From assembly GCF_001921205.1 (NCBI RefSeq), contig NZ_MSIE01000092.1:1-36136 (forward strand): DNA of 36,136 nt. The letters run 5' to 3'. A program made the translations under genes and the position numbers. This stretch comes from Actinophytocola xanthii. Lineage in GTDB: Bacteria; Actinomycetota; Actinomycetes; Mycobacteriales; Pseudonocardiaceae. Of the stretch, positions 1 through 36,136 are shown one piece after another. A model generated the notes under the pieces. It saw only the letters and a list, made by a program, of their open reading frames with translations. It was not told where the DNA came from and ran no database searches. Position 1 is the first letter of the stretch. Every line of letters begins with the position of its first letter.

Positions 1-45
1 GAGACCGCGGCGCGCGTCCTCATCGAACGCGATCAACTTGGCCAT
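1..45 (-). CDS. groEL: 60 kDa chaperonin GroEL, N-terminal fragment cut by the window edge
   Basis: Only the first 15 codons lie in the window, reading leftward from an ATG at 45: MAKLIAFDEDARRGL. This is the distinctive GroEL N-terminus (MAK-x-I-A-[FY]-[DE]-x-x-A-R). GroEL is the ATP-dependent cytoplasmic folding chaperonin. A strong Shine-Dalgarno GGAGG (about 59-63, minus strand) lies about 12 nt before the ATG. A CIRCE-type operator over the promoter supports the call. No groES lies upstream; the upstream gene is a protein kinase. The moeA-psd-pssA-ATPase neighbourhood recalls the lone groEL2 locus of mycobacteria, so this is probably the groEL2 copy (inference from remembered synteny). 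The rest of the protein cannot be assessed. Confidence 0.9.
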   Translation of the reverse strand, partial: MAKLIAFDEDARRGL

Positions 46-145
46 TGCGGTGTAAGTCCTCCGTTTTGGACGTCACGATGCGTGGCCAGGCTCGGTGCCC
101 GCGACGGACGGCCGGAGAACCCAGCCTCACCGTCCCGACCTCAAG

Positions 146-172
146 TTGGCACTCGGGAGTACCGACTGCCAG
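146..172. promoter_or_regulatory. second, degenerate CIRCE-like repeat
   Basis: TTGGCACTC (146-154), 9-nt spacer, GACTGCCAG (164-172). The right arm pairs with the left at 7 of 9 positions. It lies 8 nt from the main CIRCE and over the predicted groEL transcription start. Paired CIRCE elements are known before actinobacterial groEL genes, so this is probably a weaker second HrcA site. Confidence 0.6.
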
Positions 173-176
173 AACG

Positions 177-205
177 TGTTTAGCACTCGAGGCCCGAGAG
201 TGCAA
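177..205 (-). promoter_or_regulatory. groEL promoter with the CIRCE operator in its spacer
   Basis: On the minus strand TTGCAC (205-200) and TAAACA (182-177) are separated by 17 nt, a good housekeeping sigma arrangement reading toward groEL. The spacer and both hexamers overlap the CIRCE repeat, so bound HrcA would block polymerase. The predicted transcription start is near 170, which gives a 5' leader of about 125 nt. Confidence 0.7.
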
Positions 206-206
206 G
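180..206. promoter_or_regulatory. CIRCE element (HrcA operator)
   Basis: TTAGCACTC (180-188), a 9-nt spacer, and GAGTGCAAG (198-206). The left arm matches the CIRCE consensus TTAGCACTC-N9-GAGTGCTAA exactly and the right arm matches 7 of 9. Position over the groEL promoter is the classical arrangement for HrcA repression of chaperonin genes. hrcA itself is not in the window. Confidence 0.88.
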
Positions 207-215
207 AAGAGCAGG

Positions 216-1586
216 TCAGCGGCCGGTCGGTTCGGACTGCTCGGAGCCCTCCCCCGAGTCGCCGCCGGAGTTGTCCTCGGAGGTGTCCTCGGAGTTGCCC
301 TCGGAACCGTCGCCGACCCTGATCGACGGCACAGACGTCCTGCTCGAGGTCTGCTCCTGCTGGGGCTGGTCGCCTCCACCGCCCTCGCCGTCCTCGGAGG
401 AGAACAGGAAGATCGCCCCGATGATCAGGCCGATCGCCACCAGGCCGACCAGCAGCGGCGCGATCCACCTGGCCGGTCCCCCCGGGTCGGCCGAGGTGAA
501 CGCCGTGCTCGGGCCGGCCGGCACCGGCGGACGCAGCCGCACCGGGTCGGCCGAGGAGGAGTGGGTACCGGCCGGGACCGGTCGCTGGTACCCGCCCGGC
601 GGGGTCGCGACGGGCGGGCGCGGCGGGTAGCCGCCGGGCCCACCCGGACCGGGACCGTTCGGACGGCCGTGTGCCGGCAGCGGGCCGCCTCCGTTGCGGG
701 GCCCGACCGGGACGGCCGGCAGGCGACGAGCCTGCTGGCCGGCGCCGGCGAGGGCCTGCCGGGCGGCGGCGACCAGCTCGCGGCAGCTCGAGTACCGGGT
801 CTTGGGGCTCTTTGCCATGCCGCGCCGGATGACCTCGTCGATCGCCGGCGGGAGGTTGACGTGCTCGGTCAGCGCCGGCACGTCCCGGTTGAGATGCCCC
901 TGGATGACCTCGGGGACCGGCCCCTGGAACGGCGGCCGGCCGGACAGGCAGGCGAACAGCACACAGGCCAACGAGTAGGCGTCGGTGCGCCCGTCGACGG
1001 GCTCACCGCGCAGGTGCTCGGGCGCGGCGTAGGTGGGCGAGCCGAGGAAGTCCCCGCCCCGCGTGCGGTGCCCGGTCGCCCCGCGTCGGGTGAGGCCGAA
1101 GTCGGCGAGGTAGATGTGCTCGGCCGTCGACTCCCGACTGGTGACCAGGACGTTGGCCGGCTTGACATCCAAGTGGACCAGACCACGTTCGTGCAGGTTG
1201 TCCAGCGCCTCGGCGACCTGGCCGAGCAGTGCCAGCGCGCGCTCGGGCTTGAGCGGTCCGTCCTTGATCAGCGAGGCCAGGTCCGACCCGTCGACCAGCC
1301 GCATGGCGATGTAGAGCAGCCCGTCGACCTCACCGAAGTCGTACAGCGGCACGACGTTCGCGTGGTCGATGGCCGAGGTGTTGCGCGCCTCGTCCACGAA
1401 GCGCTCGCGGAACTCCGGGTCCTCGGTGAGGTGCTCGGCGATGACCTTGAGCGCGACCTTGCGGCCGAGCCGGATGTCCGTCGCGCGGTACATCACGGAC
1501 ATACCGCCCTTGCCGAGCACTCCGTCGATCCGGTAGTGCCCCAGGCGACGCCCGGTGAGGTCCTCCGCCACTGCACATCCATTCAT
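216..1586 (-). CDS. transmembrane Ser/Thr protein kinase (PknB/PASTA-less type)
   Basis: A 456-aa Hanks-type kinase. Visible motifs are the glycine loop LGKGGMSV (24-31), the ATP-binding Lys in VALK (47), the catalytic loop HLDVKPAN (138-145, Asp140), DFG and the GSPTYAAPE activation segment. A Gly/Pro-rich linker follows, then one membrane segment (WIAPLLVGLVAIGLIIGAIF) and a short acidic Ser/Gly-rich extracellular tail with no PASTA repeats. The catalytic loop has Leu where RD kinases have Arg, so this is a non-RD kinase. The ATG at 1586 is used; a GTG at 1571 is an alternative. It lies upstream of groEL on the same strand but groEL has its own promoter. Substrates are unknown. Confidence 0.9.
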   Translation of the reverse strand: MNGCAVAEDLTGRRLGHYRIDGVLGKGGMSVMYRATDIRLGRKVALKVIAEHLTEDPEFRERFVDEARNTSAIDHANVVPLYDFGEVDGLLYIAMRLVDGSDLASLIKDGPLKPERALALLGQVAEALDNLHERGLVHLDVKPANVLVTSRESTAEHIYLADFGLTRRGATGHRTRGGDFLGSPTYAAPEHLRGEPVDGRTDAYSLACVLFACLSGRPPFQGPVPEVIQGHLNRDVPALTEHVNLPPAIDEVIRRGMAKSPKTRYSSCRELVAAARQALAGAGQQARRLPAVPVGPRNGGGPLPAHGRPNGPGPGGPGGYPPRPPVATPPGGYQRPVPAGTHSSSADPVRLRPPVPAGPSTAFTSADPGGPARWIAPLLVGLVAIGLIIGAIFLFSSEDGEGGGGDQPQQEQTSSRTSVPSIRVGDGSEGNSEDTSEDNSGGDSGEGSEQSEPTGR

Positions 1587-1668
1587 CGTTCGGGGCCGGG
1601 CACCGTGACCGAGCACCCGCAGCCCGGTCGCCGGCAACGCGCCGACCCTCGTCACGGCAAAGCCTAAC

Positions 1669-1738
1669 GTTCGCCCGGTGGGTCGCGCGTGGGGTTGCGT
1701 GCAAACCCCCGCACGCAGGGCGCGCCACGTGGCGAACG
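1669..1738. repeat. inverted repeats in the kinase/AIM24 gap
   Basis: The 154-bp gap between the AIM24 stop and the kinase start holds an outer 8-bp inverted repeat (CGTTCGCC near 1668-1675 and GGCGAACG at 1731-1738). Inside it is GGGGTT (1691-1696)/AACCCC (1704-1709) with a 7-nt loop. The inner hairpin could terminate the leftward AIM24 transcript, though no T-tract follows. Function is unproven. Confidence 0.35.
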
Positions 1739-1740
1739 CC

Positions 1741-2379
1741 TCAGCGCACGGCCTGCAGCCAGGAGGCCATCGCGTGGGCGGTGCGGGTCTGGATGAGCAA
1801 CTGTCCGGGCCCGACGAAGTCCAGCAGCAGGCCCTCGCCGGTGCGCAGCGACTGCGGCAGCGCCGGGTTGACCGCACGAAGCCGGCACTGGACCTTGTGC
1901 CCGTAGCCCAGCAGGTAGCCGGGGTCGACGGTGATCAGCTCGCCGGCGTCCAGCTGGACCACGTCCAGCGTTCCGCACGAGGCGAGCACCGCTGCCCCCT
2001 CGCCGCCGAGGTGCTCGAGGAAGCCGACCTCCGCGCCGAACAGGCCGCGGAAGCCCGGCCACTGCGGCTCGGCGCGCACGGTGGCGGACGCGGCGAGGCA
2101 GCTCCCGCGCCGCACGCACCAGCCGATGGCCCCGTCGAGCTGCAGGGTGAACACGTCGCCGGGCATCGCGGGCGCGAGGTCCACCCAGCCGCCCTCCGCC
2201 GGGGCGGTGAACAGCGCCCGCCGGGATCTGCTCCCCCGGCCGCCGCCGCGGCCCGGTGTCACCAGAACGCCGTAGCTGCTGGCAAGCATCGACGAGTAGT
2301 CGGCCTGCACCGCCTCGCCGGGTGCCAGCAACAGGCGGGCCACACCGAAAGCCGGGGTGTGCCGGGTCCGGACCTGCAC
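1741..2379 (-). CDS. AIM24 family protein
   Basis: A 212-aa protein that begins VQVRTRHTPAFGVARLLL, has alternating beta-strand patterns, and ends with the family-like segment DFVGPGQLLIQTR followed by the closing LQAV. AIM24/TIGR00266 proteins form a beta-prism or trimeric barrel fold; their biochemical role in bacteria is unclear. The GTG at 2379 is chosen because GGAGG lies 8 nt before it. Longer in-frame extensions would run through the divergent moeA start. It is transcribed divergently from moeA and lies upstream of the kinase. The glycine/arginine-rich stretch around residues 38-49 is a loop insertion. The fold call is fairly sure, the role unknown. Confidence 0.82.
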   Translation of the reverse strand: MQVRTRHTPAFGVARLLLAPGEAVQADYSSMLASSYGVLVTPGRGGGRGSRSRRALFTAPAEGGWVDLAPAMPGDVFTLQLDGAIGWCVRRGSCLAASATVRAEPQWPGFRGLFGAEVGFLEHLGGEGAAVLASCGTLDVVQLDAGELITVDPGYLLGYGHKVQCRLRAVNPALPQSLRTGEGLLLDFVGPGQLLIQTRTAHAMASWLQAVR

Positions 2380-2482
2380 CGCACATCCCTCCGTGATCGT
2401 CGAGCACTTCGGTGGAAGTGTGGCACGCACGCCAACCGGCGCCGCTGTCGCGCGCCACGGCTCACGGGGGAGGATGCGGAGC

Positions 2483-3685
2483 GTGTCACAGACCCCGCTG
2501 TCGGTGGACGAGTACGGCGCGCGGATCGCCGCGCTCGTCCCGGCCACCCCCGTCGTCTCGCTCCCGGTCGCCGACTGCCTCGGCAGGGTGCTCGGCGAGG
2601 ACCTGGTCTCCCCGGTCGCCTTGCCGCCCTTCGACAACTCCGCCATGGACGGCTACGCCGTGCGCTCGGCGGACGTGACGGGGGCGGGGCGGCAGGCCGC
2701 GGTGGTGCTACCCGTCGAGGAGGACATCCCGGCCGGGCGCACCGACGTCGTGCCGCTCCTGCCCGGGACGGCGCACCGGATCATGACCGGCGCCGCCCTG
2801 CCGCCGGGCGCCGACGCGGTCGCCAAGGTGGAGGACACCGACGGGGACCAGCGGCAGGTGTCGGTGTACGCCCCGGTCGCCCCCGGTACCCACATCCGCC
2901 ACGCTGGCGAGGACGTCGCCGAGGGCGCGACCGTGCTCAAGGCGGGAACGGTGCTCGGTCCGGCCCAGCTCGGCCTCGCCGCGGCCATCGGCCGCGCCGA
3001 GCTCCCGGTGCACCGCCCCGCGCGCGTGTTGGTCCTGTCCACCGGTACCGAGCTCGTGGCGCCGGGGAAACCGTTGCTGCACGGCCAGATCTACGAGTCG
3101 AACAGCGTGCTGCTCGCCGCCGCACTGCGTGAGGTCGGCGCCGTTCCGACAGTCCTGCGCTCGGTGCCGGACGACGTGGACGCCTTCCACGCGGCGATCG
3201 CCGAGCAGACCGCGCGGGTAGACCTGATGGTCACCTCCGGCGGGGTGAGCGCCGGCGCCTACGAGGTGGTCAAGGACGCGCTCAACGGCCGCGGCGTGGA
3301 GTTCGTGCGGGTGGCCATGCAGCCGGGCGGGCCCCAGGGCTGCGGGCACCTCGGCTCGCTGCCGGTGGTGACGCTGCCGGGGAACCCCGTGTCCACTGCC
3401 CTGTCGTTCGAGCTGTTCCTGCGCCCGGCACTGCTGGCCGCCATGGGGCACCAGGACACCGCCCGGGCCAGGACGCGGGCCAGGACGACGACCGAGCTGC
3501 GATCGCCTGCCGGCAAGCGCCAGTACCGGCGCAGCCAACACGCCGGCGGCACGGTCACCCCGGTCGGCGGCCCCGGATCGCATCTGCTCGCCTCCTTCGC
3601 CGCAGCCGACTGCCTGATCGAAGTACCCGAGGGGGTGACGGTCATCGCCGAGGGTGAGGAGGTCGAGGTCGTCCTGCTGCGCTGA
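2483..3685 (+). CDS. moeA: molybdopterin molybdenumtransferase MoeA
   Basis: A 400-aa MoeA, which inserts molybdate into adenylylated molybdopterin in the last step of molybdenum cofactor synthesis in the cytoplasm. Family motifs run in order: PPFDNSAMDGYAVR, RIMTGAALPPGADAV, GEDV, STGTEL, the MoCF-type GQIYESNS, TSGGVSAGAYEVVKDAL, and VVTLPGNPVSTALSFELF. The GTG at 2483 is preferred: GGGGAGG (2467-2473) sits 9 nt upstream, whereas an ATG at 2474 would directly abut that Shine-Dalgarno. It is divergent from the AIM24 gene. No other Mo-cofactor genes are in the window. It is probably the moeA2-type copy seen beside psd/pssA in mycobacteria (inference). Confidence 0.93.
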   Translation: MSQTPLSVDEYGARIAALVPATPVVSLPVADCLGRVLGEDLVSPVALPPFDNSAMDGYAVRSADVTGAGRQAAVVLPVEEDIPAGRTDVVPLLPGTAHRIMTGAALPPGADAVAKVEDTDGDQRQVSVYAPVAPGTHIRHAGEDVAEGATVLKAGTVLGPAQLGLAAAIGRAELPVHRPARVLVLSTGTELVAPGKPLLHGQIYESNSVLLAAALREVGAVPTVLRSVPDDVDAFHAAIAEQTARVDLMVTSGGVSAGAYEVVKDALNGRGVEFVRVAMQPGGPQGCGHLGSLPVVTLPGNPVSTALSFELFLRPALLAAMGHQDTARARTRARTTTELRSPAGKRQYRRSQHAGGTVTPVGGPGSHLLASFAAADCLIEVPEGVTVIAEGEEVEVVLLR

Positions 3686-3699
3686 GGCGCCACCACCGG

Positions 3700-3715
3700 C
3701 TCTCATTACTGAGAG
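3700..3715. repeat. short hairpin after moeA
   Basis: CTCTCA (3700-3705), loop TTAC, TGAGAG (3710-3715): a perfect 6-bp stem 15 nt after the moeA stop. It could be a weak terminator or an operator for the psd promoter that follows. There is no T-tract. Confidence 0.35.
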
Positions 3716-3739
3716 TGGCTGAATCTCCACGGATCGCTA

Positions 3740-3769
3740 TTGCTTACCTCCCGTGCGCGGCCATACACT
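3740..3769 (+). promoter_or_regulatory. candidate promoter of psd-pssA-ATPase
   Basis: TTGCTT (3740-3745) and TACACT (3764-3769) are spaced 18 nt apart in the 252-bp gap between moeA and psd. This fits a housekeeping sigma promoter, with start near 3776 and a leader of about 160 nt. A second -10-like TAGCGT lies near 3876. No other structure is evident in the gap. Confidence 0.45.
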
Positions 3770-3937
3770 GCCGGTGCGCTGTACCAGGTCGACCGGCCGG
3801 CTCGTGCATGTCGTCGGGGGATGCACGGCCGGCCGGGGTTCCGGCTCCCCCGGACGTCACTTTCCGCGATGGGCGTAGCGTGGTGCGTATCCGTTGATCC
3901 ACCAACCGATCCCCCGCCGCGAGGATGTCCGCCCCTG

Positions 3938-4651
3938 ATGAGCGAACCGACCGAAAGCAACGACTCGGGCCGACTGGCCCACATCGTCGCGTTGACCAGG
4001 AGCGTCGTACCCCCCATGCACCCGGCCGGCCGGCCGTTCGTGGCCGGTCTCGGCGCAGCGTCCCTGCTGGCCCGCAAGCTCTCCCGCCGGCTCGGGCTGC
4101 TCGGCTTCGTCCTCACCGGTGTGGTCGCCTGGTTCTTCCGTGAGCCCAAGCGCGTCACGCCCTCCCGCTCCGGGCTGGTCGTGGCGGCGGCGGACGGCGC
4201 GGTGGCCCAGGTGGACCTGGCGGCTCCGCCGGCCGAGCTCGAGCTCGGCGACCGCGAGATGCTGCGCATCAGCGTGTTCCTGTCGGTGTTCGACGTGCAC
4301 GCACAGCGCCTGCCGGTGTCCGGCGTGATCGAGCGCGTCGAGTACAAGGCGGGCAAGTTCCTGTCCGCCGACCTGGACAAGGCGAGCGAGGACAACGAGC
4401 GCAACTCGCTGTTGCTGTCCACTCCGGACGGTCACCAGATCGTCGTGACGCAGATCGCCGGCCTGATCGCGCGGCGGATCGTGTGTCAGGTCGGCGCGGG
4501 CGAGAAGGCGCAGGCCGGTGACACCTACGGGCTCATCCGGTTCGGCTCCCGGGTGGACGTGTACGTGCCGTCCACCGCGCGGCTGATGGTCGAGCCCGGC
4601 CAGCGCACGATCGGCGGCGAGACGGTGCTCGCCGAGCTGCCGGAGCGCTGA
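3938..4651 (+). CDS. psd: phosphatidylserine decarboxylase proenzyme
   Basis: A 237-aa short-type decarboxylase that makes phosphatidylethanolamine from phosphatidylserine at the membrane. A hydrophobic N-terminal helix (about 45-65, GLLGFVLTGVVAWFF) is followed by AADGAVAQV, SVFDVHAQR and the C-terminal RFGSRVDVYVP. The Gly203-Ser204 bond in this segment is the expected self-cleavage site that creates the pyruvoyl cofactor. The ATG at 3938 is chosen, with GAGGA about 12 nt upstream; the frame is open upstream but lacks family similarity there. pssA starts one base after the stop, so the enzyme that makes the substrate is co-transcribed. Confidence 0.92.
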   Translation: MSEPTESNDSGRLAHIVALTRSVVPPMHPAGRPFVAGLGAASLLARKLSRRLGLLGFVLTGVVAWFFREPKRVTPSRSGLVVAAADGAVAQVDLAAPPAELELGDREMLRISVFLSVFDVHAQRLPVSGVIERVEYKAGKFLSADLDKASEDNERNSLLLSTPDGHQIVVTQIAGLIARRIVCQVGAGEKAQAGDTYGLIRFGSRVDVYVPSTARLMVEPGQRTIGGETVLAELPER

Positions 4652-4652
4652 G

Positions 4653-5657
4653 TTGGTCACCCGCGCGCCGGGTGTTCGACTGCTGCCGAACGCCCTCACG
4701 GTGCTGGCCATGTGTGCCGGTCTGTCCGCGGTCCAGTTCACCCTCGCCGGCAACCTGCCGGCCGCGATCGCCTCGATCGCGGTCGCCGCGGTGCTGGACA
4801 GCCTCGACGGCCGGATCGCCAGGCTGCTCGACGCCACCAGCAAGATGGGCGCCGAGCTCGACTCGCTCGCCGACGCGATCTCCTTCGGGGTCGCACCCGC
4901 GCTGGTGCTCTACATCTGGCGGTTCGACGGCAACCGGGTCGGCTGGGTGGTCGCCCTCGTGTTCGCGGTGTGCATCATCCTGCGGCTGGCCCGGTTCAAC
5001 ACGTTGCTCGACGACACCGAGCAACCGCCGTACACCAAGGAGTTCTTCGTCGGCGTGCCGTCGCCGGCCGGTGGCTTGCTCGCACTGCTGCCGCTCATCC
5101 TGACCATCCAGATCGGACACGAGGGCTGGTGGTCCTCCGAACCTGTGGTGATGGTGTGGACGGTCGCGGTGGGCGGGCTGCTGATCAGCCGGATCCCCAC
5201 GCTCTCGGTGAAGACGTTCCGGGTCCCGGCGAGCATGGTGGCCCCGCTGCTGGTGCTGGTCGGTCTGCTGGCCGCGGCCGTGATCACCTACCCGATGATG
5301 GCGCTGGCCGCGTTCCTCGTGGTCTACCTGCTGCACGTGCCCTACGCCGTTCGCCGACACCGCTGGCTGGCCCACCACCCCGAGGCGTGGGACGTTCCGC
5401 CGCGCGAGCGCAGGGCGATCCGCCGGGCGCACGGCGCCGGGCGCCGGCTCGGCCTGCGCCCGCCGATCCGCAAGGTCGCCGGCGCCGCCAGGCGCGCTGT
5501 GTGGCCGGGGCGGCGCAACGGTGACGGGTACCGGGCCGGCGCGCTGGTGCTGCCGACCGACTCCACCCGGATGCGTCGGTCGGTACGCCGGCCACGGGGT
5601 TGGCGGCGCACCGGCCTACGCCGCAACCAGTCCCGGCCACGGGCCGGCGACCAGTAG
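4653..5657 (+). CDS. pssA: CDP-diacylglycerol--serine O-phosphatidyltransferase
   Basis: A 334-aa integral membrane CDP-alcohol phosphatidyltransferase that makes phosphatidylserine from CDP-diacylglycerol and serine. The signature is complete: D49, D52-G53, A56-R57, G66, D70 and D74. About six to eight hydrophobic segments fill residues 10-235. The TTG at 4653 starts one base after the psd stop, implying translational coupling. Residues from about 240 to the end form an unusual, very Arg-rich, non-membrane tail ending RPRAGDQ; whether it binds nucleic acid, lipid headgroups or a partner cannot be told. The AAA ATPase gene follows 11 bp downstream. Confidence 0.93.
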   Translation: MVTRAPGVRLLPNALTVLAMCAGLSAVQFTLAGNLPAAIASIAVAAVLDSLDGRIARLLDATSKMGAELDSLADAISFGVAPALVLYIWRFDGNRVGWVVALVFAVCIILRLARFNTLLDDTEQPPYTKEFFVGVPSPAGGLLALLPLILTIQIGHEGWWSSEPVVMVWTVAVGGLLISRIPTLSVKTFRVPASMVAPLLVLVGLLAAAVITYPMMALAAFLVVYLLHVPYAVRRHRWLAHHPEAWDVPPRERRAIRRAHGAGRRLGLRPPIRKVAGAARRAVWPGRRNGDGYRAGALVLPTDSTRMRRSVRRPRGWRRTGLRRNQSRPRAGDQ

Positions 5658-5668
5658 TCTCACCCCCC

Positions 5669-7921
5669 ATGCCACAGATCACGCTCACCGCCCGGCTGAC
5701 GCCGTCCGCGCTGGACACGCGCCGCGGGGTGGTTCGGCTGCACCCCGAGGTGCTCGACGCGCTCGGCCTCGAGCAGTGGGACGGGGTGCGCCTGACCGGG
5801 GCACGGGCGAGCGCCGCGCTGGCCGCGGCCGCCGACGGCCCGCCCGGTGTGGTGTTGCTGGACGACCTGACGATGTCCAACATCGGGGTGACCGAGGGCG
5901 CCGAGGTCGTGGTCGCACCGGCGGACGTGGCGCCGGCGCGCTCGGTGACCGTGGCCGGCTCGCGGCTGGCGTCGACCTCGCTGGCCCCGGAGACCGTCCG
6001 CCAAGCGCTGATCGGGAAGATCCTGACCGTCGGCGACGCGGTCTCGCTGCTGCCGCAGGACCTGGCCCCGCCGCCGGGCTCGGACCTGTCCGCCGTACGC
6101 GGCAAGCTGTCCCGCGCGATCGGCACCACGTGGACCAACGAGCTGCTGACCGTGACCGCGTCCGACCCGCCGGGTGCGGTCGCCGTCCATCCGTCCACAG
6201 TGGTGGGCTGGCGGGACGGTGCGCGCACCGGGGAGGCCGCCGTGGTCGCCCAGCCGGCCGACGGCTCGGCCACCACCCTGGTGGCCACCTCGGCCGCCTC
6301 CACCACCGCGGTCACCACGGACGCGGTCGCCGCGCTGGCCGAGCCGGAGGTCGAGCCACCCCCACCGGTGACCGACCTGGTCGGTGCACGGGAGGTGGCC
6401 GACCGGCTCGCCGAGTGGTTCGAGCTGGCGTTCCGCCGGCCCGAGCTGCTGACCAGGCTCGGCGCGGCCGCCCAGCTGGGCGCGCTGCTGACCGGGCCCG
6501 AAGGTGTCGGCAAGTCCACAGTCGTGCGCTCGGTGGCCGCGGCGGCCGGCGCATCGGTCGTCGAGCTCGCGGCACCCACGCTGGCGGCCCTCGAACCGAA
6601 CACCGCGGCAGCGAGGCTGACCGCCGCCGTGGCCCGGGCGGGCGCCGGCACACCGTCGGTCCTGCTGCTCAACGACCTGGACGCGCTGCTGCCCGCCAGC
6701 AGCCCGCCGCCGGTGGCGACCGTCGTCCTGGACACGTTGCGTGCCGCGATCCGCATCCCCAAGCTGGCCATCGTCGCCACCACCGCCCACCCCGAGGCGG
6801 TCGACCCCCGGGTCCGTGGCGTCGACCTGCTCGACCGCTCGCTGAGCCTGCCCCTGCCGGACGCGACGACCCGTACCGAGCTGCTGCGCGTGCTGCTCCG
6901 CGACGTCCCGATCGAGTCCAACGTGGACTTCGGCGAGGTGGCCGAGCGGACGCCCGGCTTCGTGGCGGCCGACCTGGTGGCGCTGCGCCGGGAGGCGGCG
7001 GTACGAGCGGCCCTGCGTGACAAGGATGCCGAGTCCCCCACCGTCACCTCGGCCGACCTGCTGGGCGCGCTGGAGTCGGTCCGGCCCACCTCGATGTCCA
7101 CATCGGACACCCTGCAGACCGGCGGGTTGACCCTCGACGGCGTCGGCGACATGGTCGAGGTCAAGCAGGCACTGACCGAGGCCGTGCTGTGGCCGCTGCG
7201 CTACCCGGACTCCTTCGCCCGGCTCGGCGTCGCGCCCCCGCGCGGCATGCTCCTGTTCGGCCCACCCGGCTGCGGCAAGACGTTCCTGGTCCGCGCCCTG
7301 GCCGGAACCGGCAAGCTGAACGTGCTGTCGGTCAAGGGCGCCGAGCTGATGGACAAGTGGGTCGGCGAGTCCGAGCGCGCGGTCCGCGAGCTGTTCCGCC
7401 GCGCGGCCGAAGCCGCCCCCGCCCTGGTGTTCCTGGACGAGGTGGACGCGCTGGCCCCGCGCCGTGGCCAGTCGTCGGACTCGGGGGTGGCGGACCGCGT
7501 GGTCGCGGCCCTGCTGACCGAGCTGGACGGCGTCGAGCCGATGCGTGACGTGGTCGTCCTCGGCGCCACCAACCGACCCGAGCTGATCGACCCGGCGCTG
7601 CTGCGCCCCGGACGGCTGGAGCGGCTGGTCTACGTGCCGCCGCCGGATGCCGAGGCCAGGGCCGAGATCCTGCGGGCCGTCGCCAGGAACACCCCGTTGG
7701 CGCAGGACGTGGAGATCCCCGCGCTGGCGGCCGACCTCGACGGCTATTCGGCTGCCGACTGTGCCGCGCTGATCCGCGAGGCGGCGCTGACCGCCATGCG
7801 GGAGTCGCTGGAGGCCACCGAGGTGACCGCGGCGCACCTGGCCACTGCCCGGGGCGCGGTCCGCCCCTCGCTGGACCCGGACCAGCTCGCCTCGCTGGAG
7901 AGCTACGCTCAGTCCCGCTGA
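5669..7921 (+). CDS. CDC48/p97-like double AAA ATPase
   Basis: A 750-aa protein with an N-terminal double-psi-barrel-like region (about 1-200), then two AAA modules. D1 has Walker A GPEGVGKST (about 276-284), but its Walker B is NDLDA instead of DELDA, and the RPGR arginine-finger region is replaced by LDRSLSLPL. D2 is intact: GPPGCGKT (about 531), FLDEVDA (D590, E591), GATNRPELIDPALLRPGR. D1 probably binds but hydrolyses ATP poorly, and D2 powers the hexamer. Members of this family unfold or remodel proteins. It is in a tight cluster with pssA (11-bp gap), an arrangement also remembered from mycobacteria. Substrates are unknown. The ATG at 5669 lacks a clear Shine-Dalgarno. Confidence 0.9.
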   Translation: MPQITLTARLTPSALDTRRGVVRLHPEVLDALGLEQWDGVRLTGARASAALAAAADGPPGVVLLDDLTMSNIGVTEGAEVVVAPADVAPARSVTVAGSRLASTSLAPETVRQALIGKILTVGDAVSLLPQDLAPPPGSDLSAVRGKLSRAIGTTWTNELLTVTASDPPGAVAVHPSTVVGWRDGARTGEAAVVAQPADGSATTLVATSAASTTAVTTDAVAALAEPEVEPPPPVTDLVGAREVADRLAEWFELAFRRPELLTRLGAAAQLGALLTGPEGVGKSTVVRSVAAAAGASVVELAAPTLAALEPNTAAARLTAAVARAGAGTPSVLLLNDLDALLPASSPPPVATVVLDTLRAAIRIPKLAIVATTAHPEAVDPRVRGVDLLDRSLSLPLPDATTRTELLRVLLRDVPIESNVDFGEVAERTPGFVAADLVALRREAAVRAALRDKDAESPTVTSADLLGALESVRPTSMSTSDTLQTGGLTLDGVGDMVEVKQALTEAVLWPLRYPDSFARLGVAPPRGMLLFGPPGCGKTFLVRALAGTGKLNVLSVKGAELMDKWVGESERAVRELFRRAAEAAPALVFLDEVDALAPRRGQSSDSGVADRVVAALLTELDGVEPMRDVVVLGATNRPELIDPALLRPGRLERLVYVPPPDAEARAEILRAVARNTPLAQDVEIPALAADLDGYSAADCAALIREAALTAMRESLEATEVTAAHLATARGAVRPSLDPDQLASLESYAQSR

Positions 7922-7933
7922 CGAGGAGCGCGA

Positions 7934-8587
7934 CTACTTGTCGTCCTTCTCCTCGGGTTCCCGCACGCCGCCTGGGCCCTGGTAGTCGCTGGTGACGATG
8001 ACGATCAGGCCGGGCTCGGCGCCGCCGAGGCCGGTGAACCGGGGTTCCACCCGCATGCCGAACTCGTCGCCGAGCACCTCCGCGGCGCTCTCCTCGGCGG
8101 TGCCGGGCCGGAAGTACACGGTGGTGGTGGGGATGACGCCGCTCGGGTAGTTGCCGACCTCGGTCACCGGCCAGCCGGACTCACGCAGCTCGTCGGCCGC
8201 GCGGTTGGCCAGCCCGCCCACGGTGCTGTTGTTGTAGACCCGGACCTGTTGGCTCTTGCCCGGCTCACCGTTGCCGTCGCCCGGTGGCGGCGCGGGCGCC
8301 GAGGAGCCGGCGCTCTCCGGCGGACGGTCCGTGCTGGGGCGCTCCGAGGACGGCGGCCGCGAGGACGTGCCCGGGGAGGAGGTGGCCGAGCCCGGCGGCG
8401 AGGACGTGCCGGACCCGTTCGGCGCGGAGGTCGAGGCGGGCGGCTGCTCGTTGTCGTCGGCCTGGTCGTCGCCGTTCCCGCCGACCAGCGAGAACAGCCC
8501 GATGACCAGCGCGATGGCGGCCAGTCCGAGCAGCGCCAGGCCGGCGACCCGCAGCGGCCGTGTCGGGGACGGGTCGGGAGCGGTCAT
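7934..8587 (-). CDS. LytR C-terminal domain membrane protein
   Basis: A 217-aa protein: short cytoplasmic N-terminus, one transmembrane helix (about 13-36, VAGLALLGLAAIALVIGLFSLV), a Ser/Pro/Thr-rich disordered linker (about 38-105), then a LytR_C domain (about 110-205) starting QQVRVYNNSTVGGLANRAADEL and including VYFRPG. LytR_C domains occur outside the membrane, alone or fused to LCP cell-wall ligases; their binding partner is not firmly known. It overlaps the DUF3263 gene by 4 bp (ATGA), so the two are translationally coupled. It converges on the AAA ATPase with a 12-bp gap. The organisation resembles the Rv0430-Rv0431 pair (remembered synteny). Confidence 0.85.
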   Translation of the reverse strand: MTAPDPSPTRPLRVAGLALLGLAAIALVIGLFSLVGGNGDDQADDNEQPPASTSAPNGSGTSSPPGSATSSPGTSSRPPSSERPSTDRPPESAGSSAPAPPPGDGNGEPGKSQQVRVYNNSTVGGLANRAADELRESGWPVTEVGNYPSGVIPTTTVYFRPGTAEESAAEVLGDEFGMRVEPRFTGLGGAEPGLIVIVTSDYQGPGGVREPEEKDDK

Positions 8588-8913
8588 CGGCCGGTTCGCC
8601 TGGCCGAACGAGCCCGCTGCCGGCCGCTGCGCAGCCGGCGCAGCCGCTTGACGAGCATCGGGTCCACCCGCATCGCCTCACGCTTGTCGATGAGGCGGTT
8701 CACCAGCTGGTAGTAGCGGGTCGGCGACATCTCGAACAGCTCGCGGATCGCCTGCTCCTTGGCTCCGGCGTACTTCCACCACTGGCGCTCGAAGGCCAGG
8801 ATCTCGCGCTCGCGCGCGGTCAGGTCCTCGACCGACTCCTCACCGGAGTCGTCGGCGGACGGCAGCGCGCGCACCGTTGGCTCGGTGGGGTCCGGCAACT
8901 CTGCGGCGTTCAA
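8584..8913 (-). CDS. DUF3263 protein
   Basis: A 109-aa basic protein with the DUF3263 core LTAREREILAFERQWWKYAGAKEQAIRELFEMSPTRYYQ, then MLVKRLRRLRSGRQRAR. The pattern SPTRYYQLVNRLID resembles a helix-turn-helix recognition segment, so a DNA-binding regulator is plausible but unproven. The TTG at 8913 is chosen because GAGGAG lies about 6 nt before it; the open frame extends to 9012 through the upstream inverted repeat, which looks regulatory rather than coding. The stop overlaps the start of the LytR_C gene. It is divergent from def. Confidence 0.8.
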   Translation of the reverse strand: MNAAELPDPTEPTVRALPSADDSGEESVEDLTAREREILAFERQWWKYAGAKEQAIRELFEMSPTRYYQLVNRLIDKREAMRVDPMLVKRLRRLRSGRQRARSARRTGR

Positions 8914-8943
8914 CCTGGCTCCTCGGCACGAGGTCCTCTGCTG

Positions 8944-8973
8944 CCGGCGAATCACACGTTTGTGATTCGCCGG
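8944..8973. promoter_or_regulatory. perfect 13-bp-arm inverted repeat before the DUF3263 gene
   Basis: CCGGCGAATCACA (8944-8956), loop CGTT, TGTGATTCGCCGG (8961-8973). The arms are perfectly complementary. It lies 30 bp upstream of the DUF3263 TTG and just downstream of an AT-rich -10-like TGTAAT on the minus strand (8983-8978). It could be an operator, possibly for the HTH-like DUF3263 product itself, or a hairpin at the 5' end of that transcript. It is not followed by a T-tract and no gene ends here, so a terminator is unlikely. Confidence 0.65.
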
Positions 8974-9044
8974 GGTTATTACATCACGCCACCCGGGGTG
9001 CCGGCCGTCCATGTGCGCCGGACTCGCCCGGACCGGTGTTTGGC

Positions 9045-9059
9045 TAGGGTCGGCCCATG
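9045..9059 (+). promoter_or_regulatory. -10 element of a probable leaderless def transcript
   Basis: TAGGGT (9045-9050) lies exactly 6 nt before the def ATG at 9057. No Shine-Dalgarno is present. This spacing is typical of actinobacterial leaderless mRNAs whose first base is the start codon. Confidence 0.6.
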
Positions 9060-9629
9060 GCCGTTCTTCCGATCCGGATCGCCGGTGACCCCGTACTGCA
9101 CAACCCGGTGCGCCGGGTCGAGAAGTTCGACGACGACCTCCGAACTCTAGTCGACGACATGTTCGAGACGATGGCAGCCGCGCGGGGTGTCGGCCTGGCC
9201 GCGAACCAGGTCGGCGTCGACCTGCGGCTGTTCGTCTACGACTGCCCGGACGACGAGGGCGTGATGCACCGGGGCGTGGTGGTCAACCCGGAGTTGGAGA
9301 CCAGCGGGCGGCCGGAAACCATGCCCGACCCGGAGGACGATCTGGAGGGCTGCCTCTCGGTCCCCGGCGAGTCGTTCCCGACCGGCCGCGCGAGCTGGGC
9401 CAAGGTCACCGGCCAGGACCTCGACGGGGCCACGGTCGAGGTGGAGGGCACCGGGTACTTCGCGCGCTGCCTGCAGCACGAGACCGACCACCTCGACGGG
9501 CTGCTGTACCTGTCCCGGCTGGTGGGTCGGTACGCCAAGGAGTCCAAGCGGATGCTACGACGCAACGACTGGGGCCGGCCCGGTCTGTCCTGGGACCCGG
9601 GTGCCGAGGAGGAGCCCGAGAGCCGCTGA
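9057..9629 (+). CDS. def: peptide deformylase
   Basis: A 190-aa metalloenzyme that removes the formyl group from the initiator methionine of nascent proteins. All three family motifs are present: GVGLAANQ (about 44-51), EGCLS with the metal-binding Cys, and HETDH with two metal-binding His and the catalytic Glu. A C-terminal extension of roughly 30 residues after [10 protein letters not shown] is common in actinobacteria. The ATG at 9057 follows a leaderless-type -10. Unlike many bacteria, fmt is not adjacent. A protease gene follows after 93 bp. Confidence 0.95.
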
Positions 9630-9722
9630 GCCCGCGCTCGCTCAGGGCGAACGGGGAACAAACGCCTGCTGGCGCACACTTGTTATAGGTGCAACGGTGT
9701 AATTCAGGCAGGCGGTGAGGTC

Positions 9723-10643
9723 GTGTCGGACAGCGAAGCCCTCGACGCCTACTCGCGCACGGTGACCACCGTCGCCCGCGCGCTGACCCCGCACGTGGCC
9801 AGCGTGGTACCGGGCAGGGGCAGCGGCTCCGCGGTGGTGTTCACGGACGAGGGGCACCTGCTGACCAACGCCCACGTGGTGGGCTCGACCAAGCGCGGCA
9901 CCGCCACCTTCGCCGACGGCGCCGAGAGCGAGTTCGAGGTGGTCGGCGTGGACCCGCTCTCCGACCTGGCCGTGGTCCGCGTGGCGGCGAACGCGCCCGA
10001 CCCCGCCGTCCTGGGCGACGCGGACGGTCTCGTGGTCGGTCAGCTGGTGGTCGCGGTCGGCAGCCCGCTGGGCCTGTCCGGCTCGGTCACCGCCGGCGTG
10101 GTGAGCGGTCTCGGCCGGTCCCTGCCGGTGCGGCACGGCCAGGCGGCGCGGGTGGTCGAGGACGTGATCCAGACCGACGCCGCGCTCAACCCGGGCAACT
10201 CCGGCGGAGCGCTGGCCGACTCCTCGGCCAGGGTCGTCGGCATCAACACCGCCGTCGCCGGCTACGGCCTCGGGCTCGCGATCCCGATCAACAGCACGAC
10301 CATGCGGATCATCGACACGCTCGTCGTGGAGGGGCGGGTGCGCCGCGCCTACCTCGGCGTCGTGGGCGTCCCGGCGCCGCTGCCCGACGACGTCGCCGAG
10401 CGGACCGGCCAGCGCGCGGGGCTACGCGTGCTCGAGGTGGTGACCGGGGGCCCGGCCGAACGGGCCGGCCTGCGCCGGGGCGACCTCGTGCTCACCGTGG
10501 ACCGCGACCAGGTGCACGACGCCCAGGGCATCCAGCGAAAGCTGTTCGCCGAGGTGATCGGCACGAACCTGGCCGTCACCGTGCTGCGCAACGGTGCCAT
10601 GGTGGACGTCTACGCCACGCCGACCGAGCTGACCGCGGGCTGA
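9723..10643 (+). CDS. trypsin-like serine protease with PDZ domain (HtrA/DegP-like, no signal peptide)
   Basis: A 306-aa S1C-type protease. The triad is His51 (TNAHVVG), Asp81 (SDLAVVRV) and Ser160 (NPGNSGGAL), within residues 20-200. A single PDZ domain covers about 213-300 (YLGVVGVPA ... ERAGLRRGDLVLTVDRDQV). There is no signal peptide or membrane segment, so it should act in the cytoplasm, unlike most actinobacterial HtrA proteins, which have an N-terminal membrane anchor. The GTG at 9723 has GTGAGG just upstream; AT-rich sequence near 9681-9703 (TTGTTATAGG, GTGTAATTC) may hold its promoter. A membrane-anchored upstream start is excluded by lack of coding sequence before 9723. Confidence 0.88.
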   Translation: MSDSEALDAYSRTVTTVARALTPHVASVVPGRGSGSAVVFTDEGHLLTNAHVVGSTKRGTATFADGAESEFEVVGVDPLSDLAVVRVAANAPDPAVLGDADGLVVGQLVVAVGSPLGLSGSVTAGVVSGLGRSLPVRHGQAARVVEDVIQTDAALNPGNSGGALADSSARVVGINTAVAGYGLGLAIPINSTTMRIIDTLVVEGRVRRAYLGVVGVPAPLPDDVAERTGQRAGLRVLEVVTGGPAERAGLRRGDLVLTVDRDQVHDAQGIQRKLFAEVIGTNLAVTVLRNGAMVDVYATPTELTAG

Positions 10644-10749
10644 GCGGCCGGACGCCGGCCGGCGCGGGGATCGCGCGAAAACCGGTGTCCTCTGTCCTCG
10701 ACATGGGCGATCCTGGTGCGCCCCCACGCCAAGCGAAGCGAGGTAGCCC

Positions 10750-11136
10750 ATGGAGCTCGTGCCCCACAACCCGACCGACGGGGTCTACCCGGCCAGCCCG
10801 GACTACGTGCACGCGATGGAGATCCGCGGCGCCGGCCGGCTGCTGTTCGTCGCCGGAACGATGGGGCTCGACCCGGCCGGGAAGCCCGGCGCGGACCTGG
10901 CCGAGCAACTGGACCTGATCTGGAAGAACATCCGCGCCATCCTCGCCTCGGCCGGGATGACCGTGGACAACATCGTCCGGCTGACCAGCTACCTGACCGA
11001 CCGCGCGGACGCCGAGGCCAACGCGTCCGCCCGCACCGCGGCTCTCGGCGGACGCCCCGTCCCCACGACCGCCGTCGTCGTCGGCACGCTCGAGGACGGC
11101 TGGCTCGTCGAGGTGGAGGTCGTGGCCGCGGGGTGA
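10750..11136 (+). CDS. RidA/YjgF/UK114-family protein (lacks the canonical arginine)
   Basis: A 128-aa protein with the Rid fold: GRLLFVAGTMGLDPAGKPGADLAEQ, then WKNIRAILASAGMTVDNIVRLTSYL, and the closing RPVPTTAVVVGTLEDGWLVEVEVVAA. Archetypal RidA deaminates reactive enamine/imine intermediates using an Arg equivalent to E. coli Arg105. By eye that position here is Thr (VPTTAV), so this is one of the Rid subfamilies not expected to have standard imine deaminase activity. GAGGT lies about 7 nt before the ATG. The last bases are part of a 13-bp tandem duplication that includes the stop codon. Confidence 0.85.
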   Translation: MELVPHNPTDGVYPASPDYVHAMEIRGAGRLLFVAGTMGLDPAGKPGADLAEQLDLIWKNIRAILASAGMTVDNIVRLTSYLTDRADAEANASARTAALGGRPVPTTAVVVGTLEDGWLVEVEVVAAG

Positions 11137-11151
11137 CCGCCGCGGGGTGAC
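11125..11151. repeat. 13-bp tandem duplication over the ridA-like stop codon
   Basis: GCCGCGGGGTGAC occurs at 11125-11137 and again at 11139-11151 (period 14). The first copy contains the TGA stop. It looks like a small replication-slippage duplication. Confidence 0.6.
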
Positions 11152-11171
11152 GGGCGGCGCGCCGTCGTACT

Positions 11172-11208
11172 CGGGGAGTAGCGAGAACTGGGTCCCCGGG
11201 GAGTAGCG
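11172..11208. promoter_or_regulatory. 12-bp direct repeat, candidate response-regulator operator
   Basis: CGGGGAGTAGCG occurs at 11172-11183 and 11197-11208, with a 25-bp period (about 2.5 helical turns). The first copy is part of TACTC-GGG-GAGTA, an inverted repeat. The second copy covers the -35 position relative to the TAGGGT -10 at 11218. This is the place expected for an activator site of the downstream two-component system. Confidence 0.5.
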
Positions 11209-11217
11209 CAACGCGGT

Positions 11218-11232
11218 TAGGGTGCGCCCGTG
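11218..11232 (+). promoter_or_regulatory. -10 element of a probable leaderless histidine kinase transcript
   Basis: TAGGGT (11218-11223) is 6 nt before the GTG at 11230, with no Shine-Dalgarno between. The arrangement is the same as that before def. Confidence 0.55.
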
Positions 11233-12327
11233 GCTGGTGTTCGGGGGTTGGCGGCGGACGCGCTGCTGGCCGTCGGGGTCGCGGCGGTCGCGCTCGTCGA
11301 CGCGCTCGACGTGGACGCCGGGCCGCTCGAGGTCGGGCTCCTGCTCGCCGCCGCGCTCGTGCTGGTGGCGCGGCGCCGGGCACCCCGGGTGGTGCTGGTC
11401 GTCTGCCTCGGGCTCCTGCTCACCTACGGCACCCGCGTCGGGCTCGGGCTGTTCACCGCCGTACCGGCGCTGGTCGCGCTGTACACCGTCGTTGTTGCCG
11501 GACACCGGCTGTTCGTCCTCGCGGTTGCCGCGCCGCTGGTCGCCGGTTCGGTCGGCACCGCGATCAGGGAGGGCGGCGCCCTCCAGGAGGCCCTGCTGCC
11601 GGCCGGGTGGCTGGTCGCCGCGCTGCTGCTCGGCGAGGTGGCCCGGGAACGCGCCGCCCAGCTGCGGGCCGCGCGGCTGCGGGCGGAGGAGGCGGAGCGG
11701 ACCCGGGAGGAGGCCGCCGCGCGCCGGGCCGCGGAGGAGCGGCTGCGGATCGCCCGGGACCTGCATGACTCGCTGACCCACAGCATCTCGGTGATCACCC
11801 TGCGGGCCAGGGTGGCCGTCCACCTGGCCCGCAAGCGCGGCGAGGAGGTACCAGAGGTGCTGCTGGCGATCGAGGAGGCAGGTGGCGCGGCGGCCCGGGA
11901 GCTGCGTACGGCGCTCAGCGCGCTGCGGGTCGACGAGGACGGCCTGGACCGGCTGCCCGGTCTGCTCGACCGCGCCCGCGGCGCCGGGCTCGAGGTCACC
12001 GTGACCACCGGCGGCCGACCCCGCCGGCTACCGGCGGAGGTCGACCGGGCGGCCTACCGCGTCGTGCAGGAGGCACTGACCAACGTGCTCCGCCACGCCG
12101 ACACCACGTCCGCCGCGATCACCATCGACTACGGCAGCAGCGATCTCACCGTGCGGGTCGAGGACGAGGGCTCCCCCGTACCGCGCGAGGACGCCGAGCC
12201 AGGGCTCGGCCTCGTCGGTATGCGGGAACGGGTGACCGCGCTCGGCGGCCGACTACTCGCCCACCCAGGCGACACCGGCGGCTTCACCGTAAGCGCGGAA
12301 ATTCCCGTCCCGAAGGACATGCGATGA
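11230..12327 (+). CDS. NarL-type sensor histidine kinase
   Basis: A 365-aa membrane kinase. The N-terminal 130 residues hold four to five hydrophobic helices with very short loops, so it probably senses something within the membrane. A charged coiled-coil linker (about 140-175, rich in RAEEAERTREEAAARRAAEE) leads to the HisKA_3 box RIARDLHDSLTHSISVI with the phospho-accepting His, then the ATPase N-box QEALTNVLRHAD and G-box GLGLVGMRERVTALGG. The GTG at 11230 fits the leaderless -10. The stop overlaps the regulator start by 4 bp (ATGA). The stimulus is unknown. Confidence 0.9.
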   Translation: MAGVRGLAADALLAVGVAAVALVDALDVDAGPLEVGLLLAAALVLVARRRAPRVVLVVCLGLLLTYGTRVGLGLFTAVPALVALYTVVVAGHRLFVLAVAAPLVAGSVGTAIREGGALQEALLPAGWLVAALLLGEVARERAAQLRAARLRAEEAERTREEAAARRAAEERLRIARDLHDSLTHSISVITLRARVAVHLARKRGEEVPEVLLAIEEAGGAAARELRTALSALRVDEDGLDRLPGLLDRARGAGLEVTVTTGGRPRRLPAEVDRAAYRVVQEALTNVLRHADTTSAAITIDYGSSDLTVRVEDEGSPVPREDAEPGLGLVGMRERVTALGGRLLAHPGDTGGFTVSAEIPVPKDMR

Positions 12328-13061
12328 GACATCTGCCGCCAACCTCCCCAACCGCCACCCCAGGGGAACATGACGCAACCCAGCCACAATTACCCACGCG
12401 GGTTCTGCTGGTCGACGACCAGCCGCTCATCCGGGCCGGGTTCCGCGCCCTGCTCGAGGCCGAGGACGACCTCCGGGTGGTCGCCGAGGCGGCGGACGGC
12501 CGGGAGGCCGTCGCCCTCGCCCGGCGGCACCGCCCGGACATCGCGCTGGTCGACATCCAGATGCCGGGCATGGACGGGATCGAGGCCACGCGGCTGATCG
12601 CCGCGGACGAGTCGCTGTCCCGCGTGCGGGTGGTGATCCTGACCAACTACGGCCTCGACGAGCACGTCTTCGCCGCCCTGCGTGCCGGGGCGAGCGGGTT
12701 CCTGGTGAAGGACATCGAGCCCGAGGACCTGCTGCGCGGCATCCGCCTCGCCGCGCGGGGTGAGGCGCTGCTCTCGCCGGTCGCCACCCGGGCGCTGATC
12801 GACGAGTTCGTCGCGCGGCCGCCCGAGGCGTACCCGAAGGCGGGCCCGGACGTGCTCACCAGACGGGAGCGGGAGGTGGTGCGGCTGGTCGCCCGTGGAC
12901 TGTCCAACGACGAGATCGCCGCCCACATGGTGATCAGCCCCACCACCGCCAAGACCCACGTCAGCCGGGCGATGACCAAACTGGCGGCCAGGGACCGGGC
13001 ACAGCTGGTGGTCTACGCCTACGAGTCCGGCCTGGTCAGCCCGCGCGCCTCACGGCAGTAG
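12324..13061 (+). CDS. NarL/FixJ-family response regulator
   Basis: A 245-aa regulator. A roughly 25-residue Pro/Thr-rich N-terminus precedes the receiver domain (VLLVDDQPLIRAGF; phospho-Asp in IALVDIQMPGMDG; Thr in VVILTNYG; Lys in FLVKDI). A LuxR-type HTH follows near the C-terminus (LTRREREVVRLVARGLSNDEIAAHM, then TAKTHVSRAMTKL). It is coupled to the upstream histidine kinase by ATGA overlap, so the two form a cognate pair. Its likely operator is the direct repeat before the kinase gene. Its 3' end overlaps the convergent esterase gene by 12 bp. Confidence 0.93.
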   Translation: MRHLPPTSPTATPGEHDATQPQLPTRVLLVDDQPLIRAGFRALLEAEDDLRVVAEAADGREAVALARRHRPDIALVDIQMPGMDGIEATRLIAADESLSRVRVVILTNYGLDEHVFAALRAGASGFLVKDIEPEDLLRGIRLAARGEALLSPVATRALIDEFVARPPEAYPKAGPDVLTRREREVVRLVARGLSNDEIAAHMVISPTTAKTHVSRAMTKLAARDRAQLVVYAYESGLVSPRASRQ

Positions 13062-14306
13062 CCGCGACGGCGTACTCCGGTGGACGTGCACCACCACGTC
13101 GAAGGACCGTCCGAGTGCGACGGACTTGTCCTCGTCGGGGAACGACTCGGCGTACTGGCGGGTCGGCCTGGCCACGGCCAGCCAGTCCCGCGTCACGGCC
13201 GGCGCGGCCCTGGCGTCCAGCACGAAGTCCGACCGCCGCACTTTGTCTAGTGTGGACTCGTTGCTGTTGGGGGGCGGTGGGCCGACCGAGACCTGGCGCA
13301 CCCCGCCGTTGGTCCGGTCGAGCAGTGCGAAGGTGCCGTGGTGGAACGTGGTGCCGACGCTGAGGTACCGCTGTCCCCAGCGCTCACGCAGGAAGGTTCC
13401 CTGCACGCTCGGGTAGTTCGCCCAGTAACTGGTGGTCGCGACGTGGCCGTCGTGGGCGGCCAGCACCATCCGGTCGCCGGTGTGCTCCGCCCACCACAGA
13501 ACGTTGTCCGCCATCGCCTCGTCGCGGTAGCGGAAGCCGGCCGCCGCCTCGGCGGGGTCGGTGAAGTCGCTGGCCCACATCCTCATCGACTGAGCGATCA
13601 CCCGGGCATGCTGTTCGGTCCAGGCATCCAGACCGTTGTCCCGCAACAGGTTCAACGCCTGCCAGGCACGGTCGCGAAAGGACTTCCGCTCCGCCAGCGG
13701 GCGCATCGGATAGGTCGACATCCACTCCCCTGCGCCCGTTCGCGGCGCCATGTCCCGGTACAGCCGGTCCACGTCGGCCAGGAGCGCGGGGCGGCTCCTG
13801 GCCACCCCGGCACGCACCCGGTCGAACAGCTCCGGACCCGGGTAGCCGATGTCGCTGCCGACGAACCGCAGCGGCTCCCGGTGGCGGATGTTGTACTCCC
13901 GCATCCACTCGAGGAGGTCGAGGTGCTCCTCGGTGTTCCAGAGGTAGCTGCCCTGGAACTCCTCGCGCATGATCTGCCTGAGGTCGCCGGTTCCGTGCAT
14001 GACGTACTCGTCGAGCCGGAGCCCCGCGCTCCAGCTCACCTCGCGGGCGAAGGCCCGGAAACCCTTCTGCCGCACCAACTGGATGAACACTCGCCGTTGC
14101 AGGTCGAAGAACTCGTGTGAGCCGTGGGTGGCCTCGCCGACGCCAACCAGCGAGGCGTCGCCCACGATCTCCGCGAAGGCCTGAAGCGGCCGTGCCGCCG
14201 CCTCGAGCGCGGCGACGACGGGGTCCTGGCCCTGGCCGGCGGACGCCGGTGACGCGGCCACCACCAGCAGCCCCGCGGCGAAGCCCGCGATCAGATGTCT
14301 CCTCAT
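13050..14306 (-). CDS. secreted erythromycin-esterase-family protein
   Basis: A 418-aa protein with a cleavable signal peptide (MRRHLIAGFAAGLLVVAASPASAG, cleavage after about residue 23). The erythromycin esterase fold is marked by VGVGEATHGSHEF (Glu58, His61), FAREVSW (Glu89), GSDIGYPG and MVLAAHDGHVATTSYW. Family enzymes include EreA/EreB, which hydrolyse the macrolide lactone ring, but many chromosomal members have other or unknown substrates. Secretion makes an intracellular resistance role less likely. It converges on the response regulator and overlaps it by 12 bp, so the two transcripts are antisense at their ends. It is divergent from the DUF4394 gene. Confidence 0.88.
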   Translation of the reverse strand: MRRHLIAGFAAGLLVVAASPASAGQGQDPVVAALEAAARPLQAFAEIVGDASLVGVGEATHGSHEFFDLQRRVFIQLVRQKGFRAFAREVSWSAGLRLDEYVMHGTGDLRQIMREEFQGSYLWNTEEHLDLLEWMREYNIRHREPLRFVGSDIGYPGPELFDRVRAGVARSRPALLADVDRLYRDMAPRTGAGEWMSTYPMRPLAERKSFRDRAWQALNLLRDNGLDAWTEQHARVIAQSMRMWASDFTDPAEAAAGFRYRDEAMADNVLWWAEHTGDRMVLAAHDGHVATTSYWANYPSVQGTFLRERWGQRYLSVGTTFHHGTFALLDRTNGGVRQVSVGPPPPNSNESTLDKVRRSDFVLDARAAPAVTRDWLAVARPTRQYAESFPDEDKSVALGRSFDVVVHVHRSTPSRLLP

Positions 14307-14463
14307 GCCCGAGGAGCGTCGTCGGCGCGGGCGGCGCGCGCGTCCTCCCGAGGGCTACTGCCGCACCCGCAACCACCGGAGGAGTCCGCGGGCGCCACCA
14401 CACCCGCCGGTGTAGCTCCGAGCGCGTCCAATCGTTGTCCAGTCCCGCTTCCTAGCGTTCGGT

Positions 14464-14478
14464 CCCGAGTCGGGGACT
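14464..14478. repeat. small inverted repeat in the DUF4394 leader
   Basis: CGAGTC-GGG-GACTCG, a perfect 6-bp stem with a 3-nt loop about 20 nt before the TTG start of the DUF4394 gene. The 191-bp gap from 14307 shows no other clear element. It could affect mRNA stability or be an operator. Confidence 0.35.
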
Positions 14479-14497
14479 CGACACAAGGGAGAAGACA

Positions 14498-15352
14498 TTG
14501 AAGGCGGGACTTGGGAAACTCGTTGCCGCGGTCGCCGCGGTGGCGGCGGCACTGACCCTCAGCACGGCCGGCACCAGCTCGGCCGACGGCACCGGGCTCC
14601 GGGCCTACGGCCTGCTCAACAACGGCAAGCAGCTGTGCTCGTTCACCACCGACAACCCGGGGACGCTGGACTGGGTCAAGAACATCCCCGGCCTCACCGG
14701 CGACACCCTGCTGATCGGCCTCGACTTCCGCGTACAGGACGGCAAGCTGTACGGCGTCGGCAACCAGGGCGGGATCTACACGATCGGCATCGCGGACATG
14801 TCCGTCCGGAAGGTCTCCCAGCTCAGCGTCGCCCTGCAGGGGACGAGGTTCGGGGTCGACTTCAACCCGCCGGCCAACCGCCTGCGCGTCGTCAGCGACG
14901 TCGGCCAGAACCTGCGGCACAACATCGACGACGGTGTCGGTGCCGGCAGCACGACCGTCGACAGCCCGCTCAACACCCCGCCGTCGACCGCCACGACGAC
15001 CGGCGTCACCGCGGTCGCCTACACGAACAACGACCTGAGCGCCGCCACCGGGACGACCCTGTTCGACCTCGACACGACGGCCGACCTCATCGCGCTCCAG
15101 GCCCCGCCCAACAACGGCACGCTCAACCCCACCGGCACGCTCGGGGTGAACGCCTCGCTCGACGCCGGGATGGACATCTTCAGCGACCTGAGCAACGGCA
15201 GGACGACAACGGTGTCGGCCTTCGCGACGATCACCCCGGAGCACGGCGTGGCCTCGCTCTACAGCGTCGAGCTGCTCACCGGGTGGGCGACCCTGATCGG
15301 TGAGTTCCCGCTGGCGGTCACCGAGATCGCCATCGCCCTCGACACCAACTGA
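14498..15352 (+). CDS. secreted DUF4394 protein
   Basis: A 284-aa protein with a signal peptide (residues 1-30, a Val/Ala-rich core ending SSADG) followed by a single DUF4394 domain. Typical features are RAYGLLNNGKQLCSF near the start, GLDFRVQDGKLYGVGNQGGIYTI, FGVDFNPPANRLRVVSD, and a closing WATLIGEFPLAVTEIAIAL. The repeated short beta motifs suggest a beta-propeller-like outer-surface protein. Function is unknown. The TTG at 14498 is supported by AGGGAGAAG (about 14487-14495) upstream. Two Cys at most are visible, so no extensive disulfides. Confidence 0.85.
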   Translation: MKAGLGKLVAAVAAVAAALTLSTAGTSSADGTGLRAYGLLNNGKQLCSFTTDNPGTLDWVKNIPGLTGDTLLIGLDFRVQDGKLYGVGNQGGIYTIGIADMSVRKVSQLSVALQGTRFGVDFNPPANRLRVVSDVGQNLRHNIDDGVGAGSTTVDSPLNTPPSTATTTGVTAVAYTNNDLSAATGTTLFDLDTTADLIALQAPPNNGTLNPTGTLGVNASLDAGMDIFSDLSNGRTTTVSAFATITPEHGVASLYSVELLTGWATLIGEFPLAVTEIAIALDTN

Positions 15353-15415
15353 CCGTGCCCTAGCAGCCTGGTGGGCCCGCCCGGTCAACCCGGCGGGTCC
15401 ACCGGGTCCCATCCG

Positions 15416-16063
15416 TCAGGACCAGCGCCGCCACGGCGCCAGTGGGAGGGTCACCAGCTCCGCGACGGTGTCCAACCTGGCCAGGTCGCCGTAGCGGCCG
15501 GCCAGGACCCTGGTGCGGAGCTCCCGCACCTGCGCAGGGGTGACGGTCTCACCGGCCAGCAGGAACGGCAACGCGAGGCGCCAGGTGGACCCGACGGCCT
15601 CCCGCCGTCGGTGGGGGGCGCGCAGCACGGCCACGGCCACCCGCAGCGCGTGCTCGGCGGAGGACATCGCCGCGGGGGTGGCGGTGTGGTCCCACTCCCA
15701 GCGGGCGCTGTCCGCGGCGGCGCAGCGCGGGCAGACCGGAGGGCCAGCCCCGAGCTCACCGCCGCACTCCGCACACAGCGTCAGGCGCAGTGCCCAGTCG
15801 GTACAGGTCCAGGGGTAGGTCCCGACCGGCGCCGAGAGCACCCGGACGGCCAGCGCGCGGTCCTGTTCCTCGCCCGCGCTCACCCGTTCGGCGGTACGCA
15901 GCTCGAGCCAGTCCGCGAGCCAGAGGTGATCGACAGCGGACGCGCAACCCAGGCACGCCGGGTAGCCACGACCCAGCAGCTCCCCGCAGGTCGGGCACGG
16001 TTTCACGGTGGTCGGTCGATCACCCGACCGGGCGCCCGGCGGGTACGGCAGGCGCGCGTCCAC
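15416..16063 (-). CDS. hypothetical protein with two zinc ribbons
   Basis: A 215-aa cytoplasmic protein not matched to a named family. Two four-Cys ribbons are visible: CPTCGELLGRGYPACLGC near residues 23-40 and CAECGGELGAGPPVCPRC near 97-114, both with CxxC...CxxC spacing. The rest is helical and Arg/Leu-rich (AEHALRVAVAVLRAPHRRREA, RELRTRVLAGRYGDLARLDTV), ending WRRWS. The GTG at 16063 is chosen since TACGGT on the minus strand lies 6 nt upstream and longer extensions run back into the thiC riboswitch. It is divergent from thiC; a regulatory or RNA/DNA-binding role is only a guess. Confidence 0.7.
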   Translation of the reverse strand: MDARLPYPPGARSGDRPTTVKPCPTCGELLGRGYPACLGCASAVDHLWLADWLELRTAERVSAGEEQDRALAVRVLSAPVGTYPWTCTDWALRLTLCAECGGELGAGPPVCPRCAAADSARWEWDHTATPAAMSSAEHALRVAVAVLRAPHRRREAVGSTWRLALPFLLAGETVTPAQVRELRTRVLAGRYGDLARLDTVAELVTLPLAPWRRWS

Positions 16064-16075
16064 GCGAGAACCGTA
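16061..16075 (-). promoter_or_regulatory. -10 element of a probable leaderless zinc-ribbon transcript
   Basis: Minus-strand TACGGT (16075-16070), then 6 nt, then the GTG at 16063. No Shine-Dalgarno is present. Confidence 0.5.
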
Positions 16076-16096
16076 CTGGGCCCCGCGATTCCGCCC

Positions 16097-16125
16097 TTGG
16101 CAGTCCCCGACCCGCTGGCTATGGT
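16097..16125 (+). promoter_or_regulatory. thiC promoter
   Basis: TTGGCA (16097-16102) and TATGGT (16120-16125) are separated by 17 nt, a near-ideal housekeeping promoter. The predicted start is about 16132, just before the TPP riboswitch. Confidence 0.75.
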
Positions 16126-16146
16126 CGAAGAACGAGAACTCAACAT

Positions 16147-18780
<2,634 letters not shown>

Positions 18781-18804
18781 GCTCGCGTGGACGTCCACGC
18801 GAGC
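18781..18804. promoter_or_regulatory. 24-bp perfect palindrome between thiD and the channel gene
   Basis: GCTCGCGTGGAC followed by its exact reverse complement GTCCACGCGAGC, starting on the base after the thiD stop and ending 17 bp before the channel GTG. It can fold as a 10-bp hairpin with a 4-nt ACGT loop. Without a T-tract it is a poor intrinsic terminator by E. coli rules, but T-less hairpins can work in actinobacteria. Its perfect two-fold symmetry also suits a dimeric repressor. Confidence 0.6.
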
Positions 18805-18821
18805 ACTCGGGAGGGCCGGCG

Positions 18822-19640
18822 GTGAGGACCCGGGATCGGGCGCGCGCGCTCGTGGAGAACGGCCGGTTCCAGCAGTTCATCATCTGGGTGATCGTGGTCA
18901 ACGCCGTGACGCTCGGGCTGGAGACCTCGACCAGGGTGATGGCCGCCGCCGGTGGGCTGCTGCACGTGGCCGACCGCGTGATGCTGGCGATCTTCGTGCT
19001 CGAGCTGGCCTGTCGCCTGTACGCCTACCGGTGGCGGTTCTTCCGCGACCCGTGGAACGTCTTCGACTTCGTCATCGTCGGGATCTCGCTGCTGCCCACG
19101 ACCGGTCCGTTCTCGGTGCTGCGTGCCCTGCGGGTGCTCCGGGTGCTGCGCCTGATCTCGGCCGTGCCGGCCATGCGGCGGGTGGTGTCGGGTCTGCTGG
19201 CGGCGGTGCCGGGGATGGCGTCGATCGGAGCGCTGCTCGGCCTGATCATCTACGTGGCCGCGGTGATGGCGACGAAGCTGTTCGCCCCGATCGCACCGGA
19301 GTTCTTCGGCAGCCTCGACACCACGCTGTTCACCCTGTTCCAGACGATGACCGGCGAGGGCTGGCCCGACGTCGCCAGGCAGGTCATGGCCGAGGCGCCG
19401 CTGGCCTGGATCTTCTTCGTCGTCTACATCCTCGTGTCGAGCTTCGCGGTGCTCAACCTGTTCATCGCGGTGATCGTGAGCGGCATGGAGAAGCAGGTCA
19501 CCGACGACCTGGTTCGGGCCGAGGACCAGCACGCCGCGGACCAGGCGGCCTCGGACAAGCTGATCCTCGAGGAGCTGCGGGCACTGCGCGCCGAGGTCGC
19601 CGAGCTGCGCGCGGAGCGAACCGCCGCCGACCGGGGATGA
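18822..19640 (+). CDS. voltage-gated cation channel, NaChBac/BacNav-type, with Cav-like filter
   Basis: A 272-aa single-domain ion channel that should assemble as a membrane tetramer. S1 lies near 18-38, S2 near 50-68, S3 near 80-93, S4 near 98-115 with Arg101, 104, 107 and 110 every third residue, S5 near 133-153, the pore helix and filter near 168-183, and S6 near 193-222. A cytoplasmic coiled coil with Leu/Glu/Arg heptads covers about 245-268. The filter is TMTGEGWPD (Glu179), not the TLESWS of NavAb/NaChBac; TGEGWPD recalls eukaryotic Cav filters, so calcium permeation is possible. GGGAGG lies 7 nt before the GTG. It converges on thiG with a 7-bp gap. Confidence 0.92.
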   Translation: MRTRDRARALVENGRFQQFIIWVIVVNAVTLGLETSTRVMAAAGGLLHVADRVMLAIFVLELACRLYAYRWRFFRDPWNVFDFVIVGISLLPTTGPFSVLRALRVLRVLRLISAVPAMRRVVSGLLAAVPGMASIGALLGLIIYVAAVMATKLFAPIAPEFFGSLDTTLFTLFQTMTGEGWPDVARQVMAEAPLAWIFFVVYILVSSFAVLNLFIAVIVSGMEKQVTDDLVRAEDQHAADQAASDKLILEELRALRAEVAELRAERTAADRG

Positions 19641-19647
19641 CCCCGCC

Positions 19648-20605
<958 letters not shown>

Positions 20606-20610
20606 CACGA

Positions 20611-21705
20611 TCACCTCTTCGTCCTGGCGTGGCGGGCGGGATCGGCGGCGGCGGCCGAAGCGGGCGGATCCTCCCCGGCCACCAGGGCGTTCACCACCTC
20701 GGCGGTGATCGGCGCGAGCAGCAGGCCGTTGCGGTGGTGCCCGGCGGCGACGAGCACGCCGGGTTCGAGCCGGCCGAGCAGCGGCAGGTTGTCCAGGCTC
20801 CCGGCGCGCAGCCCGGCCGCACACTCGGTGAGCCCGTACTCGGCGAGGCCGGGCAGCACCCGCTCGGCGTCGACCAGCAGGTCGCGCACGCCGCCCACGA
20901 TCACCTCGTCGTCGAACCCCGCCTCGTACTGGGTGGCGCCGAGCACCAGCTCGCCGCCCGGTCGCGGCACGAGGTACACGTGCCGGGACTCGACCAGGGC
21001 ACGCACCGTGTGCCGCAGGGGCACCACGCCGGGCCGGACCCGCAGCCGCAGGATCTCCCCCTTCACCGGCCGGACGAGTCCTTCCAGCGCGGAGTGCAGC
21101 GCGCTGGACCAGGCGCCGGCGGCGATCACCGCGGTGTCGCAGCCGAGGGTGGCTCCGTCGGTGAGCACGACCGCGCCGGGCCGGACCGCCGCCGCCGAGC
21201 GCGGGTCGAACGCGACCCCCGCCTCCCGAGCCAGGTCCACCAGGCGCCGTAACAGCTCCCGCGTGTCCACGGCGAGGTCGCCGGGCACGATGAGTCCACT
21301 TCGGATGCTGGGACCGAGTGCCGGGTCGGCGGCCCGCAGCTCGGGTCCGGTGAGCCGGCGCACCTCGCGGCCGCGGGAGGCCAGATGGTCGGCGAGCATG
21401 TCGAGAACCGCGGCGTCCGCGCTGTCCAGGGCGGCCGCGATGGTGCCCTCGGTCTGGAGCGGGACGCCGACGGCCTCGGCGAACGCCGGCCAGCTCTCGA
21501 GCGAGGCGCTGCCCAGGTCGAGCAGGTCCTCCTCGCCGGGCCAGGACTCGGTGACCGGCGCGAGCATGCCACCCGCCACCCAGGACGCTCCGACAGCCGG
21601 GGTGGGGTCGAGGAGGGTGACCTCGTGGGACGCGGCCAGCCGCCAGGCCACCGACAAGCCGATGACCCCGCCACCGACGACGACGATCCTCTGCCTAGAG
21701 CTCAA
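20611..21705 (-). CDS. thiO: glycine oxidase ThiO
   Basis: A 364-aa FAD-dependent DAO-family enzyme that oxidises glycine to the imine used by ThiG in the thiazole branch. The N-terminal dinucleotide fold is RIVVVGGGVIGLSVAWRLA. VGASWVAGGMLAPVTE, the substrate-region RPVKGEILRLR and the C-terminal GHHRNGLLLAPITAEVV fit ThiO. The TTG at 21705 is the only practical start: an in-frame TGA lies two codons upstream and FAD-binding sequence begins at about residue 6. A 5-codon ORF (21712-21695) overlaps the start in another frame. Expression should fall when TPP is abundant because of the upstream riboswitch. Confidence 0.93.
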   Translation of the reverse strand: MSSRQRIVVVGGGVIGLSVAWRLAASHEVTLLDPTPAVGASWVAGGMLAPVTESWPGEEDLLDLGSASLESWPAFAEAVGVPLQTEGTIAAALDSADAAVLDMLADHLASRGREVRRLTGPELRAADPALGPSIRSGLIVPGDLAVDTRELLRRLVDLAREAGVAFDPRSAAAVRPGAVVLTDGATLGCDTAVIAAGAWSSALHSALEGLVRPVKGEILRLRVRPGVVPLRHTVRALVESRHVYLVPRPGGELVLGATQYEAGFDDEVIVGGVRDLLVDAERVLPGLAEYGLTECAAGLRAGSLDNLPLLGRLEPGVLVAAGHHRNGLLLAPITAEVVNALVAGEDPPASAAAADPARHARTKR

Positions 21706-21712
21706 CGCACAT
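21695..21712 (-). other. short upstream ORF overlapping the thiO start
   Basis: Minus-strand ATG at 21712 encodes MCVEL and stops with TAG at 21697-21695, inside the thiO coding sequence. GGGAG at the end of the riboswitch lies 4 nt before this ATG and 11 nt before the thiO TTG, so ribosomes may first load on the short frame. Whether it is translated is unknown. Confidence 0.35.
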
Positions 21713-21715
21713 CAC

Positions 21716-21803
21716 GCTCCCTGCGCCGGCATGATCCGGATCAGGTTCGACGGTCGGGATCGGCGGATCCCCTCTCAGCCCGGTACCTCCGGACTCCCGT
21801 GCG
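21716..21803 (-). promoter_or_regulatory. TPP riboswitch controlling thiO-thiS-thiG
   Basis: Read leftward: ACGGGAGTCCGG, then GGGCTGAGAGGGGATC, then GAACCTGATCCGGATCATGCC (in two pieces around 21750-21730) and GGCGCAGGGAG ending near 21716. These are the conserved TPP-aptamer blocks in order. The final GGGAG doubles as the Shine-Dalgarno, as at thiC, so control is probably at translation. Confidence 0.95.
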
Positions 21804-21813
21804 GACCACCTCC

Positions 21814-21835
21814 ACCGTAGCGCACGGGATAGCGT
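21814..21835. promoter_or_regulatory. divergent thiO/thiE promoter region
   Basis: Minus-strand TACGGT (21819-21814) is the likely thiO -10, with start near 21807 at the riboswitch edge. Plus-strand TAGCGT (21830-21835) is 6 nt before the thiE GTG at 21842, a leaderless arrangement. The two -10 hexamers are only 10 bp apart and face away from each other, so the two polymerases would compete. Confidence 0.55.
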
Positions 21836-21841
21836 GAGAGG

Positions 21842-22537
21842 GTGCCCGGACTTGACGGAGAAGGAATCCGCCGCCGGTTGGCGGACGCGCGGCTCTACCT
21901 GTGCACCGGTAACCGACCGGACCTGGCGGAGTTCGCGGACGCGGCACTCCGCGGCGGTGTGGACGTGATCCAGCTGCGCGACAAGCGCGACGGCGTCCCC
22001 CTGGAGGCCGCCGAGGAGCTGGCCGCGCTCGAGGTGCTGGCCGAGGTGTGCGCCAGCCACGGCGCGCTGCTGTCGGTCAACGACCGCGCCGACGTGGCGC
22101 TCGCCGCCGGCGCGGACATCCTGCACCTCGGCCAGGACGACCTGCCGGTGCCGGTGGCCAGGCGAATCCTGGGCGAGGAGGTCGTCATCGGCCGCTCGAC
22201 CCACGACGTGGACCAGGCCCGCGCCGCGGCCGAGGAGCCCGGCGTCGACTACTTCTGCACCGGCCCGTGCTGGCCCACCCCGACCAAGCCCGGCCGGACC
22301 GCCCCTGGCCTGGACCTGGTCCGGGCGACCGCCGCCGCCGAGCCGGCGCGCCCCTGGTTCGCGATCGGCGGCATCGACGGCGCACGCCTCCCGGAGGTGC
22401 TCGCCGCCGGCGCGAGCCGTGTGGTGGTGGTGAGAGCGATCACGGAGGCCGAGGACCCCACCGCGGCCGCCGCCCACCTGGTAGCCCGCCTCGTGCCTCG
22501 CTCAGGATTGGGTAGTGGCCGGAGCGGAGCAGGGTGA
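21842..22537 (+). CDS. thiE: thiamine-phosphate synthase ThiE
   Basis: A 231-aa TIM-barrel enzyme that joins hydroxymethylpyrimidine diphosphate and thiazole phosphate to give thiamine phosphate. Seen: [20 protein letters not shown] (the usual QLR-x-K), [60 protein letters not shown], and [28 protein letters not shown]. The GTG at 21842 matches a leaderless -10. Unlike thiC and thiO it has no TPP riboswitch. Its last 98 bp overlap the convergent sigma-factor gene; the extra C-terminal [11 protein letters not shown] is probably non-essential. Confidence 0.95.
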
Positions 22538-23345
22538 GTACTGCCGTGGAGCGGCTGCGGGGGGCGGTGTAGTCGGGGTGGCTGCGCAGTACTGTCGCCG
22601 CCGCGTGGAGTTGGCGCATCTGGCTGGCGCCGGCGCCGACCTCGGTCGGGGTGGGGGCGGGACGCGTGGCCGGGTGGCTGGCGAACACCGGGTTGTTCTG
22701 GTCGATGCGGCCGCGTTCCAGGGCGGTGCCGACACGTCGGGCGCACCGGCAGGGCGCGGCCGGGTGGACCAGGCCGCACCGTGCCGACATGAACGTGCGG
22801 ATGCGCTGCCTGGCCCGTTCCAGGCGCTTGCGGTAGGCGGCGGCGCTGATGTCGAGGATCCAGCCGGCCTGCGCGCTGGGCAGGGCGAAGACCTCGCCGA
22901 GGACGAAGGCCACCCGCTCCGGCCGGTCCAGGCACTGCAACATGGCCTGGGTGCAGCTGAGCCGCACCTCGGTGGCGAGCAGTTCGGCGTCGGGACCCTG
23001 GTGGTCGGCGTCGGCCAGGCCGGCGGCCAGCTCCTCGCCGAGGGTGTCGAAGGTGATCTCGTTGCGCTCGTAGGGCGTCCGCCGCAGGTTCAGCAGGTAG
23101 TTGACCGCGATCCGGTACGCCCAGGTCACCAGGGATGCCTCGGCCCGCCAGGACGCCAGCCTGGTGACGACGCGGATCAGGATCTCCTGGGTGGCGTCGT
23201 CGGCGTCGGCGGGCCGCCCCGCCATGCGCACCGCGAGCCGGTACACCGGGTCCCGGACCAGGCGCACGACCTCCTCGAGGGCGCTCGGGTCACCGTCGAC
23301 AGCGCGGTTGGCAAGCTCAACCTCGTGCTCGGGTGCGTGCCTCAT
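22440..23345 (-). CDS. ECF-type RNA polymerase sigma factor with Cys-rich C-terminal extension
   Basis: A 301-aa sigma factor. Region 2 spans about 25-85 ([20 protein letters not shown], then [18 protein letters not shown]) and region 4 spans about 125-180 ([46 protein letters not shown]). After about residue 182 comes a Cys/His cluster, [15 protein letters not shown], that could bind zinc, then about 90 poorly ordered residues. ECF factors end near region 4, so this extension is notable. The start ATG at 23345 overlaps the hydrolase stop (ATGA). No anti-sigma gene is adjacent; the Cys-rich tail may serve as a built-in sensor. The 3' end overlaps thiE by 98 bp. Confidence 0.85.
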
Positions 23346-24220
23346 CGGGGGACCTCGATCTCGTGCCTGGCCAGCCACCCCGCCACGGCGCGGCCGATCG
23401 CCTCCGGCTGGTCCTCGGGGGCGTGGTGTCCGGCGGGGCCGACCCCCTCGACCTCGAGCCCGGCCACGTTGTCCCGGCACCACCGCACGATCGCTGGGGA
23501 CACGAGGCTACCCGGCTCGACCGTGAGCAGGAGTTTCGGCACGTCGGGGGTGCCGGCCAGCCAGCTGCCAAAGGCCTCGAAGCGGTCGCGCACGTCGGCC
23601 GGCTCGCCGTCGAGCGGGATCTCCCTCGGCCAGCGCAGCAGCGGACGGCGCGAGGTGGGGTCGGGGTAGGGCTCGCGGTAGACGGCGAGGTCGGCGTCGC
23701 TGATGCCCGGATTGGTGGCCCGCAGCGCGGTCTCGATGAACCAGTTCTCCTCCAGCGCCATCCGCTCTCCGGTGCCCGGGGTGCGCAGCGCGCGGAACAG
23801 CGGGACGGCCTGGGGCGGGTACTCCGCCCAGCGCATCGGGCGGACGAAGGTCTCGACGAGTGCCACGCCGCGGACCCGGTCGGGATGGCGGGCAGCGTGG
23901 TCGAGTGCGAGCGAGCCACCCCAGTCGTGGCCGACGAGCACCACCTCGGCCAGGTCCAGCGCGTCGAACCAGGCATCGAGGTACCGGGCGTGGTCGCCGA
24001 AGCGGTAGTCGATGTCGGGCTTGCCGGAGCGGCCCATGCCGATCAGGTCGGGAGCGAGGCCGCGGTACCCGTCGGCCACCCAGGGGACGACGTCGCGCCA
24101 CAGGTGCGAGGACGTGGGGTTGCCGTGCAGGAACACCACGGGGGTGCCGCTGCCCTGCTCGGTGTAGGCGAGGTGGGAGTCGAGCACCTCGACGACGTGC
24201 GTGGGGGCCTTGTCGGTCAT
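23342..24220 (-). CDS. haloalkane-dehalogenase-like alpha/beta hydrolase
   Basis: A 292-aa alpha/beta hydrolase closely resembling DhaA-type dehalogenases. HGNPTSSHLWR carries the halide-binding Asn34; GHDWGG holds the nucleophile Asp99 and halide-binding Trp100; LVETFVRPMRW gives the acid Glu123; and GPAGHHAPEDQPEAIG the base His. These five positions match the haloalkane dehalogenase II pattern, which hydrolyses C-halogen bonds, but the natural substrate is unknown. The ATG at 24220 has GAAGGA about 7 nt upstream; the ORF start at 24274 is rejected. It is translationally coupled to the downstream sigma factor. Confidence 0.88.
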   Translation of the reverse strand: MTDKAPTHVVEVLDSHLAYTEQGSGTPVVFLHGNPTSSHLWRDVVPWVADGYRGLAPDLIGMGRSGKPDIDYRFGDHARYLDAWFDALDLAEVVLVGHDWGGSLALDHAARHPDRVRGVALVETFVRPMRWAEYPPQAVPLFRALRTPGTGERMALEENWFIETALRATNPGISDADLAVYREPYPDPTSRRPLLRWPREIPLDGEPADVRDRFEAFGSWLAGTPDVPKLLLTVEPGSLVSPAIVRWCRDNVAGLEVEGVGPAGHHAPEDQPEAIGRAVAGWLARHEIEVPR

Positions 24221-24329
24221 GTCGTGTCCTTCGTCGGGGAACGGTCTCCTCCGTTGGACACATCCACGCCGCACGCTGTGACAGGCGAGCGCTACCCGCT
24301 CGCCACCGATGACAGTGCGCGCAGAGAAC

Positions 24330-24362
24330 GGCGGACGGGCCGGCAGGGTCGGCCCGTCCGCC
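24330..24362. terminator. strong hairpin after the S1 protease gene
   Basis: GGCGGACGGGCC (24330-24341), 9-nt loop, GGCCCGTCCGCC (24351-24362): a perfect 12-bp GC-rich stem 30 bp after the leftward protease stop. No run of T follows, but such hairpins often terminate in actinobacteria. It also insulates the hydrolase promoter. Confidence 0.7.
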
Positions 24363-24391
24363 GCGGGGCGTGATGCCCTCGACCAGAGGCG

Positions 24392-25306
24392 TCAGCCCGT
24401 GACCAGGGACAGGCCGTACGCGCTCAGCGGTTCGGTGACCGGCTGGAAGTAGGTCGTTCCGCCGCTGCTGCAGTTGCCGGAGCCGCCGGAGGTCAGGCCG
24501 AGCGCGGTCACGCGCGTGCCCGAACCGGGGTTGCTCACCAGCGCGCCGCCGGAGTCGCCGGGCTCGGCACAGACGTTGGTGCGGATCATCTGGTACACGC
24601 AGCCCTGCGAGTAGCAGACGGTCTGGTTGGTACCCGTGACGCTGCCGCAGCGCCAGCCGGTGGTCGAGCCGGACCGGCACACGCCCTGGCCGTTCGACGC
24701 GTTGCCGGCACCGGACACGGTGACGTCGCTACCCGAGGAGTAGCGGTCGACCAACGGCGTGAGGACCGCGGACGACGAGGTGACGCGGATGATGCCGTAG
24801 TCGTTCGTCGGGAACGACGAGCCGGCGACGGTGCCGATGGTGCCGCCGCTGCCGGACCAGGTGCCGCCGATGGCGGTGCAGTGGCCGGCGGTGATCACGT
24901 AGCGGTTGCTCCCGGAGGTGGCGTTGAAGCCCGCCGAGCAGCGGGAACCGCTCGAGGTCCGGATCGCCTGGCCGCCGATGATGTTCCAGAACGGCCGCGG
25001 GGCCTCCGCGACGTGCTCGATCTTCACGGCGCCGGCACCGAGGTCCTCGGCCCACGCGGCGACGCCGGCGTCGCTGCCGTGCACCGACACCACGAGCGCC
25101 TTCGACTTGTGGTCGACGTACCAGCCCGTGACCGTGCTCGGGCGACTGGACGCTGCCTTGTCCAGTGTGGCCTGGGCGGCGCTGAGCTGTGCGGCGGTCG
25201 GGGCCGCCGCGGTGTCGGCCGCATTGGCCGGCGAGGCCATCGTGAGCGCCACACCGGCTGCCAACAGGGCGCCGCCCACAAGTCTCGCGAAACTACTGCG
25301 CTTCAT
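24392..25306 (-). CDS. secreted S1 serine protease (streptogrisin/alpha-lytic-like)
   Basis: A 304-aa preproprotease. The signal peptide covers residues 1-29 ([12 protein letters not shown] ... ANA). A pro-region of about 75 residues contains [32 protein letters not shown], the type needed for folding of streptogrisins. The mature chymotrypsin-like domain starts near WNIIGGQAI with triad His142 (TAGHC), Asp169 (NDYGIIRV) and Ser252 (EPGDSGGAL). Several Cys pairs suggest disulfides. It should degrade extracellular protein. The ATG at 25306 has GGGAG about 9 nt upstream. No chitin- or other binding domain follows. Confidence 0.93.
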
Positions 25307-25448
25307 CAGGGTGTTCTCCCTCGTCTTGGGTAGCAGGGAACCCGGAACGGCGTCGGGGTGATTTCCGTTCCAGGGCAACAAGAGGGATCCAGGTTCGCCA
25401 TCCATAGATGACGTGATGAAACTATTTCTCAGGATTGTGCAGGCATAG

Positions 25449-25461
25449 CACCCATTGGGTG
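25449..25461. repeat. small inverted repeat before the S1 protease
   Basis: CACCCA-T-TGGGTG in a 196-bp gap that is markedly richer in A/T than its surroundings (25385-25485), as expected for the protease promoter. A regulator site is possible. No clear -35/-10 pair could be assigned. Confidence 0.35.
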
Positions 25462-25502
25462 ACAACAGTTGCCATTGTGAACCACGCCCTGGTTACGAAG
25501 CG

Positions 25503-26252
25503 TTAACCGACGGTGCCGCTCGGCGGCACCGCCGCCGACTCGGTCGGTTCCTCCGCCGGAGTGCTGGTCGGCGGGGTCTGCTCCGGGGTGCTCGCACCGC
25601 CGGAGGACTCGGGTTCCTCGGGCTGATCGCTCGGCTCCACGGTCGGGGTGGCCGTGCCGGTCGTGGCGCCGGTCGGCTCCTCGGTCGGCGCGTCCTGCTC
25701 CGAGGGCGGCGTGGACTCCTGGGTGGCCGGTGCGCGGTCCTCCCGGTCGTCGGCGGGGGCCGGTGCGTTCCGGACGATCTGGCTGAGCGTCGTGCCCTGA
25801 CCGCCCGACAGCGGCTCACCTCGTACCCACTCGAGCCCGGTGACCATGACCATGCCGACCAGGAACGCCAGCACGCCGCCCGCGACCAGCGCGGGCCAGG
25901 GAGTGCGTCGCCGCACGTGGGACGCCTGTTCGGCGACCGGGTCCGTCGACCGCTCCGGCTCCTCGCCGCCGCCGGCCGGCTCGTCGTCCGGCGGCTCCTC
26001 GCGCACGGTGACCACCGTCGTCCCCGCCCTGGCGATGACGCGGTCACGAACGGTGCGCACGCTCTCGCCGGTTCGCTCGAGGGAGCGCAGGTACAACGCG
26101 CCCCCCACGGTGCTCACCACGCTGGCGAGCCCCGCGCCGACCACGGTGCCGGCGACACCCATGGTCGAACCGAGCAGCGCCGCGGTCACCGCGGCCAGCG
26201 CGCCGGCCACGATCTGACTGATTCGGATGCTCTCGGTGTCCTTGCTACTCAT
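25503..26252 (-). CDS. two-TM membrane protein with acidic Pro/Thr-rich tail
   Basis: A 249-aa protein of no named function. Residues 10-55 form a Gly/Ala-rich hydrophobic segment (RISQIVAGALAAVTAALLGSTMGVAGTVVGAG) that probably makes a membrane hairpin; this N-terminal block is widespread in actinobacterial hypothetical proteins. A charged linker (about 60-125) leads to another membrane helix (ALVAGGVLAFLVGMVMVTGL). The last 95 residues are Ser/Thr/Pro/Glu-rich and probably disordered outside the cell. The ATG at 26252 is preferred; one at 26285 lacks a Shine-Dalgarno. It is divergent from the dehydratase gene. Confidence 0.75.
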   Translation of the reverse strand: MSSKDTESIRISQIVAGALAAVTAALLGSTMGVAGTVVGAGLASVVSTVGGALYLRSLERTGESVRTVRDRVIARAGTTVVTVREEPPDDEPAGGGEEPERSTDPVAEQASHVRRRTPWPALVAGGVLAFLVGMVMVTGLEWVRGEPLSGGQGTTLSQIVRNAPAPADDREDRAPATQESTPPSEQDAPTEEPTGATTGTATPTVEPSDQPEEPESSGGASTPEQTPPTSTPAEEPTESAAVPPSGTVG

Positions 26253-26363
26253 GATCCTTTTCTCGTCGGGGCTACTCCTTTCCATGTTCCAACGAGGGCG
26301 ACGGGTACGGTGCTCCCGGGGTTGACCGATCGTGAGCAGGACCACAGTCTATTGTGGACAGTG

Positions 26364-26378
26364 CATAATTGGTTCGTG
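26364..26378 (+). promoter_or_regulatory. -10 element of a probable leaderless dehydratase transcript
   Basis: CATAAT (26364-26369) lies 6 nt before the GTG at 26376. There is no Shine-Dalgarno. Confidence 0.5.
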
Positions 26379-27326
26379 GACCTGATCACTGTTGAGGACA
26401 TTCACGCCGCGGCCGAGCGGATCAAGGGCACGGCGGTGCGAACCCCCTTGCTGCCCTGCACCTGGACGGAAACTGATCGTCCACTGTGGCTAAAGCCGGA
26501 GAACCTGCAGCCGATCGGCGCGTTCAAGATCCGCGGCGCCGCCAACGCGATGGCCCGGATCCCCGCTGCCGACCGGGCCAGGGGCGTCGTCGCCTACTCC
26601 AGCGGCAACCACGCGCAGGCCGTCGCCTACGTCGCGCGTCAGTTCGGGCTTCCGGCGGCCATCGTCGTGCCGGAGAACACCCCGGTGACGAAGATCGAGG
26701 CCACCCGGGCGCACGGCGCCGAGGTCGTCGTCGTCCCGATCACCGACCGGGAAATCGTGGCGGAACGGCTGGTCGCCGAGCGCGGCGCGACGCTCATCCC
26801 GCCGTTCGACCACCCGGACGTGATCGCCGGGCAGGGCACGATCGGCCTGGAGATCGCGGCCGACCTCCCCGACGTGGAGCTGGTGCTGGTCCCGGTGAGC
26901 GGCGGTGGCCTGCTCTCGGGCGTCGCGACGGCGATCAAGGCCCTCTGCCCGGACGCCGCGGTCGTGGGCGTGGAGCCCGAGCTGGCCGCGGACACCGCGG
27001 CGAGCCTCGCCGCGGGACGGCGGGTGGAGTGGAGCACCCATGACCGTGCCCGCACGATCGCCGACGGGCTGCGTGCGGCACCCTCCGAGCTGACCTTCGC
27101 CCACCTGCGGGAACGGGTGGACGCCGTGGTCACGGTGACCGAGGAGGAGATCAGGTCCACGGTCGCGACCCTGGCCACCCGTGCCCGCCTGGTCGCCGAG
27201 CCGAGCGGCGCCGTGACGACGGCGGCCTACCTGCACCGGGCGGCGGACCTGCCGCGGGGACGCACGGTCGCCGTCGTGTCCGGCGGCAACCTGGACCGGG
27301 ACCTGCTGGTCACACTGCTGAGCTGA
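26376..27326 (+). CDS. threonine dehydratase-like PLP enzyme
   Basis: A 316-aa fold-type II PLP enzyme. GAFKIRGA carries the Schiff-base Lys, SSGNHAQAVAYVA binds the substrate carboxylate, SGGGLLSG binds phosphate, and SGGNLDR is the typical end motif. It lacks the C-terminal ACT regulatory domain of biosynthetic IlvA, so it fits catabolic threonine ammonia-lyase, giving 2-oxobutyrate and ammonia. Serine racemase or a related hydroxy-amino-acid dehydratase is an alternative. The GTG at 26376 follows a leaderless -10; the long upstream open frame has no family similarity. It converges on the exporter gene with a 6-bp gap. Confidence 0.87.
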   Translation: MDLITVEDIHAAAERIKGTAVRTPLLPCTWTETDRPLWLKPENLQPIGAFKIRGAANAMARIPAADRARGVVAYSSGNHAQAVAYVARQFGLPAAIVVPENTPVTKIEATRAHGAEVVVVPITDREIVAERLVAERGATLIPPFDHPDVIAGQGTIGLEIAADLPDVELVLVPVSGGGLLSGVATAIKALCPDAAVVGVEPELAADTAASLAAGRRVEWSTHDRARTIADGLRAAPSELTFAHLRERVDAVVTVTEEEIRSTVATLATRARLVAEPSGAVTTAAYLHRAADLPRGRTVAVVSGGNLDRDLLVTLLS

Positions 27327-27332
27327 CCGGCT

Positions 27333-28874
27333 TCATGGCGCGGCGTGGCGCTCGCGGCCGGCCGGGACCACGTGGGTCGGCGGGTCGATGATGCCGCAGT
27401 GCAGGCACTCCCCCGGGCGTGGCGCCTCCGCCGGCAGCGGTTCGGACGCGGCGACCGTGGTGGGCACGGCGAGCACGTCGCCCCGGATGCCGAGTGCCAG
27501 CACGGCACCGACCAGGCAGAGCCCGGCGCACAGCCACATGGCCGCCTGCCAGCCCGAGGTCAGCGCCGCCGGGTCGGCGTAGGCACCCCCGCCCAGGCCC
27601 ACCGCGGCCGGCAGGACCGCCACCGCCAGCAGGCCGCCGGACCGCGCGACCGCGTTGTTCACCCCGGAGGCGACGCCGGCGTGCTCGTCCGGGGCCGCGG
27701 CCAGCACGGTCGCCGTCACCGGTGCGACGACGACCACCAGGCCGAGGCCGAAGACCACCACCCCGGGGAGCACGTCCAACCAGTAGGACGAGCCGGGCCC
27801 GACCCGGGAGAGCAGGGCCATCCCCGCGGCGACCACGACCGGTCCGAGCACGAGGAACCACCGGGGCCCGAAGCGCTGGGCGGCCTTGCCCGAGCGGGCC
27901 GAGAGCAGCAGCATCAGCACCGAGATCGGCAGCCCGGACAGCCCGGCGGCGGTGGGCGAGTACCCCAGCGAGGTCTGCAGCTGGAGCACGAACAGCATCA
28001 TCTGGCCACCCAGCGCCGCGTACACCACGAAGGTCAGCCCGTTGGCGAGCAGGAACGTCCGGTCGGCGAACAGGTCCGCCGGCACGAGCGGGTCCCGGGC
28101 GCGTCGCTGCACCACGAGGAACGAGACCAGGCCGGCCAGGCCGACCACCAGCGCCCCGAGCACGAACAGGTCCGTCGCCCCGCGGACCGGCCCCTCGACC
28201 AGCGCCGCGGTCACGCCGGCCAGGCCGAGCGCGCCAAGCGCCGCGCCGACGAGGTCCGGGTGGCCGCCGAGCCGCTGGTCGCAGGACTCCGGGACGTACC
28301 GACGGGTGAACCAGACACAGAGCAGCGCGAGCGGGACGTTGACCAGGAACGCCAGCCGCCACGACCACAGCTGCACGAGCAGGCCGCCCACCAGCGGACC
28401 CAGCGCCCCGGCGATCCCGCCCAGCCCCGACCAGGCGCCGATGGCCCTGGCCCGGTCGGCGCGGACGAACGCGGACTGGATGATCGCGAGCGCACCCGGG
28501 GTCAGCAGGGCACCGCCGACGCCCTGCAGCACCCGGGAGGCCACCAGCATCTCGGTGTTCACCGCGAGCCCGCACAGCACCGAGGAGACGCCGAACCACG
28601 CCACGCCGAGCAGGTAGACACGCCGACGGCCGTACCGGTCGCCGAGCGAGCCGGCGACCAGGATCAGCGCGGCGAGCGTCAGGAGGTAGCCGTCGAGGAT
28701 CCACTGCAGACCCGACACCGAGGCGCCGAACTCCTCGCCGATCCGCGGCAGCGCGATGTTGACCACCGTGCCGTCGAGGAACGCCATGCCCGACCCGAGG
28801 ATGGTCGCGGTCAGCACGCCCCGCGCCGCCGGGCTGCCCCAGCGCACCTCCTCCCGGCCGAGCGCGCGCGTCAC
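27333..28874 (-). CDS. DHA2-family MFS exporter
   Basis: A 513-aa major facilitator with about 14 hydrophobic segments, as in EmrB/QacA. Seen: [19 protein letters not shown] in TM1, [16 protein letters not shown] (motif A), [25 protein letters not shown] (motif C region), and a late Gly-rich [34 protein letters not shown]. The C-terminus ends in a soluble [14 protein letters not shown] tail with a CxxC pair. It should export drugs or metabolites by proton antiport. The GTG at 28874 overlaps the regulator stop (GTGA), so it is translated together with the DasR-like regulator. Confidence 0.92.
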
Positions 28875-29629
28875 GAGGGCCGGTTCAGTTCCGCGACGAA
28901 CTTGTACCGGTCGCCGCGGTACACCGAACGGACCCACTCCACCGGCCGTTCGGTCGTGTCGTAGGAGTGACGGGAGAGCAGCAGCATCGGCATGCCGACG
29001 TCCGCCCCGAGCAGCTCCGCCTCCCGGGGACCGGCCAGCGCGGTTTCGATCGTCTCCTCGGCGTGTCCCATCTCGACGTCGTAGCGCTCGCGCAGCACCT
29101 GGTACAGCGAACCGCCGGCCGAGACGTACTTGCGCAGACCGCGGAAGCGGCCAAGGGGGAGGTGGGTCGTCTCGATCGCCATCGGCTCGTCGTCGGCCAG
29201 CCGAAGCCGCTGCATACGGAGGATCTTGGCGCCGGAGCGGATGCCGAGCAGGCTGGACAGCTCGCCCTCGGCCGGGATCTCGGCGATGTCCAGCAGCCGC
29301 GAGGACGGTTCCCGGCCCTGGGCCCGCATGTCCTCTGTGTACGAGGAGAGCTGGAGCCGCTGGGCCACCTTGGGTTCCGCGGCGAAGGTGCCCTTGCCCT
29401 GCACGCGGAGCAGCCGGCCCTCCACGGTCAGGTCGGCGAGCGCCTGGCGGACGGTGGTGCGGGAGACGTCGAACTCGGCGGCCAGCGAGCGCTCGGTGGG
29501 GATGGGCGAGCCGGGCGGCAGGGAGCTGAGCAGCTCGAGCAGGTGGCGCTTGAGCCCCCAGTACTTCGGCTCACGCATCGCACGAGCGGCGGTGTCGGGC
29601 TGCTCCTGCGCGGCCGACGTTTCCAGCAT
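28871..29629 (-). CDS. dasR: GntR/HutC-family regulator, DasR-like
   Basis: A 252-aa regulator with an N-terminal winged helix ([42 protein letters not shown]) and a C-terminal UTRA ligand domain ending [19 protein letters not shown]. By eye it follows Streptomyces DasR closely, including [16 protein letters not shown] and [19 protein letters not shown]. DasR represses chitin/N-acetylglucosamine genes and is released by GlcN-6-P or GlcNAc-6-P. A dre site in the divergent promoter supports this. GGAGGAG is just before the ATG. It is coupled to the exporter gene, which is not usual beside dasR. Confidence 0.88.
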
Positions 29630-29698
29630 GGCTCCTCCAGACGACGGTTCCTGTTACAGGATGCCCCTCCCCGCCCCGCCGGCGCAGGCACACCCACT

Positions 29699-29713
29699 GG
29701 ATTTGGGAAATCC
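29699..29713. repeat. inverted repeat upstream of dasR
   Basis: GGATTT-GGG-AAATCC, a perfect 6-bp repeat. It lies between a minus-strand TAGGGT (29740-29735) and the dasR start. It may be a second operator or part of the dasR leader. Confidence 0.35.
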
Positions 29714-29746
29714 GTTACTCCCCTCGCGTCGGACACCCTACAGCGA

Positions 29747-29769
29747 TAGCATGATTGGTCTAGACCTAC
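29747..29769 (+). promoter_or_regulatory. SIS-gene promoter with overlapping DasR operator (dre)
   Basis: TAGCAT (29747-29752) is a good -10, giving a start near 29759. ATTGGTCTAGACCTAC (29754-29769) matches the 16-bp dre consensus ACTGGTCTAGACCAGT at 12 positions, with an exact TGGTCTAGACC core. Bound DasR would cover the transcription start. On the other strand a TAGGGT at 29740-29735 would place its -35 within the same dre, so both directions may be controlled. Confidence 0.78.
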
Positions 29770-29787
29770 TCGGTATCAGGAGGATGA

Positions 29788-30825
29788 ATGTCCGAGGCCG
29801 GTACGCGGATGTCCGCGGAGATCGCCGAGCAGCCGGCCGTGTTCGACGCCGTGCTGGCGCGCCGGGCCGAGCTCGCCGAGGTGGCGGAGCTGGCCGCGGC
29901 GCACCGGCCGAGGTTCGCGCTGCTGGCCGCGCGTGGCTCGAGCGACCACGCCGCGCTCTACGCGAAGTACCTGATCGAGGTACTCCTCGAGCTGCCGACG
30001 GGGCTGGTCTCGCCGTCCACGACGACCCTCTACGGCGCCCAGCCCGATCTGACCGGAGCGCTGTACGTGACGGTGAGCCAGAGCGGCGGCTCGCCCGACC
30101 TGGTGGAGGCGACCAAGGCCGCGCGCGGGCGGGGAGCGCTGACCGTCGCCGTCACCAACACGCCTGGCTCGGCGCTGTCGGCGGTCGCCGAGCACACGGT
30201 GGCCATCGGCGCCGGCGAGGAGCTCGCCGTCGCGGCCACCAAGACCTACACGGCGACCCTGCTCACGCTCTATCTGCTGGTCGACGCCGCCCGCGGCGGC
30301 AGCGGCGAGCACGCCGCCGGCCTCGGCGAGCTCGCGGCCAGCACGCTCGCGGACACCGCGGCGGGGGTGGCGGCGGCCGTCGAGCGGTACCGGGAGATCG
30401 ACCGGGTGGTGACCACGGGCCGCGGCTACTCCTCGGCCTCCGCGGCCGAGGCCGCGCTCAAGCTGGCCGAGACCAGCTACCTCGGTGCCCGGTCCTACAG
30501 CGGGGCCGACCTGTTGCACGGGCCGGTGGCCGCGGTCGACGAGAGCACCGGTGTGGTCGCGGTGACCAGCAGGGGCCGGGGCGGTGAGGCCATGCGGGAC
30601 GTGCTCGCCGCGGTGCACGAGCGCGGCGCCGACGTGCTGGCGGTCGGCTCGGCGGCCGAGGACATGCCGGCCAGCCGACGGATCGTGCTGCCCGACACCG
30701 CCGAGGAGGTCGCGCCGATCCTGGAGATCCTGCCGCTGCAGCGGCTGGCGCTCGAGCTGGCGCTGGCTCGCGGCGGCGACCCGGACCAGCCGCGTGGGCT
30801 GAGCAAGGTGACGCGAACGCGGTGA
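29788..30825 (+). CDS. SIS-domain aminosugar isomerase/deaminase (NagB-II/GlmS-isomerase-like)
   Basis: A 345-aa protein with two SIS domains, like the isomerase half of GlmS but without the glutaminase domain. AARGSSDHAALYAKY, VSQSGGSPDLVEATKAARGRGA and TKTYTATLLTLYLL mark the first; TTGRGYSSASAAEAALKLAETSYL and YSGADLLHGPVAAVD the second. Such stand-alone proteins convert glucosamine-6-P to fructose-6-P with ammonia release (NagB-II), the expected step after GlcNAc-6-P deacetylation. AGGAGG lies about 6 nt before the ATG. The dre operator over its promoter fits that role. Confidence 0.87.
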   Translation: MSEAGTRMSAEIAEQPAVFDAVLARRAELAEVAELAAAHRPRFALLAARGSSDHAALYAKYLIEVLLELPTGLVSPSTTTLYGAQPDLTGALYVTVSQSGGSPDLVEATKAARGRGALTVAVTNTPGSALSAVAEHTVAIGAGEELAVAATKTYTATLLTLYLLVDAARGGSGEHAAGLGELAASTLADTAAGVAAAVERYREIDRVVTTGRGYSSASAAEAALKLAETSYLGARSYSGADLLHGPVAAVDESTGVVAVTSRGRGGEAMRDVLAAVHERGADVLAVGSAAEDMPASRRIVLPDTAEEVAPILEILPLQRLALELALARGGDPDQPRGLSKVTRTR

Positions 30826-30865
30826 TGCACGCATTCGGCGCATTACGCTGTGCGTTCGACGGCCC

Positions 30866-30881
30866 TACACTTCCCCGGGTG
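30866..30881 (+). promoter_or_regulatory. -10 element of a probable leaderless HxlR transcript
   Basis: TACACT (30866-30871) lies 7 nt before the GTG at 30879. A weak TTACGC occurs 17 nt upstream. It lies in the 3' neighbourhood of the SIS gene, so the regulator may be transcribed separately. Confidence 0.5.
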
Positions 30882-31349
30882 CGAAGGACGTCGTTCGCCC
30901 GCTGGCCGTGTTCCATCGCGAGGACGATGGACCTGCTCGGCGACCAGTGGACGCTGCTGGTGCTGCGTGAGGCGTTCCACGGGGTCCGCCGGTTCGACCA
31001 GTTCCAGGCGGCGCTCGGCATCGCGCGCAACACGCTGACCGAGCGCCTGGACCGGCTGACCGGCGCGGGGCTGCTCGACCGGGTGCGCTACCAGGAGCGA
31101 CCGGCGCGCTACGAGTACCCGCTGACCGAGATGGGGCGCGACTTCTTCCCGGCGCTGGCCGCGATCATCCGCTGGGGCGACCGCTGGCTCGACGACGGTG
31201 CGGGCCCGCCGGCGCTGCTGCACCACCTCGACTGCGACCGGGCCACCGAGGCCGACGTGAACTGTGCGCACTGCGGGTCGGCGCTCACCTCCGAGCGCGT
31301 CCGTTTCGAGCCAGGCCCCGGCCTGGCCACGGCGAAGGGAACCGGGTGA
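30879..31349 (+). CDS. HxlR-family winged-helix regulator
   Basis: A 156-aa regulator with the HxlR core WPCSIARTMDLLGDQWTLLVLREAF, then FQAALGIARNTLTERLDRLTGAGLLDR and the wing YEYPLTEMGRDFFPAL. The N-terminal Cys in WPCS is the usual redox-reactive Cys of the family. A C-terminal CDRATEADVNCAHCG may bind metal. The GTG at 30879 is preferred on the leaderless -10 and on family N-terminus; the alternative GTG at 30822 overlaps the SIS stop and would add 19 residues. It overlaps the kinase gene by 4 bp (GTGA). Confidence 0.88.
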   Translation: MRRTSFARWPCSIARTMDLLGDQWTLLVLREAFHGVRRFDQFQAALGIARNTLTERLDRLTGAGLLDRVRYQERPARYEYPLTEMGRDFFPALAAIIRWGDRWLDDGAGPPALLHHLDCDRATEADVNCAHCGSALTSERVRFEPGPGLATAKGTG

Positions 31350-32290
31350 GCGAGGGAAGGGTGGTCGGGGTCGACGTCGGCGGGACGTCGACGCGGGCGC
31401 TGGCGGTCGAGCTGGACGGGACGCTGGTCGGCCGGGGCAGGTCGGGCGGCGGCAACCCCAACTCGCACCCCCCGGAGCTGGCCGCGAAGCGGGTCGCCGA
31501 GTCGGTCCGGGAGGCCCTGGGCGACGGCGGTTCGGCGCGGGCGTGCCTGCTCGGAATGGCCGGGGAGAGCAAGTTCACCGACCCCGAGATCGTCGGCCTG
31601 TTCGAGGCCACCCTGCGGCAGGTGGGCGTGACCTGCCGGATCGACGTGGTCAGCGACACGGAGGTGGCCTTCGCCTCGGCGACGGCCGAGCCGAACGGCA
31701 CGATCGTGCTCGGCGGCACCGGTGCGGCGGCGGCCCGGATCGTCGACCACCGGCAGGAGAGGTGGGTCGACGGGTGGGGCTGGCTCCTTGGCGACGAGGG
31801 TTCCGGGTACTGGATCGGCCGCGAGGCCGTGCGGTGCGCGCTGCGGACCCTGCAGGCCGGGGAGGCGCCGGGCCCGCTCGCCCAGGCCGTGCTCACCGAG
31901 GCTTTGCCTACTTCGTCCGGTTTGGACAAACGCACGATCAACCGGTTGATCACCGCGGTCAACGCCGAGCCCCCGATCCGGCTCGCCCGTTTCGCGTCGA
32001 TGGTCAGCACGCTGGCCGAGACCGACCCGCTGGCGGGGGAGATCGTCGCGCGAGCCGCCGAGCACCTGGCCGCGCACGCGCTGACCGCGCGGGATCCGGG
32101 TGAGCAGACACCGGTCGTCCTGGCCGGGAGTGTGATCGGCCCGGACAGCCCGGTGGGGAGGGCGCTGCGGGCGACGCTGTCCGCGAAGATCTCGGCGCCG
32201 ATCCTGTTCGCCCCGGACTGCGCGGTCGGAGCGGCGTGGCTCGCCGCGCTGTCGGTGGCCGGCCCCGACGCCCCGCGGCCGAAGGTCTGA
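31346..32290 (+). CDS. nagK: N-acetylglucosamine kinase-like BadF/BadG-family ATPase
   Basis: A 314-aa ASKHA-fold kinase. VVGVDVGGTSTRALAVE is the phosphate-1 motif; NPNSHPPE, a substrate loop; VSDTEVAFASA and NGTIVLGGTGAAA, the phosphate-2/adenosine regions; GWGWLLGDEGSGYWIG, the sugar-binding segment typical of GlcNAc kinases. It probably phosphorylates N-acetylglucosamine at O6, making GlcNAc-6-P, a DasR effector. NagA is not in the window. It is translationally coupled to the HxlR gene. It converges on the DUF3159 gene with a 3-bp gap. Confidence 0.85.
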   Translation: MSEGRVVGVDVGGTSTRALAVELDGTLVGRGRSGGGNPNSHPPELAAKRVAESVREALGDGGSARACLLGMAGESKFTDPEIVGLFEATLRQVGVTCRIDVVSDTEVAFASATAEPNGTIVLGGTGAAAARIVDHRQERWVDGWGWLLGDEGSGYWIGREAVRCALRTLQAGEAPGPLAQAVLTEALPTSSGLDKRTINRLITAVNAEPPIRLARFASMVSTLAETDPLAGEIVARAAEHLAAHALTARDPGEQTPVVLAGSVIGPDSPVGRALRATLSAKISAPILFAPDCAVGAAWLAALSVAGPDAPRPKV

Positions 32291-32293
32291 GCG

Positions 32294-32956
32294 TCAGTCC
32301 GCCGGCAGTCGGGGGTGGCGCAGGCCCGGATGGTCCTGCGGCAGCGCCCTGCGCAGCACGACAGCGCTGGCGGCCACCGTCGCGCCGATCAGGGGCCAGC
32401 TCAACGCGACCCTGGCGACGCCGAGGGCGACGACCCAGCCCGACCACCACAGGACACCGAACACGAGGACCCGGAGCGTGTACTGGCCGAGCACCCAGAC
32501 CCAGCTGGCCCGGCCGTAGGCACGGAGCAGGTCCGGGTCACGGCGCCAGCGGGCGCGCTGGCCGAGGAGCGTGCCGACGACCACGCCCAGCAGCGGCCAG
32601 CGGACGAGGATGCTGACCGCCCAGGCCAGCGCGCTGGCGACGTTGACGAGCACCTGGATGAGGAAGAAGTCCTGCGCGCGCCCGGTGTAGAGCGCGACCA
32701 GCGCGGCAGCGCTCACCGCGGCGACGCTGGCCAGTACGGCTGTCACGCGGCCGCCCCTGGTCAGGCGGAACACGCCGACCGCGGCACCGGCGAGGACCGC
32801 GGCGAGCGCGGCCCAGCCGATGGACCGGCCCGAGACCAGCCAGCCGAGGACGAACACGGCCGGTGGGATGCTCGCGTCCAGCGCGCCGCGCCGGCCGCCG
32901 AGCAGCTCGGCCAGACCCAGCTGGTCCGTCGGCTTCTCGGTCGACTGATCGGTCAC
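32294..32956 (-). CDS. DUF3159 membrane protein
   Basis: A 220-aa integral membrane protein. The N-terminus QLGLAELLGGRRGALDASIPPAVFVLGW and the core GRAQDFFLIQVLVNVASALAWAVSILVRWPLLGVVVGTLLGQ are DUF3159 features. About six transmembrane segments cover residues 28-200. Function is unknown. The GTG at 32956 has no strong Shine-Dalgarno; it starts 30 bp after the espG stop, so it may be the last gene of the type VII-associated operon. Confidence 0.85.
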   Translation of the reverse strand: MTDQSTEKPTDQLGLAELLGGRRGALDASIPPAVFVLGWLVSGRSIGWAALAAVLAGAAVGVFRLTRGGRVTAVLASVAAVSAAALVALYTGRAQDFFLIQVLVNVASALAWAVSILVRWPLLGVVVGTLLGQRARWRRDPDLLRAYGRASWVWVLGQYTLRVLVFGVLWWSGWVVALGVARVALSWPLIGATVAASAVVLRRALPQDHPGLRHPRLPAD

Positions 32957-32985
32957 GCCTGTCAGCCTGCCTCATTCGGAGTTGG

Positions 32986-33771
32986 TTAGGTAGTCCTTAC
33001 TCGCTCGGCAATGATCTGGGCGAGGCGGTGCGCGAGGCGGGCGTTGTCGGCGGGCCAGAGCGTGATCCAGTCCTCACCGTCCGGGCCGGGGGAGACGGTG
33101 GTGGCGTACCGGCCCTCGTCGGTGTCGAACCAGGCGATGCCGGGCAGGCGGAGCGGGCGGCCGCTGTCGTCGGCGCGGTTGACCCCGAGCTGGCCGGCTC
33201 GCAGGACGGGCCGTTCGGTGATGGCGGCGATCGCGCGCAGCCTGCTGTCGACGGCGGAGCGGGGGGTGGCGGTGCGCAGCAGGCCGCCCGGCGCGGCGCG
33301 GACCGTCCGGGGGCGGCCCTCGCGGAGGGCGGCCGCTGGGTAGGTGACCGAGTTGCCCGCACCGGCCCGGACGTGTGGCAGCAACTCGACGATCGCGGCG
33401 GCGAGGGCGTTGTCGCGCATGGTGCGCACGGAGACGGCGAGCGTCCGTTGGACGGCGAGCACCCCGTGCCGACCGCGGGCGGCGGCCACCGCCCGGACGG
33501 GTTCGTCGGCACCCATGTCGAGCAGAGCGACCAGGTCGACGCTCACCGCGGGGGCGGCGAGCAACCGCAGCGCGTTCGCGAGGTCGTCGTCGACGTGCCT
33601 CTCCTCGGCGAGCCCCCGGCGGGCGAGGTCGCCGTAGACCGCGGCCTTGATGCGCTTGCGCACCTCGAAGGTGTCGCCGTGGCTACGGATCTCCAGCGGG
33701 AACGGCACCCGGCCGAGCCGCAGGTCTTCCCAGAGCGTGTCGAGAGCGGCGAGCGAGAGCTCGACGTTCAT
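32986..33771 (-). CDS. ESX secretion-associated protein EspG
   Basis: A 261-aa EspG-family protein. In mycobacteria EspG is the cytoplasmic chaperone that binds the hydrophobic tip of PPE proteins and directs PE/PPE pairs to type VII secretion. Recognised: LSLAALDTLWEDLRLGRVPFPLEIRSHG at the N-terminus, DPVRAVAAARG-like DEPVRAVAAARGRHGVLAVQ, WFDTDEGRYATTVSPG and the closing LAHRLAQIIAERV. The ATG overlaps the stop of the PPE-like gene (ATGA), so chaperone and client are co-translated. No EccC, EccD or MycP core genes are in the window. Confidence 0.9.
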   Translation of the reverse strand: MNVELSLAALDTLWEDLRLGRVPFPLEIRSHGDTFEVRKRIKAAVYGDLARRGLAEERHVDDDLANALRLLAAPAVSVDLVALLDMGADEPVRAVAAARGRHGVLAVQRTLAVSVRTMRDNALAAAIVELLPHVRAGAGNSVTYPAAALREGRPRTVRAAPGGLLRTATPRSAVDSRLRAIAAITERPVLRAGQLGVNRADDSGRPLRLPGIAWFDTDEGRYATTVSPGPDGEDWITLWPADNARLAHRLAQIIAERVRTT

Positions 33772-35135
33772 TCGTCGTCCGGCCCGCCGATGACGGACGG
33801 CGCGGTGAGGACGTCGCTGTCGAAGATGCTGTCGGGGTCGGGTTCCTGGAGGAACTCGGGGCGCTTGTGCTCGGTGTCCTCTTCCCGCTGCCCCGAGCCG
33901 ACCGGCATCCCGCCCATGCCGGCGGGGGCGCGGGCACCCGCGGCCCGCGCGGCGGCTTCCGCGCCGAGCGGCCCCGGAGAGACCGGGGGCAGCGCGCCCG
34001 CCCCTCGGCCAGCGCCCGGGCCGCCCTGGCCACCGCTCCCGGCCGCTCCGCCGCCGACTCCGCCGCCTGCTCCCGCTCCGCCGCCAAAGCCGGCTCCGCC
34101 GCGAAGTCCGGCCCCGCCGCTGCCAGACCCGCCGTTACCGAACCCGCCGCCACCGGGGACGAACCCGGGACCGAGGCTCGCGCCACCGCCCTGCTGTCCC
34201 GGCGGGCCGAGACCAGACGTGCTCGGCGTGGCGCCCCCGGGAACGGCGTCTCCCGGCGAGAACGAGCCGGGATCGGTCGTCCCGAGGCCGGGGCCGGAAG
34301 AAGCCCCGTCTTCGCCGGGCACTCCGCCGGGCACTCCGCCGGGCGCACCACCGGAAGGCGTCGCACCGCCCCCGTTCCCGCCGGATCCGTTCCCGCCCGG
34401 CGCACTGCCGCCCAGCCCGTTGCCGCCCGCGCCGCCAGTCCCACCGGGTTCGCCAGGTCCGCCCGGCCCGCCGGCACTGTCCGGCCCACCCGCGGTCCCC
34501 GGTGGTTCGGAACGGCCGGTCGGCCCATTGAAATCACCGGAGTCGACGAACGTGCCGTCGTTCCCACCGCTCCCGTCCAACGACGGCGGCGGTTCGAACA
34601 GCGCGACCTCCCGCGCCGCCGCGCTCATCACGAGGTCGCGGTCGGACACGATCCGCACGGCCTCCTCGAAGGCGGCGTCGTGCTTCTGCTTCTGGGCGTA
34701 CAACCGCTGCGGTAACGAGGCCATCGCGATCAGCCCGCCGCCACCGGCGTCCCGGATCATCTGCGCGGGGTCGTACGGCACGGGATCCGGCATCGCCCGA
34801 CGCGCGACGTCCGCGGCCTCGCTCTGCCGGGACACGGTCTGACTGGCCGCGGCGATCAGTGACCCGGTGCCCCCGCTCCACGCCGAGATCTGGCCGAGAC
34901 GGGACCGCATGGCCTCCGCCGCCTCCCCCGTCCACCCCGACTCGGAGGTGAGGGAGGCACGCTTCAGCGCCTCGGCCGCGTCGACCAGCGCCGACCCCGT
35001 CTGCGTCCACTCGTCCGCGAAGGCGTGCGCGGAGGGCGTGTCGGCATCGTCGGTCCACTGCTTGAGCTGCTCATGGGAAAACGCGGCGGGGTTCACCTCT
35101 GCCGGCGGCACGTCCCGCCCACCTCGACCAGTCAT
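33768..35135 (-). CDS. PPE-like type VII secretion substrate
   Basis: A 455-aa protein. Residues 15-205 are helical, with a WxG-type turn (SGWTGEAAEAM) and ADEWTQTGSALVDAAEALKRA, like PPE-domain proteins of Pseudonocardiales. Residues about 205-400 are a low-complexity Gly/Pro/Ser linker. A conserved-looking acidic tail follows (EHKRPEFLQEPDPDSIFDSDVLTAPSVIGGPDDE in parts). No canonical YxxxD/E signal was found. The gene is followed directly by its probable chaperone EspG. GAGGA lies 7 nt before the ATG. The opposite strand also carries a long spurious frame because of the repetitive bases. Confidence 0.83.
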   Translation of the reverse strand: MTGRGGRDVPPAEVNPAAFSHEQLKQWTDDADTPSAHAFADEWTQTGSALVDAAEALKRASLTSESGWTGEAAEAMRSRLGQISAWSGGTGSLIAAASQTVSRQSEAADVARRAMPDPVPYDPAQMIRDAGGGGLIAMASLPQRLYAQKQKHDAAFEEAVRIVSDRDLVMSAAAREVALFEPPPSLDGSGGNDGTFVDSGDFNGPTGRSEPPGTAGGPDSAGGPGGPGEPGGTGGAGGNGLGGSAPGGNGSGGNGGGATPSGGAPGGVPGGVPGEDGASSGPGLGTTDPGSFSPGDAVPGGATPSTSGLGPPGQQGGGASLGPGFVPGGGGFGNGGSGSGGAGLRGGAGFGGGAGAGGGVGGGAAGSGGQGGPGAGRGAGALPPVSPGPLGAEAAARAAGARAPAGMGGMPVGSGQREEDTEHKRPEFLQEPDPDSIFDSDVLTAPSVIGGPDDE

Positions 35136-35155
35136 CGGCTCATCCTCACGAGTGT

Positions 35156-35168
35156 CCCCCCGAGCATA
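35156..35168 (-). promoter_or_regulatory. candidate promoter of the PPE-like/espG operon
   Basis: Minus-strand TATGCT (35168-35163) is a good -10 with predicted start near 35156, about 20 nt before the PPE-like ATG. The -35 region is not recognisable. The rest of the 167-bp gap to 35302 shows nothing distinct. Confidence 0.4.
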
Positions 35169-35302
35169 AGAAATTCCCCTCCGTGATCACCGGATGACGC
35201 ACAGCAGCATACCGAGACCACGAAATCAGGGACATCAGTTCGGGGGAGGTTCACCTGGTAGAGCCAACGAATTGTCACGTTTCGGAGTCGCTTCGCCGCT
35301 CC

Positions 35303-35821
35303 TCAGGACAGCTGGTCGTCCACCTGCTCGCCGACGGAGACGACCAGCTCGCACGCACCCTCGGTCTGCCTCCCGTTGACCGCCGTCATCAGCAGGTACG
35401 AGGAGCTTGAGGTGCTCATGACGAGGGAACACGCGCCCTCGTCCCCGCCAGGCCGTTCGATCAGGTACGCGTCGAACGTGCCGACATCGACGGGCGAACC
35501 CTGCTCGGGCAGGTCGCCGGACCCGTCCTCGGGGAACAAGGTCACGAGGACGCCGACACCTCCCGCCTTTTTCCAGTCGCAGGACAGATCGCCGACCTGT
35601 TCACCTTTCTCCAGGCCGAGATCGACCTCGGCTTCGGGCGTCAGCACATCGCATGGAGCGACCCCCTCCAGCGGATTGGCCTCGTCCTGTCCGGCGCTGC
35701 CTGTCGTGCCCGGCGAGGAACTGCCCTCGACGGGAACGGGGGTACCGGCCTCGACCGCCGAGCAACCACTCAACAACGCTGTGCTGCACGCGAGGACAAG
35801 CAGCGAGCGAGATCGCCTCAC
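35303..35821 (-). CDS. DUF3558 lipoprotein
   Basis: A 172-aa lipoprotein with signal peptide MRRSRSLLVLACSTALLSGC; the lipobox LLSGC makes Cys20 the lipidated residue. The mature part has a short Ser/Pro/Gly linker, then a DUF3558 domain (about 48-168: GVAPCDVLTPEAEVDLGL, LSCDWKKAGGVGVLVTLFP, GACSLVMSTSSSSYLLMTAVNG). Four Cys could form two disulfides. DUF3558 proteins are surface lipoproteins of unknown function common near type VII genes in Pseudonocardiales. The GTG overlaps the upstream gene stop by 4 bp. Confidence 0.88.
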   Translation of the reverse strand: MRRSRSLLVLACSTALLSGCSAVEAGTPVPVEGSSSPGTTGSAGQDEANPLEGVAPCDVLTPEAEVDLGLEKGEQVGDLSCDWKKAGGVGVLVTLFPEDGSGDLPEQGSPVDVGTFDAYLIERPGGDEGACSLVMSTSSSSYLLMTAVNGRQTEGACELVVSVGEQVDDQLS

Positions 35822-36136
35822 AGAGCTCGCTCGGCACGCCGGAGGTGCTCGACACCGCCACGGTCCGACGCCTCGTAGGTCGCCATGCTCCGCTGCACCG
35901 CCTCCCGCAGCTTCGCGAGCTCCTCCTCGAAGGTCGTCAGGACCTGCGCGACCGAACCGGACTCCCCCACCGTCCAGTCGGCGATGAACTTGTCGATGCG
36001 CTCCGCGTAGCCGCCTCCGAGGCGCGTCCCCCCGGTGAGCTGCGTGCTGTCTACGAGGCGGCGGTGCGTTGAGATCTCGTCCCGAATCTGATCGAGGGCG
36101 CGGACCGTGGCGTCGCCGGTCTCCCGGTCCACCCGC
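35818..36136 (-). CDS. helical ESX-associated protein, C-terminal part (cut by the window edge)
   Basis: At least 105 residues of a mostly helical, charged protein; a GTG at 36132 exists but the frame stays open to the window end, so the true start probably lies outside. Features are RALDQIRDEISTHRRLVD, a GGGYAERIDKFIADWTVGE turn and a long amphipathic helix EEELAKLREAVQRSMATYEASD. YEASD fits the YxxxD/E general secretion signal of type VII substrates and lies after a helix, as required. It may be a WXG100/EspC-like substrate paired with another protein. It is translationally coupled to the DUF3558 lipoprotein. Confidence 0.65.
   Translation of the reverse strand, partial: RVDRETGDATVRALDQIRDEISTHRRLVDSTQLTGGTRLGGGYAERIDKFIADWTVGESGSVAQVLTTFEEELAKLREAVQRSMATYEASDRGGVEHLRRAERAL

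Follow-up and report, generated by a model that had tools for sequence, protein, structure and literature searches.

The window, by which we mean the whole stretch of 36,136 nucleotides analysed here (from the soil actinobacterium Actinophytocola xanthii, contig NZ_MSIE01000092.1), carries a gene for a voltage-gated cation channel amid thiamine genes. The gene order is thiC, thiD and the channel gene, then the convergent thiG, thiS and thiO, with thiE beyond. The features are listed below, each with its strand and the evidence on which it rests.

16140..16268, plus: TPP riboswitch ahead of thiC-thiD(-channel) (Rfam RF00059, 58.7 bits)
16259..17914, plus: thiC (ORF; synteny)
17911..18780, plus: thiD, ending 41 nt before the channel start (ORF; synteny)
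18781..18804, plus: 10-bp hairpin with a 4-base loop and no T run, between the thiD stop and the channel gene (fold z-score)
18810..18815, plus: Shine-Dalgarno-like GGAGGG (read in the sequence; putative function)
18822..19640, plus: gene for a single-domain voltage-gated cation channel, GTG start (ORF, Ion_trans, dN/dS)
19113..19163, plus: S4 helix of the voltage sensor (residues 98-114), containing R101, R104, R107 and R110 (NavAb alignment; helix in model)
19350..19370, plus: selectivity filter 177-TGEGWPD-183, lacking one residue relative to the NavAb/NavMs-type TLESWSMG (alignment)
19491..19634, plus: helix at the C terminus (residues 224-271), which may form a tetramerising coiled coil (helix in model)
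19648..20403, minus: thiG, convergent with the channel gene (ORF; matched in 30 of the 30 family genomes searched)
21701..21810, minus: second TPP riboswitch, ahead of thiO-thiS-thiG (Rfam RF00059, 63.1 bits)

An earlier sequence-only reading of this DNA had placed the channel gene between thiD and thiG and convergent with the latter, and the coordinates of thiG bear this out. The names thiC, thiD and thiG are putative and follow resemblance to known thi proteins and the naming in that reading.

The channel gene and its product

The channel ORF runs in an intact frame from the GTG at 18822 to a TGA at 19638-19640 and encodes 272 aa, with a spacing of six bases between GGAGGG and the GTG. Pfam Ion_trans matches residues 16-225 (E 5.5e-45) as the single such domain, covering S1-S6. 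When the protein was compared with PDB sequences by phmmer, a NavAb mutant (1.4e-65) and NavMs (3.5e-65) came first, followed by the four-domain Cav3.2, whose value of 3.5e-65 is a sum over five stretches. The AlphaFold2 model, made for the monomer only, has a mean pLDDT of 84.8 and a pTM of 0.59, and the PDB folds that fit it best are again those of NavMs and NavAb (best E 2.9e-16). Taken together, these results uphold the description of the product as a complete single-domain S1-S6 channel. The host genome (97.7% complete, 204 contigs) has three Ion_trans matches, among which the window channel is the sole one of the Nav/Cav type. L002 and L003 were considered as further Nav/Cav channels and rejected, being of potassium-channel types (TTVGYGD and TTGYGD, respectively).

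The nearest named relatives are the channels of five other Actinophytocola (L024-L028), which are 80-86% identical to that of the window. Against these congeners dN is 0.088-0.126 and dS 0.43-0.60, and the resulting dN/dS of about 0.18-0.27 indicates that the protein is under purifying selection. Because selection keeps the protein, a chance frame is ruled out. Decay does occur in the genus, as A. algeriensis illustrates, in which L027 6920-7426 is a truncated paralogue without S1-S3; nevertheless, given the intact frame, the dN/dS values and the retention of the S4 and pore motifs, it is most improbable that the window gene is itself decaying or non-conducting.

The four S4 arginines that the sequence-only reading had pointed out match those of NavAb one by one: R101, R104, R107 and R110 align with R99, R102, R105 and R108, and none of the four varies among the 36 sequences of alignment A1, of which the window protein is one. 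E61 and D82 likewise align with NavAb E59 and D80, and the S6 asparagine N212 with its NavAb counterpart. NavAb residue numbers are given as chain positions minus 4, an offset fixed by the residue that we take to be Glu177. The alignment with NavAb extends to residue 263, and the AlphaFold2 model has one continuous helix over residues 195-271. This modelled helix makes a C-terminal tetramerising coiled coil plausible, as had been proposed, although a simple heptad score over residues 226-272 was reached in 172 of 2000 shuffles.

The selectivity filter and its variation

Alignment with NavAb confirmed both the filter TGEGWPD and the retention of Glu179. The filter does not match the canonical sodium-selective BacNav form TLESW(S/A); a gap lies opposite NavAb Met181, and Asp183 of the window stands opposite Gly182. 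The extra residue of TLESWSMG is present in NavAb, NavMs, the other TLESWSMG rows, L096 (TLEGWSAE) and L126 (TFDDWSGG), and absent from an actinobacterial clade in which TGxxW filters predominate, from three Lysobacterales rows and from L118 and L119, which we infer to be AnclNavs from their TFEDWTD filter.

Variation was counted in an alignment of 116 rows, consisting of the window, 85 copies from 80 loci, 28 further relatives, plasmid ones among them, NavAb and NavMs. Gly2 before W5 (TGxxW) occurs in 90 of the 116 rows, all natural, although the 80 loci were picked by similarity to the window protein, which favours close relatives, so that these counts are not natural frequencies; the engineered NavAb L176G contributes one additional TG row. 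The earlier description of such a filter as rare among BacNav proteins is thus contradicted, TGxxW being the majority form in this similarity-based sample. Exact TGEGWPD was found in 16 rows and TGEAWPD in 32. The six other rows of the window's own 7-row clade (L024-L028 and L057, an Antribacter) all have TGEAWPD. A. gossypii and A. oryzae have TGEAWPD channels. A wider clade of 46 rows, counted in a 104-row tree from which 12 near-identical rows had been dropped, has A in 25, G in 15 and S in 6 rows at position 4, with at least 11 changes, while G2, E3, W5 and P6 are constant and only D or E occurs at position 7. More distant members have D or N at position 4. Eight channels, mostly of Nonomuraea/Acrocarpospora (L088, L089, L094 and L098-L102), share a TGDDWGN filter resembling repeat IV of alpha1G (Cav3.1), TGDNWNG.

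In its wording the window filter is Cav-like, as the sequence-only reading had recognized. The repeat filters reported for alpha1C (Cav1.2) are TMEGWTD, TGEDWNS, TFEGWPE and TGEAWQD (PMC7916697), and TGEGWPD combines the TGE of repeats II and IV with the EGWP of repeat III. Cav1.2 has four domains per gene whereas the window channel has one, and the likeness may be convergence.

Phylogenetic position

Trees were built without the filter columns and without the sequences of CavMr and NavPp, and both carried long-branch warnings. The actinobacterial and Lysobacterales rows unite in the quick tree (84 rows, support 99) as well as in the careful tree (24 rows, 100/98), and this set groups with NavAb and NavMs (96; 92/88), apart from L118 and L119. 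By these trees the clade would be nearer the canonical BacNavs, NavAb and NavMs, than the ancestor-like channels, with the alternative that joins it to L118 and L119 not rejected by the AU test (p 0.087). A contig labelled Rhodococcus rhodnii (L030, 6001-6792) has a channel together with thi genes; these group with Kibdelosporangium in a 5-row clade at 100, and the contig is possibly mislabelled or foreign sequence.

Predicted ion selectivity

The sequence-only reading took the pore to be calcium-permeable or mixed. By analogy this is reasonable, because CavMr of Meiothermus ruber, with the filter TLEGWVD, is calcium-selective with Gly4 as the key residue (PMC7041947). CavMr, which belongs to the AnclNav group, is like the window channel single-domain, and both have T-x-E-G-W-x-D with Gly4 and Asp7. 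In contrast, Leu2 and Val6 of CavMr are replaced by Gly2 and Pro6, and the extended, disulfide-bearing L6 loop described for CavMr (PMC10120453) has no equivalent in the window channel, whose single Cys is residue 64. With the AnclNav group as a whole the window channel shares the absence of the extra residue of TLESWSMG and, at position 7, a polar or acidic residue. NavAb and NavMs resemble it in sequence and fold (41-48% identity, among the 50 structure matches listed), in the S4 arginines and in the S6 asparagine, and differ in having TLESWSMG instead of the shorter TGEGWP-D. NavPp of Plesiocystis pacifica has Asp7 in common with the window, but Asp4 in place of Gly4.

We propose, with a probability of roughly one half, that the gene product belongs to the BacNav superfamily and forms a homotetrameric cation channel opened by depolarisation, with a NavAb/NavMs-like scaffold and a Cav-like, calcium-passing pore. 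S1-S4 would sense voltage through the four arginines, as the alignment strongly suggests. In the tetramer, the ring of Glu179 would be flanked by Gly178 and widened above by Gly180, and Asp183 would stand where NavAb has Met181-Gly182. Hydrated divalent cations might then enter the pore, with calcium passing and probably dominating, at about even odds; the cellular use could conceivably be voltage-triggered calcium entry. In favour of calcium, the window has Gly180 at position 4 and Asp183 and is without the extra TLESWSMG residue, and a 2023 review gives a rule linking calcium selectivity in one-domain channels to a Gly directly behind the filter acid (PMC10120453). In CavMr, studied in a G240A background, PCa/PNa was 218 and fell to 11.9 in G4S and 40.1 in V6T (PMC7041947). 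Several points argue against calcium. At least 11 changes at position 4 within the 46-row clade are not expected if this residue alone, under constraint, decided selectivity; the closest one-domain relatives of known structure are NavAb and NavMs, both of them sodium channels; Asp7, equated with NavAb Met181 in PMC7041947, appears dispensable in CavMr, whose D7M mutant retained a PCa/PNa of 144 (PMC7041947); and the trees, which lack CavMr itself, do not support a placement with its group. In the open-licence literature we found no recording of a filter with G2 and P6, or of such a filter on a NavAb-like scaffold. Complete filter swaps between CavMr and NavAb gave no detectable current (PMC7041947).

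A sodium-permeable channel blocked by external calcium, in which divalent cations bind to the widened filter and pass poorly, is a less probable alternative. NavPp, with the filter TLEDWTD, behaves in this manner, passing Na+ and being inhibited by Ca2+ (PMC7041947). The scaffold is nearest to NavAb and NavMs, and two NavAb mutants, which also count against the calcium reading, point the same way: L176G, which shares Gly2 with the window, gained calcium block, its current being about halved at 40 mM (PMC10349818), and S178G (TLEGW) is far from calcium-selective, with a PCa/PNa below 0.01 (PMC12919392). Against such block and in favour of calcium, a D4G change turned NavPp itself calcium-selective, raising PCa/PNa from 0.308 to 41.4 (PMC7041947), and the window has Asp in place of Met181, the loss of which raised calcium permeation in NavAb (PMC12919392).

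That loss also bears on a further alternative, somewhat less probable again, that the pore is poorly selective and passes Na+, K+ and Ca2+ alike. All NavAb M181A mutants were nonselective and preferred calcium moderately, about tenfold, and the corresponding residue of CavMr is Asp (PMC12919392); G4S and V6T of CavMr lost monovalent discrimination (PMC7041947); and position 4 is labile within the clade. The remaining filter positions, however, are constant or D/E across the 46 rows, suggesting that permeation is under selection. Our preferred reading remains the calcium-passing channel at the even odds given above.

CavMr is described in a 2026 paper as the only identified prokaryotic Cav (PMC12919392), and in the open-licence literature, judged by titles, we found no study of actinobacterial channels of the present family. 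Within our sample, a Cav-like filter is the norm for a large and apparently uncharacterised actinobacterial family. The clade offers natural channels near NavAb and NavMs, both of which have structures, in which Cav-like filters are already present and the key position 4 varies among A, G and S, and it is suited to asking which of Gly4, Asp7 and filter length determines selectivity for calcium.

Relation to the thiamine genes

Among the 80 loci, thiD precedes the channel gene on its strand in 40 and convergent thiG lies downstream in 40, with both present in 36 and at least one in 44; the other 36, some with short flanks, have neither as a neighbour and include Saccharopolyspora and Streptosporangiales. 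The channel gene is thus beside thiD in related genomes too, a recurrence that amends the sequence-only reading. A functional link, for which that reading saw no obvious sign, stays doubtful. We also searched for thiG in 30 family genomes, picked as lacking the channel or having it elsewhere, and all 30 have it. The places of 20 of the 30 thiG matches were examined, and L195, which has a channel at the site, was set aside. At 14 of the 19 channel-free loci thiD faces thiG within the stretch examined, and at 5 there is no thiD there. The thi arrangement is therefore kept in the channel's absence too, and since the thiD-thiG order persists where the channel is missing, we read the channel as a passenger at the thi site and do not think that it serves thiamine synthesis. 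Its place behind thiCD would be inherited, with possible read-through from the TPP-riboswitch operon.

A functional tie to thiamine synthesis, in which the channel and thiCD would be expressed jointly under TPP-riboswitch control, is not without evidence: the riboswitch precedes thiC in the window, thiD is upstream on the same strand in half of the loci, with its match ending within 120 nt of the channel in 29 of the 80, and no U-tailed terminator separates the two genes. We nonetheless consider it improbable, given the 14 channel-free loci, the 36 loci with neither neighbour, some of them short-flanked, and the stable hairpin that follows thiD in the window. The segment 18760-18830 folds with a z-score of -4.5, none of 200 shuffles being as stable, and the hairpin at 18781-18804 is possibly an attenuator or terminator. 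Around the channel gene, neither a sigma-70 promoter nor a U-tailed terminator was found. A hairpin conserved throughout the genus was considered and rejected: no stem of this kind occurs between thiD and the channel gene in L024-L028, while a 12-pair stem is present at that place in L048, a MAG labelled Actinophytocola whose channel is 67% identical. An overlap of thiD and channel in L041, L042 and L050 was likewise dismissed, the thiD stops at 5990, 5990 and 5975, respectively, preceding the channel match at 6001.

Two variants of the arrangement were observed. In L035, L036, L044 and other Amycolatopsis a second thiD, apart from the thiC-thiD pair, is directly ahead of the channel gene. In L024 (6845-7222) and L025 (6872-7249) a gene for a 125-aa putative membrane protein, not seen in the window, stands between the channel gene and thiG.

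Tandem copies

Some relatives have more than one channel gene. At the same thi site, L026, an Actinophytocola MAG, has three in a row (6001-8434), with the filters TGEAWPD, TGEAWPD and TQGWPP, and L027 (6001-7426) has a TGEAWPD copy followed by the shortened TQGWPE copy without S1-S3; the TQGWPP and TQGWPE filters have no acidic residue. Two TGESWPD copies each were found in Thermocrispum L045 and L046, and L128, L129 and L130 (G125, G071 and G103, of one genus) have a tandem pair of TMEGWQG/S and TLEGWQD, which are CavMr-like filters. A bolder and rather unlikely reading would make the clade natively calcium-selective on a NavAb-like scaffold and independent of CavMr, with filters resembling several eukaryotic Cav repeats; tandem copies, such as TMEGWQG/S with TLEGWQD or TGEAWPD with the acid-less TQGWPP, might then build heteromers, a bacterial counterpart of the four-domain Cavs. 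With the TQGWPP copy as the query, a channel match (E <= 1e-10) was present in 109 of the 249 genomes of the family sample.
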